Source: Demequina subtropica (lineage in GTDB: Bacteria; Actinomycetota; Actinomycetes; Actinomycetales; Demequinaceae). From it: a stretch of 64,000 nt of DNA. The translations under genes were made by a program, and so were the position numbers. Below are positions 1 to 64,000 of this stretch, one piece after another. Below the pieces are notes generated by a model. It ran no database searches. It was not told the origin of the DNA and saw only the letters and a program-made list of their open reading frames with translations. Location: contig NZ_BBMB01000013.1 of the NCBI RefSeq assembly GCF_000971235.1, positions 1-64,000 on the forward strand, given 5' to 3'. Each line of letters opens with the position of its first letter. The stretch's first letter is position 1.

Positions 1-103
1 CCTCACGTGCTGCGCCAAGGATGCTCGACCGGCGCGCCTGGAGCGAGCCAACGTTCTCGCTCCAGCGGTCGGAGTGTCGAAGCCCACCGTCGGATTCGCC
101 CGG

Positions 104-109
104 TAGCAT
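104..109 (+). promoter_or_regulatory. Candidate -10 box of the methyltransferase gene
   Basis: TAGCAT matches the actinobacterial TANNNT -10 pattern and sits 8 bases before GTG 118. This implies a very short or absent 5' leader and supports GTG 118 over the upstream start. No clear -35 is seen. Confidence 0.4.
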
Positions 110-117
110 CGTCTGTC

Positions 118-1230
118 GTGGCGCCCCAACCGATTCGTATCCTCGACCTCTTCGCGGGCGCCGGCGGGCTCACTGCAGGATTGACGAAAGCGGACCCACG
201 TTTCGCGAGCGTCGCAGCCGTCGAGATGGACCCTTTCGCCGCGGCTAGCTACGCCCTGAATCACCCCGACGCCGAGGTCTTCGCACTGCCAATCGAGCAG
301 TGGCTCGAGGACCATGAGATTACCCGCGGGGTCGATGTGATCGTCGGCGGACCGCCGTGCCAAGGCTTCTCAACTCTCGGCAAACAGGACGAGCAAGACG
401 AGCGCAACCTCCTGTGGCGGCAGTATGCCGAGACAATCGTCCGTTACCGACCGAAGTACTTCGTGGTGGAGAACGTCGCCGCCTTCGCGAAGTCACCGCA
501 GTTCGAGCAGTTCCGCCGCGAGACGGAGCCTGGCGGCACACTCAGCGAATACAACTTCGAACACACCGTGTTGAATGCAGCCGATTTCGGTGCACCGCAA
601 GCACGCAGGCGCGCGGTCGTCATTGGCCATCTGCGGAACCTTCCCTTCCCTGGTTTCCCCACACCTACGCATGACGCGAAAGGATCCTTCGGACTCCGAC
701 CACACCGGACTGTTCGTGAGGCGTTGGCGACGGTGCCGGACCGCCCGGATCGAGACCATCTCTTGGACGAGCGTCGCACCGCAGTCGGGGGTCGACGGGC
801 TCCGGGCCCGTTCCTTCCTCGGGACATGCACTGGAGTCGCGACTACGCGGACATGTCGCTGCAGCGCTTCGCCGCTATCCCGCCGGGCGGAAACCGTTTC
901 GATCTGCCGGACGAGCTGCTCGCGCCCTGCTGGCGTAAGCACCAGTCAGGATCCGCCGACGTGATGGGCCGGATGCATTGGGACAAACCCTCTGTCACCG
1001 TCAGGACCGAGTTCTTCAAGCCCGAAAAGGGTCGCTACCTTCACCCTGAGGCGAACCGCGCCATCACGCACTTCGAAGCAGCGATCTTGCAGGGCTTCCC
1101 CGCAAACCACCAGTTCGTCGGATCACGCGTAGCAATTGCACGCCAAATCGGCAATGCGGTGCCCATTCCTCTTGGCGAGGCGATAGGCCGCATGATTGCC
1201 GCGCAGTTCCCCGTGATGGCGGACGCGTAA
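118..1230 (+). CDS. DNA (cytosine-5-)-methyltransferase
   Basis: This is a C5-cytosine DNA methyltransferase that uses SAM, about 370 residues, a normal size for a single-domain restriction or orphan enzyme. The motifs are in the classical order: DLFAGAGG (motif I, residues 10-17), GGPPCQGFS with catalytic Cys81 (IV), VVENV (VI, 116-120), QARRRAVVIG (VIII, 161-170) and IGNAVPIPLGEAIG near the C-terminus (X). The variable target-recognition region lies between VIII and X. The frame is open upstream to base 7, but GTG at 118 puts motif I about 10 residues in, as in the family, and a TAGCAT -10 box (104-109) lies 8 bases before it. The target site cannot be read from sequence. No endonuclease is visible downstream; a partner could lie left of the window. 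Confidence 0.93.
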   Translation: MAPQPIRILDLFAGAGGLTAGLTKADPRFASVAAVEMDPFAAASYALNHPDAEVFALPIEQWLEDHEITRGVDVIVGGPPCQGFSTLGKQDEQDERNLLWRQYAETIVRYRPKYFVVENVAAFAKSPQFEQFRRETEPGGTLSEYNFEHTVLNAADFGAPQARRRAVVIGHLRNLPFPGFPTPTHDAKGSFGLRPHRTVREALATVPDRPDRDHLLDERRTAVGGRRAPGPFLPRDMHWSRDYADMSLQRFAAIPPGGNRFDLPDELLAPCWRKHQSGSADVMGRMHWDKPSVTVRTEFFKPEKGRYLHPEANRAITHFEAAILQGFPANHQFVGSRVAIARQIGNAVPIPLGEAIGRMIAAQFPVMADA

Positions 1231-1431
1231 CACGGTCATCACATGCGAGCTGCCACCCTGTGGCGCACCGCTGTGGAGGGTCGTCGGGTCACTTGCACAG
1301 CACTGCGCCCCCAACCCTTTGCAAGGGTGGGAACGCCCCGACGTTGGATTACCCGCCTGTCTCAGATCGGCGTGCGTGGCCCAGTCGGGGCGGCTGCCGT
1401 CAAAGCGACGCCAGAGGCCCGGCGCCAGGCG

Positions 1432-2370
1432 TCAGCGCACTATGACGAGCACGTCGGGTCGCTTCACGAGCCAGTGCGCAAGCCCGTACATGTCCGGGTA
1501 CATCGCGGACGTGCGGATCCCGTAACGGCGCTCAAGCTGCTCACGGATCTCGGCCTTCGCGTCCAGCAGGATGCGGAACGTGAACACCGGCGCCCGATCA
1601 GCCGGAAGAACGCCGTCGCGAGCCCGCGTGAGTTCGAGAGGCATCGAGCTGTAGTCACGCATCTGGTCGATGCTCCATCGCGAGCGCTCGCCGGGTGCCA
1701 CTCGTCCGATGCCCGTGCGTGCGGCCTCGATCGCAACGCCATCGAGCAGGAATCCTGCGCTCTGAGCGGCGATGCGTGAGTGGTAGACCGGCGGACGCCA
1801 GTAGCGCCGAAGCGTGCCGGTGCCCCACCGCTTGTCTGCCCGATGCGCATCGTGCTTGAGGCTGTGCCAGAGCGGCTCGCGGGTGTGCCAGTTCTGATTG
1901 AGGGTGACGTCGCTCTTGTCGGGAGCCACGAAGGCGAAGATGCGACCGTCGGCCTCCTCCTCGGGCTCTGCAACCGAAGTCACAGGCCGCTCGGTCGCGA
2001 ACCAGAGCGCGAACATGGGATTCTCGGTGACGTCGAGCAGCCGTGTGGGTCCCCCGACGTGCTGCAGCTCGGCGAAGATCTCGAGCGCCGGCGTTCCATC
2101 GAAGCGCCAGTCTGTGCGCGCATGGTCGAGTATCCGCTTCTCGGCGTCGACCATCTCCTGTTCCGTCGGCGGTCTTCCGAGGACTCCGCGAAGCGTGCGG
2201 TAAAGGGAGCTCTCAACACCCCAGTTGGCGTTCCGCGCGCCTCGCCACAGCAGGCGTTGCGCAGGGTAGCTCCCGGTAAGTTCGTTCACCTGCGCCTGGA
2301 AGTCCGACCAGCTCGCGATGGGCTCGGACTCCCATTCGCGGAAGAAGTCTGCAGCAAGCATTCCGGCCAT
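1432..2370 (-). CDS. FRG-domain protein
   Basis: A 312-residue FRG-domain protein. The diagnostic parts are LWRGARN at residues 41-47 (the (F/W)RG motif) and QHVGGPTRLLDVTENPM (about 103-119), matching the family pattern QHxGxPTRLLDWTxxP. FRG proteins are soluble, of poorly known biochemistry, and frequent in accessory or defence-like regions. No signal peptide or membrane segment is visible. ATG 2370 is preceded by AGGGG at good spacing. The gene converges on the methyltransferase across about 200 bases and may belong to the same defence-type locus, although they are not in one operon. The domain call is firm; the function is unknown. Confidence 0.8.
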   Translation of the reverse strand: MAGMLAADFFREWESEPIASWSDFQAQVNELTGSYPAQRLLWRGARNANWGVESSLYRTLRGVLGRPPTEQEMVDAEKRILDHARTDWRFDGTPALEIFAELQHVGGPTRLLDVTENPMFALWFATERPVTSVAEPEEEADGRIFAFVAPDKSDVTLNQNWHTREPLWHSLKHDAHRADKRWGTGTLRRYWRPPVYHSRIAAQSAGFLLDGVAIEAARTGIGRVAPGERSRWSIDQMRDYSSMPLELTRARDGVLPADRAPVFTFRILLDAKAEIREQLERRYGIRTSAMYPDMYGLAHWLVKRPDVLVIVR

Positions 2371-2447
2371 CAGCGCCCCTCAGTCGTGTTGAACGGACAC
2401 TATCGAGGCGGGCGGGTCCATCCGGCCTGATCTCGCTCGTGTCGCGC

Positions 2448-3164
2448 TCAGGTCCACGCTTCCGCGCCGAGTGCGCGCACGATCGCGGGAGCAAGCCTCG
2501 CGCCCATCCCGCGGTAGGTCTCAAGCAGGTTGGTCGACCCGGCCGCAGTCCGCACGAACCCATACCTGTCGATCACCGCGACGGCCTCAAGGTCGCGCAT
2601 GAGCAGCCACGCATGGGTCACGGGGATCTCGTACAGCGCACCTTCATCGTCGGTCTCCTTCCACCCGCCCTTGAGCTCATCGAGCGACGCCCAACCCGCG
2701 GCCTCCCCCATCCACGACAAGTCCTGGAGCACATGCGGATCCCCGGCGCGCTCGCCCCGCAGCGTCCACGAGTATCGCGAGTTGACCATCGCGCCGAGGA
2801 TCCACGCGATGGCCCGGTAGCCGATGGTGATGCCGGTGGTCGCCGGGGTCTCGGCGGGCTTGCCCATCCCGTGCGCGTCTTCGATCTTGCGCAAGATCGC
2901 ATGGGGGTTGACCTGCTCGAGCAGCGCGAGCGGTGCGACGCCGAACTCGCGGTCCTTGATCGCGATGCCCGCAATGCGCGAGAACCCGACGCGCACGTGT
3001 CGGTCGTCAATGGTGCCGACCGCCTCTACGACCGTGCCGACTTCGTCGTACACCGACTCAATCAGTCCCAGACGTGGGTGGCGCCGGCACAGCTCCGACG
3101 CGACCCACCACAGCTGCGCGTCGACGAATCGGTCCGCCGCGCGGAACGCCTTGGCGTTGGTCAT
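2448..3164 (-). CDS. Putative TY-Chap-like (peptide-binding chaperone) protein
   Basis: A 238-residue soluble protein with no catalytic motif that I recognise. The N-terminus (residues 8-33, with QLWWVASELCRRHP) resembles the start of the actinobacterial TY-Chap proteins, a T3SS-chaperone/YbjN-like fold thought to bind peptides. This is a memory-based match, not a search result. The real start is the ATG at 3164, which shares one base with the stop of the ADP-ribosylglycohydrolase gene (TGATG), so the two are translationally coupled. The much longer open frame upstream is only antisense-like shadow of that gene. The context suggests a partner or client-handling factor for the ADP-ribosylation enzymes. 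Confidence 0.5.
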   Translation of the reverse strand: MTNAKAFRAADRFVDAQLWWVASELCRRHPRLGLIESVYDEVGTVVEAVGTIDDRHVRVGFSRIAGIAIKDREFGVAPLALLEQVNPHAILRKIEDAHGMGKPAETPATTGITIGYRAIAWILGAMVNSRYSWTLRGERAGDPHVLQDLSWMGEAAGWASLDELKGGWKETDDEGALYEIPVTHAWLLMRDLEAVAVIDRYGFVRTAAGSTNLLETYRGMGARLAPAIVRALGAEAWT

Positions 3165-4642
3165 CACTTCACCTCCGCGAGGTAGGCACGGAACGCTGCG
3201 TTCGGTGAGGCCGCCGGCAGCGCCGCCACGACGTCTGCGAACGCCTGCTCCGGCTCCACGCCGAGGTGTCGCGTCGCGTACAGCGCCGCGACCGTGGGCG
3301 TCCGCGACTGCGCCGCGACGCAGTGGAGGTAGACCCTCTTGCCCTCGGCCCGCAGTGCGGCCACCGCATCGGCCGCCTCCTCGAGCACGAAGGCGAGGTG
3401 CTCGTTCGCCTCCGGCGACGCATCGTCGATCAACCAGACCTCCGCAACGTCCGCCCGTCCGATACGCGTGGGCACCTCGCGCGCGCCGAGCTGGCACAGG
3501 GAAACGACCGCGTCGATCTCGGCGGGCAGGTCGGCGAGGTTGTCGACGCCGCCCATGAGGACGCCGGCGTCGTGCGGATGGACGGCGAGCGCGTCGCGTC
3601 CGGTCCACCGCGAGTAGTCGACCCTGTCCCCCGTGAGCCAACCGCGCGAGTCGGGCGTGCCGCCGCGGACCGCGAGCACGGCGAGCCGCGTCAGGTCCCG
3701 CGCACCGAGCCCCGGGTAGCCGTGGAGCAGCCGCTGCCAGCCGACAGGGATGGCCGAGGCGCCGACGAGGGCGCCCGCGAGCGCGCCGGCGATCGCGGCG
3801 ACGGTGTCGGTGTCGTTGTGGATCCGCACCGCCTGCTCCACCACCCGGCGGAACGCGGCGGGCGTGTGCGTCGAGGGGTCGTCGAGGACGATGCCGCCCG
3901 CGCGGATCGCGGCGTACGCGGCCTGGACGGCGTCGACCACCCAGCCGTTGTGCGGGAACAGGTCGGGGTCGGCGCCGTCGGCTGCGGCGAGCAGCGCTGC
4001 CCACCGCTCGCGGCGTGCCTCGGGGAGGGCGGCGAGCGCATCGTCCAGGCGCACTCGGCCGTCGCGCACGGCGAGGTGGATGAGCACGCTCCACAGGGCG
4101 GCGCCGTCGCGGGCGTCGTCCTCCCAATGCGTCAGTGCGGCGATTGCGTCGGCGGCCGCGGCGACGCGGGCGACGCTGTCCACCTCGCCCATGTACGCGA
4201 GCCCGACCGGTGCCGTCCGCATGACCGAGCCGTTGCCGCCACTGCGGCCGTTCGCCTCGTGCACCCGGCGCGCCGACGTGGACGCGGCCGCCGCATCGTC
4301 CCCCCGCATGCCCCGGAGGACCTGCGAGGTCTGGATGCCGATGTCCTTGGCGCCGCGCGACCAGACGGCCCAGTCCCGGACGATGCGGTCCTGCGCCTCA
4401 GTGCTCGCCAGGTCCAGCCCGTCGGCGACGGCACGGAGGATGGGGACCGCCATGGCAGTGTCGTCGGTCCATTCGCCGGGCGCCCAGGTGTGGTTGCCGG
4501 TCATGTCGGCGGCGGTGCCGGCGAGGGTGAGGTGCGGGCGGGCGGGGCCGAACTCGTACGGCGCGCCGATCGCGTCGCCGACGGCCGAGCCCAGGATGGC
4601 GCCGGCGGCGCGGTGGGCGGTGGAGTTGCTGGTCTTCGTCAT
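3164..4642 (-). CDS. ADP-ribosylglycohydrolase fused to a dual-specificity-type phosphatase
   Basis: A two-domain, 492-residue protein. Residues 10 to about 330 form an ADP-ribosylglycohydrolase (DraG/ARH fold): GSAVGDAIGAPYEF (18-31), the metal-binding WTDDT (58-62), NGSVMRTAP (137-145) and HNDTDT (275-280), so the dinuclear Mg site looks intact. Residues 340-492 form a cysteine phosphatase: HCVAAQSRT (440-448) gives the CX5R loop with nucleophile Cys441 and Arg447, and IDDASPE (405-411) could supply the general-acid Asp. The expected roles are removing ADP-ribose (or a derivative) and dephosphorylating an associated product; the substrate is inferred, not shown. ATG 4642 is preceded by GAGGGGGA. 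The gene is divergent from the NrtR-type regulator and coupled to the downstream gene. Confidence 0.88.
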   Translation of the reverse strand: MTKTSNSTAHRAAGAILGSAVGDAIGAPYEFGPARPHLTLAGTAADMTGNHTWAPGEWTDDTAMAVPILRAVADGLDLASTEAQDRIVRDWAVWSRGAKDIGIQTSQVLRGMRGDDAAAASTSARRVHEANGRSGGNGSVMRTAPVGLAYMGEVDSVARVAAAADAIAALTHWEDDARDGAALWSVLIHLAVRDGRVRLDDALAALPEARRERWAALLAAADGADPDLFPHNGWVVDAVQAAYAAIRAGGIVLDDPSTHTPAAFRRVVEQAVRIHNDTDTVAAIAGALAGALVGASAIPVGWQRLLHGYPGLGARDLTRLAVLAVRGGTPDSRGWLTGDRVDYSRWTGRDALAVHPHDAGVLMGGVDNLADLPAEIDAVVSLCQLGAREVPTRIGRADVAEVWLIDDASPEANEHLAFVLEEAADAVAALRAEGKRVYLHCVAAQSRTPTVAALYATRHLGVEPEQAFADVVAALPAASPNAAFRAYLAEVK

Positions 4643-4674
4643 GGCGGTCCCCCTCAGATGTCGTTGGCGCAATT

Positions 4675-4700
4675 TTGCGTCAATTGACAAGTTAACGCAA
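4675..4700. promoter_or_regulatory. Candidate NrtR operator (inverted repeat)
   Basis: The arms TTGCGTCAA (4675-4683) and TTAACGCAA (4692-4700) are 8/9 complementary, separated by 8 bases. A further CGCAA half-site lies at 4668-4672. The repeat lies in the 77-base space between the divergent ARH-phosphatase and NrtR-type genes and overlaps the -35 box of the latter. It is the most AT-rich stretch nearby. Binding by the adjacent regulator is inferred. Confidence 0.5.
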
Positions 4701-4712
4701 GGGTGCGACATT
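4684..4712 (+). promoter_or_regulatory. Promoter of the NrtR-type gene
   Basis: A perfect TTGACA -35 (4684-4689), a 17-base spacer and a weak GACATT -10 (4707-4712) precede GTG 4720. The -35 lies inside the inverted repeat, so a bound repressor would block it. Confidence 0.45.
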
Positions 4713-4719
4713 CGATGCC

Positions 4720-5364
4720 GTGAAGAACTTCCGCGACTCCTCCGGCAAGGCGCTGAGCGACTACCCGCGGCCCTCCGTGGCCGTCGACATCGCGGTGCTC
4801 ACCGTCGTCGGCGGCGCTCTGTCGGTACTACTCGTGGACGACCCCCGCGACGGATCACGCCGACTCCCGGGCACCTTTCTCCACGAGGGCGAGGTGCTGG
4901 CCGATGCGGTGCACCGTTCACTGGCCGACAAGGCCGGGGTGGCGGGACTCGAGCCTGTGCAGCTGCGGGTGTTCGACTCGCTCGACCGCGACTCGCGCGG
5001 ATGGGTGCTCTCGGTCGCGCACCTGGTGGCGGTGCCCGCTCCCCTGCTGGGCGGGGTGACTCTGGTGCCCGTCACCGAAGTCGGCCCGCTCGCATTCGAC
5101 CACGCCGCGATCCTCGAGCTCGCGGTCGCGCGGCTGCGGGCGGACTACGCGGAGCACCCCGATCCGTGGGGCCTGCTCGGGGATAGGCCGTTCACGCTGC
5201 TCGAGCTCGAGCGGCTTCATCGCGCGGTGGATCCCGAGCGCCCCGGTCGCAAGGACACGTTCCGCCGACTAATGGAGCCGCAACTGGTCGACACGGGCGA
5301 GCTTGAACAGGGAACCGTAGGCAAACCTGCCAGGCTGTTCATCAGATCTCGGGGGGACTCATGA
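4720..5364 (+). CDS. NrtR-type transcriptional regulator (degenerate Nudix plus winged helix)
   Basis: A 214-residue NrtR-family protein. Residues 15-140 are a Nudix-fold ligand domain (YPRPSVAVDIAVLTV; LPGTFLHEGE), and residues about 155-214 are the NrtR winged helix (FTLLELERLHRAV, GRKDTFRRLM, GKPARLFI). The Nudix box is broken: the REUXEEXGU segment reads RSLADKAGV (66-74), losing three glutamates, so hydrolysis is unlikely and an ADP-ribose sensing role fits. In the known family NrtR represses NAD-metabolism genes and is released by ADP-ribose. The GTG start at 4720 has no strong SD. The gene overlaps the next one by 4 bases (ATGA). Confidence 0.85.
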   Translation: MKNFRDSSGKALSDYPRPSVAVDIAVLTVVGGALSVLLVDDPRDGSRRLPGTFLHEGEVLADAVHRSLADKAGVAGLEPVQLRVFDSLDRDSRGWVLSVAHLVAVPAPLLGGVTLVPVTEVGPLAFDHAAILELAVARLRADYAEHPDPWGLLGDRPFTLLELERLHRAVDPERPGRKDTFRRLMEPQLVDTGELEQGTVGKPARLFIRSRGDS

Positions 5365-5732
5365 CGAACGCGACACCAGAGCCGATCACTCAGCTCGAAC
5401 TGATCGCACTGCAGCGGCTTTACCTCGATGCCCGGTACCGGGGCGCAGCGGAGGATGCCTCGACCATCAAGGCGCTCTTCGAGAGCCGCGCCAAGGAGTT
5501 CGCCGTCGGGCGCTCTCTCGCGGACATCATGGACGCGATCGATGAGGACGGCGAGAACTACTGCTTCTACCTGTCGTCGCTCGACGAACTGCCGCCTGCT
5601 CCGCCGAAGGAGTGTTTCGAGCCGCGGCTCAACCGTGAGGAGCGCGAGCGCTGGTTGCGCGCGTACCAACAGGACGGCGCCGACTGGACCGACACCGACA
5701 TCCTCATGGCCATGGGATCCGGGATGAACTGA
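5361..5732 (+). CDS. Uncharacterised 123-residue protein of the NrtR operon
   Basis: Not recognised. It is a small acidic soluble protein of 123 residues, mostly predicted helical. There are two obvious segments: an N-terminal helix rich in Leu/Ile (QLELIALQRLYLDARYRG, 11-28), and a C-terminal charged part ending in WTDTDILMAMGSGMN. It contains two cysteines but no CxxC or other catalytic signature. ATG 5361 overlaps the regulator stop (ATGA) and GGGGGA lies just before it, so it is translationally coupled. Its position between the regulator and a TY-Chap-like gene suggests a cassette component. Confidence 0.7.
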   Translation: MTNATPEPITQLELIALQRLYLDARYRGAAEDASTIKALFESRAKEFAVGRSLADIMDAIDEDGENYCFYLSSLDELPPAPPKECFEPRLNREERERWLRAYQQDGADWTDTDILMAMGSGMN

Positions 5733-5783
5733 CAGCGCCCGCGACCACCACACCACCCCACCACCCGCTGAGGAGCACCCACC

Positions 5784-6539
5784 ATGTCGAACTTCGGTCT
5801 GGAAGCGATGGGCGACGAACGCATCCGCATCGCCGCATCATGGGATATCGCCGCACGCGTGGTCGCGATCGACCCCGCGTCCCGCGTCTACGAGTACCAC
5901 CCGATGGGCGGCATGTACGACTGCCTGGCGATCGGCCGCCAGGGAATGCAGATCGACATCAACCGCAATGGATCGGTTCACGTCCGCGAGAGCGTTGGCG
6001 GCGAGGCGAACCCGCTTGTACCGCTGGAGCAGTGGCACGACATCGTGTCGTCGGCACCGGGGACCGCGGCAATCGTGGGCACCATCGCCGCGCACTGCCG
6101 CCTCGACGGAGCCAAGAAGCCGTCGCGCGCACCGTGGCCCTTGACCTACCAGGTCGTCGCACGCGTCCTCGCGAGCCGGATCTTCGACTCCGCCGTGTGG
6201 GACTGCCGCCTCCAGCTCGATGACTCCTCGGGCCACTACAGCGAGCCGCCGCTGCGCTTCGAATCGCCGTCGCCCGAGGCAAAGTCCATTCCTCCGACCG
6301 AGTTCTGGGCGATCATGCGCAACGACGAGCCCATCGCCTACCTGTGGAACGGCTGGGCCTGGAACGGCGTGGGCGAACGCATCAACCTCGCATCCCGGTT
6401 CGCGCGCGGCGACTCCATTGACGCGCTCGCTCGCGACCTCGTCACCAGGTCCGGAGTGAAGGCGTCGACCGAGCTACCCCCGGTGCGGGTCCAGGTCGAG
6501 CCGCAGGGCTTCGTCACACCGCCGATGTTTCATCACTGA
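5784..6539 (+). CDS. TY-Chap2-like putative peptide chaperone
   Basis: A 251-residue soluble protein. Its first half has YHPMGGMYDCLAI followed by IDINRNGSVHV, and its second half has PLTYQVVARVLASRIF and VWDCRLQLDDSSG. I associate this pattern with the actinobacterial TY-Chap2 family (T3SS-chaperone/YbjN-like fold, predicted peptide binding). That assignment rests on remembered family features. No catalytic motif is evident. ATG 5784 follows GAGGAGC at good spacing. It probably shares the NrtR promoter and is followed after 9 bases by an amidohydrolase-like gene. Confidence 0.6.
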   Translation: MSNFGLEAMGDERIRIAASWDIAARVVAIDPASRVYEYHPMGGMYDCLAIGRQGMQIDINRNGSVHVRESVGGEANPLVPLEQWHDIVSSAPGTAAIVGTIAAHCRLDGAKKPSRAPWPLTYQVVARVLASRIFDSAVWDCRLQLDDSSGHYSEPPLRFESPSPEAKSIPPTEFWAIMRNDEPIAYLWNGWAWNGVGERINLASRFARGDSIDALARDLVTRSGVKASTELPPVRVQVEPQGFVTPPMFHH

Positions 6540-6548
6540 GGCTGGCGC

Positions 6549-7307
6549 ATGACCTCGCCCGTGATCCTCCACGTTCCCCACGCTTCGCGCGGGATCCCGG
6601 CGGACGTGCGCAGAGGGATCCTCCTCGACGATGCCGCCCTCGAGCACGAGCTCGACATGATGACCGACTCCTTCACCGACGTCATCGCGGCGCGCGCGAC
6701 CGAAGCCGCGGGCATCGAGGCGCTGGTGATCACCGCCCCGGTCTCGCGCCTGGTGGTCGACGTCGAACGCTTCGTCGACGGGTCCGAGCCGATGGAGAAG
6801 GTCGGCATGGGCCCGATCTACACGCACACCCACGACCAGCGCACCCTTCGCGACACCGTTGATGCGGCGCTGCTCGATCGTTACTTCCACCCGCACACCC
6901 AGGCAGTCGAGGACGCCGTGACCGCGGCGCTCGAGGCCCACGGCCAAGTCGTCGTGATCGACTTGCACTCGTACCCGACGCATCGTCTCCCCTACGAGAT
7001 GGCGGAGCACGATGCGCCGCGTCCGCAGATCTGCCTGGGCACCGATGCGTTTCACACTCCGGCGTGGTTGCTCGACGCAGCACGCTCCGCCCTCGATGGC
7101 TTCGAGATCGGGCTCGACTCGCCGTTCGCCGGCACCTACGTGCCACTCCGGTTCTACGGGCACGATGCGCGGGTCGCCTCGATCATGGTCGAGATCCGGC
7201 GCGACCAGTACATGGACGAGTCCACCGTCCGCGCGCATGACGGGCTCGAGGCACTAGTTGGCGCGTTGGCCGACCTATGCGCGGGCGTCGACAGCGCGCA
7301 GCTCTGA
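6549..7307 (+). CDS. N-formylglutamate amidohydrolase-family protein
   Basis: A 252-residue member of the N-formylglutamate amidohydrolase (HutG-like) family. Visible signatures are ILHVPHASRGIP at residues 5-16, the acidic DDAALEHELDMMTDSF, ITAPVSRLVVDVERF, YFHPHTQAVEDAV and VVIDLHSYPTHRLPYE. The His and Asp/Glu residues are those expected to bind zinc. The classical reaction is N-formyl-L-glutamate to glutamate and formate in histidine breakdown, but no hut gene is nearby. Its place at the end of the NrtR operon suggests another acyl-amino substrate. The start has a GAGG motif close upstream. No terminator is obvious; about 270 bases separate it from the tRNA. Confidence 0.85.
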   Translation: MTSPVILHVPHASRGIPADVRRGILLDDAALEHELDMMTDSFTDVIAARATEAAGIEALVITAPVSRLVVDVERFVDGSEPMEKVGMGPIYTHTHDQRTLRDTVDAALLDRYFHPHTQAVEDAVTAALEAHGQVVVIDLHSYPTHRLPYEMAEHDAPRPQICLGTDAFHTPAWLLDAARSALDGFEIGLDSPFAGTYVPLRFYGHDARVASIMVEIRRDQYMDESTVRAHDGLEALVGALADLCAGVDSAQL

Positions 7308-7528
7308 TATACGGCCAGCTCGCTCACATCGAGCAGGGGCTCGAGGCCCCAGGAGTTTTCCACGGTGCGGTGTTCGGCGCTCATGCCGCATAGGTGCGGA
7401 GCGCGCACCCCAGGCGTCCGGGACCAACCGGCACCAACGCGGGCCTGCCGTGGCGCAGCGGGCCAGGGGCTCCTCAGCGAGCCCAAAGTGATGAGTAAAT
7501 GATGACCGGGTCATGTCACTCCATGCAA

Positions 7529-7562
7529 AAAGTCCTGGCAACCCGTGAGTTACCAGGACTTT
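7529..7562 (-). terminator. Intrinsic terminator downstream of tRNA-Pro
   Basis: The arms AAAGTCCTGG (7529-7538) and CCAGGACTTT (7553-7562) are perfectly complementary with a 14-base loop. On the minus strand the stem is followed by a T run, directly after the tRNA 3' end. Some bidirectional action on the amidohydrolase operon is possible. Confidence 0.75.
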
Positions 7563-7576
7563 CCGCTTGCTACACG

Positions 7577-7650
<74 letters not shown>

Positions 7651-7826
7651 TGACAGCCCGATAACTATATCGGAATCCGGAGGCCTCCAAGACCACTTTC
7701 GACGCCAAGTCGCAGAAGAAGGCGCATAACTTGGTCAGCCCCGCGTCAACCCAGAAGACCGAGCCGCTTCCGCATCGTCCCTCGTCTCCCCTAGTCTCGG
7801 AGCACTGCTCAACGACGAGGAGACAC

Positions 7827-9107
7827 GTGCTCGACACCGCCATCATCGGCGCGGGCCCCGCTGGCCTGGCCGCCGCGTACGCGCTCAAGCAGCGCGGCCT
7901 GCCGTATACCCACATCGAGCGCAATCAGGGCATCGGCGGGGTGTGGGACATCGACGCCCCGGGCAGCCCGATGTACGAGTCGGCCCACTTCATCTCCTCC
8001 AAGACCCTCTCGGGCTTCCCCAGCTTCCCCATGCCGGACGCCTACCCCGACTACCCGAACCACCGTCAGATCCTCGCGTACCTGCACGCGTTCGCGGCCA
8101 CGAACGGCCTGGCAGAGGCCATCGAGCTCGACACGGCGGCGGCGAAGGTCGAGCCCACCGGAGACACCTACCGGCTCACGAGGGAGAACGGCCTCACCAC
8201 CGAGCACGCCCAGGTGATCATCGCGTCCGGCGCCCAGTGGATCCCGAACATCCCCCCACTCCCCGGCACATACGAAGGCGAGATCCGCCACACCGTCACC
8301 TACCGCAGCGCCAAAGAACTCGAAGGCAGAAGCGTCCTGGTGGTCGGCGCTGGCAACTCCGGCGCGGACATCGCGTGCGACGCCGCGCGCGCAGCGGACC
8401 ACGCCGCCATCAGCCTCCGCCGCGGCTACCACTTCATCCCTAAGCACGTCTTCGGGATGCCGTCCGACGTCTTCGCGACGGGCGGCCCGACGCTCCCGAT
8501 GTGGCTCGAGCAGCGCGTCTTCGGCGCGATGCTGCGCGTCCTCAACGGAGACGTCACCCGCCTGGGACTGCCCAAGCCCGACCACAAGGTCTTCGAGACG
8601 CATCCGCTCATGAACACGCAGCTGCTTCACCACCTGGGGCACGGCGACATCACGGCCCGCCCGGCCATCAAAGACACCCACGGCACCACCGTGACCTTCA
8701 TGGACGGCTCCACGGAGGACGTCGACCTGATCCTGCTCGCCACCGGCTACCGCCACGAGGTGCCGTACGCGCAGGAACTCCTGGGCTACGACGCCCACCC
8801 CGATCTCTACCTCACCGCCTTCTCACGCCACGCGGGGCTGTACGGCCTCGGCTTCGTGGAGACCAACGGGGCCTCGTACGTCCTCATGGAGCAGCTCGCG
8901 ACGATGATCGCGCAGCACATCGAGGATCGCGAGCAACGCCCCGACCGGTGGATCGAGTTCGAGCGCGTCATCGCGACCGACACCCCCGACCTCACGCGCG
9001 GCGTCCGCTTCGTCGACTCGCCCCGGCACGTCGGCTACGTCGAGTCGACCGCGCTCACCCGCTACCTGCACCGCACCGCCAGGCGCATGGGCTGGAGCAT
9101 CCCGTGA
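7827..9107 (+). CDS. Flavin-containing (FMO/BVMO-like) monooxygenase
   Basis: A 426-residue class B flavoprotein. The FAD-binding GAGPAG lies at the N-terminus, the NADPH-binding GAGNSGAD about residue 170, and between them YEGEIRHTVTY, close to the FMO fingerprint FxGxxxHxxxY. It therefore probably inserts oxygen into a soft nucleophile or ketone; the substrate is unknown. The GTG at 7827 has an AGGAGA SD and places GxGxxG near the start. The open frame extends 96 bases upstream but lacks an SD there. A TAGTCT -10 lies at 7792-7797. The gene overlaps the downstream SDR gene (GTGA), implying a shared pathway. Confidence 0.85.
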   Translation: MLDTAIIGAGPAGLAAAYALKQRGLPYTHIERNQGIGGVWDIDAPGSPMYESAHFISSKTLSGFPSFPMPDAYPDYPNHRQILAYLHAFAATNGLAEAIELDTAAAKVEPTGDTYRLTRENGLTTEHAQVIIASGAQWIPNIPPLPGTYEGEIRHTVTYRSAKELEGRSVLVVGAGNSGADIACDAARAADHAAISLRRGYHFIPKHVFGMPSDVFATGGPTLPMWLEQRVFGAMLRVLNGDVTRLGLPKPDHKVFETHPLMNTQLLHHLGHGDITARPAIKDTHGTTVTFMDGSTEDVDLILLATGYRHEVPYAQELLGYDAHPDLYLTAFSRHAGLYGLGFVETNGASYVLMEQLATMIAQHIEDREQRPDRWIEFERVIATDTPDLTRGVRFVDSPRHVGYVESTALTRYLHRTARRMGWSIP

Positions 9108-9988
9108 GGCGGCCCTTCGACCTCACGGGCCGCATCGTGGTGGTGACCGGCGGCGCTGGCGGGATCGGGCGGGCCTTCAGCGCGGCAGCAGCAGCGCGCG
9201 GCGCACGCATCGTCGTGGTCGACATGAGGGACGATGCGGCACGCGCCGCCGTCGATGCCCTTCCGGGCGGCGCCTCGCGCCACAGCGCCGAGGGGGGCGA
9301 CCTCACCGACCGCGTGCAGGCGGAGGCGATCATCGGTCGCATCGCCGACCGCCATGGCCGCATCGACGTGCTGGTCAACAACGCCGGCATGACCAGCGCC
9401 GCCCGCTTCGACGAGCGCAGCGTCGAGAGCATCGAGCACGAGCTCGCCGTCAACCTCACCGCGCCTCTGGTGCTCACCAGGCTCGCGGTCCCGCTCCTGC
9501 GCGAGGCGCCCGACCCGCGCGTCATCACCACCGTCTCGCTGGGCGGCATCTTCCCGCTCGGCGAGACCCCGATCTACACAGCGAGCAAGTTCGGACTCCG
9601 CGGAGCGATGCTCTCGATCGCGCTCGACATGCGGCACAAGGGCATCACGATGAGCGCGGTGCTTCCCTCCGCGACCGACACGCGGATGCTCCGCCAGGAG
9701 GCGCTCGACGGCGGCAACTCGCTCCAGTTCCAGGACCCTCCGCAGACCCCCGAGCACGTCGCACGGACGATGATGGGCCTGCTCGACCGCCCACGCCTCG
9801 AGGCGTACCCGCGCCCGTCGGAGTCGTGGCTGGTCCGCGCCGCGATGCTGGCGCCCGGCGCTCTCCCCCGGCTCATGCCTCTGTTCCGGGGCCGTGGAGA
9901 GCGCGGACAGGCGCGCTACGTACGCGAGCTCCGTCAACGCGGGCTGGTGCGCACCGTGGACGGCGCGGAGGTCGCGGTCGAGGACTGA
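9104..9988 (+). CDS. Short-chain dehydrogenase/reductase (SDR)
   Basis: A 294-residue classical SDR. It has TGGAGGIG (cofactor glycine motif) near residue 15, NNAG about residue 90, a serine in VSLGG and the catalytic YTASK with Tyr and Lys. The basic stretch after the second strand is weak (VVDMRDD), so NAD(H) preference is plausible. A C-terminal extension of about 50 residues with a hydrophobic stretch (LVRAAMLAPGALPRLM) could allow membrane contact. GTG 9104 overlaps the stop of the monooxygenase gene (GTGA), so the two are coupled and may oxidise or reduce the same lipid-like or ketone substrate. It converges on a diguanylate cyclase gene. Confidence 0.88.
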   Translation: MRRPFDLTGRIVVVTGGAGGIGRAFSAAAAARGARIVVVDMRDDAARAAVDALPGGASRHSAEGGDLTDRVQAEAIIGRIADRHGRIDVLVNNAGMTSAARFDERSVESIEHELAVNLTAPLVLTRLAVPLLREAPDPRVITTVSLGGIFPLGETPIYTASKFGLRGAMLSIALDMRHKGITMSAVLPSATDTRMLRQEALDGGNSLQFQDPPQTPEHVARTMMGLLDRPRLEAYPRPSESWLVRAAMLAPGALPRLMPLFRGRGERGQARYVRELRQRGLVRTVDGAEVAVED

Positions 9989-10006
9989 GGCGGGAGCGGA
10001 AGCGCC

Positions 10007-11182
10007 TCAGACGCCGCGAGGCGCCTCGTCGGCGGCATGCTCCGGCGCGCGGTAGACGACCTCGGTGTTGCGTCCGGCGCGCTTGGCCTCGTAGAGGGCC
10101 TCGTCGGCCCGCGCCATGAGGATCGCGAGCCCGAGGCCGGGCTCCGCGGCGGCGAGCCCGTGGCTCGCGGTCGGCATCGCACCGCATTCGGCCCTGCAGT
10201 ACTCGCCGTACCGCAGCGTGACCTCGCGGGCGCGGGCCGCGGCTTCCTCGACGTCGATGTCCTGCAGGACGATGACGAACTCGTCGCCGCCCAGGCGTCC
10301 CAGGATGTCCTCGGGCCCGAGCGCCTCGCGCCACGCGCGTGCGAACGACACCAGGGCGCGGTCGCCTTCGGCGTGCCCGCGGGAGTCGTTCACGGACTTG
10401 AAGCGGTCGAGGTCCGCCATGACGAACACGAGCCGCCGCGAGGAGTCCCACGTCAGGACCGCCTGCTCCGCTCGCTGGTAGAGCTCTCCGCGGTTGAGCA
10501 CGCCGGTGAGATCGTCGGTGACGGCACGATGCTCGAGCTCGGCCCGCGAGTGCACGTGCGCGAGCTGGCTGACGGCCTGGGTCACCGTGGCGACCGACAC
10601 CATCTGGATCAGCGCGGTCACGCCGCTGCCCGCGATCGTGGCGAAGGCAGCGCTCTCGGGCCCTTGGAGGAAGAAGATGACCCAACGAACGGTGTAGAAG
10701 ACCGTGAGGAAGGACGCGACCGCTGCCATCAGCCTGACCTCGGTACGGCCGAGCCTCCCGTTGTGCCGCCACAGCTCGTATGCCGTCGATCCAGCGCAAC
10801 CGCCGAGTGCGATGAGCATGTACGCGCCGCCGGCCCAGGAGTTCTCCGCGGGGCCCTCGAGCAGCGTCGACACCCCGGCACCGACGACGACCGTCGAGAA
10901 GAGCCACCAGGGCAGCGACTCTCCGCGCACGCGTAGCGCGGTCGCGATCATCAGGCATCCGCCCGCCACCGCCGCCATGTTTGCGAGCGGAGACGTGTAC
11001 GCCTGGACCGGCGTGCCATCGCCGACATACAGGGCTGTCCCCAGCGTGAAGGCGACCAGCGACCCGAGCCACGTCGCCGCGACCGAGCCGCGACCGTCGC
11101 GCCGTGCCGCGATCCCGGTGTAGAGCATCGCCAGGAGGACCAGCAGCGCGAGCGCGATCCGCATGCTCAGCTCGTCGATCAC
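10007..11182 (-). CDS. Membrane diguanylate cyclase (GGDEF), copy 1
   Basis: A 391-residue protein with about seven hydrophobic segments in residues 1-200 and a cytoplasmic GGDEF domain after it. MADLDRFKSVNDSRGH and GRLGGDEFVIVL show an intact active site for making cyclic di-GMP from two GTP. The inhibitory I-site position five residues before the motif reads GPED, so the RxxD arginine is missing and product inhibition is probably weak. The GTG start at 11182 overlaps the upstream paralogue's stop (GTGA). The sensory input is unknown; the membrane part resembles integral 7-TM sensor modules. Confidence 0.88.
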   Translation of the reverse strand: MIDELSMRIALALLVLLAMLYTGIAARRDGRGSVAATWLGSLVAFTLGTALYVGDGTPVQAYTSPLANMAAVAGGCLMIATALRVRGESLPWWLFSTVVVGAGVSTLLEGPAENSWAGGAYMLIALGGCAGSTAYELWRHNGRLGRTEVRLMAAVASFLTVFYTVRWVIFFLQGPESAAFATIAGSGVTALIQMVSVATVTQAVSQLAHVHSRAELEHRAVTDDLTGVLNRGELYQRAEQAVLTWDSSRRLVFVMADLDRFKSVNDSRGHAEGDRALVSFARAWREALGPEDILGRLGGDEFVIVLQDIDVEEAAARAREVTLRYGEYCRAECGAMPTASHGLAAAEPGLGLAILMARADEALYEAKRAGRNTEVVYRAPEHAADEAPRGV

Positions 11183-12372
11183 GAGGTGGCCTCATGCGGC
11201 AGCGCGCCACGTCCGTGGGAGCGGACCGCGCCTCCCCGCGCGGCCTTCGCCTCGTACAGCGCCATGTCGGCACGCCCCACGAGCACCGTGACGCTCGTCT
11301 CGGGCTCGACCACAGCGATCCCGTAGCTCGCGGTCGGCACGAGCGTCACATGCTCGGCCGCCGCGTCCTCGAGGCGCGGCGCGAGCGATGCGATGCGAGC
11401 ACGCGCGCCCTCGACGTCCACGTTGCGCAGCAGCGCGAGGAACTCATCGCCGCCGAGCCGCCCGAACAGGTCGCCCGGCTCGAGAGCCGACCTCCAGGCG
11501 TCGGTGAAGGCGATGAGCGCGCGGTCGCCCGCGGCGTGCCCCCACCCGTCGTTGAGCTCCTTGAAATGATCGAGGTCGCAGGCCACGAGGACGCATGGCA
11601 CCGTGCGCGCATCGGCGACGCCGTCCTGGATCCGCTCCATGAGCGCGGTGCGCGACAGCACGCCCGTGAGGTCGTCGGTGGTGGCGCGCCTGACCAGGTC
11701 GACGCGGCGACGGTTCTCGCCGAGCGCCGCCATCGCGAAGGTCACCGTGGCGACCACGCCGATCTGCACGAGCGCCGTCGCGGCGACGCCGAACGAGGTG
11801 CCGAACGCCCCTTCCTCCGGACCTTCGATGGTCAGGTCGATCCAGCGCCCGACGTAGACGAGGGCCAGGACTACACCGGCCGCGAAGAAGGCCGTGTAGG
11901 CACGCCTCTCGACCAGCGCATCGGCCGCGTCGGCGACGTCCAGGCGCCCCCGCTCGATCCACATCTCGACCGCGACCGTGCCGTAGACCCCCGCGAGCAT
12001 CGTGTACATGAAGGCGGAGCCCGCCCACTCGTTCGCGCCCGGGCCGTCGACCGCGGCGGCGGCGATGGTGCCGGCGATCATGAAGGCCTCGGGGAACCAC
12101 GGCACCTTGAGGCCGCGGATGGCACGGGTCGCGTTGAAGACGGACAGGACGGCCGCCACCCCCACGGCATTGCCGAGCGGCACCAGCAGCCACTGCAGCG
12201 AGGTGCCGTTGCCCATGTCGAACAGCAGGCTCACGATGGTGAGGATCATGGTCGCGCCCCACCAGCGGGGCGCCGTGGAGGACCACGCACGTGCCACCGA
12301 GCCGAGCGTGTGGATGAGCGACAGCGCGACGACGACGCCGAGTGCCACTCGCACGCTCGTCGGGTCGATCAT
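11179..12372 (-). CDS. Membrane diguanylate cyclase (GGDEF), copy 2
   Basis: A 397-residue paralogue of the downstream gene with the same layout: about seven membrane helices and then a GGDEF domain (CDLDHFKELNDGWGH, GRLGGDEFLALL). The I-site reads EPGD, again lacking Arg. Start ATG 12372 (MIDPTSVRV) was chosen because the same MID... start occurs in copy 1 and a GGTGAG stretch precedes it; the open frame runs about 66 bases further upstream. The two genes form a tandem duplication with coupled translation. Their matching membrane halves suggest related but separately tuned signals. Confidence 0.88.
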   Translation of the reverse strand: MIDPTSVRVALGVVVALSLIHTLGSVARAWSSTAPRWWGATMILTIVSLLFDMGNGTSLQWLLVPLGNAVGVAAVLSVFNATRAIRGLKVPWFPEAFMIAGTIAAAAVDGPGANEWAGSAFMYTMLAGVYGTVAVEMWIERGRLDVADAADALVERRAYTAFFAAGVVLALVYVGRWIDLTIEGPEEGAFGTSFGVAATALVQIGVVATVTFAMAALGENRRRVDLVRRATTDDLTGVLSRTALMERIQDGVADARTVPCVLVACDLDHFKELNDGWGHAAGDRALIAFTDAWRSALEPGDLFGRLGGDEFLALLRNVDVEGARARIASLAPRLEDAAAEHVTLVPTASYGIAVVEPETSVTVLVGRADMALYEAKAARGGAVRSHGRGALPHEATS

Positions 12373-12488
12373 GGTGCTCACCGTAGGCGCGCGAGCGTGC
12401 GCGAATCCACGAGTGTGGGGAACCCCACAACCCCTCAACCGGGCGCCGGGACCTTCGCCTTGGGCGCGGCACCTGGAGGCGCAACGCC

Positions 12489-12494
12489 TACGCT
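12489..12494 (+). promoter_or_regulatory. Candidate -10 box for a leaderless transcript
   Basis: TACGCT lies 6 bases before ATG 12501, so transcription would begin at or next to the start codon. No SD is present before this ATG, consistent with leaderless translation. Confidence 0.4.
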
Positions 12495-12500
12495 AGTGCC

Positions 12501-13511
12501 ATGTCACGTGTCCTCATCACCGCGTTCGAACCGCTGCCGAGCATCGTGGGCGACGGCGCGGCCGACGCGTCCCGCATCCTGGCGGAGACGTGGCAGGGCT
12601 CCGCCGAGATCGTCGCGCGCGACCTCATCCCGGCCTACACCGAGTCCTCACGTCGTCTCCGGGCCTCGGTGGCCAAGCACCTCCCGGATGCCGTCCTGGT
12701 GGTCGCCACCGATCCGGAGGCGACCACCATCACGGTCGAGCGGCTCGCGGTCAACCTCGACGACGCCCCCTTCCCCGACGCGCACGGCGCGCAGCCGATC
12801 GACTCCCCGGTGGTCGCCGGCGCCCCCGCGGGCCTGTGGACCACGCTGCCCGCGCGCGAGATCGTGGAGGCGCTGGTGGCCCGCGGCCTGCCCGCGCGCC
12901 TCTCGGTCAACGCGGGAGGCGGCCTCGCCAACCACGTGTTCTACGTGCTGCAGCGCGAGCTGGCCGAATGGGGCGTGCCGAGCGGGCTGGTCCGGGTGCC
13001 TCCGACCGCGCCCACCGCCGCGGGAGCCCTCGCGCTGCCGGTGGAGGTTCTCGCCGAGGCCCTGCGCACGGTGGTCCAGACCGTCCTGGGCGAGGCGCCC
13101 CCGGAGGAAGAGCCCGCCCCGGAGCCCGAGCTCGAACCCGCCTTCGACCCCGAGGCCACGCAGCCGTTCCTCATGGCGATCCAGGAGCCGATCGCCGAGG
13201 CGCCCGCGGCGCCGCCGCGCATGGTCACGCCCACGCTCGCACCGCTCGCCGACGAGCCGCCGGCCGCGCCGCCCGCGCCCGAGCCGTCCCTTCCCCCGGC
13301 CGCGGGACGCCCCGAGGAGCCTCCGGTGCTGGTCCCGCCGTGGGGGCCCACCTCGAGCGACGTGCCCGTGTACGAGCCGCCGGTGCCCGCCCCCACCAGG
13401 GAGACGCGCCCGGATACCGCCGCCCGGCCCGACGTCGATGCGGATCCCCAGGACGAGCCGACACGCCACCCCACGTGGGACGAGATCATCTCGGGCAAGA
13501 CCACCGACTGA
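12501..13511 (+). CDS. Pyroglutamyl-peptidase I-like pseudoenzyme with proline-rich tail
   Basis: A 336-residue protein. Residues 1-190 follow the pyrrolidone-carboxylate peptidase (Pcp) fold: VLITAFEPLPS, DPEATTITVERLAVNLDD, QPIDSPVVAGAPAGLWTTLP and SVNAGGGLANHVFYVL. Compared with active Pcp, Glu is kept (E80), but the nucleophilic Cys in the VCNH position is Ala143 and the catalytic His in the HVP position is Arg165, so peptidase activity is not expected. Residues 195-336 are a Pro/Glu/Ala-rich, probably disordered tail absent from Pcp enzymes. The next gene is 40 bases away. A binding or scaffold role is inferred; I know of no assigned function. Confidence 0.75.
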   Translation: MSRVLITAFEPLPSIVGDGAADASRILAETWQGSAEIVARDLIPAYTESSRRLRASVAKHLPDAVLVVATDPEATTITVERLAVNLDDAPFPDAHGAQPIDSPVVAGAPAGLWTTLPAREIVEALVARGLPARLSVNAGGGLANHVFYVLQRELAEWGVPSGLVRVPPTAPTAAGALALPVEVLAEALRTVVQTVLGEAPPEEEPAPEPELEPAFDPEATQPFLMAIQEPIAEAPAAPPRMVTPTLAPLADEPPAAPPAPEPSLPPAAGRPEEPPVLVPPWGPTSSDVPVYEPPVPAPTRETRPDTAARPDVDADPQDEPTRHPTWDEIISGKTTD

Positions 13512-13551
13512 CGCCACCGCTCCCCCGCACCCCGCCTATCCAGGAGGTTCG

Positions 13552-14163
13552 ATGGCCGACGGCCTCGCGACCAGCGTGACGCTCACCCTGCCCCCGTGGC
13601 TCATCGCGGAGCTGCCGTCGCTGCCCGACGTGCTCGCGACGCCCGAGGAGCAGATGGCGCTCGTGCATCGTCTCGCGGACCGCAACTGGCGCGAGGGCGG
13701 CGGCGGGCCGTTCGCCGCGATCGTGGTCGAGGCGGGCAGCGGACGGCTTGTCTCGGTCGGCGTCAACGTCGTGCTCGGCACGGGCATCAGCGCCGGCCAT
13801 GCCGAGGTGGTCGCGCTCGCGCTCGCCCAGCGACGGCTCGGCTCGTGGGACCTCGGCGCGGACCACGACCTCGCGCTCGTGGTGAACTGGCGCCCGTGCG
13901 TCCAGTGCTACGGCGCGGCCCTGTGGTCGGGCGTGAAGCATCTGGTGGTCGCCGGAGAGGGACCCGAGCTCGAGCAGCTCACGCGCTTCGATGAGGGTCC
14001 CGTGGTCGCCGACTGGGCCGAGCAGTTCGAGGCCCGCGGGATCGAGGTGACCTCGAACGTGCTCCGCGACGAGGCGCTCGCGGTGTACCGCGCCTACGGC
14101 GAGTCCGCCTCGACGGTCTACAACGCGCGCGGGACCGGCCCGATCGAGGCACCCCTCTCCTGA
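13552..14163 (+). CDS. Nucleoside/deoxycytidylate-type deaminase
   Basis: A 203-residue zinc-dependent deaminase. The catalytic signatures are GHAEVV (His83, Glu85) and PCVQC (Cys116, Cys119), giving the standard zinc triad and proton shuttle of the CDA superfamily. The spacing and the N-terminal helical extension look more like guanine/tRNA-adenosine or riboflavin-type deaminases than plain cytidine deaminase; the substrate is unresolved. ATG 13552 has a strong AGGAGG SD. The frame stays open far upstream only as a shadow of other genes. It lies downstream of the Pcp-like gene and probably in the same transcript. Confidence 0.82.
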   Translation: MADGLATSVTLTLPPWLIAELPSLPDVLATPEEQMALVHRLADRNWREGGGGPFAAIVVEAGSGRLVSVGVNVVLGTGISAGHAEVVALALAQRRLGSWDLGADHDLALVVNWRPCVQCYGAALWSGVKHLVVAGEGPELEQLTRFDEGPVVADWAEQFEARGIEVTSNVLRDEALAVYRAYGESASTVYNARGTGPIEAPLS

Positions 14164-14175
14164 GGACGAGGCCCG

Positions 14176-15525
14176 TCAGCGCGTGGGCACCTTGACGAAG
14201 AGCATGCTCACGAACCCCGCGAGGACCACGGCGACGATGCCGAGCACGCCCCAGATGGTCTCGTGGGTGAGGGTGATCGCGACCCACCACATCGCCGGCG
14301 CGAGGAACGAGACCGCGCGTCCCGTGGTCGCATAGAGCCCGAAGATCTCGCCCTGCTTGCCCGGGGGGCTGATGCGCGCGAGCAGCGACCGCGACGCCGA
14401 CTGCACGGGTCCCACGAACAGGCACAGCGTCAGTCCCGCGATCCAGAAGACCACGGGTCCGAGCGGCTCGAGGAACGCGACCGCGAGTCCCGCGACCACC
14501 ATGCCGGCGAGCGACCACAGGATGAGGCGGCGCGGACCGAAGCGGTCGTCGATCAGGCCCGACGCCATCGTCGCCACGCCCGCGACCAGGTTGGCCGCGA
14601 CCCCGAAGTACATGACCTGGCTCTCGGAGAAGCCGTACGCGACCGACGCGATGATCGCTCCGAAGGTGAACACGCCGGCGAGGCCGTCGCGGTAGACGGC
14701 GCTCGACAGCAGGAACCACAGCGTGTGACGCTCCTCGCGCCACAGCCGCACCAGGTCGCGCCACAGGCGCGCGTAGCCGCCCAGGAAGGACACGGGCGCC
14801 CGCCCGGTGCCCGGCGCCTCCGGCACATAGCGGAAGAGGGGCCATGCAAACGCGATGGTCCACACCGCGCACCCCACCGCGATGATCCGGTAGGCCATGC
14901 CGTTGGACGTGTCCATGCCGAACCAGTCCAGCTCGGTCAGCACCACCACCAGCACCAGGGCGACGATGCCACCCGTGTAGCCGAAGCCCCAGCCCAGACC
15001 CGACACGCGGCCCATGGTGCGCGGCGTGGTCACCTGGGTGATCAGCGCGTTGTAGTGCACGCCGCCGATCTCCGAGAAGATCGAGCCGATCGCGATGAGC
15101 CCGGCGCCGACCACGAAGTACGCGGGCGCCGCCTGCACGAAGTACAGGCCCGCCATGCAGACCACGAGCAGCGCGGTGCACCACGCGAGCCAACGCTTGC
15201 GCCGGCCCGAGGTGTCCGCCCGCTGACCGATCACCGGGGCGAGCACCGCGATCACCACGGCCGCGAGCGTCATCGCGAGCCCGAAGGATCCGGACAGGTC
15301 CGCCTTGGCCGCCTCGTAGGCAGGGTCGTCCTCCCCGAGCGCCACGACCGCGGGATCCATGAACGAGTCCGAGACGAGGTAGAGCGCGGCGAACACGAAC
15401 GTGATGATCACGGAGTTGTACGGCTGGGTCGCCCAGTCCCACAGCGCCCACGCGAAGACCCGGCCGCGCGGGACGCGACGGTCCTCGACGCCGGGCTCCG
15501 GTGACGTCGTCGTCTCGGATGTCAT
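14176..15525 (-). CDS. UMF1-family MFS transporter
   Basis: A 449-residue major facilitator with about 12 hydrophobic segments, belonging to the UMF1/Atg22-like family. The N-terminal WALWDWATQPYNSVIITFVF is characteristic, and GQRADTSGRRKRWL (loop 2-3) is the MFS A-motif region. Characterised relatives export amino acids from vacuoles; the bacterial substrates are unknown. ATG 15525 was chosen because it gives a short cytoplasmic N-terminus before the first helix; the frame opens about 100 bases further upstream. It is divergent from a hydrolase gene 91 bases away and converges on the deaminase gene. Confidence 0.85.
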   Translation of the reverse strand: MTSETTTSPEPGVEDRRVPRGRVFAWALWDWATQPYNSVIITFVFAALYLVSDSFMDPAVVALGEDDPAYEAAKADLSGSFGLAMTLAAVVIAVLAPVIGQRADTSGRRKRWLAWCTALLVVCMAGLYFVQAAPAYFVVGAGLIAIGSIFSEIGGVHYNALITQVTTPRTMGRVSGLGWGFGYTGGIVALVLVVVLTELDWFGMDTSNGMAYRIIAVGCAVWTIAFAWPLFRYVPEAPGTGRAPVSFLGGYARLWRDLVRLWREERHTLWFLLSSAVYRDGLAGVFTFGAIIASVAYGFSESQVMYFGVAANLVAGVATMASGLIDDRFGPRRLILWSLAGMVVAGLAVAFLEPLGPVVFWIAGLTLCLFVGPVQSASRSLLARISPPGKQGEIFGLYATTGRAVSFLAPAMWWVAITLTHETIWGVLGIVAVVLAGFVSMLFVKVPTR

Positions 15526-15616
15526 GCGCCAAGAGTGCCCGGCCCCGGTGAAGGATGCACGACCAACACGCGAACGAGGGATGAACACCGGCCGCCGAGG
15601 TGGCACGATCGGAGGC

Positions 15617-16543
15617 ATGGACCCCATCGCGACCTGGGATGACGATGTGCTCGCCGGGTTCGAGGCGCGCGCCCTGGGCCCCGCGACGCTGGTGCGCTCC
15701 GCCGCTCCCCCGGCTGCGCCGCGCTGGGCCGTGCTCCACGTCCACGGCTACAACGACTACTTCTTCCAGGCCCACCTCGCCCGGTTCTTCGAGGAGCATC
15801 GCCTGGCGTTCCACGCGGTCGACATGCGCCGCGCCGGACGGTCGCTCCGGGAGGGCGACGTTCCTCACCTCATCGCGAGCATCGACGAGCTCGGCGACGA
15901 CATCGCGGCGGCGGCCGATGCGGTGGCCGGCGCGCATCCCGGCCTCCCCCTGGTGGTCCACGCGCACTCCAACGGGGGCCTCGCGGCCGCGATCTGGGCC
16001 TCGGCGCGGCCTCACGCCGCCCTCGCGGGCCTGATCCTCGACAGCCCGTACTTCGCGCGCGCCGGCACGCGCGCCGAGCGCATCGGCCTGCGCGCCGTGC
16101 CGCTGCTCGCGCGGGCCAGGCCTCGCATGATCCTGCACGACGCGCCGTCCCACTACGCCGCCCATCTGCTCACCGAGGCGGGCGGCGCGTGGGGCTTCGA
16201 CGTCGCCTGGAAGAACCCCGCCGGGGTGCCTGCGCGCGCCGCGTGGCTCGCGGCGGTGCTCGACGCCCAGTCGCGCGTGGCGCGCGGGCTCGACATCGCG
16301 GTGCCGGTGCTCGTCGCGCGCTCGCACTCCACCGGACCGGACTCTCCCGACAACCCCCTGCTGGGGCTCCAGGACACCGTGGTCGACGTGAGCGCGATCG
16401 CGCGGCTCGCTCCGCGGCTCGGCCCCCGCGTGCGCGAGGCCCTCGTCACGGGCGGGGTCCACGAGCTCTCCCTGTCCTCCCCCGTTCCCCGCGCGGCCTA
16501 CCTAGCCGCCATCGCATCCTGGTTGCCGGAGGTGATCGCATGA
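15617..16543 (+). CDS. Alpha/beta hydrolase (serine aminopeptidase S33-like lysophospholipase)
   Basis: A 308-residue cytosolic alpha/beta hydrolase. VLHVHGYNDYFFQ (39-51) forms the oxyanion region, HAHSNGG (115-121) the nucleophile elbow with Ser118, ARSHSTGPDS the acid region, and GGVHELSLS the catalytic His. This layout is that of monoacylglycerol-lipase/lysophospholipase-type enzymes. ATG 15617 follows GGAGG. The stop overlaps the following GDPD gene (ATGA), so the pair probably acts in sequence on phospholipids: deacylation, then glycerophosphodiester hydrolysis. That pathway is an inference from coupling. Confidence 0.82.
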   Translation: MDPIATWDDDVLAGFEARALGPATLVRSAAPPAAPRWAVLHVHGYNDYFFQAHLARFFEEHRLAFHAVDMRRAGRSLREGDVPHLIASIDELGDDIAAAADAVAGAHPGLPLVVHAHSNGGLAAAIWASARPHAALAGLILDSPYFARAGTRAERIGLRAVPLLARARPRMILHDAPSHYAAHLLTEAGGAWGFDVAWKNPAGVPARAAWLAAVLDAQSRVARGLDIAVPVLVARSHSTGPDSPDNPLLGLQDTVVDVSAIARLAPRLGPRVREALVTGGVHELSLSSPVPRAAYLAAIASWLPEVIA

Positions 16544-17325
16544 CCCCGACCCGCACGCCCCACCCCTACTTCGACGCACCGTTCGCCGCGCTCGCGCATC
16601 GCGGGTTCTCGCGCGACGGGCTCGAGAACTCGATGGCCGCGTTCCAGGCCGCCGTCGACTTGGGCTTCCGCTACCTCGAGACCGACGCGCACGGCACCGC
16701 CGACGGCGTGGCCGTCGCCCTCCACGACTCGTCGCTCGACCGCACCACGGATGCCGACGGCGACGTCGCCGACCTGCCCTGGGAGCAGGTCCGCCACGCG
16801 CGCATCGGCGGCGTCGAGGCGGTGCCGCTGCTCGAGGACGTGCTCGGCACGTGGCCCGGGGTACGGGTGAACATCGACGTCAAGGCCGAGTCGGGCATCG
16901 TCCCCGTGGCCGAGGCCATCGAGCGCACCGGCGCGCACGACCGCGTCTGCCTCGCCTCGTTCTCGGCGCAGCGCCGGGAGGCGACGCTCGCGCGCCTCAC
17001 CCGACCGGTCGCGACCTCCGCGGGCACCTCCGAGGCGGCGCGCTTCTTCGCGGGGGGCCTGCTGGGGCTCGGGACCCTCAGGTCGCTTCGCACCGTCGAC
17101 GCGCTCCAGATCCCGTGGCGTGTCGGCATGGTCCCCGTGCTCACGCAGCGCCACATCCGGCTGGCGCACGAGGCCGGCCGCACCGTGCACGTGTGGACCG
17201 TCAACCGTCGCGAGGAGATGGAGTCGCTCATCGACGCCGGCGTCGACGGCATCGTGACCGACCGGGCCGACCTCCTCAAGGAGGTGCTCGTGGCTCGCGG
17301 CATGTGGTCGTGGTTCGACCGATGA
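16540..17325 (+). CDS. Glycerophosphodiester phosphodiesterase
   Basis: A 261-residue GDPD-family TIM barrel that hydrolyses glycerophosphodiesters to glycerol-3-phosphate and an alcohol. AHRGFSRDGLENSMAAF, ETDAHGTADGVAVALHD and NIDVKAES supply the HR, E-N, E-x-D, H and acidic metal/catalytic residues, in order. WTVNRREEMESLIDAGVDGIVTDRADLL is the typical C-terminal part. No signal peptide is present, so it acts in the cytosol. ATG 16540 has a GGAGG SD and overlaps the upstream stop; its own stop overlaps the next gene's ATG. Confidence 0.92.
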   Translation: MTPTRTPHPYFDAPFAALAHRGFSRDGLENSMAAFQAAVDLGFRYLETDAHGTADGVAVALHDSSLDRTTDADGDVADLPWEQVRHARIGGVEAVPLLEDVLGTWPGVRVNIDVKAESGIVPVAEAIERTGAHDRVCLASFSAQRREATLARLTRPVATSAGTSEAARFFAGGLLGLGTLRSLRTVDALQIPWRVGMVPVLTQRHIRLAHEAGRTVHVWTVNRREEMESLIDAGVDGIVTDRADLLKEVLVARGMWSWFDR

Positions 17326-17735
17326 GCGCGACGGTTCCGACCGACGTGCCCGTCGAGGCCTTCGTCGCCGCGGTGAAGCCCGAGCGCAGGCGCCTCGAGG
17401 CCGAGCGCGTGGTCGCGCTCATCACCGAGGTCACCGGCGTCGAGCCCGCGATGTGGGGCCCGTCGATCATCGGCTGGGGCTCCCTCCACTACCGCTACGC
17501 GAGCGGTCGCGAAGGGGACACGATGGCGGTGGGCTTCTCGCCCCGGAAGGCCCAGCTCGTGTTCTACGGGCTCAAGGACACGCCGGAGGGCGCGGGGCTG
17601 CTCCCCGCCCTCGGCGAGATCACCGAGGGCAAGGGCTGCGTGTACGTCAGGCGCCTCGACCTGGTCGACCTCGAGGTGCTCGAGGACCTGGTCGAGATCG
17701 CGTTCGCGCGAGGCGATCTCGACGCCTCCGCCTGA
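17322..17735 (+). CDS. DUF1801-domain protein
   Basis: A 137-residue small soluble protein of the DUF1801 (YdhG-like) family. The family features are ERVVALITEVTGVEPAMWG, IIGWGSLHYRY and MAVGFSPRKAQLVFYGL, and a C-terminal CVYVRRLDLVDLEVLEDLV. The fold is known from structures but the molecular role is not. ATG 17322 overlaps the GDPD stop (ATGA), making a coupled three-gene operon. It converges with der, leaving only 14 bases between stops. Confidence 0.85.
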   Translation: MSATVPTDVPVEAFVAAVKPERRRLEAERVVALITEVTGVEPAMWGPSIIGWGSLHYRYASGREGDTMAVGFSPRKAQLVFYGLKDTPEGAGLLPALGEITEGKGCVYVRRLDLVDLEVLEDLVEIAFARGDLDASA

Positions 17736-17749
17736 CGCGCCGCACGGGG

Positions 17750-19228
17750 CTACTTGCGCTTGGCTCCGCGCTTCTCGCGCACGCGCACCGAGATCTGGAT
17801 GGGCGTGCCCTCGAAGCCGAAGTTCTCGCGCAGGCGACGCTCGATGAAGCGCCGGTACTGCGGCTCGAGGAAGCCCGAGGCGAAGATCACGAACCGCGGC
17901 GGCCGCGTCGCGGCCTGCGTGGCGAACAGGATCTTGGGCTGCTTGCCGCCGCGCACCGGGTGCGGATGCTCCGCGACCAGCTCGCCCAGGAACGAGTTGA
18001 GCCGACCGGTGGAGATGCGCTGGTCCCAGCTCGACAGCACCAGGTCGAGCGCCGGGAGCAGCCGGTTGGTGTGCCAGCCCGTCTTCGCGGACAGGTTCAC
18101 GCGCGGCACCCACTGGTGCTGCACCATGTCCTTCTCGATCGAGCGCTCGAGGAGGAACCGCTGGTCCTCGTCCATCAGGTCCCACTTGTTGAACACGAAG
18201 ATCATCGCGCGGCCCGCGTCGACCACCTGCTGCACCACGCGCAGGTCCTGGTCAGTGAGCGGGAGCGAGGCGTCGAGAAGGACCACGCCCACCTCCGCGC
18301 GCTCGATCGCGGTCTGGGTCCGCAGCGAGGCGTAGAAGTCGGCACCCTTCGCCATGTGCACGCGGCGGCGGATGCCCGCCGTGTCGACGAGCGTCCAGGG
18401 GCGCCCGCCGATCTCGACCTGCTCGTCGACCGGGTCGCGCGTGGTGCCCGCGAGCTCGTTGACCACCGCGCGCTCGGCGCCGGCCAGCTTGTTGAGCAGC
18501 GAGGACTTGCCCACGTTGGGGCGGCCCACGAGCGCGATGCGACGCGGCGCGTCCTCGTCCACCTCGACCTGGTGCATCTCGGTGGGCAGGATCGCCATCG
18601 CGGCGTCGAGCAGGTCGCCGGTGCCTCGTCCGTGCAGGGCCGAGATGGGGAACGGCTCGCCCAGCCCCAGATTCCACAGCGCGGCCGCCTCGAGCTCGCC
18701 CTGGGGGCCGTCCACCTTGTTGGCGGCGAGCACCACGGGCTTGTCGGCCTTGCGCAGCAGCCGCACCACCTGCTCGTCGGTGGCAGTCGCGCCGACCATG
18801 GCGTCCACCACGAACAGGACGGCGTCCGCCATCTCGATCGCGGCCTCCGCGGCCTGCGCCACGGAGAGGTCGATGCCGGTGACGTTCTTCTCCCAGCCGC
18901 CGGTGTCGAGCAGCGTGAAGTCCCGACCGGCCCACTCGGCCCGGTAGGCGACGCGGTCGCGCGTGACGCCGGGCTTGTCCTCGACCACCGCGAGGCGCTT
19001 GCCGATGATGCGGTTGACCAGGGTGGACTTGCCCACGTTCGGGCGGCCGATGATCGCGAGGACCGGCAGGGCCTCCTCGGTGAGCGGCTCGGGTTCGCCG
19101 GCGAGGTCCGCGAGGTCCTCGGGGCTCAGGTCGTAGGCGTCGAGGCCGGCGCGCAGCGCCGCCTCGCGGATCTCGTCGAGCGACTCGGGCGCGTCCGACT
19201 CGTGGGGCGCGGGAAGCTCGTCAATCAT
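17750..19228 (-). CDS. der: Ribosome-assembly GTPase Der (EngA)
   Basis: A 492-residue double-GTPase for 50S subunit maturation. G1 motifs [12 protein letters not shown] (first domain) and [12 protein letters not shown] (second), DTGGW/DTAGI switch II motifs, NKVD and NKWD specificity motifs, then a KH-like C-terminal domain ending in a basic tail (REKRGAKRK). An acidic N-terminal extension of about 55 residues precedes the first G domain, common in actinobacteria. It starts at ATG 19228, overlapping the stop of the acyltransferase gene (ATGA). It is the last gene of the ten-gene minus-strand run. Confidence 0.97.
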
Positions 19229-19923
19229 GCGGGGTCCTTCTCTTCGCGCGCGGAACGGCGCGGGTCGTCGAGCGGAAGCTCGAGGTCTGTCGTGTCAAGG
19301 GTACGGGCCACCTGGTCGCGAAGCGCCTCGGCGAGCCTCTCGGCCGCCCACGCCTGCTTCGCGCGGCCGCCCCGCACATCGTCCGGAGGGGTGAGCACCA
19401 CCGGCTCGCCGAACGCCACCACGAGGCGGCGGCCCGGCTTGGGCCACACGTTCACGGACTCGCCCGTGCGGCGCGAGCCGATGATCGCCGTGGGCACCAC
19501 GGGCGCTCCCGACTGGATGGCCAGCCAGGCCGCGCCCCCGTGGACCGCCTCCGCGGTCCCCACGCCGCGCGTGCCCTCGGGGAACACCCCGATGACGTCC
19601 CCGCGCCGCAGCACCGCGAGGCCCTGCGCGAGCGCGTCGCGCCCGGAGCCCTCCACCGTGATCTGCTGCGCCGCCCGCAGGATGGCCCCCAGCGGTCCCG
19701 TCATCATGCCCTTGCGGATGAGGAAGTGCGAGCCGCGCGGGATCACGCCGTGCACCACCGGGCCGTCGATGAGGCCCACGTGGTTGCAGACGATGATCGC
19801 GGCGCCCGTGCGCGGGACGTTGGAGCGACCCCGCACCTCGGTGCGCCACAGGACGCGCGCGAGGAACCGACCCACCCAGCGGGACCAGCGCGGCCCCCAC
19901 CGGCTCGGGACGGTTGCGCTCAC
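19225..19923 (-). CDS. plsC: 1-acyl-sn-glycerol-3-phosphate acyltransferase
   Basis: A 232-residue PlsC-type acyltransferase that converts lysophosphatidate to phosphatidate at the inner membrane face. [11 protein letters not shown] gives the HX4D catalytic motif, and FPEGTRG the third motif that binds glycerol phosphate. GTG 19923 overlaps the cmk stop (GTGA), and the gene's own stop overlaps the der start. Upstream open frame in this phase is only a shadow of cmk. Fusion or neighbourhood of cmk, plsC and der is well known in actinobacteria. Confidence 0.92.
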
Positions 19924-20654
19924 TCGGCGGGCTCTTCGGGAACGGTGCCGGCGGACGATGCGTCGGTCCCGGGCTCCTCGCCTCGCACCTCCGCGACGAG
20001 GTCGAGCACGGCCTGCACCGCCTCCTCGATGGTGAGCTCCGAGGTGTCGAGCGTGTGGACGCCGTCGGCGGCGGTGTGGAACTGCACCACCGTCGCATCC
20101 TTCTTGTCGCGGCCGAGCACGGCCTCGCGGACCGTCGCGAGGTCGGCGCCCTCGCCGGCGCGACGGGCGACGCGGATCTCCTCGTCGGCGGTCATGAGGA
20201 TCCGCACGTCCGCGTCGGGCGCGATCACGGTCGTGATGTCGCGACCCTCGGACACGATGCCGCGGCCCTCGGACAGCCCGCCCTCGAGCTCGGACGCGAT
20301 GACGTCGCGCTGCCACTGGCCGAGCGCGGCGCGCGCCTCGAGGTTGGTGGCCACCTTCGACACCGTGAGCGCGACGGCGTCGGAACGGATGAGCGAGCTC
20401 ACGTCCTCGTCCTCGAGCACCACGCGCGGGTTGCGCGGATCGAGCACGAGCGCGACGTTCATCGTCTCCACCAGCGCGGCGACGTCGGACTCCTGCGCGA
20501 GGTCCACGCCCTCGCGCATGCACCACAGCGTCGCGACGCGGTACGTCGCACCCGTGTCGAAGTACGCGAGCTTGAGTCGCTGGGCGACCTCGCGGGCCAC
20601 CGTCGACTTGCCGGTCCCCGCGGGGCCGTCGATCGCGATCGAGATTCCGGTCAT
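19920..20654 (-). CDS. cmk: Cytidylate kinase
   Basis: A 244-residue CMP/dCMP kinase that makes CDP/dCDP. The P-loop GPAGTGKSTVAREVA is near residue 10, YFDTGATYR is the CMP-binding motif, and SEGRDITTVIAPDADVRI continues the family pattern. A Glu/Asp-rich C-terminal extension follows DLVAEVRG. ATG 20654 overlaps the tyrA stop (ATGA) and was preferred over the in-frame upstream Met at 20672, which would add residues before the first strand. Confidence 0.96.
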   Translation of the reverse strand: MTGISIAIDGPAGTGKSTVAREVAQRLKLAYFDTGATYRVATLWCMREGVDLAQESDVAALVETMNVALVLDPRNPRVVLEDEDVSSLIRSDAVALTVSKVATNLEARAALGQWQRDVIASELEGGLSEGRGIVSEGRDITTVIAPDADVRILMTADEEIRVARRAGEGADLATVREAVLGRDKKDATVVQFHTAADGVHTLDTSELTIEEAVQAVLDLVAEVRGEEPGTDASSAGTVPEEPAE

Positions 20655-21703
20655 GATGCAGCGATCTCCCAACCCTGCCGTTCGAGCGCGGCGACCAGGT
20701 CGCCCGCGCTCGCGGGCAGCACGTAGAGCGTCGTCAGACCCACCGGCTGCCGCGGCGAGTGCTCGATGGAGATGTCCTCGACGTTGACGTCGACCTCGGC
20801 GGTGTCCTGGAGGAGCCGCAGGAGCTGGCCGGGCGTGTCGGGGACGATGACGGTGACCGACGCCCAGTCACGCGTGGCCCCGCCGTGCTTGCCGGGGATG
20901 CGCGCGACCTCGTAGCGGCCGCGGTCGATGAGGTCGGTGAGGGCCTCGCCGATGTCGTCGGCCTCCCTCACCTCCTCGAGGTCGGCGATGATGTGGTCGA
21001 GCGTCTCGATGAGGTGCGACCGGTTCATGCGCGCGATGTCGGCCCACATGCCGGGCAGCGAGCCCGCGATGCGCGTGACGTCGCGCAGGCCCTGGCCCGC
21101 GAGGGCGACATCGTCCGCGGAGAGGATCCCCAGCGCCGCCGCGACGGCGGAGGCCGCGACCTGCGGGGCGTGGGACACGCGGGCCACCGCCGCATCGTGC
21201 GCCGCGGCGTCCATGGTGACCACGTCGCACTGCAGCGCGGCGGGCACCGAGGCGACCAGGGCGAGCGCCTCCGCCGTCGCGCCGTTGGGGCACAGCACCC
21301 ACGGGCGCGCCTTGAACAGGTCGCCCTGGGCGCCGAGGCCGCCCGAGATCTCGCGGCCCGCCATCGGGTGGGAGCCGACGTAGCGGGACGAGGCGCCGGT
21401 CGCGGCGGCGGCGTCCGCGATGGGCGCCTTCACGCTCGCGACGTCGGTGACGACGGCGTCCGGGTAGCGCCCGAGCGCGGCCGCGACCACGGCGGGTGCG
21501 GCCGACGGCGGGACGGCGACGATCACGAGCTCGGGAGCGGCCTCCGTGGGCGCCGCTCCGGCCCCGATCGAGCGCGCGAGGGCCTGCGCCTCGGCGTCGT
21601 TGTCCTCGATGGTGACGGTCCAGCCCTCGGCGCTGAGGCCGAGCCCGATGCTCGCCCCGATGAGGCCGGCGCCGATGATGTGCGTGCGCGGGTGGTTCTG
21701 CAT
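20651..21703 (-). CDS. tyrA: Prephenate dehydrogenase with C-terminal ACT domain
   Basis: A 350-residue NAD(P)-dependent prephenate dehydrogenase for tyrosine synthesis. IIGAGLIGASIGLGL near the N-terminus is the dinucleotide site, SHPMAGRE holds the catalytic region with His, and residues from about 278 (ASVTVIVPDTPGQLLRLL) form an ACT domain that could bind tyrosine for feedback control. The chorismate mutase gene lies just upstream on the same strand, so two consecutive pathway steps are adjacent. ATG 21703 is followed by the Rossmann motif after about 8 residues. Confidence 0.95.
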   Translation of the reverse strand: MQNHPRTHIIGAGLIGASIGLGLSAEGWTVTIEDNDAEAQALARSIGAGAAPTEAAPELVIVAVPPSAAPAVVAAALGRYPDAVVTDVASVKAPIADAAAATGASSRYVGSHPMAGREISGGLGAQGDLFKARPWVLCPNGATAEALALVASVPAALQCDVVTMDAAAHDAAVARVSHAPQVAASAVAAALGILSADDVALAGQGLRDVTRIAGSLPGMWADIARMNRSHLIETLDHIIADLEEVREADDIGEALTDLIDRGRYEVARIPGKHGGATRDWASVTVIVPDTPGQLLRLLQDTAEVDVNVEDISIEHSPRQPVGLTTLYVLPASAGDLVAALERQGWEIAAS

Positions 21704-21710
21704 GTCGCTC

Positions 21711-22073
21711 CTACTGCGCGAGGTCGCGACGCAGGCTCACGGCACCGCGCAGGTACACGTGCGCGATCTCGTCGCGGGGACGGTCGAGGTGCGCGTGCAT
21801 CATGACGCGCACCACGAGCGGCAGCGCATGCGGGACGGCCATCTCCTGCGCGCACATGAGCGGCACCGCGCCGAAGCCGAGCGTGCGCGCGGCGGCCGCC
21901 GGGAAGTCGCTCACGATGTCGGGGGTGCACGTGAAGATCACCGAGATCAGGTCGTCCGTGTGGAGCGCGTTGTCCGCCATCATCGCCTCGACGAGCTCGA
22001 TGGTGCGGGCGTGCAGGTGGTCCTTCTCGTCGCGGTCCAGGGTGATGGCGCCACGGATCGCACGGATTGTCAT
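21711..22073 (-). CDS. aroH: Chorismate mutase, AroH type
   Basis: A 120-residue monofunctional chorismate mutase of the trimeric AroH class (chorismate to prephenate). The family features are RAIRGAITLDRDEKDHL at the start, DLISVIFTCTPDIVSDFPA and VPHALPLVVRVMMHAH, with the active-site Arg residues at the start of RGAIT and in LVVRVMMH. It provides the substrate of the adjacent TyrA. ATG 22073 was chosen because it gives the family length; there are 7 bases to tyrA and 28 bases after the pseudouridine synthase gene. Confidence 0.93.
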   Translation of the reverse strand: MTIRAIRGAITLDRDEKDHLHARTIELVEAMMADNALHTDDLISVIFTCTPDIVSDFPAAAARTLGFGAVPLMCAQEMAVPHALPLVVRVMMHAHLDRPRDEIAHVYLRGAVSLRRDLAQ

Positions 22074-22101
22074 GGCGTCATCGTATCGGTCGGGGCGCCG
22101 G

Positions 22102-22851
22102 CTAGAGCCCGGCGATGTCCATGAGGCGCCCGACCTCGCCGGGCGACAGCTCACGGATCTCCCCGGGCGCCATGGTGCCCAGGCGGATCGGACCGAACTG
22201 CGTGCGCACCAGCTCGAGGACGGGGTGGCCCACCTTGTCGAGCATGCGGCGGACGATGCGGTTGCGGCCCTCGTGGAGCTCGACCTGCACGAGCGACGAG
22301 TCGCTCGCGACGTCGAGCACCGTGCACGCGGTCGCACGCACCGGACCGTCGTCGAGCTCGACGCCCTGCTTGAGCTGCGTGGGCAGGTGCTTAGAGACGC
22401 GGCCCTTGACCTTGGCGACGTACACCTTGGACACGCCGTGGGTCGGGTGCGCGAGGCGGTTGGCGAGCTCGCCGTCGTTGGTGAGCAGGAGCAGGCCCGT
22501 GGTCTCGGCGTCCAGGCGGCCCACGTGGAACAGGCGCTCCTCGTACTGGCTCACGAACCGGTCGAGCGCGGGACGGCCCTGCGGGTCGCTCATGGTCGAC
22601 ACGACGCCCCACGGCTTGTTGAGGACCACGGTGACATGACCGGCGTCGACGGAGATGCGCTCGCCGTCGACGGCGATCACGACCTCGTCGGGGTTGACGC
22701 GCACGCCCAGCTGGTCGACCACCTCGCCGTTCACGGTGACGTGGCCGCGCTCGATGAGCTCCTCGCACTTGCGGCGGGAGCCGACGCCGGCCGCGGCGAG
22801 CACCTTCTGCAGCCGGGTCCCCTCGGGACGGTGGATCTCGAGCTCGGACAT
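22102..22851 (-). CDS. 23S/16S rRNA pseudouridine synthase (RsuA/RluB family)
   Basis: A 249-residue RsuA/RluB/RluE-family pseudouridine synthase. The N-terminal S4 RNA-binding domain is LQKVLAAAGVGSRRKCEELI, and the catalytic motif GRLDAETTGLLLLTND carries the nucleophilic Asp, followed by GVSKVYVAKVKG and GRNRIVRRML. By neighbourhood with scpAB it corresponds to the RluB-like actinobacterial protein, which targets 23S rRNA; the exact site is inferred. ATG 22851 shares one base with the scpB stop (TGATG). Confidence 0.93.
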   Translation of the reverse strand: MSELEIHRPEGTRLQKVLAAAGVGSRRKCEELIERGHVTVNGEVVDQLGVRVNPDEVVIAVDGERISVDAGHVTVVLNKPWGVVSTMSDPQGRPALDRFVSQYEERLFHVGRLDAETTGLLLLTNDGELANRLAHPTHGVSKVYVAKVKGRVSKHLPTQLKQGVELDDGPVRATACTVLDVASDSSLVQVELHEGRNRIVRRMLDKVGHPVLELVRTQFGPIRLGTMAPGEIRELSPGEVGRLMDIAGL

Positions 22852-23396
22852 CAGCGGCCCTCCCCATCGATATCGGCCAGGTCGGGCAGGTACGGCGCGA
22901 GCGGCGGGAGGTCGTCGAGCGTGGACATCCCCATGCGCTCGAGGAACTCGGTGGACGTGCCGTAGAGCACCGCTCCCCCGAGCTCCCCCACCTCGGTGAC
23001 CAGCCCGCGCGCGGCGAGCGTCTTCATCACCGAGTCGACGTTGACGCCGCGCACCTGCGACACCTGCCCCCGCGTCACGGGCTGGCGGTACGCGACCACG
23101 GCGAGCGTCTCGAGCGCCGCCTGGGACAGGCGCGCGGACTGCCCGTCCACGATGAAGCGGCCCACCACGTCGGCGAACAGGCGCGACGAGTAGATGCGCC
23201 ACCCGCCGTCGACCTCGCGCAGCTCGAAGCCGCGCGGCGCCTCGGGGTCGGCGTACTCGTCGCGGAGCGCCTCGATCGCGGCCTGGACCTCGCCCAGCGG
23301 CACCTCGAGCGCCGCGGCGAGCTCCGCGGCGGGGACGGGCTCGTCCACCACCATGAGGACCGCCTCGAGCGCCCCGCGCAGCGTCACGTCGTTCAC
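22851..23396 (-). CDS. scpB: Segregation and condensation protein B
   Basis: A 181-residue winged-helix subunit of the bacterial condensin that binds ScpA and SMC. LRGALEAVLMVVDEPVPAAELA opens the first winged helix; LSQAALETLAVVAYRQPVTR and IRGVNVDS-like QVRGVNVDSVMKTL form the second. GTG 23396 overlaps the scpA stop (GTGA), fixing the start. Confidence 0.95.
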   Translation of the reverse strand: MNDVTLRGALEAVLMVVDEPVPAAELAAALEVPLGEVQAAIEALRDEYADPEAPRGFELREVDGGWRIYSSRLFADVVGRFIVDGQSARLSQAALETLAVVAYRQPVTRGQVSQVRGVNVDSVMKTLAARGLVTEVGELGGAVLYGTSTEFLERMGMSTLDDLPPLAPYLPDLADIDGEGR

Positions 23397-24250
23397 ACCG
23401 TCTCCCCGTCCTCGGTACCGATGCCGGCGGCCTGCGTGGCCACGCCCATGGCATCGTCCTCGTCGAACTCCGCGGACACCTCGACCGCGGAGTCGCCGCC
23501 GGTCCAGCGGACCGTCAGCTCGCCGAGGGAGCGTACCTGGTCGAAGGCGACCACGGCCTCCCGGAAGAGCTCGAGCAGCGCGAGGAAGCGCGCGACGACC
23601 ACGCTGACGTGCCCCGCATCGTGCACCAGGGAGCGGAAGCTCACGGCGCCCTCGCGCTGGAGGCGCGTGGTGATGACCACCGCCTGCTCCCGCACGCTCA
23701 CCGCGGGGTTGTGCAGGTGCGCGATGCTCACCGTCGGCACCGCCTTGGGCTGCAGCGCGTGCGCCGCGAGCTGGGCCAGCATCTCCGGCGTCACCGTCCA
23801 CACGAGCTCCGGCAGCAGCATCGCGAACTGCGGCTCGAGCGGCACATCGCGAGGGATCCGCCGCGGCGCCGCGAGCATCGTCTCGAAGGCGACGGCGGCC
23901 TGCTTGAACGCGCGGTACTGGAGCAGGCGCGCGAACAGCAGGTCGCGCGCCTCGAGCAGCTCGAGGTCCTCGACGTCGTCGACCTCTCCCTGCGGAAGCA
24001 GCCGCGCCGCCTTGAGGTCGAGCAGCGTCGCCGCCACCACCAGGAACTCGGAGGCCTGCGAGAGGTCCCAGTCCCCCTCGCGCGCCGCGATGGTCGCGAG
24101 GAACTCGTCCGTGACGCGCGCGAGCGACACCTCCGTGATCTCGAGCTGATGCTTCGAGATGAGGCTCAGCAGCAGGTCGAACGGACCCTCGAAGTTGTCG
24201 AGGTGGACCTCGAAGCCCCGGGGGGCCTCGGGTGCGGCCTGCTCGGTCAC
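23393..24250 (-). CDS. scpA: Segregation and condensation protein A (kleisin)
   Basis: A 285-residue kleisin of the SMC-ScpAB condensin. The N-terminal motif FEVHLDNFEGPFDLLLSLI and HQLEITEVSLARVTDEFL bind the SMC neck; a winged helix near the end (VVARFLALLELFREAVVAFDQ) binds the SMC cap. A 30-residue acidic tail follows. The GTG start at 24250 lies one base after the parA stop. Operon order parA-scpA-scpB-rlu is the standard actinobacterial one. Confidence 0.95.
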   Translation of the reverse strand: MTEQAAPEAPRGFEVHLDNFEGPFDLLLSLISKHQLEITEVSLARVTDEFLATIAAREGDWDLSQASEFLVVAATLLDLKAARLLPQGEVDDVEDLELLEARDLLFARLLQYRAFKQAAVAFETMLAAPRRIPRDVPLEPQFAMLLPELVWTVTPEMLAQLAAHALQPKAVPTVSIAHLHNPAVSVREQAVVITTRLQREGAVSFRSLVHDAGHVSVVVARFLALLELFREAVVAFDQVRSLGELTVRWTGGDSAVEVSAEFDEDDAMGVATQAAGIGTEDGETV

Positions 24251-24251
24251 G

Positions 24252-25067
24252 CTAGGCGGCGACCCCGCGCGCCACGAGCTCGCGCGCGAGCTGACGGTAG
24301 GCCTCGGCGCCGGCGTGCGCGGGCGCGAAGGTGGTGATCGGCTCCGCCGCGACCGTCGCGTCCGGGAACTTCACGGTGCGGTGGATCATCGTGTCGGTGA
24401 CGCGCTCGCCGAATGCGTCGCGGACCCGCTCGACCACCTCCTGCGCGTGCAGCGTACGGCCGTCGTACAGCGTCGGCACGATCGCGTCGATGGTGAGGCG
24501 GGTGTTGAGGCGGTCCTGCACCTTCTGGATGGTGTCCACCAGCAGCTTGACGCCGCGCATCGCGAAGTACTCCGAGGCGAGCGGGATCACCACGCCGTGG
24601 GCGGCGACCAGCGCGTTCACGGTGAGGAGGCCCAGCGAGGGCTGGCAGTCGATGAGGATCGCGTCGTAGTCGTCGAGCACGGGGCGCAGCGCGCGGGCGA
24701 GCGCGCTCTCGCGGGCGACCTCGCCCACCAGCTGGACCTCGGCCGCGGACAGGTCGATGTTCGCGGGCAGCAGGTCGAGCCCCGGGATCTTGGTCTCGAG
24801 GATGACGTCCTTGGTCGCGACACCCGTCTCCATGAGCAGGTCGTAGACCGTGCGGTCGAGCGCGTCGGCGTTGATGCCGAGGCCCGCGGAGGCCGCGCCC
24901 TGCGGGTCGAAGTCGATGAGGAGCACCTTGCGGCCGTACTCGGCGAGCGCCGCGGCGAGGTTGACCGAGGTGGTGGTCTTGCCCACCCCGCCCTTCTGGT
25001 TGCACAGCGCGACCACGCGCGCGGGACCGTGGCTGGGAAGGGGTTCAGGTGCAGGGAAGTCGGTCAC
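24252..25067 (-). CDS. ParA-family ATPase
   Basis: A 271-residue ParA/Soj-type ATPase. CNQKGGVGKTTTSVNLAAA is the deviant Walker A; LLIDFDPQG and LIDCQPSLGLL are the A' and B motifs. No ParB gene or parS-like site is visible next to it, and the conserved position before scpA makes it the scp-linked ParA paralogue rather than the origin ParA. It may couple condensin function to chromosome organisation. It starts at GTG 25067. It lies after the recombinase gene on the same strand. Confidence 0.92.
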   Translation of the reverse strand: MTDFPAPEPLPSHGPARVVALCNQKGGVGKTTTSVNLAAALAEYGRKVLLIDFDPQGAASAGLGINADALDRTVYDLLMETGVATKDVILETKIPGLDLLPANIDLSAAEVQLVGEVARESALARALRPVLDDYDAILIDCQPSLGLLTVNALVAAHGVVIPLASEYFAMRGVKLLVDTIQKVQDRLNTRLTIDAIVPTLYDGRTLHAQEVVERVRDAFGERVTDTMIHRTVKFPDATVAAEPITTFAPAHAGAEAYRQLARELVARGVAA

Positions 25068-25099
25068 GCGCCAACCTTACCGCCCGGCGCCGACGCTCC

Positions 25100-26017
25100 T
25101 CAGCGGGCGCGCGGATGCGCCGCGGCATAGACCTCGCGGAGCGTGTCGCGGGTCACGAGCGTGTAGATCTGGGTGGTCGTCACGGACGCGTGGCCCAGCA
25201 GCTCCTGCACCACGCGGACGTCCGCACCGCCCGTGAGCAGGTGCGTCGCGAACGAGTGACGGAGCGTGTGCGGCGACACGTCCTCGACGCCCGCGCGCTC
25301 GGCGGCGGCCCGCAGGATCGCCCACGCGGACTGGCGCGACAGCCGCCCGCCGCGCGTGTTGAGGAACAGGGCGGGCGTGCCGCCGCCGGCCTGGACGTAC
25401 GTGGCCCGCGCGCGCACCAGGTACGCCTCGAGCGCCTCCACGGCGTAGCCGCCGACGGGCACGATGCGCTCCTTGCGTCCCTTGCCCCGCAGCAGCACGG
25501 TCTCCTGGTCCGGGACCAGCTCGACATCGTCCACGTCGAGGCCCACGGCCTCGGAGATGCGCGCGCCGGTGGCGTACACGAGCTCGAGCAGCGCGCGGTC
25601 GCGCAGCGGCGCGAGGCCGTCGCCCGTCCCCGCCTGGGCGAGGATCCGGCCCACATCGTCGATGCTGATCGCCTTGGGCAGCCGCTTGGGGATCGCGCGC
25701 GGCTTCACCTGCGCGGAGGGGTCCGCCTGCGTCCAGCCCTCGAGGACCGCGAAGCGGTGCCAGCCGCGCACGGCGACCACGGTGCGGGAGGCCGATGCGG
25801 GGGCCAGGGCACGCCCGCCGTCGTCCCCCGAGCTCACGGCCTGGGCGAACTCCGCGACGTCCCCGCGCTCGACCTCCTTGAGGTCGTCGAGGCCCCGCGC
25901 ACGCAGGAAGGCCGCGTAGCGGTCGAGGTCGCGCCGGTACGCCGCGACGGTGTTCGGGCTCAGCCCGCGCTCCACGGCGACGTGCGCCAGGTAGGCGTCA
26001 CGCTGCCGCGTCAGCAT
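25100..26017 (-). CDS. xerD: Site-specific tyrosine recombinase XerD
   Basis: A 305-residue tyrosine recombinase for chromosome-dimer resolution at dif. It has an N-terminal SAM-like core-binding domain ([24 protein letters not shown]) and the catalytic set TGARISEA (Arg), [14 protein letters not shown] (His and Arg), [15 protein letters not shown] (His and nucleophile Tyr). The housekeeping identity is supported by the fixed position beside parA-scpAB; it is not an island integrase. ATG 26017 starts 2 bases after the ctaB stop. Confidence 0.94.
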
Positions 26018-26019
26018 CC

Positions 26020-26973
26020 TCAGCGGACCGCGAGGACGTCGGTGATGAAGGGATCGACCATGACGGCGGCGAAGACCACCGAGAGGTACGTGATCGACGC
26101 GTGGAACAGGCGCATCTCCTTGAGACGCTCCTCGCCTCGGCTCGAGCGCAGGTACAGCGAGACGCAGCCCCAGAGGAACCACGCGCCGGCGCCGGCGGCC
26201 GCTGCCACGTACACCCAGGTGAGGTTCGCGACCCACGCGAGCGTCAGGCTGGTCACCACCATCGCCGCCGCGTACCCGACCATCTCCACCGCGACCTTGC
26301 GGACCGGGGCGACCACCGGGAGCATCGGCACGCGGGCCTGCTCGTAGTCGCCCTTGAACTTCATCGACAGCGGCCAGTAGTGCGGCGGCGTCCAGAAGAA
26401 GATGATGAGGAACAGCAGGAACGGCGTCCAGGACAGCTCCTGGGTCACGGCGGCCCAGCCGATGAGCACGGGCATGCAGCCCGCGATCCCGCCCCACACG
26501 ATGTTCTGCGCCGTGCGGCGCTTGAGGATCATCGTGTAGACCACCGCGTAGCCGAAGATCGCCAGGACGTTCAGCACCGCGGCGAGCGGCGAGCCGACCA
26601 CGAGCCAGAACCACAGGGTCGAGACCACCGACAGCACCCACGCGAACACGAGCGCGCCGCGCGGCGAGGCGGCGCCGGTCACCAGCGGGCGACGGCGCGT
26701 GCGCTTCATCACCGCGTCGATGTCGCGGTCGAGGTAGCTGTTGAACACCTGGGCGCCGCCCGCGGACAGCGCGCCGCCCACGAGCGTCCCGAGCAGCAGC
26801 CCGAGCGAGGGCCAGCCGTCGGCTGCCAGGACCATCGTCGGGACGGTGGTGACGAGCAGCAGCTCGATGATCCGCGGCTTGGTGAGCGCGATGTACGCAC
26901 CGACCGTCGCGGCCACCCGGCGGGGTGCCGCGACGGGCACGGCGGCAGGAGCCTCGGTGGTGGCGATCGGCAT
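26020..26973 (-). CDS. ctaB: Protoheme IX farnesyltransferase (heme O synthase)
   Basis: A 317-residue UbiA-fold membrane prenyltransferase that adds a farnesyl group to heme B for cytochrome oxidase. [20 protein letters not shown] holds the Asp-rich diphosphate-binding motif, and [19 protein letters not shown] the second conserved loop. About nine hydrophobic helices are visible. ATG 26973 gives the normal short N-terminus; a TACACT -10 six bases before it suggests a leaderless mRNA. It is divergent from tkt, as in many actinobacteria. The very long upstream open frame is a shadow of tkt. Confidence 0.95.
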
Positions 26974-26979
26974 GCGGAC

Positions 26980-26985
26980 AGTGTA
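26980..26985 (-). promoter_or_regulatory. Candidate -10 box of ctaB (leaderless)
   Basis: On the minus strand TACACT ends 6 bases before ATG 26973, so the transcript would start at about the start codon. No SD is visible. Confidence 0.4.
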
Positions 26986-27061
26986 GCCGCGGCGACCGGG
27001 ACCGAGGTCCGGGGAGGCGGGGGCTCGCCGTGCGGGGGCCGCAGGGCGTCCGGGATGCAAG

Positions 27062-27081
27062 CGTTCACAGAAATGTGAACG
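27062..27081. promoter_or_regulatory. Candidate operator palindrome between ctaB and tkt
   Basis: The arms CGTTCACA (27062-27069) and TGTGAACG (27074-27081) are perfectly complementary around a GAAA spacer. The site lies just upstream of the likely tkt -35 region; a TAGGCT -10 for tkt is at 27106-27111. The binding factor is unknown. Confidence 0.5.
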
Positions 27082-27105
27082 TCCTACAAAGCCGACCGGC
27101 ACGGG

Positions 27106-27111
27106 TAGGCT
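27106..27111 (+). promoter_or_regulatory. Candidate -10 box of tkt
   Basis: TAGGCT matches TANNNT, 36 bases before GTG 27148, giving a 5' leader of about 30 bases containing the SD. The -35 match is weak and abuts the palindrome at 27062-27081. Confidence 0.4.
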
Positions 27112-27147
27112 GGCCCCCGTACCCGCAACCTGTCGAGGGAGACACCT

Positions 27148-29211
27148 GTGACCATCAACTGGACCGACACGGACCGTCGCGCTGTCGACACGCTCCGTGT
27201 CCTGGCAGCCGACGCCGTCGAGAAGGTCGGCAACGGCCACCCGGGCACCGCGATCTCGCTGGCGCCCGCCGCGTACCTGCTCTTCCAGAACGTCATGCGC
27301 CACGACCCGTCCGACTCGCACTGGCTGGGCCGCGACCGGTTCGTGCTGTCCGCCGGCCACTCGTCGCTGACGCTGTACCTCCAGCTCTTCGCCTCCGGCT
27401 ACAACCTGGGCCTGGACGACCTCAAGGCGCTGCGCACCGAGGGCTCGCTGACCCCCGGCCACCCCGAGTACGGCCACACCGACGGCGTCGAGATCACCAC
27501 CGGCCCCCTGGGCACCGGCATCGCGTCCTCCGTCGGCATGGCCATGGCCGCCCGCCGTGAGCGCGGCCTGCTCGACCCCGACGCGGCACCCGGCACGTCG
27601 CCGTTCGACCACTTCGTGTACGTCATCGCCGGCGACGGCTGCCTGCAGGAGGGCGTGGCGCACGAAGCCTCGGCGCTCGCCGGCACGCAGGAGCTCGGCA
27701 ACCTCATCGTCATCTGGGACGACAACAAGATCTCGATCGAGCACGAGACCGACATCTCCTTCACCGAGGACGTCCTCGGCCGCTACGAGGCCTACGGCTG
27801 GCACACCCAGTCCGTCTCGTGGGTCAAGGAGGACGGCTACCAGGAGGACCCGCAGGCCCTCTTCGACGCCATCGAGGCCGCCAAGGCCGAGACCGGCAAG
27901 CCCTCGATCATCGCGCTCTCGACCATCATCGGCTGGCCGTCGCCCACCAAGCAGAACTCGGGCGGCGTGCACGGCTCCGCGCTCGGCGCCGCCGAGGTCG
28001 CGGGTCTCAAGGAGGTGCTCGGCTTCGACCCCGAGCAGTCCTTCGCGGTCGAGCCCGAGGTGCTCGCCCACATGCACCAGGTGAAGGAGCGCGGCCAGGC
28101 CGCCCACTCCGAGTGGAACGCCCAGTTCTCGCGCTGGGAGGCCGAGAACCCCGAGCGAGCCGCGCTGCTGTCGCGCCTGGTGACCCGCTCGCTCCCCGAG
28201 GGCTGGGACGAGGCGCTCCCCGCCTTCGAGCCCGGCGCCAAGGTCGCGACCCGCGCCGCGTCCGGCAAGGTCCTGACGGCCCTCGCGCCGGTGCTGCCCG
28301 AGCTCTGGGGCGGATCTGCTGACCTGGCCGGCTCGAACAACACCACGATGGATGGCGAGCCGTCCTTCCTGCCCCCGCGTCGCTCGACCCACTCGTACCC
28401 CGACGGCCAGTGGTACGGCCGCACGCTGCACTTCGGCATCCGCGAGTTCGGCATGGGCGCGATCATGAACGGCATCACGCTGCACGGCCTCACCCGCGTG
28501 TACGGCGGCACCTTCCTGGTGTTCTCCGACTACATGCGCGCCTCGGTCCGTCTCGCGGCCCTCATGCAGATCCCCACCACGTTCGTGTGGACGCACGACT
28601 CCGTTGGTCTGGGCGAGGACGGCCCGACGCACCAGCCGATCGAGCACATCGCGACGCTGCGCGCGATCCCCGGCCTCGACGTGATCCGCCCCGCGGACGC
28701 GAACGAGACCGCGGCCGCGTGGAAGGCGATCCTCGAGACCACCGACCGTCCGTCGGCGATCATCCTGTCCCGCCAGAACCTCCCGGTCCTCGAGGGCACC
28801 TCGACCGAGGGCGTCCTCAAGGGCGCGTACGTGCTCGCGGGTGCCGACGAGGACGCCGACGTGGTCATCATCGCCACCGGCTCCGAGGTCTCCGTGGCCG
28901 TCGAGGCGCGCGAGCTCCTCGCGGCCGAGGGCGTCAAGGCCCGCGTGGTCTCGATGCCGTCGCGCGAGCGCTTCGCCCGCCAGGACGCCGAGTACCGCGA
29001 GTCGGTCATCCCGGCCGCCCTCAAGGCGCGCGTGTCCGTCGAGGCCGGCTCGGCCCTCGGCTGGCGCGACCTGGTCGGCGACGCCGGCCGCACGGTCTCC
29101 GTCGACCACTTCGGCGAGTCCGCCGACGGCGCGCTGCTGCTGAAGAAGTACGGCTTCAACGCGGAGAATGTCGCCGCCGTGGCCCGCGAGTCGATCGCGG
29201 CCGCCGGCTGA
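27148..29211 (+). CDS. tkt: Transketolase
   Basis: A 687-residue TPP-dependent transketolase that moves two-carbon units between pentose-phosphate and glycolytic sugars. [15 protein letters not shown] at the start, [15 protein letters not shown] and the downstream DDNKISIE form the TPP/Mg site, and [19 protein letters not shown] the catalytic region of the second domain; a C-terminal regulatory domain follows. GTG 27148 has GAGGGAGA upstream. A strong terminator follows the stop. Unlike many actinobacteria, tal and pgi do not follow; zwf comes next after a repeat element. Confidence 0.97.
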
Positions 29212-29226
29212 CGCATCGTCCTCACC

Positions 29227-29264
29227 GGAAGGGGCCTCGCATCGCACGATGCGGGGCCCCTTCC
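29227..29264 (+). terminator. Terminator after tkt
   Basis: A 17-bp stem (one G-U) with a 4-base loop, starting GGAAGGGGCC and ending GGGGCCCCTTCC, 15 bases after the tkt stop. The T tract is short and mixed (TTCCGCG), as is usual in high-GC genomes. Confidence 0.75.
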
Positions 29265-29287
29265 GCGTCTCCCCTCCCCTCCCCGCC

Positions 29288-29384
29288 TGACAGTCGCAAC
29301 GGAGTTCGGGCCGACACGCCGCAGGATCGGTCACGATGCGTCCCTCGCCCCGGCGTGTCGGGCCCGATTCCGTTCGTGCTGTCA
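29288..29384. repeat. 97-bp palindromic repeat, copy 1
   Basis: Two 33-base imperfect inverted arms (29288-29320 and 29352-29384) surround a 31-base centre. The outer ends begin TGACAG and the inner arm ends are CGACACGCC/GGCGTGTCG. Copy 2 at 32664-32760 has exactly the same 33-31-33 layout and similar arms but an unrelated centre. It lies between tkt and zwf. Confidence 0.75.
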
Positions 29385-29435
29385 GGACGAGCGGGGCGTC
29401 TCATCTGGTGGCGACGCCTGGGAGGAACCTCGCAA

Positions 29436-29441
29436 TAGGAT
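29436..29441 (+). promoter_or_regulatory. Candidate -10 box of the zwf operon
   Basis: TAGGAT is a good actinobacterial -10. It includes the in-frame ATG at 29440, which argues against that ATG being the zwf start and for GTG 29494. Confidence 0.4.
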
Positions 29442-29493
29442 GGCCCCAGCATCGTCGCCGCCCCTTCGACGTCCCCCCTGGAAGGTCTCTCGA

Positions 29494-31011
29494 GTGAACA
29501 ATCCCTTGCGCGATCCCCGCGACCGTCGCCTGCCCCGCATCGCCGGGTCGTGCGGGCTGGTCATGTTCGGAGTCACGGGCGACCTCGCCCGCAAGAAGCT
29601 CATGCCCGCGGTGTACGACCTCGCGAACCGAGGCCTGCTGCCCCCGGCCTTCGCGCTCACCGGCTTCGCGCGCCGCGACTGGGACGAGCAGGACTTCGCG
29701 CAGGTGGTGCACGACTCGGTGAAGAAGTACGCGCGCACGCCGTTCCGCGAGGAGACGTGGCAGCAGCTGTCCGAGGGCATCCGGTTCGTGCAGGGGACGT
29801 TCGACGACCCGGAGGCCTTCGCGCGCCTGCGCGAGACCGTCGAGACGCTCGACCGTGAGCGCGGCACGGGAGGCAACCACGCGTTCTACCTCTCGATCCC
29901 GCCCTCGGCCTTCCCGCAGGTGGTGACGCAGCTGCGCGAGTCCGGCCTGTCCGCGCCGCGCGAGGACACGTGGCGCCGCGTGGTGATCGAGAAGCCCTTC
30001 GGCCACAACCTGGAGTCGGCGGAGGAGCTCGACGCCGTGGTCTCCGAGGTGTTCCCGCCGGACTCGGTCTTCCGCATCGACCACTACCTCGGCAAGGAGA
30101 CGGTCCAGAACCTGCTCGCGGTGCGCTTCGCGAACCAGCTGTTCGAGCCCATCTGGAACTCGCAGTACGTCGACCACGTCCAGATCACGATGGCGGAGGA
30201 CATCGGCATCGGCTCCCGTGCGGGCTACTTCGACGGCATCGGCACCGCGCGCGACGTCATCCAGAACCACCTGCTCCAGCTCTTCGCGCTCACCGCGATG
30301 GAGGAGCCGGCCTCGTTCGAGGCCGACGACCTCCGCATGGAGAAGGAGAAGGTCCTGCGCTCCGTCCGGCTTCCCGAGGACCTCGGCCTGGGCACGGCGC
30401 GCGGCCAGTACGCCGCCGGCTGGCGCGGCGGGGAGCAGGTGGGCGGCTTCCTCGACGAGGACGGCATCTCCGCCGACTCGATCACCGAGACCTACGCCGC
30501 GATCCGCCTCGACGTCCCCAACCGCCGCTGGGCCGGCACCCCGTTCTACCTGCGCGCTGGCAAGCGCCTCGGCCGTCGCGTCACCGAGATCGCGCTGGTG
30601 TTCAAGAAGGCGCCCTCGCCGTACTTCCAGGAGATCAGCGGATCCGACGTGGGCACCAACGCCCTGGTGATCCGCGTCCAGCCCGACGAGGGCGTGACGC
30701 TGCGCTTCGGCTCCAAGGTGCCCGGCACCGCGATGGAGGTCCGCGACGTGACGATGGACTTCGCGTACGGCAACGCGTTCACCGAGAGCTCCCCCGAGGC
30801 CTACGAGCGGCTCATCCTCGACGTCCTGCTCGGCGACCCGCCGCTGTTCCCCCGCCAGGAGGAGGTCGCGCTCTCCTGGAAGATCCTCGACCCCATCACG
30901 TCCTTCTGGGAGACCCAGGGCCAGCCCGAGCCGTACCGCTCCGGCACGTGGGGCCCGCCCGGCTCCGACGAGATGATGGCCCGCGACGGACGCGTCTGGA
31001 GGCGCCCATGA
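29494..31011 (+). CDS. zwf: Glucose-6-phosphate dehydrogenase
   Basis: A 505-residue G6PDH, the NADP-reducing entry enzyme of the oxidative pentose-phosphate pathway. FGVTGDLARKKLMPA is the coenzyme site, RIDHYLGKETVQNLL the substrate and catalytic motif, and YLRAGKRL a further conserved block. GTG 29494 (NPLRDPRDRRLPRIAG follows) has GGAAGG 8 bases upstream and matches relatives; an ATG at 29440 would add 18 residues but lies in the putative -10. The stop overlaps opcA (ATGA). Confidence 0.95.
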   Translation: MNNPLRDPRDRRLPRIAGSCGLVMFGVTGDLARKKLMPAVYDLANRGLLPPAFALTGFARRDWDEQDFAQVVHDSVKKYARTPFREETWQQLSEGIRFVQGTFDDPEAFARLRETVETLDRERGTGGNHAFYLSIPPSAFPQVVTQLRESGLSAPREDTWRRVVIEKPFGHNLESAEELDAVVSEVFPPDSVFRIDHYLGKETVQNLLAVRFANQLFEPIWNSQYVDHVQITMAEDIGIGSRAGYFDGIGTARDVIQNHLLQLFALTAMEEPASFEADDLRMEKEKVLRSVRLPEDLGLGTARGQYAAGWRGGEQVGGFLDEDGISADSITETYAAIRLDVPNRRWAGTPFYLRAGKRLGRRVTEIALVFKKAPSPYFQEISGSDVGTNALVIRVQPDEGVTLRFGSKVPGTAMEVRDVTMDFAYGNAFTESSPEAYERLILDVLLGDPPLFPRQEEVALSWKILDPITSFWETQGQPEPYRSGTWGPPGSDEMMARDGRVWRRP

Positions 31012-31928
31012 TCATCGAGCTTCCCCACACCACCACGGGCGCGATCAACAAGCGCCTCATCGACTCGCGCAAGGAGGGCGGCGTCATCACGCTCGCCCGC
31101 GTGATGACGCTGGTGATCGACGCGACCGGCGCCGATGCCGAGCAGGCCATCGCGACCGCGAACGTCGCCTCGCGCGAGCACCCGTGCCGCATCATCGTCA
31201 TCGCCCCCGGGACCGCCTCGGAGGCACGCCTCGACGCGGAGATCCGCGTGGGCGGGGACGCCGGCGCCTCCGAGGTGGTGGTGCTGCGTCCGTGCGGCGA
31301 CCAGATCGGCCACGACGACACGCTCGTGACGCCGCTCCTCCTGCCCGACGCCCCCATCGTCGTGTGGTGGCCCGCGGGGGTGCCGTCCGACCTGGGCAAG
31401 CGCTCGCTGGGCCGCATGGCGCAGCGTCGCATCACGGACACGAAGGGCGAGTCCGACCCCGCCGGCGTCCTCCTGGGCCTCGCCCACTGCTACCGCCCGG
31501 GCGACACCGACCTGGCCTGGACCCGGCTGACGAGGTGGCGCGCGCTCATGGCGGCCGCGCTCGACCAGGTCAAGGTGCCCGAGGTGACCCTCGCGCGCCT
31601 CCACGGCGACACCAACAGCCCGTCGATCCTGCTGCTCGGCGCGTGGCTGCGCAGCACGCTCGGTTGCGAGATCGTGGCGACCTACGACGACTCGGTCGCG
31701 GCGCTCGAGAACGTGGTCCTCGAGACCCCGTCGGGCTCGATCGAGATCTCGCGCCCCGACGGCCACAACGCGACGATCCGCCAGCCCGGCCAGCCCGACC
31801 ACCAGATCGCGCTGCCTGCCCGCTCGCTCGAGGAGGCGCTCGCGGAGGAGCTGCGCCGCCTGGATGCCGATGCGGTCTACGGCGAGGTCCTCGCGGCCTT
31901 CGCCGAGGACACGGCGGTGCCGCTGTGA
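31008..31928 (+). CDS. opcA: Glucose-6-phosphate dehydrogenase assembly protein OpcA
   Basis: A 306-residue OpcA, an allosteric or assembly partner of Zwf in actinobacteria and cyanobacteria. The family features are MIIELPHTTTGAINKRL at the start, LLLPDAPIVVWWPAGVPSDL in the middle and HGDTNSPSILLLGAWL later. No catalytic motif is expected. ATG 31008 overlaps the zwf stop and its own stop overlaps the pgl GTG, so the three proteins are made together. Confidence 0.94.
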   Translation: MIIELPHTTTGAINKRLIDSRKEGGVITLARVMTLVIDATGADAEQAIATANVASREHPCRIIVIAPGTASEARLDAEIRVGGDAGASEVVVLRPCGDQIGHDDTLVTPLLLPDAPIVVWWPAGVPSDLGKRSLGRMAQRRITDTKGESDPAGVLLGLAHCYRPGDTDLAWTRLTRWRALMAAALDQVKVPEVTLARLHGDTNSPSILLLGAWLRSTLGCEIVATYDDSVAALENVVLETPSGSIEISRPDGHNATIRQPGQPDHQIALPARSLEEALAEELRRLDADAVYGEVLAAFAEDTAVPL

Positions 31929-32647
31929 GCGGCAACGCTCGCGTGGTGGTGCACGCCTCCGCGGACGCGCTCGCCGAGGCGACCGCCGCGCGCCTGCTGC
32001 TCGCCCTGGTGGACACGCTGTCCCTGCAGGAGCGCGCGGACGTGGTGCTCACCGGCGGCACGGTGGGGATCGCCACGCTCGCGGCGGCGGCCCGGTCTCC
32101 CCTGGCGGCCTCGATCGACTGGACCAGCGTGCACGTGTGGTGGGGCGACGAGCGCTTCGTCCCCTCCGGCGACGCCGACCGCAACGAGGGACAGGCCCAG
32201 GCCGCGATGCTGCGCGCGCTGCCGCTGCCCGAGGAGAACATCCACCGGATGGGAGCGTCCTCGGACTTCGCCACGGTGGAGGAGGCAGCGTTCTCGTACG
32301 CCGAGGACATCGCGGCCGAGGGCGCGCCCGCCTGGGATGTGCTCATGCTCGGCATGGGACCCGACGGTCACGTCGCGTCCCTCTTCCCGGGCCACGAGGG
32401 GTACGGCGCGACCGGCGCGGGCGTCATCGCCGTGCACGGCTCCCCCAAGCCCCCGCCCACGCGCGTGTCCCTCACGCTCGAGTGCATCCGGCGCGCGAAG
32501 CGGGTCTGGGTGGTGGCCGCCGGCGCCGCGAAGGCTGAGGTCACGGCGCGTGCGCTGCACGGAGACCTCGAGCTGCCCGCGGCCGCGGTGCGCGGCACGG
32601 AGGAGACGCTCTGGCTGGTCGACGCGGAGGCCGTGGCGGAGGTCTGA
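31925..32647 (+). CDS. pgl: 6-phosphogluconolactonase
   Basis: A 240-residue DevB/NagB-fold lactonase, second step of the oxidative pentose-phosphate pathway. VVLTGGTVG, VHVWWGDERFVP, MGPDGHVASLFPGH and RVSLTLECIRRAKRV are the family motifs, with active-site His in DGHVASLFP. GTG 31925 overlaps the opcA stop (GTGA). It ends the zwf operon; no gnd is nearby. Downstream lies the second copy of the 97-bp palindrome, whose stable stem may stop transcription. Confidence 0.94.
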   Translation: MSGNARVVVHASADALAEATAARLLLALVDTLSLQERADVVLTGGTVGIATLAAAARSPLAASIDWTSVHVWWGDERFVPSGDADRNEGQAQAAMLRALPLPEENIHRMGASSDFATVEEAAFSYAEDIAAEGAPAWDVLMLGMGPDGHVASLFPGHEGYGATGAGVIAVHGSPKPPPTRVSLTLECIRRAKRVWVVAAGAAKAEVTARALHGDLELPAAAVRGTEETLWLVDAEAVAEV

Positions 32648-32663
32648 CCCGACCCGCCCTCCC

Positions 32664-32760
32664 CGACAGCTCCAACGGATCTCGATCCGACACGCCGATG
32701 GCCGGCCCCGAAACGGGGCCGGCCATCGGCGTGTCGCGCTGAACTCCGTTGCGACTGTCA
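32664..32760. repeat. 97-bp palindromic repeat, copy 2
   Basis: It has the same 33-31-33 layout as copy 1 at 29288-29384, with outer ends CGACAG/CTGTCA. The centre forms an extended perfect stem: 23-base arms (32688-32710 and 32714-32736) around an AAA loop. It fills the gap between convergent pgl and the SelW-like gene and could terminate both transcripts. Confidence 0.8.
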
Positions 32761-32774
32761 GGCGAGGTGCGGGC

Positions 32775-33056
32775 TCAGTGGCGCTTGCCCATGAGCAGGT
32801 CACGGCCGTCGGGCTGGATGCCCTCACGCTCCGGGAGCCGCTCGCGCACCGTCGCGACGATGCCCTCGATGTCGAACTCGGCGGGCTTCGCGTAGATCTC
32901 CTCGCCGTCGGCGCGGAACGTGAACACGCCCTTGCGGCCCGTCTTGAGCGTCACGCCCTCGATCGCGTTGCCGAACTCCTCCAGCAGGCGGGTCTGGGCG
33001 GCGGTCGCCTTCGGCAGGTAGCCGCAGGGCACGCAGTACTCGATCTCGATCTGCAT
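32775..33056 (-). CDS. SelW/Rdx-family thioredoxin-like protein
   Basis: A 93-residue Rdx (SelT/SelW/SelH-type) protein. EYCVPCGYLPKA near residue 6 carries a CxxC redox motif where animal and some bacterial relatives have CxxU, so this is the cysteine form. FTFRADGEEIYAK and EFDIEGIVATVRERL complete the small thioredoxin-like fold. A redox role is inferred from the family. ATG 33056 has AAGGAG upstream; the frame extends another 36 bases without an SD. Confidence 0.88.
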   Translation of the reverse strand: MQIEIEYCVPCGYLPKATAAQTRLLEEFGNAIEGVTLKTGRKGVFTFRADGEEIYAKPAEFDIEGIVATVRERLPEREGIQPDGRDLLMGKRH

Positions 33057-33128
33057 CGTCTCTCCTTCTCGGTGGCGGGGATCGGGTCCCACTCTCCCCT
33101 ACGTCGGGCAGGCGGCGCGAATTCCCGC

Positions 33129-33244
33129 CGGCTCCGCCACACGCATTCGCGGCTCCGCCACACAGGGCCCGGCGTGTCGACGGCGTGTCGTGGTCCCAGA
33201 GCCCCTATTCGGCACCGATGCGAGCCGCTTGTGTGGCGGAGCCG
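33129..33244. repeat. Second type of intergenic palindromic repeat
   Basis: The 14-base CGGCTCCGCCACAC occurs twice directly (33129-33142, 33150-33163) and once as the perfect inverse GTGTGGCGGAGCCG (33231-33244). Inside is a direct pair of GGCGTGTCG (33171-33179, 33182-33190), a word shared with the arms of the 97-bp repeats. It fills the 241-base gene-free gap between the SelW-like gene and rbpA. Confidence 0.65.
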
Positions 33245-33253
33245 TGGGGGACG

Positions 33254-33291
33254 ACGAAGGCCGGCCACCCGTGCAGGTGACCGGCCTTCGT
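33254..33291 (-). terminator. Terminator after rbpA
   Basis: An 11-bp perfect stem ACGAAGGCCGG/CCGGCCTTCGT, extended by four pairs after one mismatch, 7 bases beyond the rbpA stop. Confidence 0.75.
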
Positions 33292-33297
33292 GACGTG

Positions 33298-33660
33298 TTA
33301 CTCGGCGACCGCGAGGTCGCCGCGGCGAGCCCGCAGCGCGGCGAGCGCCTCGTCGAGGAGCTCCTTGCCCTCGTCGTCCGAGCGACGCTCCTTCACATAC
33401 GCGAGGTGCGTCTTGTAAGGCTCGTTGCGCATCGGCTCCGGCGGGTTCTCCGCGTCGAGACCGCCGGGGAGCCCGCAGCGCGGGCAGTCCCACTCGACCG
33501 GGATCTCCTGGTCGTCACCGACCGCGAAGCTCGGCGAGGTCACGTGACCCCGCGCACAGTAGTACGAGACGACCTGACGCGGCGCGGATTCGCCCCGCTC
33601 GTCCTCTCCCATAGGTCCCGCGCCGACGCGCGAGCCTCGGATGGCGTTGCCCCCTGCCAT
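33298..33660 (-). CDS. rbpA: RNA polymerase-binding protein RbpA
   Basis: A 120-residue RbpA, an actinobacteria-specific transcription factor that binds RNA polymerase and the principal sigma factor and stabilises open complexes. YYCARGHVTSPSF and WDCPRCG supply the core-domain cysteines, then the basic linker (NEPYKTHLAYVKERR) and the sigma-interacting helix DDEGKELLDEALAALRAR. ATG 33660 begins MAGGNAIRGSRVG, typical of the family. It is a strong taxonomic marker. It lies 18 bases after secG, followed by a terminator. Confidence 0.96.
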   Translation of the reverse strand: MAGGNAIRGSRVGAGPMGEDERGESAPRQVVSYYCARGHVTSPSFAVGDDQEIPVEWDCPRCGLPGGLDAENPPEPMRNEPYKTHLAYVKERRSDDEGKELLDEALAALRARRGDLAVAE

Positions 33661-33678
33661 GGGTGCGACCTCCGTTGC

Positions 33679-33924
33679 TTAGATGGAGAACCGGGACACG
33701 AGCCCCAGCAGAACGACCACGGCGCCCCAGGCGATGGCGACACCCCACGTGATGCGCGAGAGGTTGCGCTCGCCGACGGCGGACGACTGGACGCCCGACG
33801 CGAGGCCTCCGCCGAACATGTCGGTGATGCCGCCGCCGCGTCCGCGGTGGATGAGCACCAGGCCGATGATCAGCAGCGATGTCACGACCAGCATGACCCA
33901 GAGGATGGTCTCGAGGATGTCCAC
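33679..33924 (-). CDS. secG: Preprotein translocase subunit SecG
   Basis: An 81-residue SecG, accessory subunit of the SecYEG channel. It has two membrane helices (ILWVMLVVTSLLIIGLVLI and ITWGVAIAWGAVVVLLGLV) joined by the conserved glycine-rich loop HRGRGGGITDMFGGG. ATG 33924. Its position between tpiA and rbpA is common in actinobacteria. A terminator-like stem separates it from tpiA, so it may rely on read-through or its own promoter. Confidence 0.94.
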   Translation of the reverse strand: MDILETILWVMLVVTSLLIIGLVLIHRGRGGGITDMFGGGLASGVQSSAVGERNLSRITWGVAIAWGAVVVLLGLVSRFSI

Positions 33925-33972
33925 GGTTCTCCCAGATGATGGATTGCGCTCACAAGGATACGCGACGTGAGA

Positions 33973-34005
33973 AGCGGGGCCGGACCCCCATGGCCCGACC
34001 CCGCT
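33973..34005 (-). terminator. Terminator after tpiA
   Basis: Stem AGCGGGGCCGG against CCCGACCCCGCT, seven perfect outer pairs then one mismatch, starting 9 bases past the tpiA stop. Confidence 0.6.
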
Positions 34006-34014
34006 CCTGTGTGC

Positions 34015-34803
34015 TTACGCGGCGTTGTGCTGCTTGAAGCGCGCGATCTTGGAGAACTCCTCCGGGTCGAGCGAGGCTCCGCCGACGAGGCCGCCGTCGA
34101 CGTCCTCCTCCGCCATGAGCTGCGCGATCGACGAGGACTTCACCGAGCCGCCGTAGAGCACGCGGACGCCGTCCGCGAGCTCGGCGTCGTAGAGCTCCGC
34201 GAGGCGGCCACGGATGGCCGCGCAGACCTCCTGCGCGTCCGCGGGGGTCGCGACCTCGCCGGTGCCGATGGCCCACACGGGCTCGTAGGCGATGACGACG
34301 TCCTTGGCCTTGTCGGCCGGGAGGCCCTCCAACGCACCGTCGACCTGGGCGAGCGTGTAGGACACGTGCTCGCCGGCCTTGCGGATGTCGAGGCCCTCGC
34401 CCACGCAGACGATCGGCACGATGCCGTGCTCGAACGCCGCCTTGGTCTTGGTGGCCACGACCTCGTCGGTCTCGCCGTGGTACTGGCGACGCTCCGAGTG
34501 GCCCACGGCCACGTACGAGACGCCGAGCTTCGACAGCTGCGTGCCGGAGACCTCGCCGGTGTAGGCGCCCGAGACGTGCGCGGAGATGTCCTGCGCGCCG
34601 TACTTGAGCTCGAGCTGGTCCGCGTCCACGAGCGTCTGCACGGAGCGCAGCGACGTGAACGACGGGAGCACCGCGACCTCGACCTCGGAGAAGTCGTGCT
34701 TGGCGTCACGGAGCAGCCAGGCGAGCTTCTGGACGGTGTGCGTCGCCTCGAGGTGGTCGAGGTTGAGCTTCCAGTTGCCTGCGATCAGGGGGGTACGTGC
34801 CAT
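34015..34803 (-). CDS. tpiA: Triosephosphate isomerase
   Basis: A 262-residue TIM barrel interconverting DHAP and GAP. NWKLN (Asn/Lys site), GHSERR with catalytic His, [11 protein letters not shown] with catalytic Glu and the flexible loop, and VLYGGSV for phosphate binding are all present. ATG 34803 is 5 bases after the pgk stop, making a pgk-tpiA operon. Confidence 0.97.
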
Positions 34804-34808
34804 GGGTA

Positions 34809-35999
34809 TCAGTCCTCCAGAACGGCGAGGCCCGGCAGGACCTTGCCCTCGAGCAGCTCGAGCGACGCGCCGCCGCCCGTCGAGATGTGGCCGAAGCCGG
34901 CCTCGTCGAAGCCGAGCAGGCGCACGGCCGCGGCCGAGTCGCCGCCACCGACGACCGAGAAGCCGTCGGAGTCGATCATCGCCTGGGCGACGGCCTTGGT
35001 GCCGGCCGCGAAGGCCTCCATCTCGAACACGCCCATGGGGCCGTTCCACACGATGGTCTTGGCGTCGGCGAGCTTGGACGCGAACAGCGCGGCCGAGTCG
35101 GGGCCGATGTCGAGGCCCATGCGGTCCGCGGGGATCGCGTCCGCGGCGACCACGAGCGCATCTGCGTCGGCCGCGAACTTGTCCGCCGCGACGATGTCGG
35201 TCGGGAGGACGATCTCGACGCCGTTCTCCTCGGCCGTCTTGAGGTAGCCCTTGACCGTGTCGATCTGGTCGGCCTCGAGGAGCGAGGTGCCGACCTCGTA
35301 GCCCTTGGCCGCGAGGAAGGTGAAGACCATGCCGCCGCCGATGAGGAGACGGTCGGCCTTGGTGAGGAGGTTCGCGATGACGCCGAGCTTGTCGGAGACC
35401 TTCGAGCCGCCGAGGACCACCGCGTACGGGCGGGCCGGGTCGGTGACGGCCTTGCCCAGCGACACGACCTCCTTCTCGACCAGCGTGCCGGCCGCGGCGG
35501 GCAGCACCTGCGCGACGTCGTAGACCGACGCCTGCTTGCGGTGCACGACGCCGAAGCCGTCCGAGACGAACGCGTCCGCGAAGGCCGCGAGCTCGGCGGC
35601 GAGCGCCTGGCGCTCCTCGTCGACCTTCGAGGTCTCGCGCGCGTCGAAGCGCACGTTCTCGAGCATGGCCACCTGGCCGGGCTCGAGCGCGTCGGTGACG
35701 GCCTTCGCCGACGGGCCGACGAGGTCGTCCGCGAGGGTCACGGGCTTGCCGAGCAGCTCCGCGAGGCGGGCCGCGGCGGGCGCGAGCGAGTACTTGGCCT
35801 CGGGCTCGCCCTTGGGGCGGCCGAGGTGCGCGGTGACGATGACGGCGGCGCCGGCGGCGAGCAGCTTCTCGATCGTGGGGACCGAGGCGCGGACGCGGCC
35901 GTCGTCCGTGATGGTGGTGCCGTCGAGCGGGACGTTGAGGTCCGAGCGGACGAGCACCTTCTTGCCGGCGAGGTCGCCGAGCGAGTCGATGGTCTTCAT
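34809..35999 (-). CDS. pgk: Phosphoglycerate kinase
   Basis: A 396-residue two-lobe kinase making ATP and 3-phosphoglycerate. [33 protein letters not shown] and the C-terminal [16 protein letters not shown] are conserved substrate and nucleotide motifs. ATG 35999 ([10 protein letters not shown]) was chosen over the upstream in-frame start at 36062, which would run into the gap terminator. It lies after a strong terminator, so it probably has its own promoter in 36000-36048. Confidence 0.96.
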
Positions 36000-36048
36000 C
36001 AGTGTTCCTGTTCCTGTGAGAGCGGAAGGGAGAAAGAGGGTGACGCGA

Positions 36049-36084
36049 CGACGGCCGCACACGCCAGAGCGTGCGCGGCCGTCG
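36049..36084 (-). terminator. Terminator after gap
   Basis: Ten perfect pairs (CGACGGCCGC with GCGGCCGTCG) plus five inner pairs after one mismatch and a CAGA loop, 21 bases after the gap stop. Confidence 0.7.
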
Positions 36085-36105
36085 AAGCGATCACATCGAG
36101 AGTGC

Positions 36106-37173
<1,068 letters not shown>

Positions 37174-37282
37174 CTACGTGCGCCGGACGCCGCTCGGGAG
37201 CGGGCCACTGCTGATGAGCCTACAACGAATCCGAGGACGCACCCAGCGGACAGAAGTCCCAGGTGGGAACGTTCACAGACGG

Positions 37283-38266
37283 CTATTCGTCGTCGAGGAG
37301 GTCCTGGTTGATGCCCGCCTCGGTGTCCGGGATCCCCAGCTCCTCGGCGCGCTTGTCCGCCGTCGCGAGGAGGCGTCGGATGCGCCCCGCGACGGCGTCC
37401 TTGGTGAGCGGCGGATCGGCGAGCTTGCCGAGCTCCTCGAGCGACGCCTCACGGTTCGCGAGGCGCAGCTCCCCCGCCTCACGGAGGTGCTCGGGAAGGT
37501 CGTCGCCGAGGATCTCGAAGGCGCGCGCCACGCGCGCCCCGGCCGCCACCGCGGCGCGGGCGCTGCGCCGCAGGTTGGCGTCGTCGAAGTTCGCGAGCCG
37601 GTTTGCGGTCCCCCGCACCTCGCGACGCGTGCGCTTCTCCTCCCACGCGAGCACGGACTCGTGCGCGCCGAGGCGCGTGAGCAGCGCCGCGATCGAGTCG
37701 CCGTCGCGGATGACCACGCGGTCCACGCCGCGCACCTCGCGCGACTTGGCGCTGAGCCCGAGGCGGCGCGCGGCACCGACGAGCGCGAGCGCGGCCTCAG
37801 GCCCGGGCGACGTCACCTCGAGCGCCGAGGAGCGTCCGGGCTCGGTGAGCGAGCCGTGGGCGAGGAACGCGCCGCGCCAGGCGGCGACGGTGTCCTCGAT
37901 CGCACCGCCGACCACATGGGGCGGGAGCCCGCGCACGGGCCGGCCGCGGTGATCGAGGAGGCCGGTCTGACGCGCGAGCGCCTCGCCCTCCTTCACCACG
38001 CGGACCACGTAGCGGTTGCCCTTCTTGAGGCCGCCGCCGGAGACCACGATGATCTCGGAGCCGAGCCCGTAGGTCTCGTGGATGAAGCCGCGCAGGCGGC
38101 GCGCCGCGGCGGCGGTGTCGAGCTCGGCCTCGATGACGATGCGTCCGGAGACGATGTGCAGACCGCCCGCGAATCGGAGGGTCGCCGCGATCTCCGCCTT
38201 GCGTGCGGAGACCTTCTCGAGCGGGACCCTTGCGAGCTCGTCCTTCACCTGTGCCGTCAAAGCCAT
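37283..38266 (-). CDS. whiA: DNA-binding protein WhiA
   Basis: A 327-residue WhiA, with a LAGLIDADG-like N-terminal domain ([27 protein letters not shown]-type loop) and a C-terminal helix-turn-helix ([47 protein letters not shown] region). In actinobacteria it controls sporulation or cell division genes with WhiB; in other Gram-positives it affects chromosome segregation. ATG 38266 follows yvcK by 20 bases. It ends the uvrA-uvrC-rapZ-yvcK-whiA run. Confidence 0.96.
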
Positions 38267-38286
38267 GGCGACAATGATGGCATCAC

Positions 38287-39234
38287 TTACCGCGCGAGCG
38301 CGCCGCCGCTCGTGACCCAGGTCACCAGGGCCCGGTACTCGCCGCTCAGCCGCACCACGTCGTGGCGGTCGAGCGTGCCCTCCTCGCGCATCGGCACGCA
38401 CACATAGCGCGCCCCCCAGTCCTCCACCGCGGAACGGAGCGCCGCATCGTCCTCGGCCGCGTCGACGAGCACCGCCGCGGGGCGGAAGTCCGGGGCCGTG
38501 GCGCGCAGGGCCGCGATGTCGTCCACCCGGTTGGTCCCGGCGGTCTCCTCGTCCTCGTCGGCGATGTTGAGCGTGAGGATGGTGCGGGGCCCCGCCGCGA
38601 CGAGCGCCTCGGCCACGCGCGGCACCAGGAAGTGCGTGAGCACGGAGGTGTACCAGCTGCCCGGCCCGAGGATCACGGCATCCGCCTTCGCGATCGCGTC
38701 GAGCGTCGCCGCGGGCACCGCGGGATCGGGCGGGTCGATCGCGAGCGAGCGGACCCGCCCGGGCGCGGTCGCGACCGCCACCTGACCCACGACGCGCCGC
38801 GGGCCGTCGGCGCAGGCCACCTCGGCGCTCACGGTGATGGGTTCGGTGGAGACCGGGAGCACGCGGCCCTCGGCGCGCAGCAGGCGCGCCACCCAGTCGA
38901 GCCCCTCGACGATCCCGCCGGTGCGGTCCCACAGGCCCGCGATGAGCAGGTTCCCCACCGCATGCCCGTCGAGCGGCCCGCCGGTGGCGAAGCGCCACTG
39001 GAGCACGTCGCGCCACGTGCGACCCCACTCGGTGTCCTCGCACAGCGCGGACAGCGCCATGCGCAGATCACCCGGCGGAGGCACGGGCATCTCGGCCCGG
39101 ATGCGGCCCGAGGATCCGCCGTCGTCCGCGACCGTGACCACGGCGGTGAGCTCCTCGCACGTGCCGCGCAGCGCGGTGAGCGAGGCGTAGAGCCCGTGGC
39201 CGCCGCCCAGCGCGACCACGCGAGGACCGGTCAT
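38287..39234 (-). CDS. yvcK: YvcK/CofD-like gluconeogenesis factor
   Basis: A 315-residue YvcK (CuvA) protein, a UDP-sugar-binding regulator needed for growth on gluconeogenic carbon and for cell-wall synthesis. [18 protein letters not shown] is the nucleotide-binding start, [12 protein letters not shown] and [17 protein letters not shown] are family signatures. ATG 39234 overlaps the rapZ stop (ATGA). Fixed synteny rapZ-yvcK-whiA supports the call. Confidence 0.95.
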
Positions 39235-40151
39235 CGCACCTCCCGGTCACGATGCGTGACGCGCACCTGGTAGCCCCGGTCCGTGAGCACGCGGCCGAGC
39301 TCGGTCGCGATCGCGACGGACCGATGCTTGCCGCCGGTGCAGCCGACCGCGATGGTCACCGAGTGCTTGTCGTGCGCGCGATAGCGATCGAGCACTAGCC
39401 CCATGACGTCCGCGTACCCGGAGACGAACTCGCGGGCGCCGTCCGAGGCGAGCACGTAGTCGCGCACGGGAGCGTCCAGCCCGGTCAGCGGGCGCAGCGC
39501 CGGCTCCCAGTGCGGGTTCTGGAGGAAGCGGACGTCGGCGATGAAGTCCGCGTCGTGGGGCGCGCCGTTCTTGAAGCCGAAGGACTGGACGTTGACCTGG
39601 AGGGTCGGCTCGCCCTCCCCCGCGATCTCGGTCATGGTGTCCCGGAGCTGGTGGACGTTGAGCCGCGACGTGTCGACCACCTCGGTCGCCCGCTCCCGGA
39701 CCGCGGCGAGCGCGTCCCGCTCGCGCGCGATGCCCTCGACGATCGTGCCGTCGCCCTGCAGCGGATGCGGGCGGCGTGCCTCCTCGAAGCGACGCACGAG
39801 CGTCGCGTCCGAGGCGTCGAGGAAGACGGTCCGCACCGCGATGCCGCGCGTCTCCAGGTCGTCGAGCACGGCCTCCACGTCCTGGAAGAACGATCCTCCG
39901 CGCACGTCGACCACCGCGGCGAGGCGACGATGCGGCCCTCGCCCGATCATCTCGACCAGGCCGGCGAGCAGCTGCGGTGGGAGGTTGTCGACCACGTACC
40001 AGCCGAGGTCGGCGAGCGCGGCCGCGGCGCGTGTGCGGCCGGCGCCCGACATGCCGGTGAGCACCATGACCTCGGCGTCGACCCCGGTCATGTCGAGCTC
40101 CGGGCGCGGGATGCCCGACGGGTACGTGACTGGCGGGACCTCTTCCATCAT
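39231..40151 (-). CDS. rapZ: RNase adapter RapZ (YvcJ) nucleotide-binding protein
   Basis: A 306-residue RapZ-family P-loop protein. [15 protein letters not shown] is the Walker A region, in which the usual GKS is GRT as in other actinobacterial members; DNLPPQLL and [16 protein letters not shown] are the other conserved blocks. In E. coli it directs RNase E to GlmY/GlmZ RNAs; in actinobacteria the RNA role is not established. Starts ATG 40151 or 40148 are equivalent; both overlap the uvrC stop. Confidence 0.94.
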
Positions 40152-42031
40152 GGCTCCAGCATGCCAGCCTCACCCCGGAGAGCCTGGTAGACCGTCCGCG
40201 CGGTGCCGTCACCGACCCCGGGCACCAGGGCGATCTGCTCGATGGACGCCTCCTTGAGGCGGGCGAGCGACCCGAAGTGCGTGAGCAGCGCCTTCGCCCG
40301 TCCCGGGCCGACCCCGGGCACCTGGTCGAGCGCGGACACCTTCATGGCCTTGCCGCGCTTCGCGCGGTGATGGCGGATCGCGAAGCGGTGGGCCTCGTCG
40401 CGGACGCGCTGCAGCAGGTACAGGGCCTCGGACCCGCGCGGCAGGATCACCGGGAAGTCGTCGCCAGGGACCCACACCTCTTCAAGGCGCTTCGCGAGGC
40501 CGACGACGGCGATCTCCGGGACGCCGACCTCGTCGAGGGTGCGCCGCGCGGCGTTGACCTGCGGCAGGCCGCCGTCGACCACCACGAGCTGCGGCGGGTA
40601 CGCGAACCGCGCGGACTCGCGCTCCTCGGGTGGCAGCTGGGACTCCTCGAGGTACCGGCGGAAGCGGCGCGAGAGGACCTCGTGCATCGCCGCGGTGTCG
40701 TCGACCGCATCGGCGATCGAGAACTGCCGGTACTCGGGCTTGCGCGCGATCGCGTCCTCGAACACCACCATCGAGCCCACCTGGTTGGTGCCCTGCGTAT
40801 GGGAGATGTCGTAGCACTCGATGCGCAGCGGAGCCTCCGCCAGGCCGAGCGTCTCCTGCAGCTCCTGGAGCGCGGCCGATCGCGTCGTGAGGTCGGACGC
40901 CCGCTTGAGGCGGTGCTGCTCGAGCACCTGGACCGCGTTGCCGTGGCCCGTGCCCGCGAGCTCCGCCTTCTTGCCCCGCGCCGGGACGCGCATCGTCACC
41001 TTGGCGCCGCGCAGCCCGGACAGCCACTCGGTGAGGATCGCGTGCTCGTCGGGCAGGTGCGGGACCAGGACCTCGGGCGGGATCTCCTCGGCATCGGCCG
41101 CGCCGTACGCCTCCTCGAGCAGGCGCACCACCATCCCTGCCGGACCGAGCGGCTCGGGCTTGTCGACCACCCAGCCGCGCTCGCCCGCGATGCGGCCGTC
41201 GCGGACGTGGAACACGTGGGCCGCGGCCTCGAGCTCGTCGTCCTCGAGCGAGAAGATGTCGGTGTCGACCCCCGCGTCGAGCACGATCGCGTTGCGCTCG
41301 AGCACGCTGTCGAGCGCGCGGAGCCTGTCGCGCGCCCGCGCCGCGGCCTCGAAGTCCTCGCGCTCCGCGGCGTCGTGCATCGTCCCGGTGAGGTCGCGCA
41401 CCAGCGGCTTGGCATCGCCGGCGAGCACCTGGCACACCCGCTCGGCCAGGTCGCGGTGGTCCTCGGGGCTGATCCGTCCGACGCAGGGGGCGGCGCACTT
41501 GTCGATGTAGCCGAGCAGGCACGGCCTCCCCTGCCGCTCGGCCTTGCGGAACACCCCGGGCGCGCAGGTGCGCACGGGAAGCGCGGTGAGCAGCGTGTCG
41601 ACGGTCTCCCGGATGGCCCAGGCCTTCGCGTACGGGCCGAAGTAGCGCACGCCCTTCTTGCGCTCGCCGCGCATCACCTGGATACGGGGGAACCGTTCGT
41701 TCATCGTGACCGCGAGGTAGGGATACGACTTGTCGTCGCGGAAGACCACGTTGAAGCGGGGGTCGTACTGCTTGATCCAGGTGTGCTCGAGGATGAGCGC
41801 CTCGACCTCGTTGCGCACCACCGTCCACTCGACGGACGCCGCGGTGGTCACCATGGCGCGCGTGCGGGGGTGCAGCTGCGCCGGGTCCTGGAAGTAGTTG
41901 GCGAGCCGCGCGCGCAGGCTCTTGGCCTTGCCGACGTACACGACGCGCCCGTGCGGGTCCCGGAACCGGTACACCCCGGGCTTGGTCGGGATGGTGCCCG
42001 GGGCCGGGCGGTACGAGGCGGGGTCGGTCAC
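40148..42031 (-). CDS. uvrC: Excinuclease ABC subunit C
   Basis: A 627-residue UvrC that makes both incisions in nucleotide excision repair. GIY-YIG domain at the start ([20 protein letters not shown]), a UVR motif about residue 205-240, an RNase H-like nuclease ([32 protein letters not shown]) and tandem HhH at the end ([16 protein letters not shown]). GTG 42031, 16 bases after the uvrA stop, so uvrA and uvrC are co-transcribed. Confidence 0.96.
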
Positions 42032-42047
42032 GCGGCCAGCCTACGGA

Positions 42048-44888
<2,841 letters not shown>

Positions 44889-44976
44889 CCGGCCATGCTA
44901 CGCGGAAACCGCTTCGAACACACGTTCGATCGCGCGTGTCGCGGCACGATGCCGCCGACCGGGGGCGCGCAGGCGC

Positions 44977-44982
44977 TAGCTT
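44977..44982 (+). promoter_or_regulatory. Candidate -10 box for a leaderless transcript
   Basis: TAGCTT ends 6 bases before GTG 44989, the same spacing as at ctaB and 12501. No SD precedes the GTG. Confidence 0.4.
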
Positions 44983-44988
44983 GCGCCT

Positions 44989-45732
44989 GTGGAGACCTCC
45001 GACACCCCTGCTCGCACGCTCGCCGATCTCGCGGAGGCGCAGGTGAAGGTGGTGGACACGGCGCGCCCTCCCGTGTGGCGCTCGGCGTCCGTCGCTCTCG
45101 GCCTCGGCGGCTCGATCGCCGCGCTGTCCCTGGGATCGCCGTTCCCGTGGGCCCTCCTCACCCTCGGGCTCCTCATCCTCCCGAGCATGGTCAGCCTGCG
45201 GGACACGATGCGCCCCCAGGTGCGCTCCTGGCGCGCCTACGGGTGGTGGGCCGCCTGGTTCGTCGGCATCGTGGCACCTGCCGCAGCGGCCGCGATCTCG
45301 CTCGGGTGGAGCGGGGATGCGTCCTGGGTGGGCATCGCCCTCGGCGGCGCGACGGGCGCGGCGACGTTCGGCGTCTTCCTCCGATGGGGCGCGGAGGCGG
45401 TGCTTCCCGTGCTGCCTGACGCATCCACACCGGCGCGCCTCGACCCCGCGCTCGCCGACCCGCTCACCCTCCGCCTCCTCGGCGTGCTCGCGTGCTACCA
45501 AGGCATCGTCGCGGGCCCGGCCGCCGCACGCATGCTCGAGTGCGATCGTGACGCGGTCGACGCCACCGCCGCCGCGCTCGCCGCCGCGGGCCACGCGGAG
45601 CTCGCGCACCCGGACGCGGCATGGGGAGGGCACCGCCCGTGGATGCGCGCGACGCCGGCGGGACGCACGGCGTTCGACGCGCACGTCGCCGCCCTGCGCG
45701 AGGCCGCAGGCGGGGTCGCCGCGCCGCGCTGA
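44989..45732 (+). CDS. Membrane protein with C-terminal winged-helix-like domain
   Basis: A 247-residue protein of unknown role. Residues 30-145 contain about four hydrophobic segments (ASVALGLGGSIAALSLG, PWALLTLGLLILPSMVSL, WWAAWFVGIVAPAAAAAISL, VGIALGGATGAATFGVFL). Residues about 160-240 look like a MarR/ArsR-type winged helix: PLTLRLLGVLACYQG, MLECDRDAVDATAAALAAAG and MRATPAGRTAFDAHVAAL, the last as in PadR/MarR wings. A membrane-tethered regulator is therefore possible. GTG 44989 with a -10 six bases upstream suggests a leaderless mRNA. It lies 43 bases before a YciI-family gene. Confidence 0.65.
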   Translation: METSDTPARTLADLAEAQVKVVDTARPPVWRSASVALGLGGSIAALSLGSPFPWALLTLGLLILPSMVSLRDTMRPQVRSWRAYGWWAAWFVGIVAPAAAAAISLGWSGDASWVGIALGGATGAATFGVFLRWGAEAVLPVLPDASTPARLDPALADPLTLRLLGVLACYQGIVAGPAAARMLECDRDAVDATAAALAAAGHAELAHPDAAWGGHRPWMRATPAGRTAFDAHVAALREAAGGVAAPR

Positions 45733-45775
45733 CGCGCGCATCGTCCCCACGCCGCGGATCAGGCAGGATGACCCC

Positions 45776-46075
45776 ATGAGCCTCTACGCGATCCATTACG
45801 TCTACGACGAGCGCGCCGACGAGCGCGCAGCGCGGCGCCCCGAGCACCTCGCGCACTTCCGCACGCTCGCGGACGCGGGCACCGTGACCGCGATCGGACG
45901 CTACGGCGACGACCTCGAGCCGGGCGCGCTCATCATCGTCGACGTCGAGACGAGGCAGGACGCCGAGCGGATCATCGCCGGCGACCCGTACGTGCGCGCG
46001 GGCCTGGTGCCCCGGCACTCCGTCCGCGAGTGGCCGGCCTTCGGCGCGTGGCCCGGCCGGGACTTCCCCGCCTGA
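45776..46075 (+). CDS. YciI-family protein
   Basis: A 99-residue YciI-like protein with a ferredoxin-like fold. SLYAIHYVYDERADERAARRP opens with the family strand and R-rich loop; HLAHFRTLADAGTVTAIGRY carries the conserved His; DPYVRAGLVPRHSVREW closes it. Members are thought to be small dehydrochlorinase-like or stress enzymes of unclear substrate. ATG 45776, downstream of the membrane wHTH gene, converging on the TerC gene. Confidence 0.85.
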   Translation: MSLYAIHYVYDERADERAARRPEHLAHFRTLADAGTVTAIGRYGDDLEPGALIIVDVETRQDAERIIAGDPYVRAGLVPRHSVREWPAFGAWPGRDFPA

Positions 46076-46108
46076 GCGTGCCGCGACGCGGCGCCCAGCG
46101 CTCGAGGA

Positions 46109-47140
46109 TCAGACCTCGTCGGCCTGCGCGTCCTGGTGCCGGTGGTGGTGCTCGCGCGGCAGCTCCTCGCCCGTGCGTGCCGAGACGATGACGGACACCA
46201 GCGCCGCGCCGCCGATCGCGACGATGATGACCGCGAGCGACATCCACGTGGGGATCTCGGGCGCCCATGCCACGGGCTCTCCCCCGTTGATGAACGGCAG
46301 CGAGTTCTCGTGCAGAGCGCTCAGGACCAGCTTGACGCCGATGAACGCGAGCACCACCGACAGGCCGTAGGAGAGGTACACGAGCCGCCGCAGCAGGCCC
46401 TCGACCACGAAGAACAGCTGACGCAGGCCCATCAGCGCGAAGGCGTTCGCGGTGAAGACGATGTACGGGTCGTCGGTGAGGCCGAAGATCGCGGGGATCG
46501 AGTCGAGCGCGAACAGCACATCGGTGGTGCCGATCGCGATCATGACCATGAGCAGCGGGGTGACGAGCCGCTTGCCGTGCTCCTTCACCAGCACGGCGCC
46601 GCCGCGGTAGCCGTCCGTGGCGGGCAGGAAGCGCCGCGCCAGCGCCACGAGCGCGGTCTCCTTGTACTCGACCTCGCCCTCCTCGGCGCCGCCCTCGCGC
46701 GCCACGCTCACCGCGGTCCACAGCAGGAAGAACCCGAAGAGGTAGAAGACCCACGAGAACGCGTGCAGCGCTGCCGCGCCGGCCGCGATGAAGAGGCCGC
46801 GCAGCACCAGCGCCAGCACCACGCCGAACAGCAGCACGCGCTGCCGGTAGCGCGGGGGTACCTGGAAGCGCGCGAGGATCACCAGGAAGACGAAGAGGTT
46901 GTCGACCGAGAGCGACCACTCCGTGACGTAGCCGGCGAAGAACTCGACGCCCTTGCCAGGGCCCGCCCACGCGAGCATCGCCACGCCGAAGATCACGGCG
47001 AGGCCCACGTAGAACAGGGTCCAGCGCACCGACTCCTTGAAGCTCGGCTCGTGCGGACGCCGCACCACGACCAGGAAGTCGAACGCGACGACGGCGAGGA
47101 CGCCGAGGATGGTCACCAGCCAGACGGTCGTCGATTCCAC
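46109..47140 (-). CDS. TerC-family integral membrane protein
   Basis: A 343-residue TerC/Alx-type membrane protein with about nine hydrophobic segments. The conserved acidic residues inside helices are visible in AFDFLVVVRRP, LSVDNLFVFLVILARF and TTDVLFALDSIPAIFGLT. Members are implicated in tellurite resistance and in manganese or metal export, including to metallated secreted enzymes; the substrate here is inferred. It ends in a cytoplasmic His-rich tail (REHHHRHQD). ATG 47140. No ter operon genes are nearby. Confidence 0.9.
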   Translation of the reverse strand: MESTTVWLVTILGVLAVVAFDFLVVVRRPHEPSFKESVRWTLFYVGLAVIFGVAMLAWAGPGKGVEFFAGYVTEWSLSVDNLFVFLVILARFQVPPRYRQRVLLFGVVLALVLRGLFIAAGAAALHAFSWVFYLFGFFLLWTAVSVAREGGAEEGEVEYKETALVALARRFLPATDGYRGGAVLVKEHGKRLVTPLLMVMIAIGTTDVLFALDSIPAIFGLTDDPYIVFTANAFALMGLRQLFFVVEGLLRRLVYLSYGLSVVLAFIGVKLVLSALHENSLPFINGGEPVAWAPEIPTWMSLAVIIVAIGGAALVSVIVSARTGEELPREHHHRHQDAQADEV

Positions 47141-47201
47141 CGGACCATCGTAGAGGCGCGCCGCGGTCGCTCGATGCGCACACCGGCGCTCGTGCCGCCG
47201 C

Positions 47202-49274
<2,073 letters not shown>

Positions 49275-49318
49275 GCGACTACGGTACGCCGGGCCTCCGA
49301 CAGCGGATCGCGGCGCTC

Positions 49319-49912
49319 TCAGGCCGGGACGTGGAGCGCCCAGAACGCGTCGACCTGAGCGTCGAGGTCGGCGACCCGGCCGGAGCCGTCGAGCACGGCA
49401 TCGGCCACCGCCTCTCGCTCCAGGTCCGTCGCCTGCGAGGCGATCCGCGCGGCGGCGTCGGAGGCCGCCATGCCGCGGGAGTCGACCATCCGCCTGACCC
49501 GCACGTCCTCGGGCGCGGCCACCGTGACGACGAGGTCGAAGTCCTGCCCCAGGCCGCTCTCGACGAGCAGCGGGATGTCGTGCACCACCACCTTCGCGCC
49601 CTCACGGCGCGCCTGCCGGTCCGCCGCCGCTCCCATGGCGAGCACGTACGGGTGCACGATCGCGTTGAGACGGCCGCGCGCGTGATCGTCGGAGAACACG
49701 ATCTGCGCGAGCGCCGCACGGTCGAGCGCGCCGCCGCTGAGCACGCGGTCGCCGAACTCGGAGACGATGTCCACGAGCGCCGCGGACCCGGGCTCGACAG
49801 CCCGGCGGGCCAGCTCGTCGTGGTCGATCACCCGCGCGCCGAGCGCGCGGAAGCGCGCGGAGGCCGTGGACTTGCCCGAGGCGATCCCCCCGGTGAGGCC
49901 GATGCGTAGCAC
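49319..49912 (-). CDS. coaE: Dephospho-CoA kinase
   Basis: A 197-residue CoaE, last step of coenzyme A synthesis. [19 protein letters not shown] is the P-loop, [14 protein letters not shown] the substrate loop, and [20 protein letters not shown] the lid region. GTG 49912. The order rpsA-coaE-uvrB is conserved in actinobacteria; a terminator after rpsA lies between rpsA and coaE, so coaE-uvrB probably use another promoter or read-through. Confidence 0.95.
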
Positions 49913-49960
49913 GGGTGAAGTCTCACACGCGGCGCTGACAGCCGCAAAGCCCAGGACGCG

Positions 49961-49995
49961 ACGAAGGCCGCCACCCCAGGGGTGACGGCCTTCGT
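49961..49995 (-). terminator. Terminator after rpsA
   Basis: Ten perfect pairs ACGAAGGCCG/CGGCCTTCGT plus five inner pairs around a CAG loop, ending 10 bases from the rpsA stop. Confidence 0.75.
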
Positions 49996-50005
49996 GCGGT
50001 TCCGA

Positions 50006-51493
50006 CTAGTTGCCGGTGAGCTTCTCGCGAAGCGCCGCGAGGCGCTCGTCCGAGGCAAGCGTGCCCATGTCCGTGGACTCGTCGTGCGACGAGTAGGACG
50101 CGGGCGCGTCGTTCTTGCGGCCGCCCTTGCGGGGAGCCGACGCGGCCGGAGCGGTGGCCTCGGCCTCGGCGGCTGCAGCGTCCTGCTTCGCGACGAACGA
50201 CTTGTGCGCCTCCCAGCGCTCGTGCGCCTTGGCGTACTCGGCCTCCCAGGCCTCGCGCTCGGACTCGAAGCCCTCGCGCCACTCCTGGGTCTCCGGGTCG
50301 AAGCCCTCGGGGTACTTGTAGTTGCCCTGAGCGTCGTACTCGGCGGTCATGCCGTAGAGCGCGGGGTCGAAGTCCTCGCCCTGCGGGTCCACGCCCTCGT
50401 TGGCCTGCTTGATGGACAGCGAGATGCGGCGACGCTCGAGGTCGATGTCGATGATCTTGACGAACACGTCCTCGTCCGCGGAGACGACCTGCTCGGGCAG
50501 CTCGACGTGGCGGGTGGCGAGCTCGGAGATGTGCACCAGACCCTCGATGCCCTCGTAGACGCGGACGAACGCGCCGAACGGGACGAGCTTGGTGACCTTG
50601 CCCGGGACGATCTGGCCGATCGCGTGGGTGCGGGCGTAGACCGCCCACGGGTCCTCCTGGGTCGCCTTGAGCGACAGCGAGACGCGCTCGCGGTCCATCT
50701 CGACGGTGAGGACCTCGACCTCGACCTCCTGGCCGACCGAGACGACCTCGGACGGGTGGTCGATGTGCTTCCACGACAGCTCGGAGACGTGCACGAGGCC
50801 GTCGACGCCGCCGAGGTCCACGAACGCACCGAAGTTGACGATCGAGGAGACGACACCCTTGCGGACCTGGCCCGGCGCGAGCGCGGTGAGGAACGACGAG
50901 CGCACCTCGGACTGCGTCTGCTCGAGGAAGGCACGGCGCGACAGGACCACGTTGTTGCGGTTCTTGTCGAGCTCGATGATCTTGGCCTCGATGGCCTGGC
51001 CGATGTAGGGCGCGAGGTCGCGGACGCGGCGCATCTCGACGAGCGAGGCCGGCAGGAAGCCGCGGAGGCCGATGTCCACGATGAGGCCGCCCTTGACGAC
51101 CTCGATGACGGTGCCGGAGACGACGCCGTCCTCGTCCTTGATCTTCTCGATCGAGCCCCACGCGCGCTCGTACTGCGCACGCTTCTTCGAGAGGATCAGG
51201 CGACCCTCCTTGTCCTCCTTGGTGAGGACGAGCGCCTCGATGGTGTCGCCGACGTTGACGACCTCATCCGGGTTGGCGTCGTGGCGGATGGAGAGCTCGC
51301 GCGAGGGGATGACACCCTCGGTCTTGTAGCCGATGTCGAGGAGGACCTCGTCACGGTCGACCTTCACGATGGTGCCCTCGACAAGGTCACCGTCGTCGAA
51401 GTTCTTGATGGTCGCGTCAACAGCAGCGAGGAAATCCTCAGCGGTGCCGATGTCGTTGACTGCGATGCTGGACTCGGGGGTGGAAACGGACAT
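50006..51493 (-). CDS. rpsA: 30S ribosomal protein S1
   Basis: A 495-residue S1 protein with four S1 OB-fold repeats (from about residues 35, 120, 205 and 290), for example GTIVKVDRDEVLLDIGYKTEG, GLRGFLPASLVE, GAFVDLGGVDGLVHVSELSW and GAFVRVYEGIEGLVHISELA. It recruits mRNA to the 30S subunit. The C-terminal acidic and Ala-rich tail, about 100 residues, is actinobacterial in type. Codon use is strongly biased to GAG/GTC/AAG, as for high expression. ATG 51493; terminator follows. Confidence 0.97.
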   Translation of the reverse strand: MSVSTPESSIAVNDIGTAEDFLAAVDATIKNFDDGDLVEGTIVKVDRDEVLLDIGYKTEGVIPSRELSIRHDANPDEVVNVGDTIEALVLTKEDKEGRLILSKKRAQYERAWGSIEKIKDEDGVVSGTVIEVVKGGLIVDIGLRGFLPASLVEMRRVRDLAPYIGQAIEAKIIELDKNRNNVVLSRRAFLEQTQSEVRSSFLTALAPGQVRKGVVSSIVNFGAFVDLGGVDGLVHVSELSWKHIDHPSEVVSVGQEVEVEVLTVEMDRERVSLSLKATQEDPWAVYARTHAIGQIVPGKVTKLVPFGAFVRVYEGIEGLVHISELATRHVELPEQVVSADEDVFVKIIDIDLERRRISLSIKQANEGVDPQGEDFDPALYGMTAEYDAQGNYKYPEGFDPETQEWREGFESEREAWEAEYAKAHERWEAHKSFVAKQDAAAAEAEATAPAASAPRKGGRKNDAPASYSSHDESTDMGTLASDERLAALREKLTGN

Positions 51494-51623
51494 TAAGGAA
51501 TTGCTCCGGTGGACAGGGAATCGAATGGATAGTTGTGGTCAGGCACGCAGGCGCGCCAGACCAACGAACATGCTACCTCGTCCCGGGCGCACAGGGCAAT
51601 GCGGCGCGCCCGGCGACGAAGCT

Positions 51624-52646
51624 TCAGAGACCGCGTGCGGCGCTGAGGAGCTCCTCAGGCACCCACTTGGTCTTGCCCATCATCGTGTCGAAGGGCTCGA
51701 GCACGATGTGGCCGCTCTGAAGAGCGGTGAACTTGTGGCTCTCCCCCGCGACGATGCCGTCGATCGCCGCGACGCCCATGCGGGTGCCGAGCAGGCGGTC
51801 CGCGGCCGTGGGGACGCCGCCGCGCTGGGTGTAGCCGAGCACCGTGAGGCGCGTGGTGAAGCCGGTCGCGGCCTCGATGGCCTTGGTGACCTCGTGGCCG
51901 ATGGACCCCGCGATCGGGTTGCCCTTGGCGTCGATGGTCTGCTTGCCCGTCCAGTTCGAGCCCTCGGCCGGGATCGCTCCCTCCGCGACCGCGACGATCG
52001 AGAAGTTCTTGTAGCGGTGACGGTGCTTGATGCGCTTCGCGATCACGTCGATGTCGAAGGGCTCCTCGGGCGCAAGGATGATGTCTGCGCCGCCGGCGAT
52101 GCCCGCGGTGACGGCGATCCAGCCCGAGTGGCGGCCCATGAGCTCGACCACCATGACGCGGTTGTGGGACTCGGCGGTCGAGTGGAGACGGTCGATCGCC
52201 TCGGTCGCGATCGACACCGCGGTGTCGAAGCCGATCGCGGCGTCGGTGCCGACCACATCGTTGTCGATGGTCTTGGGGATGCCGATGACCGGGACCCCCA
52301 GCGCCTTCGACACCTTGCCGGCCGCCTTGAGCGTGCCGTCGCCGCCGATGCAGATGAAGCCGTCGAGCTTCTCGTTCTCGAACGTCTCCTGCACGGCCTC
52401 CATGCCGCCCTCGACCTTGTGAGGGTGGCAGCGGGCGGTGCCGAGCATCGTGCCGCCGTGGACCAGGATGCCGGAGACGTCGTCCCGGGTGAGCGGCCTG
52501 GCGTCGCCGTCGATGACGCCCTGCCAGCCGTTGTTGAAGCCGACGATCGAGCAGCCGAGCTCGGAGGTTCCCCTCTTCACCACCGCCCGGATCGCCGCGT
52601 TCAGACCGGGGCAGTCGCCGCCACCCGTGAGAAGACCGATTCGCAT
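51624..52646 (-). CDS. pfkA: 6-phosphofructokinase
   Basis: A 340-residue group III-like PFK (ATP or PPi type). GLLTGGGDCPGLNAAIRAVV is the phosphate-donor loop, IGGDGTLKAAGKVSK continues it, GIPKTIDNDVVGTDAAIGFDT carries the catalytic Asp region, and MGRHSGWIAV the sugar-binding loop. GGDGT followed by Lys suggests the actinobacterial class in which ATP/PPi use varies, so donor choice is unresolved. ATG 52646, 10 bases after the polA stop. Confidence 0.94.
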   Translation of the reverse strand: MRIGLLTGGGDCPGLNAAIRAVVKRGTSELGCSIVGFNNGWQGVIDGDARPLTRDDVSGILVHGGTMLGTARCHPHKVEGGMEAVQETFENEKLDGFICIGGDGTLKAAGKVSKALGVPVIGIPKTIDNDVVGTDAAIGFDTAVSIATEAIDRLHSTAESHNRVMVVELMGRHSGWIAVTAGIAGGADIILAPEEPFDIDVIAKRIKHRHRYKNFSIVAVAEGAIPAEGSNWTGKQTIDAKGNPIAGSIGHEVTKAIEAATGFTTRLTVLGYTQRGGVPTAADRLLGTRMGVAAIDGIVAGESHKFTALQSGHIVLEPFDTMMGKTKWVPEELLSAARGL

Positions 52647-52656
52647 GCCACCAACC

Positions 52657-55314
52657 CTAGTGTCCAGCGGTGCGCCAGTCAGCGCCCGTTCCTACGTTCA
52701 CGTCGAGAGGGACGCTCAGATCGCCTGCGGCGTGCATCTCCTCCCGGAGGATGGTCTCGACCGCCGCACGCTCTCCGGGGGCTGTCTCGACCACGAGCTC
52801 ATCATGCACCTGAAGTACCTGCCGTGATGCCAGACCTTCGTCCTTCAGACGACGCTCGACCCCCAGCATCGCGCGCTTGATGAGGTCCGCCGCCGAACCC
52901 TGGATGGGGGCGTTGAGCGCGACCCGCTCCGCGATGTCCCGCCGCTGGCGGTTGGTCGAGGTGAGGTCCGGGATGTAGCGGCGCCGTCCGAAGATCGTCT
53001 CCGTGTAGCCGTCGCCCCGCGCCTTCTCCACCACGCTGTCGAGGTACTCGCGGACCCCGCCGAACCGCTTGTAGTAGTCGTCCATGAGCGCCTGCGCGGC
53101 CCCGACGGGCAGGCTCAGCTGCCTCGCGAGCCCGAACGACGACAGCCCGTAGGCGAGCCCGTAGGACATCGCCTTGACCTGCGAGCGCATCTCGGGGGTG
53201 ACGTCGGCGGGCGCGACGCCGAAGACGCGGGAGCCCACGAAGCGGTGGAGGTCCTCGCCTCCCTGGAACGCCTCGATGAGGCCCGCGTCACCCGACAGGT
53301 GGGCCATGATGCGCATCTCGATCTGCGAGTAGTCGGCCGTCACGAGCGTCTCGAACCCCTCGCCCACCACGAACGCCTCGCGGATCCGGTGGCCCTCGGG
53401 CGTACGGATCGGGATGTTCTGGAGGTTCGGGTCCTTGGAGCTGAGCCGGCCCGTCGCCGCGACCACCTGCGAGAAGGTCGTGTGGATGCGGCCGTCCGCC
53501 TGCACGGACTGGATGAGCGTCTCGATGATCTGCGACAGCTTGGTCGCGTCCCGGTACGCGAGCAGCGCCGTGAGGAACGGGTGCGGCGACTTCTCGTTGA
53601 GGTCGTGCAGGGACGAGGCGTCGGTGGTGTAGCCGGTCTTGATCTTCTTGGTCTTGGGCATGCCCAGGCGGTCGAACAGGACCTCCTGCAGCTGCTTCGG
53701 CGAGCCGAGGTTGACCCGGTCGCCGCCGATCGCCGCGTACGCATCCTCGGCGGCGCGGTCCGCGCGTCCGCGCGCCTCGTCGGCCAGGGTGCGGAGGTGC
53801 GTGGAGTCGACCGCCATGCCCGCGTGCTCCATGCGCGCCAGCACGCTCAGCAGCGGGATCTCGAGCTCGGCGTACAGCTCCCCCATGCCACGTTCGGCGA
53901 CCATCGGATCGAGCACGGCGGCGAGCGTGCGCACATGCGCCGCGCGCTCCGCCGCGGTCTCCGCGGCCGACGCGCCCAGGCCCAGGTCGAGCTCGCCGGC
54001 CACCGACGCGCCCTCGAGCGAGAGTCCCAGATGGCGCTGAAGGATCTGCTCGAGCTCGAATCCGCGCTGATCGGGGTTCACCAGGAAGGCCGCGATCTGG
54101 GTGTCGCCCGCGATGCCCGCGAGCTCCCAGCCGCGCGCCGCGAGCGCATGCCACGCGTCCTTGGCCGCGTGAAGCACCTTGGGGACGTCCGCATCGGCCA
54201 GCCAGGAGGCGAGCGCGCGCTCCTCGGCCGCGCTGAGCGCGCCGAGGTCGACGCCCCACGCCGCATCGGCGGCGTCGGTCACGCCGAGCGCCCAGGCATC
54301 CGCGTCCGCGCCCCCGCGGCCCTCGACGTGGAGGGCCACGGGCCCCGTCATGGCGGTGATCGCCGCCACGGCGCCCTCGGTGCGCACCACGACGGCCGGC
54401 GTCTCCACCGGAGCGTCCTCGTGCGCGTCGGCGGCGAAAGGCATCAGCCGGTCGCGCAGCGTGCGGAACTGCAGCGCGTCGCACACCTGGTGCACCGCCG
54501 CCGCGTCCGCGCCCGCGTACTCGAGATCGCCCAGGGGGACCGCGACCTCGAGATCCGTGAGCAGGTGGTTGAGCTCGCGGTTGAGCCGCACCTGGTCGAG
54601 GTGGTCGCGCAGGCTCTGGCCCGCCTTGCCCGGGACGTCGTCCGCGCTGTCGAGGATGCCGGCGAGCCCGCCGTACGTGACGATCCACTTGGCCGCGGTC
54701 TTGGGTCCCACGCCCGGCACCCCGGGAAGGTTGTCGCTCGTCTCGCCGACCAGCGCGGCCATGTCCGGGTACTGGTCGGGGCGCACGCCGTACTTCTCCT
54801 CGACCGAGGCGGGCGTGAAGTGCACGAGGTCGGAGACGCCCTTGCGCGGGTAGAGCAGCGTGACGTCGTCGTTGACCAGCTGGATGGTGTCGCGGTCGCC
54901 AGAGACCACGAGCACCCGCAGGCCGGCCTCACGGCCCATCCGAGCGTACGTCGCGAGCAGGTCGTCGGCCTCGAAGCGCTCCTTGTCGACCGCAGCGACG
55001 CGCAGCGCGCCGAGCATCTCCCGGATGAGCGGTACCTGAGGCTCGAACTCCGGCGGCGTCGCGTCGCGCGTCCCCTTGTAGGAGGGCAGCCGCTCGGTGC
55101 GGAAGGTCCCGCCGGGAAGGTCGAACGCGACCGCGACGTGCGTGGGCTGGTGGTCCTTGAGCAGCGTCGCCAGCATCGTGGTGAAGCCGTAGACGGCATT
55201 GGTGGGCACCCCTGTCGACGTCGCGAAGTTCTCGACCGGAAGGCCGAAGAACGCGCGGAAGGCCATGGAGAGGCCGTCGACGAGGAGGAGTGTTCCCTTG
55301 GTGGATTCGGTCAC
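52657..55314 (-). CDS. polA: DNA polymerase I
   Basis: An 885-residue Pol I. Residues 10-300 are the 5'-3' exonuclease (LLVDGLSMAFRAFFGLPV, SGDRDTIQL, GVPGVGPKTAAKW). Residues about 315-480 are a 3'-5' exonuclease fold lacking the DxE and YxxxD catalytic acids, so no proofreading is expected, as in mycobacterial PolA. The polymerase has motif A DYSQIEMRIMAHLSGD, B (RSQVKAMSYGLAYGLS) and C (LQVHDELVVE). Start GTG 55314 (VTESTKGTLLLVDG) fits the family better than TTG 55323. Confidence 0.96.
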   Translation of the reverse strand: MTESTKGTLLLVDGLSMAFRAFFGLPVENFATSTGVPTNAVYGFTTMLATLLKDHQPTHVAVAFDLPGGTFRTERLPSYKGTRDATPPEFEPQVPLIREMLGALRVAAVDKERFEADDLLATYARMGREAGLRVLVVSGDRDTIQLVNDDVTLLYPRKGVSDLVHFTPASVEEKYGVRPDQYPDMAALVGETSDNLPGVPGVGPKTAAKWIVTYGGLAGILDSADDVPGKAGQSLRDHLDQVRLNRELNHLLTDLEVAVPLGDLEYAGADAAAVHQVCDALQFRTLRDRLMPFAADAHEDAPVETPAVVVRTEGAVAAITAMTGPVALHVEGRGGADADAWALGVTDAADAAWGVDLGALSAAEERALASWLADADVPKVLHAAKDAWHALAARGWELAGIAGDTQIAAFLVNPDQRGFELEQILQRHLGLSLEGASVAGELDLGLGASAAETAAERAAHVRTLAAVLDPMVAERGMGELYAELEIPLLSVLARMEHAGMAVDSTHLRTLADEARGRADRAAEDAYAAIGGDRVNLGSPKQLQEVLFDRLGMPKTKKIKTGYTTDASSLHDLNEKSPHPFLTALLAYRDATKLSQIIETLIQSVQADGRIHTTFSQVVAATGRLSSKDPNLQNIPIRTPEGHRIREAFVVGEGFETLVTADYSQIEMRIMAHLSGDAGLIEAFQGGEDLHRFVGSRVFGVAPADVTPEMRSQVKAMSYGLAYGLSSFGLARQLSLPVGAAQALMDDYYKRFGGVREYLDSVVEKARGDGYTETIFGRRRYIPDLTSTNRQRRDIAERVALNAPIQGSAADLIKRAMLGVERRLKDEGLASRQVLQVHDELVVETAPGERAAVETILREEMHAAGDLSVPLDVNVGTGADWRTAGH

Positions 55315-55332
55315 AGGTGCCAACCTATCTTC

Positions 55333-55743
55333 ATGTCAGACGCCGAGGTCCCCCTCCTGAACGCGCCCGCCGACGGGCTGATCGCCCGGATGGGCATCTC
55401 CATCCTGAAGGTCACCCCTGACATCGCGATCGGCACGATGCCCGTCGAGGGGAACACGCAGCCGTACGGCCTGCTTCATGGCGGGGCATCGGCCGTCCTC
55501 GCCGAGTCGCTGGCCTCGCTCGCCGCGATGGCGCATGCCCTCACGCTCGACCCCGAGGGGATCGCGGTGGGGGTCGACCTCAACATCACGCATGTGCGTT
55601 CCGCGCGCACCGGGACCGTGACCGGCACGGCCACCGCGATCCACCTCGGCCGCACCATCGCGAGCTACGAGGTGGTCGTCGAGGACGATGCGGGGGCGAA
55701 GCTCGCCGTCGCGCGGCTCACCTGCGCGCTGCGGACCCGCTGA
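55333..55743 (+). CDS. PaaI-family hotdog-fold thioesterase
   Basis: A 136-residue hotdog thioesterase. TQPYGLLHGGASAVLAESLAS has the conserved HGG and the acidic helix residue Glu, and VGVDLNITHVRSARTGTVTGTAT is the second conserved strand pair. Relatives hydrolyse aromatic or menaquinone-pathway acyl-CoAs (DHNA-CoA or phenylacetyl-CoA-type); the substrate is not determined. ATG 55333 is 18 bases from the divergent polA start. This pairing with polA is common in actinobacteria. Confidence 0.88.
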   Translation: MSDAEVPLLNAPADGLIARMGISILKVTPDIAIGTMPVEGNTQPYGLLHGGASAVLAESLASLAAMAHALTLDPEGIAVGVDLNITHVRSARTGTVTGTATAIHLGRTIASYEVVVEDDAGAKLAVARLTCALRTR

Positions 55744-55881
55744 CGAGCCGCTGGTCCCGTGAAGGCCTGTTGATGCACCGATCGAGGTCCGAACGCCCCG
55801 AATCCGCGACGTTTCGGGCGCAAAGGTTGCAGTTTGGCCTCGCTGACGTGCGTCGAAAACACTCCGGAAACACGATCGGTC

Positions 55882-55887
55882 TAATGT
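55882..55887 (+). promoter_or_regulatory. Candidate -10 box of the liv operon
   Basis: TAATGT lies 26 bases before GTG 55913, leaving room for the GGAGGGGAG SD in a short leader. The -35 match is weak. Confidence 0.35.
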
Positions 55888-55912
55888 GTGGGCCAACTCG
55901 GAGGGGAGAACG

Positions 55913-56977
55913 GTGTTCACCAGACCTGATACGCGGTTTTACAAAGCCGCGGGCCTGCTGCTGATCGCAGCGGCCGCATTCGTGATCGCGACGCTCGTGC
56001 TCGGCGGTGGTCCCGCCGAGGCCGAGACGGTGGAGCCCGTGGCAGCGGGCACCTCCACCGCCACGCTCGTGATCCAGAACGTCATCAACGGCCTCGCGTT
56101 CGGAGTGCTCCTCGCGCTCGCCGCGGTGGGCCTCTCGCTGATCTTCGGCACCACCGGCCTGAGCAACTTCGCTCACGGCGAGCAGGTGACGTTCGGCGCG
56201 CTCCTGACGTTCTTCCTCAGCACGAACGAGCAGGTCACCATCCCGCTCGTCCCCGGCTCGTTCACCATCGGTCTGCCGCTGTGGCTCGCCGCGATCATCG
56301 CGGTGATCGTCTCGGGCTTCACGGGATGGCTGCAGGACAAGATGCTGTGGGGCCCGCTCCGCAAGCGCCGCGTCGCGGTCCTCCAGCAGATGGTCGTCAG
56401 CATCGGCCTCTCGCTCGCGCTGCTCAACCTGCTGCAGTGGTGGATGGGCGGCACGCGCCATCGCCTCACCAACGCGTCGGGCGGGCGCATCACGTTCGGC
56501 AACTTCTACGTCGGCACCCTGACGCTCATGTCCGTGGTGATCGCCGCGATCGCCCTCGCGGGAGTCGCGCTGTTCCTGCTGAAGACCCGCCTGGGACGCG
56601 CGACGCGCGCGATCTCGGACAACCCGGCCCTCGCCGCCGCCTCCGGCATCCGCGTCGACTCGATCATCCGCCTCGTGTGGGTGATGTCCGCGGCGCTCGC
56701 CGGCCTGGGCGGCATCCTGCTCGCGCTGTTCGACAACGGCGCGGGCTTCGACTCGGGAGCCCGCATCCTGCTGCTCATGTTCGCCGCCGTGACGCTGGGC
56801 GGCCTGGGTCAGGCCTTCGGCGCGCTCGTGGGCGCGCTCGTGGTCGGCGTGGTCTCCGAGGTCTCCACCGTGGTCATCGCACCCGACATGCGCTACGCCT
56901 CCGCGCTGGCGATCCTCATCATCGTCCTGCTCGTGAGACCGCAGGGCATCCTGGGCAGGAAGGAACGGGTGGGCTGA
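55913..56977 (+). CDS. Branched-chain amino-acid ABC permease (LivH-like)
   Basis: A 354-residue LivH-family permease with about nine helices. NGLAFGVLLALAAVGLSLIFGTTGLSNFAHGE is split here for length: the LSLIFGTTGLSNFAHGE part is the family hallmark; AISDNPALAAASGI is the EAA-like loop contacting the ATPase. An unusual N-terminal hydrophobic segment (residues 9-27) followed by a short periplasmic stretch (GGGPAEAETVEPVAAG) precedes the usual start. GTG 55913 follows a strong GGAGGGGA SD. First gene of livHMGF; the transported substrate could be amino acids or urea/amide-like compounds. Confidence 0.9.
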   Translation: MFTRPDTRFYKAAGLLLIAAAAFVIATLVLGGGPAEAETVEPVAAGTSTATLVIQNVINGLAFGVLLALAAVGLSLIFGTTGLSNFAHGEQVTFGALLTFFLSTNEQVTIPLVPGSFTIGLPLWLAAIIAVIVSGFTGWLQDKMLWGPLRKRRVAVLQQMVVSIGLSLALLNLLQWWMGGTRHRLTNASGGRITFGNFYVGTLTLMSVVIAAIALAGVALFLLKTRLGRATRAISDNPALAAASGIRVDSIIRLVWVMSAALAGLGGILLALFDNGAGFDSGARILLLMFAAVTLGGLGQAFGALVGALVVGVVSEVSTVVIAPDMRYASALAILIIVLLVRPQGILGRKERVG

Positions 56978-56978
56978 C

Positions 56979-57953
56979 ATGGACATCCTCATCAATGCGC
57001 TCGAGCAGATGTTCACGCCCGCGACGGCGGCCTTCGCCATCGCCGCGATCGGCCTGAACTTCCACTTCGGCCTCACCGGCCTGCTCAACATGGGCCAGGC
57101 GGGCTTCATGCTCCTCGGCATGTACGGCTACGCGATCTCCGTGCGCGAGGGGCTGCCCATGTGGGCCGCGATCCTCGTCGCGATGGGTGCCGCGATCCTC
57201 TTCGGCCTCCTGCTCGGCTGGCCGACGCTGAAGCTGCGCGGCGACTATCTCGCGATCGTGACGATCGCCGCGGCCGAGATCGTCCGCTACGTCGGGCGAT
57301 CCAACACGCTCGTCGAGGTCACCGGAGGCTCGCTCGGCATCAAGGGCAAGGACTACAAGGGCCCGCTCGAGGACCTGTCGCCCTTCCCGGACGAGCGGAT
57401 CACGGTCGGCCCGTTCACCTATCACGGCTCGGCCTCCGACTCCTGGTGGCTCCGCGTGGTCGCCTGGGTGCTCGTCGCGCTGTTCCTGCTGCTGTTCTGG
57501 CGACTCTCGAACTCCCCCTGGGGCCGCGTGCTCAAGGGCATCCGCGAGGACGAGGACGCGGTGCGCTCGCTCGGCAAGAACGTCTACTGGTACAAGATGC
57601 AGGCGCTCATCATCGGCGGTGTCATCGGTGCGCTGGGCGGCGTGATCTGGGCGCACGGGTCCGCGGTCGTCGCGGATGCCATGGGCCGTCCCACCACCTT
57701 CTGGGTGTGGACGATCCTGCTCCTGGGTGGCGCGGCCACCGTCATGGGGCCCGTGGTCGGGTCGGTGGTCTTCTGGGCCGCGCTGTCGCTGATCCGCGCG
57801 GTCGCGAAGGCCTTCATCCCCGAGTCCATCCTCCCGTCCACCGCCATCGAGCCGTTCGGCCTCATGCTGGTCGGTATCGCGCTGATCCTCCTGGTGGTGT
57901 TCCGACCACAGGGGATCCTCGGCAACAAGAAGGAGCTTGCGTTCCATGCCTGA
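56979..57953 (+). CDS. Branched-chain amino-acid ABC permease (LivM-like)
   Basis: A 324-residue LivM-type permease, the second membrane subunit. NFHFGLTGLLNMGQAGFMLLG is the family start, LLGWPTLKLRGDYLAIVT and the cytoplasmic loop GRVLKGIREDEDAVRSLG (EAA-like) follow; the end RPQGILGNKKE mirrors the end of the LivH-like protein. ATG 56979 is one base after the upstream stop. It pairs with the LivH-like protein to form the channel. Confidence 0.92.
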   Translation: MDILINALEQMFTPATAAFAIAAIGLNFHFGLTGLLNMGQAGFMLLGMYGYAISVREGLPMWAAILVAMGAAILFGLLLGWPTLKLRGDYLAIVTIAAAEIVRYVGRSNTLVEVTGGSLGIKGKDYKGPLEDLSPFPDERITVGPFTYHGSASDSWWLRVVAWVLVALFLLLFWRLSNSPWGRVLKGIREDEDAVRSLGKNVYWYKMQALIIGGVIGALGGVIWAHGSAVVADAMGRPTTFWVWTILLLGGAATVMGPVVGSVVFWAALSLIRAVAKAFIPESILPSTAIEPFGLMLVGIALILLVVFRPQGILGNKKELAFHA

Positions 57954-58784
57954 CACGACAGTCCTGGACGGAGTCGCCCACGAGCCGGGCGTCGCCAAGC
58001 CCGACCCGATCCTCATCGCCGACGGCGTGGTGCGGCGCTTCGGCGGCCTCACCGCGGTCAACGTGGGGCACTTCGAGGTGCAGCGCAACACGATCACCGC
58101 GCTCATCGGGCCCAACGGTGCCGGCAAGTCCACCTTCTTCAACCTGCTCACCAGCTTCGACACCGCGCAGGAGGGCTCCGGCACCTTCGACGGCAAGCCG
58201 CTGCGCAAGGTCTCGCCGCACAAGGTCGCGCGCTCCGGCATGGTGCGCACGTTCCAACTGACCAAGGCCCTCGAGGGCATGTCGGTCATGGAGAACATGC
58301 GCCTCGGTGCGCAGGACCAGCCCGGCGAGTCGCTGCTCACCGCCTTCGTGCCCCCGCTGTGGAAGTCCCGCGAGCGGGAGATCACGGAGCAGGCGCACGA
58401 CCTCCTCCACCGATTCAAGCTCTACGAGAAGCGGGACGACTCCGCGGGCTCGCTCTCGGGAGGCCAGCGCAAGCTGCTCGAGATGGCTCGCGCGCTCATG
58501 TCGAAGCCCACGATGGTGATGCTCGACGAGCCGATGGCCGGCGTGAACCCCGCGCTGACCGAGTCGCTTCTCGAGCACATCATCGAGCTCAAGGACGAGG
58601 GCATGACCGTCCTGTTCGTCGAGCACGACATGCACATGGTGCGCCGCATCTCGGACTGGGTCGCCGTCATGGCCCAGGGCGAGCTCATCGCGGAGGGCCC
58701 CGCGTCCACCGTGATGCAGAACGCGGCGGTCCAGGACGCGTACCTGGGCGCGCACCACGACACCGACCTCGGAGAGGACCTCTG

Positions 58785-58785
<1 letters not shown>
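57946..58785 (+). CDS. Branched-chain amino-acid ABC ATPase (LivG-like)
   Basis: A 279-residue LivG-type ATPase. GPNGAGKSTFFNLLT (Walker A), LSGGQRKLLEMARALM (signature), MLDEPMAGVNP (Walker B), VEHDMHMVRRISDWVAVM (switch His). A 20-residue N-terminal extension precedes the first strand. ATG 57946 overlaps the livM stop by 8 bases; its own stop shares one base with the livF ATG. Confidence 0.94.
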
Positions 58786-59516
<731 letters not shown>

Positions 59517-59537
59517 CAGCGCCCGACAGCGCCTCTC

Positions 59538-59570
59538 AAGGGCCCGGCTCCCCACGGGAGCCGGGCCCTT
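59538..59570 (+). terminator. Terminator after the liv operon
   Basis: A perfect 15-bp stem (AAGGGCCCGGCTCCC with GGGAGCCGGGCCCTT) around a CAC loop, ending in CTT at 21 bases past the stop. Confidence 0.85.
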
Positions 59571-59578
59571 CTGCATTC

Positions 59579-59785
59579 GTGGCGCAACGTCTTGGCGGGA
59601 CATGGGGGCCGTTTCGCGGTCGGATCCTGCACTCATGTCCCGCTGGGGTGAGGGGACGATGCGGGGCGCGCCCGGGCACGCGGGAGGCCCCCGGGGCGGA
59701 CACGCACGCGTGGCGCATCGTCCTGGCGGGACATAGGGGCCGTTTCGCGGCTGGATCCCGCACTCATGTCCCGCTGGGGTGAGGC
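59579..59785. repeat. Two-copy direct repeat, 131-bp offset, with internal palindromes
   Basis: About 75 bases starting GTGGCGCA recur at 59579 and 59710 with few changes. Each copy carries its own inverted repeat: GCGGGACATG/CATGTCCCGC at 59595-59604 and 59634-59643, and GCGGGACAT/ATGTCCCGC within 59726-59774. The 411 bases between livF and livJ hold no gene; besides these repeats there are two terminators and a GC-rich spacer with further GGGGACGATGCGGG-like words (59650-59662, 59820-59833). Confidence 0.75.
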
Positions 59786-59869
59786 GACGACGGGGGCCGG
59801 GCCGATGCAGGGGCTCGCGAGGGGACGATGCGGGACTCGGCTGATGCGGCGGGGCGCCCGGGCACGCGA

Positions 59870-59899
59870 AAGGCCCCCGGGGCGAACCCCGGGGGCCTT
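59870..59899 (-). terminator. Terminator after livJ
   Basis: A perfect 13-bp stem AAGGCCCCCGGGG/CCCCGGGGGCCTT with a CGAA loop, about 29 bases past the livJ stop on the minus strand; probably bidirectional. Confidence 0.8.
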
Positions 59900-59927
59900 C
59901 TGCGACCTAGGTCAGACGGTCAGGCGA

Positions 59928-61202
59928 TCACTCGCCGGCCGACCACTCCACCTCGCCGATGCGCGAGATGTTGTTGTCGGCGTCGTACTCCCACACGCCG
60001 ATGACGGCCGCGGTCGGGTCGTTCATGTCGTCGAACGGGCCCGAGAGCGACAGCGCCTGGTAGTTGATGGTCTCGCCCTCGTTGATGAGGCCCGAGCACT
60101 CCACCCAGCCGGAGCACTCCGTGCCACCGTCGGCGCCCGAGACCGAGGCCATGTTCTCCTGGATCACGGCCGGGTCGGACGAGCCACCCTGGAGCGCCGC
60201 GAGAGCGACCAGCATGACGGCGTCGTAGGACTCGTTCGCGTAGGAGACGTCCTCGAGCTCCGAACCGTTGGCCTCGTCGAGGAGGGCCTTGAACTCGTCG
60301 GACGGGGCCGAGCCCGGGATGGTGCCCTTGCCGCCCTCGAGGGTGCCCGGCGCGAAGGTGTCGCCCCAGTTCGAGGTGTTGCCGTCGGACATGTAGACCT
60401 TCGACATGTCGTAGCCGGCGTCGGCGATCGCCGGGACGATCTGCGCGGTCACGTCGAACGCGATCATGAGGATCGCGTCGGGGCTGGTGGCCAGGGCCGC
60501 CTCGACGTTGGCGTTGAAGTTGCCGCCCGCGGGGTCGACCTCCTCGCCCGAGGTGCCGTAGGTGATGGTGCCACCGGCGGCCTCGACGCGCGCCTGCACG
60601 ACGTCGCGGAAGGACACGCCGTAGTCGTCACCCTGGACGAGGATGGCGATGTTCGAGGCGCCGTCCTCCATCATGAGGTCGGCGACAGCGGCACCCTGCG
60701 CGGTGTCCGGCGGAGCGGTACGGAAGTAGAAGTCCGAGTAGCCCGAGAGCGAGGTCGAGGTGTTCGCGGGCGACACCATGACGATGCCGGCGGCGTCGAC
60801 GTCGTCGAGCACGAGCAGCGTCGAGGCCGACGAGGCGGCACCGATGATGGCCGAGACCTCGGCGTTGATGAGCTCGGAGATCGACTGGTCACCGATCGTG
60901 GGGTTGTTCGCGTCGCCCGAGTCGGTCTCCATGAGCTCGACCGGGGCGCCGAAGATGCCGCCCGCGTCGTTGATCTCGTTGACCGCGACCTTGACACCCG
61001 CGACCTCGGGCGGGCCGAGGAAGGCGAGCGAGCCGGTCACCGGCAGGAAGCTGCCGATCTTGAGCGGGTCACCGGAGGCCGCGCCCCCGTCGGTCGGGTC
61101 CGCGCTCGAGCCGCCATCGGAATCCGTGGAGCACGCGGCGAGAGACAGCGTCGCGACGGCGGCGAAGGCCGCGCCACGGGCGATGGAGTTCCATCGTGCC
61201 AT
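59928..61202 (-). CDS. Branched-chain amino-acid-type substrate-binding lipoprotein (LivJ-like)
   Basis: A 424-residue periplasmic-type binding protein. The first 25 residues are a signal with lipobox LAAC, so it is lipid-anchored outside the membrane; a Gly/Ser/Asp-rich linker follows. LKIGSFLPVTGSLAFLGPPE and GVKVAVNEINDAGGIFGAPVE are the Leu/Ile/Val-binding family start, and ILVQGDDYGVSFRDVV is the domain hinge region. It should deliver substrate to the LivHMGF-like transporter encoded convergently. ATG 61202 has an AGGAAG SD; the frame opens 45 bases upstream. Confidence 0.92.
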   Translation of the reverse strand: MARWNSIARGAAFAAVATLSLAACSTDSDGGSSADPTDGGAASGDPLKIGSFLPVTGSLAFLGPPEVAGVKVAVNEINDAGGIFGAPVELMETDSGDANNPTIGDQSISELINAEVSAIIGAASSASTLLVLDDVDAAGIVMVSPANTSTSLSGYSDFYFRTAPPDTAQGAAVADLMMEDGASNIAILVQGDDYGVSFRDVVQARVEAAGGTITYGTSGEEVDPAGGNFNANVEAALATSPDAILMIAFDVTAQIVPAIADAGYDMSKVYMSDGNTSNWGDTFAPGTLEGGKGTIPGSAPSDEFKALLDEANGSELEDVSYANESYDAVMLVALAALQGGSSDPAVIQENMASVSGADGGTECSGWVECSGLINEGETINYQALSLSGPFDDMNDPTAAVIGVWEYDADNNISRIGEVEWSAGE

Positions 61203-61283
61203 GTTTTCTTCCTCCCACTTCGGCGGGGCCAGCCCCGCCTCGGTCACAGCACCGGGAGGTGAGTCCCCCCGGCGGTAACCGTC

Positions 61284-61289
61284 ACGCTA
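61284..61289 (-). promoter_or_regulatory. Candidate -10 box of livJ
   Basis: On the minus strand TAGCGT, about 80 bases before ATG 61202, with the palindrome at 61323-61336 upstream at about the position expected for an activator or an overlapping repressor. Confidence 0.3.
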
Positions 61290-61322
61290 GCGAAGGAAGA
61301 TTTCACGTTCGCGTCGTGTCCA

Positions 61323-61336
61323 TCACGATTTCGTGA
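61323..61336. promoter_or_regulatory. Candidate operator upstream of livJ
   Basis: The arms TCACGA (61323-61328) and TCGTGA (61331-61336) are perfect around TT; partial outer symmetry TGT/ACA extends it. It lies between the pdtaR-like stop and livJ; no T tract follows, so a terminator is less likely than an operator. Confidence 0.4.
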
Positions 61337-61366
61337 CACAACCCGGCGCGCACGTGGGCGTTTGCG

Positions 61367-61996
61367 CTACTTTCCGCCCATCTGCTCGATGACCGCCTCG
61401 GCGACCTCTCGCATCGTGAGACGACGATCCATCGAGGTCTTCTGGATCCAGCGGAAGGACTCGGGCTCGTTGAGCTTCATCTTCTCCATGAGGAGGCCCT
61501 TCGCACGCTCGACCTTCTTGCGGGTCTCCATGCGCTCGTTGATGTCGGCGATCTCCGACTCGAGGGCGCGGATCTCGACGTAGCGGGACGCGGCGATCTC
61601 CACGGCGGGCAGCAGGTCCCCCGGCGTGAACGGCTTGACCACGTAGGCCATGGCGCCCGCGTCACGCGCGCGCTCGACCAACTCGGTCTGCGAGAAGGCG
61701 GTCAGCAGGACCACCGGCGCGATGCGCTCCTTGGCGATGATCTCCGCCGCGGTGATGCCGTCCATCACGGGCATCTTGACGTCCATGACGACCACGTCGG
61801 GCTTGTGCTCGCGCGCGAGCTCCACGCCCTCCTCGCCGTTGGCGCCCTCGCCAACGACGTCGTAGCCGCCCTCCCGGAGCGTCTCGACGATGTCCATGCG
61901 GATCAGCGCCTCGTCCTCTGCGACGACGGCGCGGCGCGCGCGCTTGGTGGGCTGGGTCTGCTGCTCCGCCGCGGGAGTGTCGTTCACGTCAGTCAC
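61367..61996 (-). CDS. ANTAR-domain response regulator (PdtaR-like)
   Basis: A 209-residue response regulator. Receiver domain residues about 20-140: AEDEALIRMDIVETL acid pocket, VVMDVKMPVMDG with phospho-accepting Asp, LLTAFSQ and VVKPF. Then a coiled helix and the RNA-binding ANTAR domain (NERMETRKKVERAKGLLMEKM, ESFRWIQKTSMDRRLTMREVAEAV). ANTAR proteins bind dual-hexaloop RNA hairpins and prevent termination. The actinobacterial orthologue PdtaR is paired with the kinase PdtaS, not present here. GTG 61996 was chosen; a TAGGCT -10 lies 7 bases upstream. Confidence 0.92.
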   Translation of the reverse strand: MTDVNDTPAAEQQTQPTKRARRAVVAEDEALIRMDIVETLREGGYDVVGEGANGEEGVELAREHKPDVVVMDVKMPVMDGITAAEIIAKERIAPVVLLTAFSQTELVERARDAGAMAYVVKPFTPGDLLPAVEIAASRYVEIRALESEIADINERMETRKKVERAKGLLMEKMKLNEPESFRWIQKTSMDRRLTMREVAEAVIEQMGGK

Positions 61997-62002
61997 AGGC
62001 GC

Positions 62003-62009
62003 TAGCCTA
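62003..62009. promoter_or_regulatory. Overlapping divergent -10 boxes
   Basis: The 7-base TAGCCTA reads TAGCCT on the plus strand (62003-62008, for the tRNA starting at 62018) and TAGGCT on the minus strand (62009-62004, for the regulator gene starting at 61996). Transcription in the two directions would be mutually exclusive. Confidence 0.45.
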
Positions 62010-62017
62010 GTGCCCTC

Positions 62018-62091
62018 GCCCCGGTAGCCCAACTGGCAGAGGCACGCGGCTCAAACCCGCGGTGTTGTGGGTTCGAGTCCCACCCGGGGTA
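62018..62091 (+). tRNA. tRNA with anticodon CAA (Leu), short variable loop
   Basis: A 74-base cloverleaf. Acceptor GCCCCGG pairs with CCGGGGT (G1-U72 at the end), the anticodon stem CGCGG/CCGCG holds loop CTCAAAC with anticodon CAA, the variable loop is only 5 bases, and the T-arm is GTGGG-TTCGAGT-CCCAC. The discriminator is A; CCA is not encoded. By anticodon it decodes UUG (Leu), but Leu tRNAs normally have a long variable arm, so the charge identity deserves checking. Confidence 0.85.
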
Positions 62092-62162
62092 CTCGCCGAT
62101 CCTGCGCCGACCCGTGCCGCGCACGCGCATCGTCCGGGACCACCCCGTGCCATGCTCGACAC

Positions 62163-62651
62163 GTGAGCAGAGACGACACCTCCCCGCGTACGGCCCCGGC
62201 GCGACGCCTCCACATCGCGCTCGTGGCGCATGACAACAAGAAGGCCGAGCTCCTCGAGTGGGCCTCCTTCAACAAGGGCTCCCTCGCCCCGCACGAGCTC
62301 TACGCGACCGGCACCACGGGCACGATGCTCGAGTTCGAGCTCGGGATCAAGGTCCACCGCTTCCTGTCGGGCCCGGTCGGCGGCGACCAGCAGATCGGCG
62401 CGAAGATCGCCGAGGGCGCACTCGACATGCTGATCTTCTTCTGGGATCCCCTCGAGCCGCAGCCCCACGACCCCGACGTGAAGGCGCTGCTGCGCCTGGG
62501 CGCCCTGTGGAACATCCCGATTGCGTCGAACGTCGCGACGGCCGACTTCCTCATCTCCTCTCCCCTGTTCCGCGACGGCTACGAGCGCAAGGTCCCCGAT
62601 CTGGGCCCGCGCGACTGGGAGGCCATGCGCCCCGGCGAGGACCAGGACTGA
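62163..62651 (+). CDS. mgsA: Methylglyoxal synthase
   Basis: A 162-residue MgsA that converts DHAP to methylglyoxal and phosphate, a bypass that relieves sugar-phosphate stress. IALVAHDNKKAELLEW, YATGTTGTMLE, LSGPVGGDQQIGAKIAEG (with catalytic Asp) and FFWDPLEPQPHDPDVKALLRL match the E. coli enzyme closely, including the His and Asp residues. GTG 62163 gives an N-terminus of about 19 residues before the first strand; no strong SD. Immediately right of the tRNA. Confidence 0.95.
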   Translation: MSRDDTSPRTAPARRLHIALVAHDNKKAELLEWASFNKGSLAPHELYATGTTGTMLEFELGIKVHRFLSGPVGGDQQIGAKIAEGALDMLIFFWDPLEPQPHDPDVKALLRLGALWNIPIASNVATADFLISSPLFRDGYERKVPDLGPRDWEAMRPGEDQD

Positions 62652-62826
62652 CGCCTCCCGGGCCGCAGATCTTGCGGCGAACACGACAGTTCGTGCATTC
62701 AGGCACTGTGGGACAAACCCTCGCACGCCGGGGTCGCTAGCGTCCGAGGCGTCGGCCGGGCTCATCCCCGGCCGGCGTCCCGACGAAGACGCCGGGACCC
62801 AGCGATCTCAACGAGGAGAAGCACCC

Positions 62827-64000
62827 ATGCCAGTTCCGTGGACCCGTACCGCGGCGGTCACCACCGCCGCGATCGCCGTGACCGCGTGCGGCGCCGCCGC
62901 ATCGGCGAGCCCCGCCCACGAGGCCTCCGCAAGCGTCGTCGACGCGACGGTCATCACCGAGGTGGCGCCGTCCGGCCTCAAGGTGACGGCGATCGCCGTC
63001 GAGTACGACCGCGTGCTCAAGCTCGGAGGCACCGGCGTCGACGTCGATGCGTTCGACGTCGAGGTCGACCTGGGCGCGGGCGGCATCGCCCCGCTCGTCG
63101 GCGAGCGCACCGTGACGGCCGCCTACACCAGCGACACGCCGGACATCACCGGCAAGCAGCGCGCGGGCCGCTACGTGATCCTCGAGCTCGACGAGGACGA
63201 TGCGGCCGCGACCGCCTCGTACGTCGACTGGTCGACCACCATCACGCACTACTACGACCTCGCGGGCGGCTACACCGTCGCCCAGGTGGGCGACATCGTG
63301 TCGCCCCGCGTGACCGTCGACGCGCAGCCCGGGAACGTCGTGGCCAACAGCGACGTGGAGAACCTGCTCATCGACGAGTACGCGTCCGGAACGCTCGCGA
63401 CGGAGGCGGGACCGGTGCTCGACTACCGCTACTACACGCCCGAGAAGAGCGGCGAGAAGAAGGGCAAGAAGTACCCGCTGGTCGTGTCGCTGCACGGCTT
63501 CGGCGAGAGCGGGTCGAACAACTTCAGCCAGCTCGCGGGCAACCAGATCTCCACCGTCTTCGCCTCGGACGAGCGGCAGCTCACGGACCCCGCCTACGTC
63601 CTCTCGCCGCAGGCCGACCCGTTCGACGGCACCAAGGGCGCGTGGTGGGCGCCGCAGATGCAGGAGGCCGTGATCGACCTGGTCGAGGACTTCATCGCAT
63701 CGCACCCGGACGTCGACACCTCACGGGTCTACCTGACGGGCCTGTCGATGGGCTCGTACGGCTCGTGGGCGATCCTCGGCGAGCACAGCGACCTGTTCGC
63801 GGGCGCCGTGGTGGTCTGCGGCGGCGGCGTCGCCGATGTCGAGGCGGCCGCCGCGGAGCTCGCGGACTTCCCGATCTGGGCCGTGCACTCCGAGGACGAC
63901 TTCGTGGTCGACTACTACGCCGACGGCTCGGACTTCCGCGTCTTCGAGGCGTTCGAGGCCGCCGGCACGCCCGTCGTGTGGACCGAGTGGTCCGGCCTGC
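62827..64000 (+). CDS. Secreted lipoprotein esterase with Ig-like N-domain (partial at window end)
   Basis: The frame runs from ATG 62827 (AGGAG SD at about 62814) off the window end, 391 residues visible. Residues 1-22 form a signal with lipobox VTAC, so it is probably lipid-anchored. Residues about 35-165 resemble the Ig-like domain of EstA-type esterases; the catalytic part begins LDYRYYTPEK, with LHGFGESGSNN (oxyanion) and GLSMGSYGSWAI (nucleophile Ser in GxSxG). The acid Asp is probably in HSEDDFVVDY; the His lies beyond the window. Such enzymes cleave polyester, PHB-type or acylated substrates. Confidence 0.85.
   Translation, partial: MPVPWTRTAAVTTAAIAVTACGAAASASPAHEASASVVDATVITEVAPSGLKVTAIAVEYDRVLKLGGTGVDVDAFDVEVDLGAGGIAPLVGERTVTAAYTSDTPDITGKQRAGRYVILELDEDDAAATASYVDWSTTITHYYDLAGGYTVAQVGDIVSPRVTVDAQPGNVVANSDVENLLIDEYASGTLATEAGPVLDYRYYTPEKSGEKKGKKYPLVVSLHGFGESGSNNFSQLAGNQISTVFASDERQLTDPAYVLSPQADPFDGTKGAWWAPQMQEAVIDLVEDFIASHPDVDTSRVYLTGLSMGSYGSWAILGEHSDLFAGAVVVCGGGVADVEAAAAELADFPIWAVHSEDDFVVDYYADGSDFRVFEAFEAAGTPVVWTEWSGL

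Follow-up and report, generated by a model that had tools for sequence, protein, structure and literature searches.

Systems centred on an ADP-ribosylglycohydrolase (ARG-centric systems) were described in 2022 and predicted to reverse viral ADP-ribosylation (Iyer et al., PMC9503650, section 3.8). Their parts are an ADP-ribosylglycohydrolase-phosphatase, a Nudix/NrtR-type repressor, TY-Chap2 "chaperones" and variable modules. A phosphatase is fused or adjacent in 'a little over 55%' of cases, a Nudix or WYL one-component repressor is found in 'over 42%', and TY-Chap or another predicted chaperone is 'often' present. These loci were searched for under the criterion that no ADP-ribosyltransferase (ART) is genomically coupled to them. 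In the main text of that paper, 'Frg' occurs three times, none of them in section 3.8, and the words 'amidohydrolase' and 'formylglutamate' are absent. Among the matches listed from the open-licence literature (titles and starts of abstracts), no published test of these counter-ADP-ribosylation systems is announced.

Here, we describe a cassette of this kind in a 64,000-nucleotide stretch of the Demequina subtropica genome (the window; Table 1); no literature naming Demequina was among the matches listed. We favour, with moderate confidence, the interpretation that it is an inducible, mobile anti-phage ADP-ribose eraser of the ARG-centric type, with an FRG gene as linked effector. A preliminary description had delimited six genes around one divergent region, without recognising that a system of this kind was already in print. 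All six ORFs are present at the positions and in the order that it gave. Its left edge was drawn too narrowly: an FRG gene that belongs to the unit and matters for the mechanism was overlooked.

Table 1. Features of the ADP-ribose cassette and its surroundings (window coordinates).
Feature	Position	Strand	Evidence or remark
FRG-domain protein, 312 aa	1432..2370	-	PF08867 61.2 bits vs cut-off 25
Left-arm TY-Chap2 protein	2448..3164	-	PF22553 105.9 bits vs 27
ADP-ribosylglycohydrolase (ARH) + DSP-like HCX5R phosphatase fusion, 492 aa	3164..4642	-	PF03747 170.9 bits
Palindrome 1, left-arm side	4664..4683		
Palindrome 2, right-arm side	4692..4711		just 3' of TTGACA hexamer
NrtR-type regulator, degenerate Nudix box + winged helix	4720..5364	+	PDB 3gz5 match
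123-aa orphan protein	5361..5732	+	no family at E<=1
Right-arm (second) TY-Chap2 protein	5784..6539	+	PF22553 80.9 bits vs 27
N-formylglutamate-amidohydrolase-like (FGase-like) hydrolase	6549..7307	+	PF05013 160 bits
tRNA-Pro(GGG)	7576..7650	-	integration site; cassette on tRNA's 3' side

The genes are tightly coupled, as had been claimed. The ARH stop overlaps the start of the left TY-Chap2 gene, the regulator and the 123-aa gene overlap by 4 nt (5361-5364), and 51 nt separate the 123-aa gene from the right TY-Chap2 gene, which is followed after 9 nt by the FGase-like gene. Comparison of the seven cassette genes with chosen relatives (19 gene pairs) gave dN/dS values of 0.10-0.27 and 0 internal stops, and the gene order is seen again in other Demequina. 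Thus, the cassette genes are real beyond chance.

The active-site motifs of both parts of the fusion are intact, in agreement with the preliminary description. The ARH motifs WTDDT and DTDT and the phosphatase motif HCX5R were all found, and the residues D60, D61, D277, D279, H440, C441 and R447 are invariant in 13/13 aligned fusions, taken from 35 listed full-length ones. The phosphatase part scores 32.7 bits against PF00782 (DSPc), slightly below the cut-off of 33.5, and matches a DSP chain in the PDB (E 9.3e-6). Chaperone-like proteins are present in both arms, as proposed, whereas the idea of two distinct families, TY-Chap in one arm and TY-Chap2 in the other, is ruled out: both are TY-Chap2 (PF22553). 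The two proteins resemble each other little (22.5%, E 0.01 in the best BLASTP segment).

The regulator matches PDB entry 3gz5 ('MutT/nudix family protein', which we take to be Shewanella NrtR) across both domains (residues 20-208, E 1.6e-12), whereas its profile scores stay below the cut-offs (25.7 vs 27 for PF21906 and 19.2 vs 21.1 for PF00293, both by a small margin, and 56.9 vs 400 for NF050029). The Nudix box had been called dead, and its RExxEE motif is indeed degenerate in 11/11 aligned regulators, with S replacing the first E and K the last. A palindromic site does lie in the divergent region; in place of the single repeat suggested at 4668-4700 there are two palindromes, 28 nt apart from start to start. 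Across the 3.08-Mb genome, the operator pattern occurs with 0 mismatches only at palindrome 1 and with 1 mismatch only at palindrome 2. Every other match has 2 mismatches; in total there are 8 forward and 7 reverse matches, fewer than in a backward-read control (24 and 22). A strict sigma-70 scan of 1200-7700 found no promoter. The view of the cassette as a single divergent ADP-ribose-processing unit, with an NrtR-type regulator and an operator pair of its own, is supported.

The titles of references 163 and 164 in PMC9503650 place NAD metabolism under NrtR regulators in other bacteria, which would be compatible with a housekeeping role in NAD repair or salvage. The cassette regulator appears to share with those regulators a degenerate Nudix domain and a winged helix. 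It differs in having a local operator pair with no further sites at 0-1 mismatches in the genome, and in the absence of NAD genes, including any for NAD synthesis, from its unit. The full-length fusion is also sporadic, being found in 6/37 Demequina, and its setting is that of a defence island. We therefore consider a housekeeping role very improbable.

The tRNA-Pro beside the cassette is an integration hot spot in Demequina, and its site carries 3'-end copies. Genes for DrmA, DrmB and a TmtA-like protein are located on a contig end bearing a matching tRNA fragment, and the cassette and these DISARM-like genes are perhaps on one island. A C5 methylase gene adjoins FRG. Type I R-M and GmrSD genes neighbour a cassette relic in another Demequina genome (G033), and DrmD-like and UvrD-like genes neighbour the second D. 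pelophila cassette. The earlier preference for conflict or defence over housekeeping is borne out by the patchy distribution, the defence neighbours and the integration site.

The FRG protein probably has the fold of the ART superfamily, in which the authors of PMC9503650 place FRG. For its predicted model, 17/17 VIA-align rows are ART-type entries by name (Z 2.9-4.9); these were obtained by re-aligning 212 preselected chains, of which 190 scored Z < 2. Foldseek searches of the model against the PDB and viral models gave no hit at E < 0.001, the top PDB rows being mostly non-ART, and an FRG profile returned three rows from PDB sequences (best E 0.54), none named ART. Residues R43, G44, R58, F124 and Q203 are invariant among 24 aligned FRG sequences. 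The block QHxGxPTRxLD is invariant as well, which is circular because 22 of the 24 were chosen by a DNA pattern for this block. Because the model aligns best with ADP-ribosyltransferase structures (Z <=4.9), FRG is a possible ADP-ribose writer or NADase situated beside an eraser. The literature matches listed for FRG with DISARM or NADase do not contain the term 'FRG domain'.

FRG was found in 4/44 Demequina genomes, always at the cassette (three intact, one relic). The intact genes have identical position and orientation, after the eraser operon, at no fewer than two sites: the window and L019 copies are at tRNA-Pro, and the L055 copy is on a contig other than that of its tRNA-Pro. The G033 relic keeps the cassette order, with FRG and NrtR reduced to C-terminal scraps and no ARH found. 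Outside Demequina, one genome (G354) has FRG 2.5 kb from ARH in convergent orientation. Together with the ART-type alignment rows, these arrangements are consistent with a writer-eraser pair, in which an FRG toxin would ADP-ribosylate a target or deplete NAD+, the ARH-phosphatase with TY-Chap2 would serve as antitoxin, and NrtR would tune the eraser to ADP-ribose. The wider distribution makes such a pair unlikely. FRG is missing in L020-L022, three of the six fusion cassettes of Demequina, and is therefore non-essential to the cassette. Among 78 genomes surveyed (77 with an ARH match), it occurs in 8 and lies <=5 kb from ARH in 4, and three of these four linked intact cases are from Demequina. 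ARH was present in the examined stretches of 0/15 class and 0/78 viral FRG loci (93 together), and of 0/8 further order loci; FRG is thus in general independent of the ARH eraser. The 78 viral stretches were obtained by motif pattern, and a protein-level search for FRG in viral contigs confirmed no relative. Four plasmid neighbourhoods of ARH and FRG contain no annotated FRG-ARH pair; in that of a Pimelobacter plasmid, a DUF6569 gene (presumably ARPP) is near ARH. FRG linkage is strong only within Demequina.

Alternatively, FRG could be a mere neighbour on the island, with the published eraser system alone as the functional unit. FRG proteins are a defence candidate in their own right (PADLOC PDC-S15, a class that we take to be single-gene), and the 77-nt gap before FRG has a last stretch that is similar by eye in the window and L019, which would allow for a separate FRG promoter. 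We find this quite unlikely given that FRG recurs in the same place and direction in three Demequina, plus the relic. Moreover, 2/11 FRG copies are linked to ARH when the three Demequina are counted once, which has a chance of 3e-4 under uniform placement, a model that ignores the clustering of defence genes.

The right arm carries two further accessories. The 123-aa protein occurs in 5/44 Demequina, each time within a cassette or cassette relic, has dN/dS of 0.17-0.27 and matches no family in family searches. Its model is all helical and of low confidence (mean pLDDT 60, built from four sequences); its 21 VIA-align rows are mixed, which contrasts loosely with the FRG rows but does not make a proper control, the fold class being different. 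A class search matched 3/394 genomes, namely the source genome and two with weak partial matches (E ~1e-4), which we rejected as relatives. A candidate in a viral contig (L137; phmmer E 4.4e-6) was judged a chance match, its family-profile E being 0.0013 at 16 bits. Co-occurrence of this protein with ARH across Actinobacteria, as had been envisaged, is unsupported, and from these searches it is a conserved orphan so far confined to Demequina. The FGase-like gene is another cassette-bound accessory. A role as HutG in histidine catabolism is ruled out by its score against the equivalog model TIGR02017 (38.2 bits vs a cut-off of 278.75). Among the matches listed, no publication links FGase with defence, operon or phage, the sole mention of FGase being in a Pseudomonas reductase paper. 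At the same divergent core, other loci carry exchangeable modules: an Mrr nuclease (L020), an NT5C-type HAD nucleotidase (L022) and ARPP (L056).

In the inducible eraser that we favour, the NrtR-type repressor would at rest occupy both palindromes and silence both arms. The trigger would be ADP-ribosylation or NAD+ breakdown by a phage ADP-ribosyltransferase, by other defence enzymes or by the cassette's own FRG. By analogy with NrtR, free ADP-ribose or a derivative would bind the degenerate Nudix domain and release the repressor. Judging from their families, the ARH domain would then free targets of ADP-ribose, and a phosphate would be taken off the released or phosphorylated product by the fused phosphatase. 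TY-Chap2 proteins would hold modified proteins, as predicted previously (PMC9503650); the earlier suggestion that chaperones may present peptide substrates is similar to a prediction already in print. When erasing fails, FRG, the last gene of the left arm, may spend NAD+ or modify a target, and its product may feed the same sensor. The right arm, comprising the 123-aa, TY-Chap2 and FGase-like proteins, would be an exchangeable module. A bolder version, possible if doubtful, is a self-contained circuit in which FRG writes or makes ADP-ribose, the dead-Nudix repressor reads it and the ARH-phosphatase erases it, with the FGase-like and 123-aa proteins as an unrecognised processing module. If so, one small molecule would trigger both the antidote to the weapon and further expression.

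Natural variants of the cassette exist within one genus: some have FRG and others lack it, and the right arm is of several kinds. Given these variants and the compactness of the locus, the inducer, the role of the phosphatase on ADP-ribose phosphates and the writer role of FRG are directly testable.

DarG is a macrodomain protein. DarTG, an ART toxin with an ADP-ribose-removing antitoxin (PMC12255303), resembles the cassette in placing a possible writer and an eraser at one defence locus. In contrast, the cassette's possible writer is of the FRG family and its eraser of the ARH family, and it adds a sensor, a phosphatase and chaperone-like proteins. The general type of system was already predicted in 2022 (PMC9503650): like the ARG-centric systems, the cassette has an ARG with intact active site and fused phosphatase, a Nudix-HTH protein that presumably acts as repressor, and TY-Chap2, and related loci here carry REase, HAD nucleotidase and ARPP modules. 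It differs in its two TY-Chap2 genes, FGase-like hydrolase and 123-aa orphan, and in its coupled FRG, a candidate ART, whereas the published set was chosen without a coupled writer. A likely ADP-ribose-making enzyme is among the additions of this version; should FRG prove to be an ART, its coupling to ARH would call for a revision of the published class, which presupposes 'no coupled writer'.

Base 1 of the window is base 1 of a contig (C11) of the 3.08 Mb Demequina subtropica genome. The preliminary description placed six genes around one divergent promoter, two in the left arm and four in the right, and all six are present in that arrangement.

Features of the cassette, its surroundings and related loci
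Feature	Position	Strand	Placement
C5 cytosine methylase gene			beyond FRG, at the contig edge
FRG gene	1432-2370	as left arm	left of the six genes
TY-Chap2 gene	2448-3164	-	left arm
ADP-ribosylglycohydrolase (ARH)-phosphatase gene	3164-4642	-	left arm
First palindrome	4664-4683		between arms
Second palindrome	4692-4711		between arms
NrtR-type regulator gene	4720-5364	+	right arm
123-aa protein gene	5361-5732	+	right arm
TY-Chap2 gene	5784-6539	+	right arm
N-formylglutamate-amidohydrolase-like (FGase-like) gene	6549-7307	+	right arm
tRNA-Pro(GGG)	7576-7650		right of cassette
Oxygenase-like and SDR-like pair	7827-9988		next to the related pair
Two adjacent, mutually related genes	10007-12372
tRNA-Pro 3'-end copy	C12:202381-202415		13.7 kb from contig C12 end
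DISARM-like genes	L250:6597-19654		end of contig C12
Cassette relic	L110:9870-12088		G033
ARH-phosphatase region with a second, partial ARH-like gene	L089:7050-12163		G354
Second D. pelophila cassette, 199-aa and 531-aa proteins	L023:6671-10844		G021

The ARH domain scores 170.9 bits against PF03747, with PDB relatives that include ARH3 and dinitrogen-reductase glycohydrolases, and the phosphatase part reaches 32.7 bits against PF00782 (cut-off 33.5) and matches DSP chains in the PDB. D60, D61, D277, D279, H440, C441 and R447 are invariant in an alignment of 13 out of the 35 full-length fusions found. The regulator has Pfam scores slightly below cut-off; over both domains it aligns with PDB 3gz5 (entry name MutT/nudix family protein; E 1.6e-12), which we take to be the Shewanella NrtR, and its Nudix box is degenerate in 11/11 aligned relatives. 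Both chaperone-like proteins are TY-Chap2. The FGase-like protein scores 160 bits against PF05013, yet far too low against the HutG model, and in the PDB it matches a single entry, named as an N-formylglutamate amidohydrolase, at E 2.3e-10. The 123-aa protein has no family at E<=1 in Pfam, NCBIfam or PADLOC; because dN/dS is 0.10-0.27 in 19 pairs of cassette genes and internal stops are absent, its reading frame very likely encodes a real protein.

Seven divergent promoters from six Demequina genomes were aligned. The second palindrome (TTAACGCAAGGGTGCGACAT in the window) is retained in all seven with small changes, and TTGACA lies upstream of it in all except that of G008. The first palindrome (TTGGCGCAATTTTGCGTCAA) is similar in D. 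soli, D. gelatinilytica and D. rhizosphaerae and diverged in both D. pelophila cassettes; in G008 the first site is a different palindrome, with spacing 7 nt longer. Genome-wide, the pattern occurs with no mismatch at the first palindrome only and with one mismatch at the second only, and palindrome rows total 15 against 46 in a backward control; on this basis the regulator seems dedicated to the cassette promoter. A strict scan of positions 1200-7700 found no promoter. A -35 element (TTGACA) would precede the second palindrome and a weak -10 would follow it, immediately ahead of the GTG start codon; with this predicted placement, the regulator message would be leaderless.

ARH was searched in 37 of our 44 Demequina genomes, and the full-length ARH-phosphatase fusion occurs in six of these 37 (G000, G008, G016, G019, G021 and G022). 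D. pelophila (G021) carries the entire seven-gene set in identical order. Other right arms hold the 123-aa gene followed by an Mrr nuclease (D. soli), the 123-aa gene with a diverged TY-Chap2, 28% to P0005 (D. gelatinilytica), or a HAD nucleotidase (NT5C) with the FGase-like gene (D. rhizosphaerae); G008 has FRG and lacks a right arm of this kind. Thus modules named in PMC9503650 (REase, HAD nucleotidase) are seen to swap at one promoter inside one genus. An ARPP module was found in G041. The second D. pelophila cassette comprises a regulator and a 331-aa ARH without phosphatase; the 199-aa and 531-aa proteins also encoded there have no Pfam family at E 0.1.

FRG genes resembling that of the window occur in 4/44 Demequina genomes, three of them intact and directly following the left-arm TY-Chap2. 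The fourth genome, G033, has no ARH match. There, tblastn recovers two C-terminal pieces of FRG (residues 245-262 and 280-308) running into a C-terminal piece of NrtR (residues 159-201). Behind these come the 123-aa, TY-Chap2 and FGase-like genes, whose frames are still open in the absence of the regulator; this locus is a deletion scar preserving the window gene order. TY-Chap2 was searched in 78 genomes, namely G033 and the 77 in which ARH had been matched, a selection and hence not a census. All 11 copies found sit in such cassettes or this relic, as always do the 123-aa (5/44 Demequina) and FGase-like (4/44) genes.

Across the order, FRG of this sort is found in 13/396 genomes at E<=1e-10, with ARH nearby in four, namely three Demequina and G354, where the two genes are convergent and 2.5 kb apart; the remaining nine (G182 and eight others) have no ARH near FRG. 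At that G354 locus a second, partial ARH-like gene beside the ARH-phosphatase encodes 221 aa (PF03747, 37.7 bits), and next to these two lie genes for an Mrr-type nuclease and for a protein of 318 aa without a Pfam family. Class-wide, 17 FRG copies occur in 16/394 genomes, ARH-linked in D. subtropica and G354 and not linked in the other 15 copies; FRG and ARH are co-present in six genomes (table 6/60/10/318, Fisher p 0.035). Under uniform placement the order-wide linkage has a chance of 3e-8, or 3e-4 when Demequina is counted once (2/11), and the true odds are milder because defence genes cluster. No ARH was found in 78 viral FRG stretches (1.3-15 kb each).

The window and D. pelophila cassettes both lie 3' of the same tRNA-Pro, and the two loci have genes beyond the tRNA in common. 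Between the tRNA and these common genes, the window holds two gene pairs with no counterpart at the D. pelophila locus in a gene-map comparison: one oxygenase-like and SDR-like, the other with GGDEF-like sequence in its first gene, all by eye. Copies of the tRNA-Pro 3' end, 34-47 nt long and 2-34 kb from the full gene, counted on the same contig and strand on its 3' side, occur in at least 11/44 Demequina genomes (G001, G004, G006, G015, G017, G022, G024, G026, G036, G442 and G445). Other fragments among the matches listed are on other contigs or distant; G017 and G026 each have one further copy hundreds of kb off, that of G017 on the opposite strand. By these copies, marks of repeated integration, tRNA-Pro(GGG) is an integration hot spot in Demequina.

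In D. subtropica a 35-nt copy (34/35 identical) lies near the end of contig C12. The stretch after it has a G+C content of 63.5% versus 70.2% before, and between copy and contig end it encodes HATPase/Ymh, DrmB (1.6e-66), DrmA (1.4e-195) and two helicases, one of NERD and one of TmtA/sacsin type. If this end abuts the window start, a join suggested by the tRNA copy and its strand and nothing else, the island would span ~21 kb and combine a DISARM-like system with the cassette. Elsewhere, the G033 relic neighbors type I R-M genes, PDC-S06 and GmrSD, and the second D. pelophila cassette neighbors DrmD-like and UvrD-like genes.

An AlphaFold model of FRG (24 sequences, pLDDT 71, pTM 0.74) gave no significant Foldseek match. 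With VIA-align, 22 of 212 re-aligned chains reached Z 2; the 17 entries displayed are presumably all ADP-ribosyltransferase toxins, enzymes or complexes containing one, the table being silent on which complex partner the chain represents in 8s2m, 8s2n and 9r35. Titles name an ADP-ribosylation enzyme outright for Pierisin-1 and rifampin ADP-ribosyl transferase. The best row has Z 4.9, rmsd 3.7 and 104 aligned; according to the tool's own warning, Z scores below 8 may carry little meaning. Rows for the 123-aa model were mixed, in contrast to the one-sided FRG rows. A passage of PMC9503650 assigns Frg to the ART superfamily and suggests a NADase role as possible, a placement with which our modeled fold weakly and independently agrees.

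Section 3.8 of PMC9503650 proposes that ARG-centric systems are off by default and induced by ADP-ribose or a nucleoside, that ARG and phosphatase remove adducts while chaperones bind modified proteins, and that effectors form a second line. Our evidence fits this proposal. In the cassette the role of "second line" effector would fall to FRG, which might in addition supply the ARH with its substrate, the two forming a writer-eraser pair. The FGase-like protein, a predicted amidohydrolase, might, at a guess, trim an amide- or ester-linked remnant. The operator pair, island residence, within-genus right-arm exchange and FRG go beyond that section. The cassette is real, coherent and mostly of an already predicted kind, from which it departs by its new components, namely FRG and a module made up of the FGase-like and 123-aa proteins.
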